Source: Pseudomonadota bacterium (GTDB taxonomy: Bacteria > Pseudomonadota > Alphaproteobacteria > Rhizobiales > Xanthobacteraceae). Taken from it: a stretch of DNA of 6,164 nucleotides. Positions 1 through 6,164 of this stretch are shown piece after piece (positions within the stretch are counted from its first letter, which is position 1; every line of letters starts with the position of its first letter). Both the position numbers and the translations under genes were made by a program. The stretch covers positions 1-6,164 of the forward strand of contig JAJYAH010000443.1 of the NCBI GenBank assembly GCA_021779635.1. The letters are read 5' to 3'. The notes beneath the pieces were generated by a model, which made no database searches, was not told the origin of the DNA, and saw only the letters and a program-made list of their open reading frames with translations.

Positions 1-1253
1 TCCGCATGAAGAAACCTGGTGCCGGCGAGCGGATCGGACGACGCCACGCTGTCCCGCTCCGTGCGCGACATCACCGGCGTCATGAGCTGCCGGAGCTCAT
101 CCCTGAGCCGACGCGCTTCCGCCACCTCCTCCATCAGTTCCGGGCGGCTTGCATCGGAATGGGCGGCGATGGCGCGCAGCTTGTCGCCAAATTCAGCAAA
201 GAGATCCCTTGCGCGATCGCGTGCGACCGAGCCGGCGAGAAACTCGATCAATTTCAGAAGCTCTGCGTGAGCAAGCGCGCCGCGCGCTTCTTCCCATCGC
301 GTTGTCAGATACGGATATGGCGTGGCGCTCAGTAGCAGGATCGCCGGAGGTCTGGCTGAGCCTTCAGGCTCCAGAAGCGCCTTCAGAAGCGGGTCTGCGT
401 CCTTCTCCTCAAGAAGCTGCCGGTAGCGCTGGAACTCGTCGAGAATGACGAGATCTGGCGGTTGATGCCGCAATGTCGCCAGCGCCAAAGCACGCCTTAG
501 GTGGCCCACGAAGGTGCCAGGCTTGAATTTCTCGACCTTCAGCTTGGCACACCCATGCAGTGCTAGATTAAGCATGGACTGTACGGTCGCTAGATCAAGC
601 ATGGAGCGTACGGTCTCGTCATACTTGGCCTTTAGCGCCTTGGAGAAATGGGCCTTCAACGCCCCACGACACTCGACTTCCAGCGTCTCACGAAATCTCT
701 GTCGCAAACCCGGTGGCGACGCCGCAAACCTCCTCTCAGCCTCCATGACGGCCCAGTCCCAGGAACCGCGAGCACTAAGCCGCAAGATGTCGGAATCGAG
801 ATCGCGGGCGAAGGCCGGATAGCTCTGTTCGAGCAGAACCTTCAGAAACGCCCGTTCTTCCTTGCGTCCGCCGGTCAGGCGAACCTTCGCGCCCGGAAAC
901 GAGGTCGCAGGGGTGAGCGCATAGATCAAAACCGGGGTGGCCGGTCGCTTCTCGACGGCGATCAGCGAAAGCCGATCGGGCGTCTTGATCGCATCCTGTA
1001 ATTGGGAGTCGCCGAGGAAGCCGACGACCCGGCTCTTGTTCTGGTGCGACACGGCGTGCCCATTGGCGATGTAATAGATGGTCAAAGGCCGGCGGCCGTC
1101 ATCGGCCATTCGGCGAGCCAGCTCCTTTGCCACGACGGTTTTTCCGAGCCCGACTTCATCGGCGACCAGAAAGCGCCGCCGCCCCCCAAAGTCCGCAAAG
1201 GCTGCAAACGCCGCATCGACGGTCGCCGTCTGAAACGGTTTGGGCGCGCTCAT
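1..1253 (-). CDS. SNF2/DEAD-type helicase, N-terminal half (3' end beyond window)
   Basis: The frame is open without a stop from an ATG at 1253-1251 to the window edge, giving 417 codons. Motifs by residue: a Q-motif-like FQ (7-8), Walker A ADEVGLGKT (31-39), a motif Ia-like segment (about 54-65), LTPATSF (about 113-119), Walker B with LDEF in place of DEAH (271-274), motif III SATPY (309-313), and PVMSRTERD (393-401) near the end of the first RecA-like lobe. Families with DEVGLGKT and SATP are SNF2-like ATPases that move along or remodel nucleic acid; the second lobe with motifs V and VI lies outside the window. The start codon overlaps the stop of the upstream PLD gene as ATGA, so translation is probably coupled. 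A short AGG about 6 bases upstream may serve as ribosome binding site. An in-frame 9-residue tandem repeat sits at 214-231. Inference: motor subunit of a defence-like complex. The family is certain; the substrate is unknown. Confidence 0.9.
   Translation of the reverse strand, partial: MSAPKPFQTATVDAAFAAFADFGGRRRFLVADEVGLGKTVVAKELARRMADDGRRPLTIYYIANGHAVSHQNKSRVVGFLGDSQLQDAIKTPDRLSLIAVEKRPATPVLIYALTPATSFPGAKVRLTGGRKEERAFLKVLLEQSYPAFARDLDSDILRLSARGSWDWAVMEAERRFAASPPGLRQRFRETLEVECRGALKAHFSKALKAKYDETVRSMLDLATVQSMLNLALHGCAKLKVEKFKPGTFVGHLRRALALATLRHQPPDLVILDEFQRYRQLLEEKDADPLLKALLEPEGSARPPAILLLSATPYPYLTTRWEEARGALAHAELLKLIEFLAGSVARDRARDLFAEFGDKLRAIAAHSDASRPELMEEVAEARRLRDELRQLMTPVMSRTERDSVASSDPLAGTRFLHA
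562..615 (-). repeat. 27-bp in-frame tandem duplication inside the helicase gene
   Basis: Units 562-588 and 589-615 match at 24 of 27 bases and lie head to tail. On the minus strand they encode TVRSMLDLA and TVQSMLNLA (helicase residues 214-222 and 223-231). The length is a multiple of three, so the frame is kept. The repeat lies between motif Ia and Walker B, in a segment that is probably helical. It looks like a fairly recent slippage duplication that has since gained three substitutions, two of which alter residues (R/Q and D/N). Confidence 0.9.
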
Positions 1254-3100
1254 GGACGCCTGCCTTTGATTTCGGCGACCCCGAGCCCGCTGCAGAGCTT
1301 GCCCCACAGATTATCGAAGCGGCGCAGCATATCCGCAGTCCGGGGATCCTCCTGTCTGGCCTCCTCAAGAACGGCAGGCAGATATTGGGATACTCGGCGC
1401 TCGATCTCGCGGAACTTCCCGGGATCGCGCGCCCAAGCCGCCAAGATTTCCTCCAATGTCGGCAGCGAGGAATCGAGCGCCGGATTCACACCTGGATCGG
1501 CCCGATCCCGTGGTTCGTCATTCGTCCAGTCGCCTTCACCCTCGCGCCCGTCGTCCGCCAGCAATCCCGCCAGCCACAAGAGGAACCCTCTGGCTCCCAG
1601 AAAGCGCACGAACGCCGCGCGGTCGCGATCTTCCCCAAATGGCGGGTCTGCGGGCGCGCGTTGCAGCCAGGAGAGCCCCTTTCCTCCGCGGCTGACACGC
1701 AGCCGCACGAACTCGCTCCGCTCCGCCGCAGCAATCGATCCCAGAGGCACGACGGTTTGCCCGCGGGGCCAGGCCGCCAGTTCGCCGTAGAGAGCGCCCA
1801 CCTCAAGCTCGATATCCGACTCGTCCGGGTGAGGACCGCCTGGATGGAGATCGGAAAGATGCGCGAGGCGCGCGCCCTCGTCGTCAAAGGCGAGTTGCGC
1901 CGCCCATCGAGCCGCGACCTGCGCGCGTGCGCGTTCGAGCGCCTCCTCCTCCAAGGCTGCGGCGTCGGGCGCATGTTCCACCAGGGGCGCCTCAACCAGC
2001 CGGGCCGAGCCGAGAAGTGCTCTCAGCCCTCTCTCGATCGGCTCTGTAACGACCAGCTCGGCGGTGACTTCGGCATTGCGGCCGGTCCAGGCGCGCATGG
2101 TCGCGTTCGCGCTACCGAGCCATAGCCGCCGCTTCTGTCCCGATCGCATGAACAGCAACTTCGCGTGAAGGCCACGGCCAAGTTCCTCTTCCTCGTCGTC
2201 AGCCGGATTACGGGAAGCCGCCGCCGCAATCTCTGCATCGGGCTCGGGGTCGCCGACAGGATAGTCCGGCGCATCCAGCGCGAGCAGATCGTCGAACGCC
2301 GCCAGCGCAGGACCAATCCGCTCGATCTCGCGCATTGTCGTCAACAGAACCCGGCGCGTTGGTTTTGACCCTTGTGGCGCTTGTCGGGCGAGGAAAGTCT
2401 TGTCGATGAACGGGCTCACCACCACGACTTCATCTGTTCCTGGCGGCGGCACGGGGACCGCCATATCTCCACTTCCCTCCGACCAGTGAAGCCGCTCGAC
2501 GCGCACGCCTGCCGGAGCGCGCCAAGCTACCTTTGCGACGGCAGCGCCCAATGAAACAGGCCGCACGCCTTTAAGCGCCGCTCTCTCGGCCAGCGCACGC
2601 GCCATTTCCTCCGCGCCTGGGATGGGAGCGCTCCCTTTCTCCCCAGATAGGAGCAGCAGTCCGATGTCCCGGTTCACATTTTCAGTGAGATTGCGGCTCC
2701 CGATCCAAAGGCGCCAGTCAGCCTTCCCGTCCGCATCGCGCGTGCGAACGAGCGCTGCCTTGGGATGCCAGCTATGGATCGCTTCATCGAAATCGACTTC
2801 GCGCACGAACTGGTCCAGAACCGCCGCGATGCGCGGTGTCCGTCGCATTTTCGCGAGGCGCCCTCGTTGGACGATGATGCGCACCCTTCCACGAAGGCGC
2901 TCAACCGCGTCGGCGAAGTCGGATGGGCTCCCACGGCCAGCATCTGTGTCCTTCCCGGCCAGGGCGAGCAGCGTCGCGCCAATCGATCCCAGATCCGCCG
3001 AATAGGAGGCCAGCAAGGCCAATTCGACATTCTCGTCGGGACCAGGGCGAAGACCCTCGAGAAACGAGAGCGCGGGCCAGTTGTCGACCGTCCCGCTCAT
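1250..3100 (-). CDS. Phospholipase D-like protein with two HKD motifs
   Basis: A 616-residue protein with ATG at 3100-3098 and TGA at 1252-1250. It has two PLD catalytic half-sites in one chain. The first has HPK (112-114) followed by GSRN (134-137). The second has HAK (312-314) followed by GSAN (329-332), with a downstream N-x-E (342-344). Two HxK...GSxN halves normally form one active site with a phospho-histidine intermediate, so phosphodiester cleavage of DNA or RNA is likely; lipid hydrolysis is less likely given the helicase next door. An acidic run (DDEEEE, 301-306) precedes the second half-site. Residues from about 380 to 616 match no domain I recognise. No signal peptide or membrane segment is seen, so it is probably cytoplasmic. 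The stop overlaps the helicase start as ATGA, and its own ATG overlaps the restored DUF6361 stop in the same way. DISARM also has a PLD protein (DrmC), but this one is not clearly the same. Family call firm, role inferred. Confidence 0.9.
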   Translation of the reverse strand: MSGTVDNWPALSFLEGLRPGPDENVELALLASYSADLGSIGATLLALAGKDTDAGRGSPSDFADAVERLRGRVRIIVQRGRLAKMRRTPRIAAVLDQFVREVDFDEAIHSWHPKAALVRTRDADGKADWRLWIGSRNLTENVNRDIGLLLLSGEKGSAPIPGAEEMARALAERAALKGVRPVSLGAAVAKVAWRAPAGVRVERLHWSEGSGDMAVPVPPPGTDEVVVVSPFIDKTFLARQAPQGSKPTRRVLLTTMREIERIGPALAAFDDLLALDAPDYPVGDPEPDAEIAAAASRNPADDEEEELGRGLHAKLLFMRSGQKRRLWLGSANATMRAWTGRNAEVTAELVVTEPIERGLRALLGSARLVEAPLVEHAPDAAALEEEALERARAQVAARWAAQLAFDDEGARLAHLSDLHPGGPHPDESDIELEVGALYGELAAWPRGQTVVPLGSIAAAERSEFVRLRVSRGGKGLSWLQRAPADPPFGEDRDRAAFVRFLGARGFLLWLAGLLADDGREGEGDWTNDEPRDRADPGVNPALDSSLPTLEEILAAWARDPGKFREIERRVSQYLPAVLEEARQEDPRTADMLRRFDNLWGKLCSGLGVAEIKGRRP

Positions 3101-4342
3101 TCGGCGCCCGCCAAATCGTCAAGGAGTGTGCTGACCTGTTCCCATCGATAGTGGAGGGGGCCAGCCAAACCATGCTCGTCGTTCGACCATTCGAGCCGCC
3201 GCGCGCGTCCGTTGGGCGTCAAGGGAAGCCGCGCACGAGGCCCCTTTCGGGCTTCGGCCGCCGCATAAACCCCGAATAGCGGCCGGGGGATCCCTCGATT
3301 TCGAAGCTATCCACTCCTTCGTCGCCGTCACGACGGCGCGCAACTTCAACGGCAGCGCGCCTATATCTACCTCAAGCGCCTCGACATCGAGTTTGGCCGC
3401 GATGGCGCCGTATTCGGCAACGGTCGAGACCAAGTGATCGCGATGCCGGGTTGACGCTTCCCTTTTGTCGTCGGTCTCGACGATATGTTCGAGGAGAGCG
3501 TCATAGATGGCACGGCCCACGCCGGCCAGATTGGCCGCCTGTTGCGCCCGCGCCAGCGGCGCCCGGTCCGAGCCGGCGATCGCACGGGTCTCGTCAGCCC
3601 ACATTCCCGGCGGCGACTCAGCCTCCGTCCGAACGAGGCGTGCGAGCAAAGAAAGCTCATGGCCTCCGCTGCCGCGCAATTGCACGAGGCGCTCGCGAAG
3701 AAAGGTGGCCTCCGCGGCCGCCAACCGGAGAGTGATCAATCCACCGTTCCAGCCAGCCGGACGCTCGGGTAGCGGGACGAACGGCGGATCGAAGCCGAGG
3801 AGTGGCTGTCCGTCGTCATCGGTCGCCGCGCTGACGCTCTTCAGCAGTCTATGTGCCTGCGCTCGAGAGATCGTCCGCCCGTCCAGACGCGGGCGCAGGA
3901 TTCCCCACACCGCGAGCGCATTCCAATAAACGGTCGATGGCGGCTGACTGGACGGTTTGGGAAAGACACGACCGCCGATCACCTGGGATTCTCCAGCTTC
4001 CCGGAGCCGCCCGGCAAGCACCCTTTCGCGTTCGCGTAGGGCACGATCAGCCGTCGGCCCCGTCAGGCCGGCGAGGTCCTCAAACAACCATGGTACGAAG
4101 ATCGCGTAACGCGCCCGCGTGTGCAGGACCGATGTGCCTGGGAAGAAATGATCGGCATAACGCTGATGGATGGTCAGAAAGCCGATCTCGTCGCGCACGC
4201 CCATGGATTCTTCGTCCATTTGCGCCTTGGCGCGGGCCAGCGCCTCGCGGGACAAATAGGCCCACCCCAAGGCCGGCTCGACGTGCGTAGCCCGTCGCGC
4301 CTGCGGTGATCTCGTAGGCGGAGGCACCGCAGTCAGCCCCAC
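3097..4342 (-). pseudogene. DUF6361 family protein, frameshifted near its 3' end
   Basis: The main frame runs from a GTG at 4342 to a TGA at 3121-3119 (407 codons). Conserved DUF6361-like features are GWAYLS (26-31), RDEIG (50-54), FFPGTS (66-71), HTRARY (74-79) and FVPW (82-85). The family has no known biochemical function. After about residue 357 the main frame becomes implausible and ends PPPLSMGTGQHTP. The +1 frame instead reads VYAAAEARKGPRARLPLTPN and goes on to LHYRWEQVSTLLDDLAGAE, ending in a TGA at 3099-3097 that forms ATGA with the PLD start. I infer one extra base, probably in the C4 run at 3270-3273 or the G5 run at 3285-3289; the repaired protein would be about 414 residues. The error could be real or from sequencing. 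The start is also unsure: GTG 4342 overlaps the ATPase stop, GTG 4327 lies five bases past it, and TTG 4270 would place GW right at the N-terminus. None has a strong ribosome binding site. Confidence 0.8.
3262..3309 (-). other. Probable site of the DUF6361 frameshift
   Basis: On the minus strand the sensible protein sequence leaves the main frame around ATT CGG GGT and continues one base later as GTT TAT GCG GCG GCC. The +1 frame has a TAG at 3309-3307, so the switch must lie downstream of it. Two homopolymers fall in the interval: C5 on the minus strand (3289-3285) and G4 (3273-3270). Removing one base from the G run gives AAIR-VYAAAEA; removing one from the C run gives DPRPLFGVYAAAEA. The first seems the more natural join. 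Confidence 0.75.
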
Positions 4343-5553
4343 AAAGACGACAGGGGCGCTGCTGCCAACCGATCGCCAAACGGCACGACGTCGATGCTGT
4401 CATAGAGGACGACGCCGAAGGCGAAGCGGTCCCCGCAAGCCTCCGCGAATGCTCGCAGACCCGAGAAGTCCCCAGCTTTGACAGTGGCGCTAGCCTTGAC
4501 CTCGATGCCCACGATCATCCCGTCATCGCGCTCCAGCACGATGTCGACCTCGCGCATGTCCCGATCCCGGAAATGATACGGCGTCAGGCGCATATCCGAA
4601 GCCGTCAGCAGCTTCAGCACCTCCGAGAACACGAAGCTCTCTAGCAGCGCACCAAACGTCCCGCGATCCGCCCGGACCCTGTCTGAGGTGAGCCCGCGCG
4701 CGGCCGCCAGCACGCCGGAATCGAGGAAATGCAGTTTGGGTGTCTTGACGATCCGCTTCAGTGCATTGGTGAACCAGGGCTGTACCGTCGCGATCAGGAA
4801 CACCTGTTCGAGCAGGCCCACATAGCGCTGCCCCGTCTTGTGACTGACGTTGATCGCGCCGCCGAATTGCGAATAATTGACCAACTGGCTGGAATGCTCG
4901 GCCAGCAGCCGCACGAATTTCGGAAGCTCGGTCAGCTTTTCGATGTCGGCGATGTCCCGTAGATCGCGGGTCAGGATCGAGGTGAGATAAGAGCGTGCCC
5001 AGTCCTGTCGGCGCCGCTCGTTGTCACGGCTGATCGCTTCGGGGAAGCCTCCACGCAGCACGAGCTGGACAAGATCATCGCCGACGATTGCGTTCCGTTG
5101 GCCTTGTAGCTTTCCGTCGAAAAGGTGCTCCACAAAAGTCGGCGCTCGCCCCTCGATCTCAGCCTTTGCCAGCGGCAGCATCTGGATGGTCTCCATCCGG
5201 CCAGCGAGGCTGTCGGCGATCCGCGGCAGGGTCAGCACATTCGCCGAACCAGTGAGCAGAAAGCGGCCCGGGCGGTAGTCCTCATCAACCGTCTTCTTGA
5301 TCGCCAGCAGAAGGTCGGGCACGCGCTGAATTTCGTCGATGATGGCCCGGTCCAGGCCCCGGATGAAACCGACGGGATCGGACTGCGCAGCCTCGAGGAC
5401 GGTCTGATCGTCGAGCGTGATATACGTTCGACCAGCTTCGCCCATCTTTCGAACAAGCGTGGTCTTGCCGGCCCGGCGCGGCCCAACCACCAGGACCACT
5501 GGCGTATCCGAAAGGGCCTCCTTCGCCCGCCGCTCCACAAACCGCTCGAACAT
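4333..5553 (-). CDS. AAA_14/DUF4143 family ATP-binding protein
   Basis: A 406-residue protein starting at ATG 5553-5551 and ending at TGA 4335-4333. The start MFERFVERR is typical of the family and has GGGGA (5562-5558) four bases upstream; the frame stays open to 5826, but the extension is non-coding in character. Visible parts: Walker A GPRRAGKT (24-31), Walker B AIIDEIQ (70-76), the sensor-like TGSAN (101-105), then a C-terminal DUF4143 region with LESFVFSE (304-311). REVDIVLE (334-341) and IEVKAS (350-355) give a D337...E351-x-K353 pattern like the PD-(D/E)xK nuclease fold. Such proteins are widespread, often on mobile or accessory DNA, and mostly uncharacterised. The C-terminus (PLSSLWG) looks complete. 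The gene abuts or overlaps DUF6361 on the same strand, so co-transcription is likely; whether it acts with the downstream genes is not known. It could instead be an independent cargo gene. Confidence 0.9.
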   Translation of the reverse strand: MFERFVERRAKEALSDTPVVLVVGPRRAGKTTLVRKMGEAGRTYITLDDQTVLEAAQSDPVGFIRGLDRAIIDEIQRVPDLLLAIKKTVDEDYRPGRFLLTGSANVLTLPRIADSLAGRMETIQMLPLAKAEIEGRAPTFVEHLFDGKLQGQRNAIVGDDLVQLVLRGGFPEAISRDNERRRQDWARSYLTSILTRDLRDIADIEKLTELPKFVRLLAEHSSQLVNYSQFGGAINVSHKTGQRYVGLLEQVFLIATVQPWFTNALKRIVKTPKLHFLDSGVLAAARGLTSDRVRADRGTFGALLESFVFSEVLKLLTASDMRLTPYHFRDRDMREVDIVLERDDGMIVGIEVKASATVKAGDFSGLRAFAEACGDRFAFGVVLYDSIDVVPFGDRLAAAPLSSLWG

Positions 5554-5574
5554 GCCATCCCCGAGTCCCGGACG

Positions 5575-5626
5575 ATTGGAACCGTAGTTCTCGGCTAATT
5601 GGAAGTCAATGATCCGCCAATTGGAA
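5575..5626 (-). repeat. Three TTCCAAT direct repeats, operator-like
   Basis: TTCCAAT (ATTGGAA on plus) occurs at 5575-5581, 5598-5604 and 5620-5626, all in one orientation with start-to-start distances of 23 and 22 bases, close to two helical turns. The two upstream copies extend to a shared 10-mer, ACTTCCAATT (5597-5606 and 5619-5628). The copies flank and sit between the candidate -35 and -10, which is the arrangement expected of binding sites for a regulator sitting on one DNA face. No regulator gene is visible in the window. Confidence 0.5.
5581..5609 (-). promoter_or_regulatory. Candidate promoter for the minus-strand operon
   Basis: Read on the minus strand, TTGACT (5609-5604) is followed after exactly 17 bases by TACGGT (5586-5581). 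The -35 is a near-perfect match to TTGACA; the -10 keeps only T, A and the final T of TATAAT. Transcription would begin near 5574, leaving a leader of about 20 bases before the ATPase start at 5553. No better candidate was seen between the two divergent genes. It would drive the ATPase and, if no internal promoter exists, DUF6361, PLD and helicase. Confidence 0.4.
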
Positions 5627-5655
5627 GTGTCTGGATCGCTATCTAGGAGCCGGAA

Positions 5656-5724
5656 GGGGAAGGCCTTCCCCCTGGCCGGCGCCATGGTCGCCGGCGCACC
5701 CCTTTCTGCGGGGAGATCCCCGCA
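5656..5724. repeat. Cluster of three hairpins between the divergent genes
   Basis: There are three inverted repeats in a row. First, a perfect 16-base palindrome, GGGGAAGG/CCTTCCCC (5656-5671). Second, GCCGGCG (5675-5681) pairing with CGCCGGC (5689-5695) around a loop that itself contains CCATGG. Third, TGCGGGG (5707-5713) pairing with CCCCGCA (5718-5724) around AGAT. The third is followed on plus, eight bases later, by TTTT, so a weak terminator or attenuator in front of the ArdC-like gene is possible. Protein binding sites, or a recombination or origin-like structure of the mobile element, are alternatives. The pairing is certain; the function is not. Confidence 0.6.
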
Positions 5725-5801
5725 ACGCCCCCTTTTAGAGCGAGAGTGCGTACCGGGTTTGCCGTGACGGGTTGAAGGTTGGAGGAGAGGCCTCCGGCGC
5801 C

Positions 5802-5821
5802 CGTCGCGGAGACCCGCGATG
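5802..5821 (+). promoter_or_regulatory. Hairpin covering the ArdC Shine-Dalgarno and start codon
   Basis: CGTCGCGG (5802-5809) can pair with CCGCGATG (5814-5821) as an 8-bp stem with one G-U pair and the tetraloop AGAC (5810-5813). The Shine-Dalgarno GGAG (5808-5811) is half in the stem and half in the loop, and the whole ATG (5819-5821) is in the stem. This could hold translation low until melted, for example by a protein or by single-stranded transfer conditions. The regulatory role is inferred. Confidence 0.45.
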
Positions 5822-6164
5822 TCCAAGCACCGCCACGAGGCCGGCCCTGGCCGCGCCAGCCTTTACGACGAGATCACGACCAAGATCATCAGCGAGCTGG
5901 AGGCTGGGCGGCTGCCCTGGGTCCAGCCTTGGGGCACGGCCGCGGCGAAGGCGCCGCCCGCCATGCCGAGGAACGCCGCCACCGGACGGCAGTATTCCGG
6001 GATCAATGTGCTGATCCTCTGGGGGGCGGTCATCTCCCAGGGATATTCAGGCCAAAGCTGGCTGACGTTCCGCCAGGCGCTCGCGCTCGGCGGCAACGTG
6101 CGCAAGGGGGAGCACGGAACGACCGTCGTTTACGCCGACCGTTTCGTGCCAGACGACGAGAAGA
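5819..6164 (+). CDS. ArdC-like anti-restriction protein, N-terminal part (3' end beyond window)
   Basis: ATG at 5819, with GGAG (5808-5811) seven bases upstream, opens a frame of 115 codons that runs off the window. The sequence has the hallmarks of the ArdC N-terminal domain (DUF1738): LYDEIT (15-20), an amphipathic stretch ending ELEAGRLPWVQPW (26-38), RNAATGRQYSGINVLILW (51-68), SWLTFRQAL (80-88) and GGNVRKGEHGTTVVY (91-105). In the family this domain binds single-stranded DNA and is followed by a zincin-like metallopeptidase domain with HExxH, which would lie outside the window. ArdC proteins are carried by conjugative plasmids and integrative elements and protect incoming DNA from host restriction. 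It is transcribed away from the minus-strand operon, across the hairpin-rich intergenic region. Similar proteins are sometimes labelled simply as zincin-like metallopeptidases. No HExxH can be checked here, so the full domain set is inferred. Confidence 0.9.
   Translation, partial: MSKHRHEAGPGRASLYDEITTKIISELEAGRLPWVQPWGTAAAKAPPAMPRNAATGRQYSGINVLILWGAVISQGYSGQSWLTFRQALALGGNVRKGEHGTTVVYADRFVPDDEK

Follow-up and report, generated by a model that had tools for sequence, protein, structure and literature searches.

DISARM comprises a PLD protein and an SNF2-like helicase, SauUSI combines PLD and helicase and attacks modified DNA, and the nuclease family of Gabija differs from the PLD type of Azaca. 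Azaca itself we take to include the ZacA and ZacB named in PADLOC. For ZacC the connection between the 'Zac' name and Azaca is made in PMC12278908, which presents this protein as the helicase of the system; a table in PMC10952713 gives Azaca a PLD-like domain and cites Millman et al. 2022, and a table in a 2026 review (PMC12926258) enters its mechanism as 'Unknown'. According to PMC5737866, the CglI and NgoAVII complexes consist of a PLD nuclease (R) and a separate SF2 ATPase (H/N), and their cutting depends on NTP hydrolysis; R.CglI carries a B3-like domain that binds DNA and has a defined cut site, and no third, ZacA-like subunit is named in the abstract and excerpts. Among the nuclease-helicase defences Gabija and Hachiman, Hachiman responds to damaged DNA (PMC12278908).

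Our study reports on a window, the whole stretch of 6164 bases that was analysed, which in our judgement probably carries a copy of the Azaca anti-phage operon zacA-zacB-zacC; its nearest relatives are alphaproteobacterial copies, it lies beside an ArdC-like gene, and its zacA is broken. Five proteins are encoded in the window:

1..1253, minus strand: zacC, SF2 (SNF2/RapA-like) helicase, N-terminal ~417 aa; PADLOC ZacC; the remainder lies beyond window position 1
1250..3100, minus strand: zacB, predicted PLD-superfamily phosphodiesterase/nuclease, 616 aa, complete; PADLOC ZacB
3097..4342, minus strand: zacA (DUF6361), frame broken near profile position 335-337; PADLOC ZacA; Pfam DUF6361, E 3.4e-16; two pieces matched apart
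4333..5826, minus strand: AAA_14/DUF4143 ATPase, accessory, directly upstream of zacA; Pfam DUF4143, E 1.8e-43, and AAA_14, E 1.2e-24; PDC-S01
5819..6163, plus strand: ArdC-like antirestriction gene, N-terminal domain, cut at the window end; Pfam ArdcN, E 5.3e-38

The open reading frames of the helicase (1253-1, running off the window edge), the PLD protein (3100-1250) and the DUF6361 protein (4342-3119) are consecutive on the minus strand, as a preliminary description of this DNA had it, positions included. The PLD and helicase genes share a 4-base ATGA overlap at 1253-1250, and the ATGA at 3100-3097 is both the stop of the out-of-frame DUF6361 tail and the start of the PLD gene; both junctions, the second for a repaired DUF6361 frame, had been described correctly. 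The close-packed run reaches further upstream, into the AAA_14/DUF4143 ATPase gene that ends at 4333. The ArdC-like gene, also reported earlier and located here by its ArdcN domain, suggests that the operon lies on mobile DNA.

All three proteins of the run match PADLOC Zac models (ZacA, E 4.3e-75; ZacB, E 4.7e-117; ZacC, E 4.4e-99). The earlier proposal of a defence module encoded by a coupled operon whose products act together gains support, because each of the three genes matches a Zac model and their order is kept across phyla. The accompanying label of a 'candidate', unnamed system fails, because the match is to a system that already has a name; we therefore rejected an unnamed defence system, and the window adds one damaged copy to Azaca. 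DUF6361 had been said to have no known role, which holds for its mechanism, while the domain itself now belongs to a named component, ZacA. This tie rests on the adjacency of DUF6361 to ZacB in all five DUF6361 genomes of a draw from the Pseudomonadota and on three canonical DUF6361 proteins (L086-L088) that match PADLOC ZacA with E values of 3e-119 to 2e-132. The literature searched yielded no mention of DUF6361, and among the 12 papers listed for Azaca with phage none carries Azaca in its title.

The window ZacA matches model PDLC03828 over residues 23-351, with its C-terminus out of frame: profile positions 2-337 lie in frame 4342-3119, and positions 335-396 lie in another frame at window 3306-3097 (E 4e-25). 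The conserved last 60 residues of the protein are in this second frame; when 44 sequences are aligned, this tail accounts for 10 of the 37 columns that are invariant. A programmed frameshift was rejected, since zacA is one unbroken frame in the close relatives L006-L010. Since neither zacB nor the visible part of zacC is interrupted, and the displaced tail of zacA has kept its conservation, the break is recent or an error; from one sequence, mutation and sequencing error look alike. Judged by its sequence, the window copy has probably lost its activity, barring a sequencing error at the break. In the B. elkanii record examined (one of four), a plasmid (L004:10790-12004), zacA has an in-frame stop at profile 345/348, at about the same place as the window break, and this near match may reflect coincidence or tolerance.

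ZacB matches PDLC03829, and its catalytic residues (H112, K114, N137, H312, K314 and N332) are all present. The preliminary description had called the protein 'two-HKD': an active-site motif does occur in both halves, but as HxK...GSxN with no conserved Asp at K+5, and so not as a strict HKD. In the first half H, K, G, S and N are conserved in 45/45 rows of the alignment; in the second half this holds for H, K and G, with S and N in 44/45 and one gap. Structure comparison of the ZacB model reveals the PLD fold, plus a further region after residue 385. Foldseek ranked Tdp1 first (E 3e-7), whereas VIA-align placed Vaccinia F13, a phospholipase D, PLD4 and phosphatidylserine synthase at Z equal to or above Tdp1. 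A specific assignment to the Tdp1 type was thus rejected despite the Foldseek rank and the missing Asp, and only membership of the PLD superfamily is supported, because folds other than Tdp1 score as high or higher. Nor is DNA cleavage by ZacB proved by the PLD fold, since lipid enzymes and further proteins that are not nucleases are among the best-aligned folds. The visible part of ZacC matches PDLC03830 over profile 5-372 of 1019, the gene being cut by the window start, and its motor motifs are intact: the DEVGLGKT (Walker A, 1160-1137) and SATP (329-318) motifs noted earlier, joined by DEFQ (440-429). The window helicase had no Pfam match at E 1e-3. A full-length relative in L001 has sub-cut-off similarity to DrmD (2e-14), DpdE (1e-13) and RapA.

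A scan of genome contigs with the ZacB alignment gave 101 relatives, and among the best 80 of these ZacA accompanies ZacB in 77/80 and ZacC in 74/80, with conserved order, which bears out the co-occurrence expected of a coupled operon. Loci L029, L078 and L079 have no ZacA; ZacC is missing where contigs end (L009, L067, L068, L080) and where only a ZacB fragment is left (L078, L079). Across 86 records (these best 80 of 101, five plasmid loci and the window), 4-base overlaps occur at 66/83 A-B and 70/80 B-C junctions. In two draws of genomes selected without regard to operon structure, which scored only 2 to 4 candidates per genome, DUF6361 was present in 5/398 Pseudomonadota and ZacB in 7/385 genomes of the class. 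Together they gave 11 distinct Zac-positive genomes (the starting genome, G001, is common to both draws, and G474 is also the genome of L012); ZacA and ZacB are adjacent in 11/11, and 11/11 have at least part of ZacC. By record title and tree position the relatives come from Pseudomonadota, Acidobacteriota, Planctomycetota, Verrucomicrobiota and Chloroflexota, with many metagenome bins. Host families are intermingled in the ZacB tree, as expected for mobile defence genes; the window ZacB clusters with L006-L010 (Roseomonas, Neoroseomonas, Paracoccus, Reyranella and Rhizorhabdus), with a top identity of 91%, to L010.

The survey also turned up altered or unusually placed copies. ZacB is in two frames in L027 and L028, and ZacC is partial in several loci. 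A single open frame at L085:9860-12811 joins ZacB profile 5-454 to ZacC profile 535-995, apparently a fusion produced by an in-frame deletion, and in Brevundimonas (L078 and L079:9986-10747) an Azaca remnant of about the first 240 ZacB profile positions stands without ZacA or ZacC. In Sphingomonas NIC1 (L003:13838-17590) the match of the 1250 aa ZacC to the family profile stops at position 664, and the C-terminal half of the protein seems to have been replaced. At ~1.6-1.7 kb downstream of Zac, the loci L001, L019, L021, L022 and L036 have a very large helicase gene (1740 aa in L001:18681-23903) or a relative of it. A drmA-drmB pair occupies L092:1-4913 (plus strand), convergent with ZacABC, and another L034:2624-8106 (plus strand), ~0.7 kb upstream on the same strand.

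The ATPase upstream of zacA corresponds to the PADLOC single-gene candidate PDC-S01 (E 1.3e-171, residues 91-496); its start is uncertain, and an ATG at 5553 agrees with the profile match. The zacA gene could begin either 9 bases ahead of the last ATPase base or 6 bases past it. A DUF4143 ATPase gene is directly upstream of zacA in the window, in L006-L010, and in L015, L016 and L094, whereas L001, L011 and L012 (L125 is the same contig as L012) retain only ATPase remnants beside a whole zacA; an obligate partnership with Azaca was rejected on these grounds, and the ATPase is accessory. Close relatives of its gene were found on Rhizobium plasmids, and of the 10 plasmid records that carry ZacB none is from Rhizobium.

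Among Azaca relatives an AddA-like protein, a UvrD-nuclease, is a recurrent neighbour, and it is often joined by a PD-(D/E)XK protein of AddB-like type, by a WYL regulator or by an SF2 helicase that resembles RadD. Our neighbour survey covered 85 loci (L001-L085), the regions L086-L094 and the window, with L095-L114 as controls. Thirty case sources and 1/20 controls had UvrD-type genes related to the seeds, and the RadD-like SF2 helicase was present in 19 case sources and 0 of 20 controls; these counts include overlapping sources (L089 within L006, L086 within L091, L090 within L094), near-copies such as L012/L013 and L027/L028, and a few UvrD matches that are distant or cut (L011, L014, L072), and they favour the cases because the queries came from case loci. 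Profile models built from the same seeds placed an AddA-like gene in 29/85 loci, and AddA-like with AddB-like genes in 16/85, the corresponding figures for the 55 loci that are 18 kb or longer being 21/55 and 11/55; no AddA-like gene was found within the stretch covered in 56/85. Among the 11 draw genomes, six (G001, G211, G337, G575, G663 and G444) have an AddA-like gene within 10 kb, against 1/20 control regions drawn from 20 Zac genomes, most of them outside the 11 (Fisher one-sided p 0.0036, or 0.0088 without G001, ignoring kinship and the origin of the seeds in Zac loci). It was not found in ~20 kb read around Zac in G178 and G247, nor in G474, G478 and G678, whose contigs end nearby. The SF2 helicase is present in 7/24 Zac genomes, which include other classes and phyla and had all candidates scored, against 1/384 class genomes other than G001, where scoring was limited to 2 candidates per genome (p 7.5e-9, or 1.1e-7 without G001, again ignoring kinship and seed origin).

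These neighbours are more alike between loci than the Zac proteins beside them. In L006 and L055 the SF2 helicases are 82% and the AddA-like proteins 91% identical, against 43% for ZacA, 36% for ZacB and 44% for ZacC. One lineage has the module upstream of Zac in the same orientation, the other has it downstream and convergent, and each of these arrangements corresponds to one group on the ZacB tree. Of the five nearest relatives of the window, L006, L007, L010 and, with only a fragment, L008 have a convergent RadD-like helicase gene after zacC, while the sequence of L009 stops within the operon; the window would accordingly be expected to continue, beyond position 1, with the remainder of zacC and then such a helicase gene. 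In L124:8408-17890 the WYL, AddB-like, AddA-like and SF2 genes stand without Zac, and L124 is collinear with L006 to either side of a gap, in which most of the ATPase gene and all of ZacABC are missing from L124; as read from these sequences, the module moves independently of Azaca. Runs of AddB-AddA-ZacABC are found in L126, with a divergent WYL gene, in L091, also with a WYL gene, and in L127, which had no WYL match in the stretch covered. About half of BrxR-type WYL regulators are located with known defence systems, according to PMC9122601. PADLOC gave no match at E 1e-8 for two AddB-like proteins, and only generic GajB, RTasHel or PbeA matches for the UvrD and SF2 proteins of the module. 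When 132 case and 140 control genes from a simple gene caller were reduced to 5 per locus, 100 each, the flank genes matched 193 PADLOC families, with up to 7 members matching UvrD models of the GajB type, and the control genes 75, with GajB in 1 and also PD-T4-6, mads and kinase models; these scans are no measure of overall enrichment, because members with any match were not counted, and the Pfam scan covered the case set only. An amino acid:DNA transferase gene (ADDT, PF18724; L048:5531-6451, plus strand) lies ~2.3 kb upstream of zacA in G017, the only one of three ADDT-bearing genomes among the 24 Zac genomes in which it is near Zac. A literature search by title or abstract opening found nothing on the arrangement of Azaca with AddA/AddB/RadD-like genes. 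We tentatively raise the idea, which we think is rather more likely wrong than right, that Azaca forms an exchangeable half, the effector one, of a larger composite defence operon, and that the other module, of WYL, AddB-like, AddA-like and often RadD-like genes, passes back and forth between divergent Azaca lineages and is also found on its own; the two halves would jointly police DNA ends, and Azaca would fire when a phage blocks end processing. This reading rests on the relatives and not on the window.

The locus shares with Azaca, compared through profile models and the citing literature, its three components (ZacC as far as the window shows it), their order and overlaps, the PLD-like domain and the SF2 helicase; it differs in its broken zacA and in the accessory DUF4143 ATPase directly upstream. 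CglI and NgoAVII resemble it in pairing a PLD nuclease with a separate SF2 ATPase and differ, in the CglI case, by the B3-like domain, the defined cut site and the lack of a named third subunit; for ZacB, Pfam gave no B3-like match, and the region after residue 385 was barely covered by the fold search. Gabija and Hachiman share the nuclease-helicase principle and differ in having two genes and other nuclease families. By analogy with the CglI complex, ZacB and ZacC from overlapping genes may form a DNA-processing machine. ZacC would be an ATP-driven SF2 DNA motor that carries or licenses ZacB at invading DNA, and ZacB a PLD-fold phosphodiesterase that would cut DNA through a covalent histidine intermediate, a property of the PLD superfamily. 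ZacA, predicted to be all-helical, might sense the target or serve as a bridge or adaptor between ZacB and ZacC; this role is a guess, because its fold search gave no convincing match. We infer all three roles, motor, nuclease and sensor. No methyltransferase was seen in the operon, so self DNA would probably be spared by its state (ends, replication intermediates, bound proteins or modification) and not by a protective methyl mark.

Other readings of the locus have to be weighed against a working Azaca operon of this kind. DISARM likewise has a PLD protein and an SNF2-like helicase, and a derivative of DISARM or Dpd that had lost the methyltransferase and the DUF1998 partner would account for the similarity of the L001 ZacC to DrmD and DpdE, which is far below the cut-offs, and for drmA-drmB beside ZacABC in L092 (E 4e-258 and 1e-79) and near it in L034. 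DrmA/DrmB relatives were, however, found in only these 2 of the case sources scanned, and the ZacB model has the extra region beyond the PLD fold. ZacA is not known to have a counterpart in DISARM or Dpd. The five window proteins gave no DrmA or DrmB in the PADLOC scan and no methyltransferase domain in the Pfam scan, so that the preliminary description was right, for the content of the window, to set DISARM aside; of the Dpd models, only DpdE had a short match among them (27 residues, E 1.3e-5, 25 bits against a cut-off of 500). Among the PADLOC matches of these proteins none bears an Mko name, as components of Mokosh would. We regard such a derivation as very improbable. Restriction of modified phage DNA in a type IV-like manner, as by SauUSI, with ZacA as the reader of the modification, seems unlikely to us, if less so: the Pfam scan of ZacA found DUF6361 only and no modified-base reader domain, and the ADDT gene near zacA in one genome would make this mode of action risky if the host DNA were itself modified.

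Two further readings carry more weight. Azaca may be the effector arm of a larger end-sensing operon, in which AddA/AddB/RadD-like partners process or survey linear ends and Zac acts when they fail. The excess of AddA-like genes in 6/11 draw genomes over 1/20 control regions points this way, as do the AddB-AddA-ZacABC runs, two of them with WYL, and a precedent in PMC12407980, where phage proteins that block RecBCD license Gabija; against it, 5/11 draw genomes yielded no AddA-like gene (three on contigs that end nearby), the module occurs without Zac in L124, and most of the 85 loci had no AddA-like gene in the stretch covered. We consider it possible but doubtful. The window copy could also be a decaying defence remnant on mobile DNA that no longer works, a serious contender to which we give somewhat below an even chance: the zacA break and other damaged copies, namely the ZacB fragments of L078 and L079 and the zacA stop of L004, are consistent with decay, but the frames of zacB and of what is seen of zacC are open, and conservation persists in the zacA tail past the break.

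For the Azaca family, the wider survey of relatives weighs more than the window finding itself. DUF6361 is now linked to the ZacA of Azaca through the genome draw and the PADLOC matches. The recurrent, exchangeable AddA/AddB/RadD-like neighbour is a concrete lead on the mechanism of Azaca, which, if the lead is true, would be end sensing coupled to RecBCD/AddAB status.
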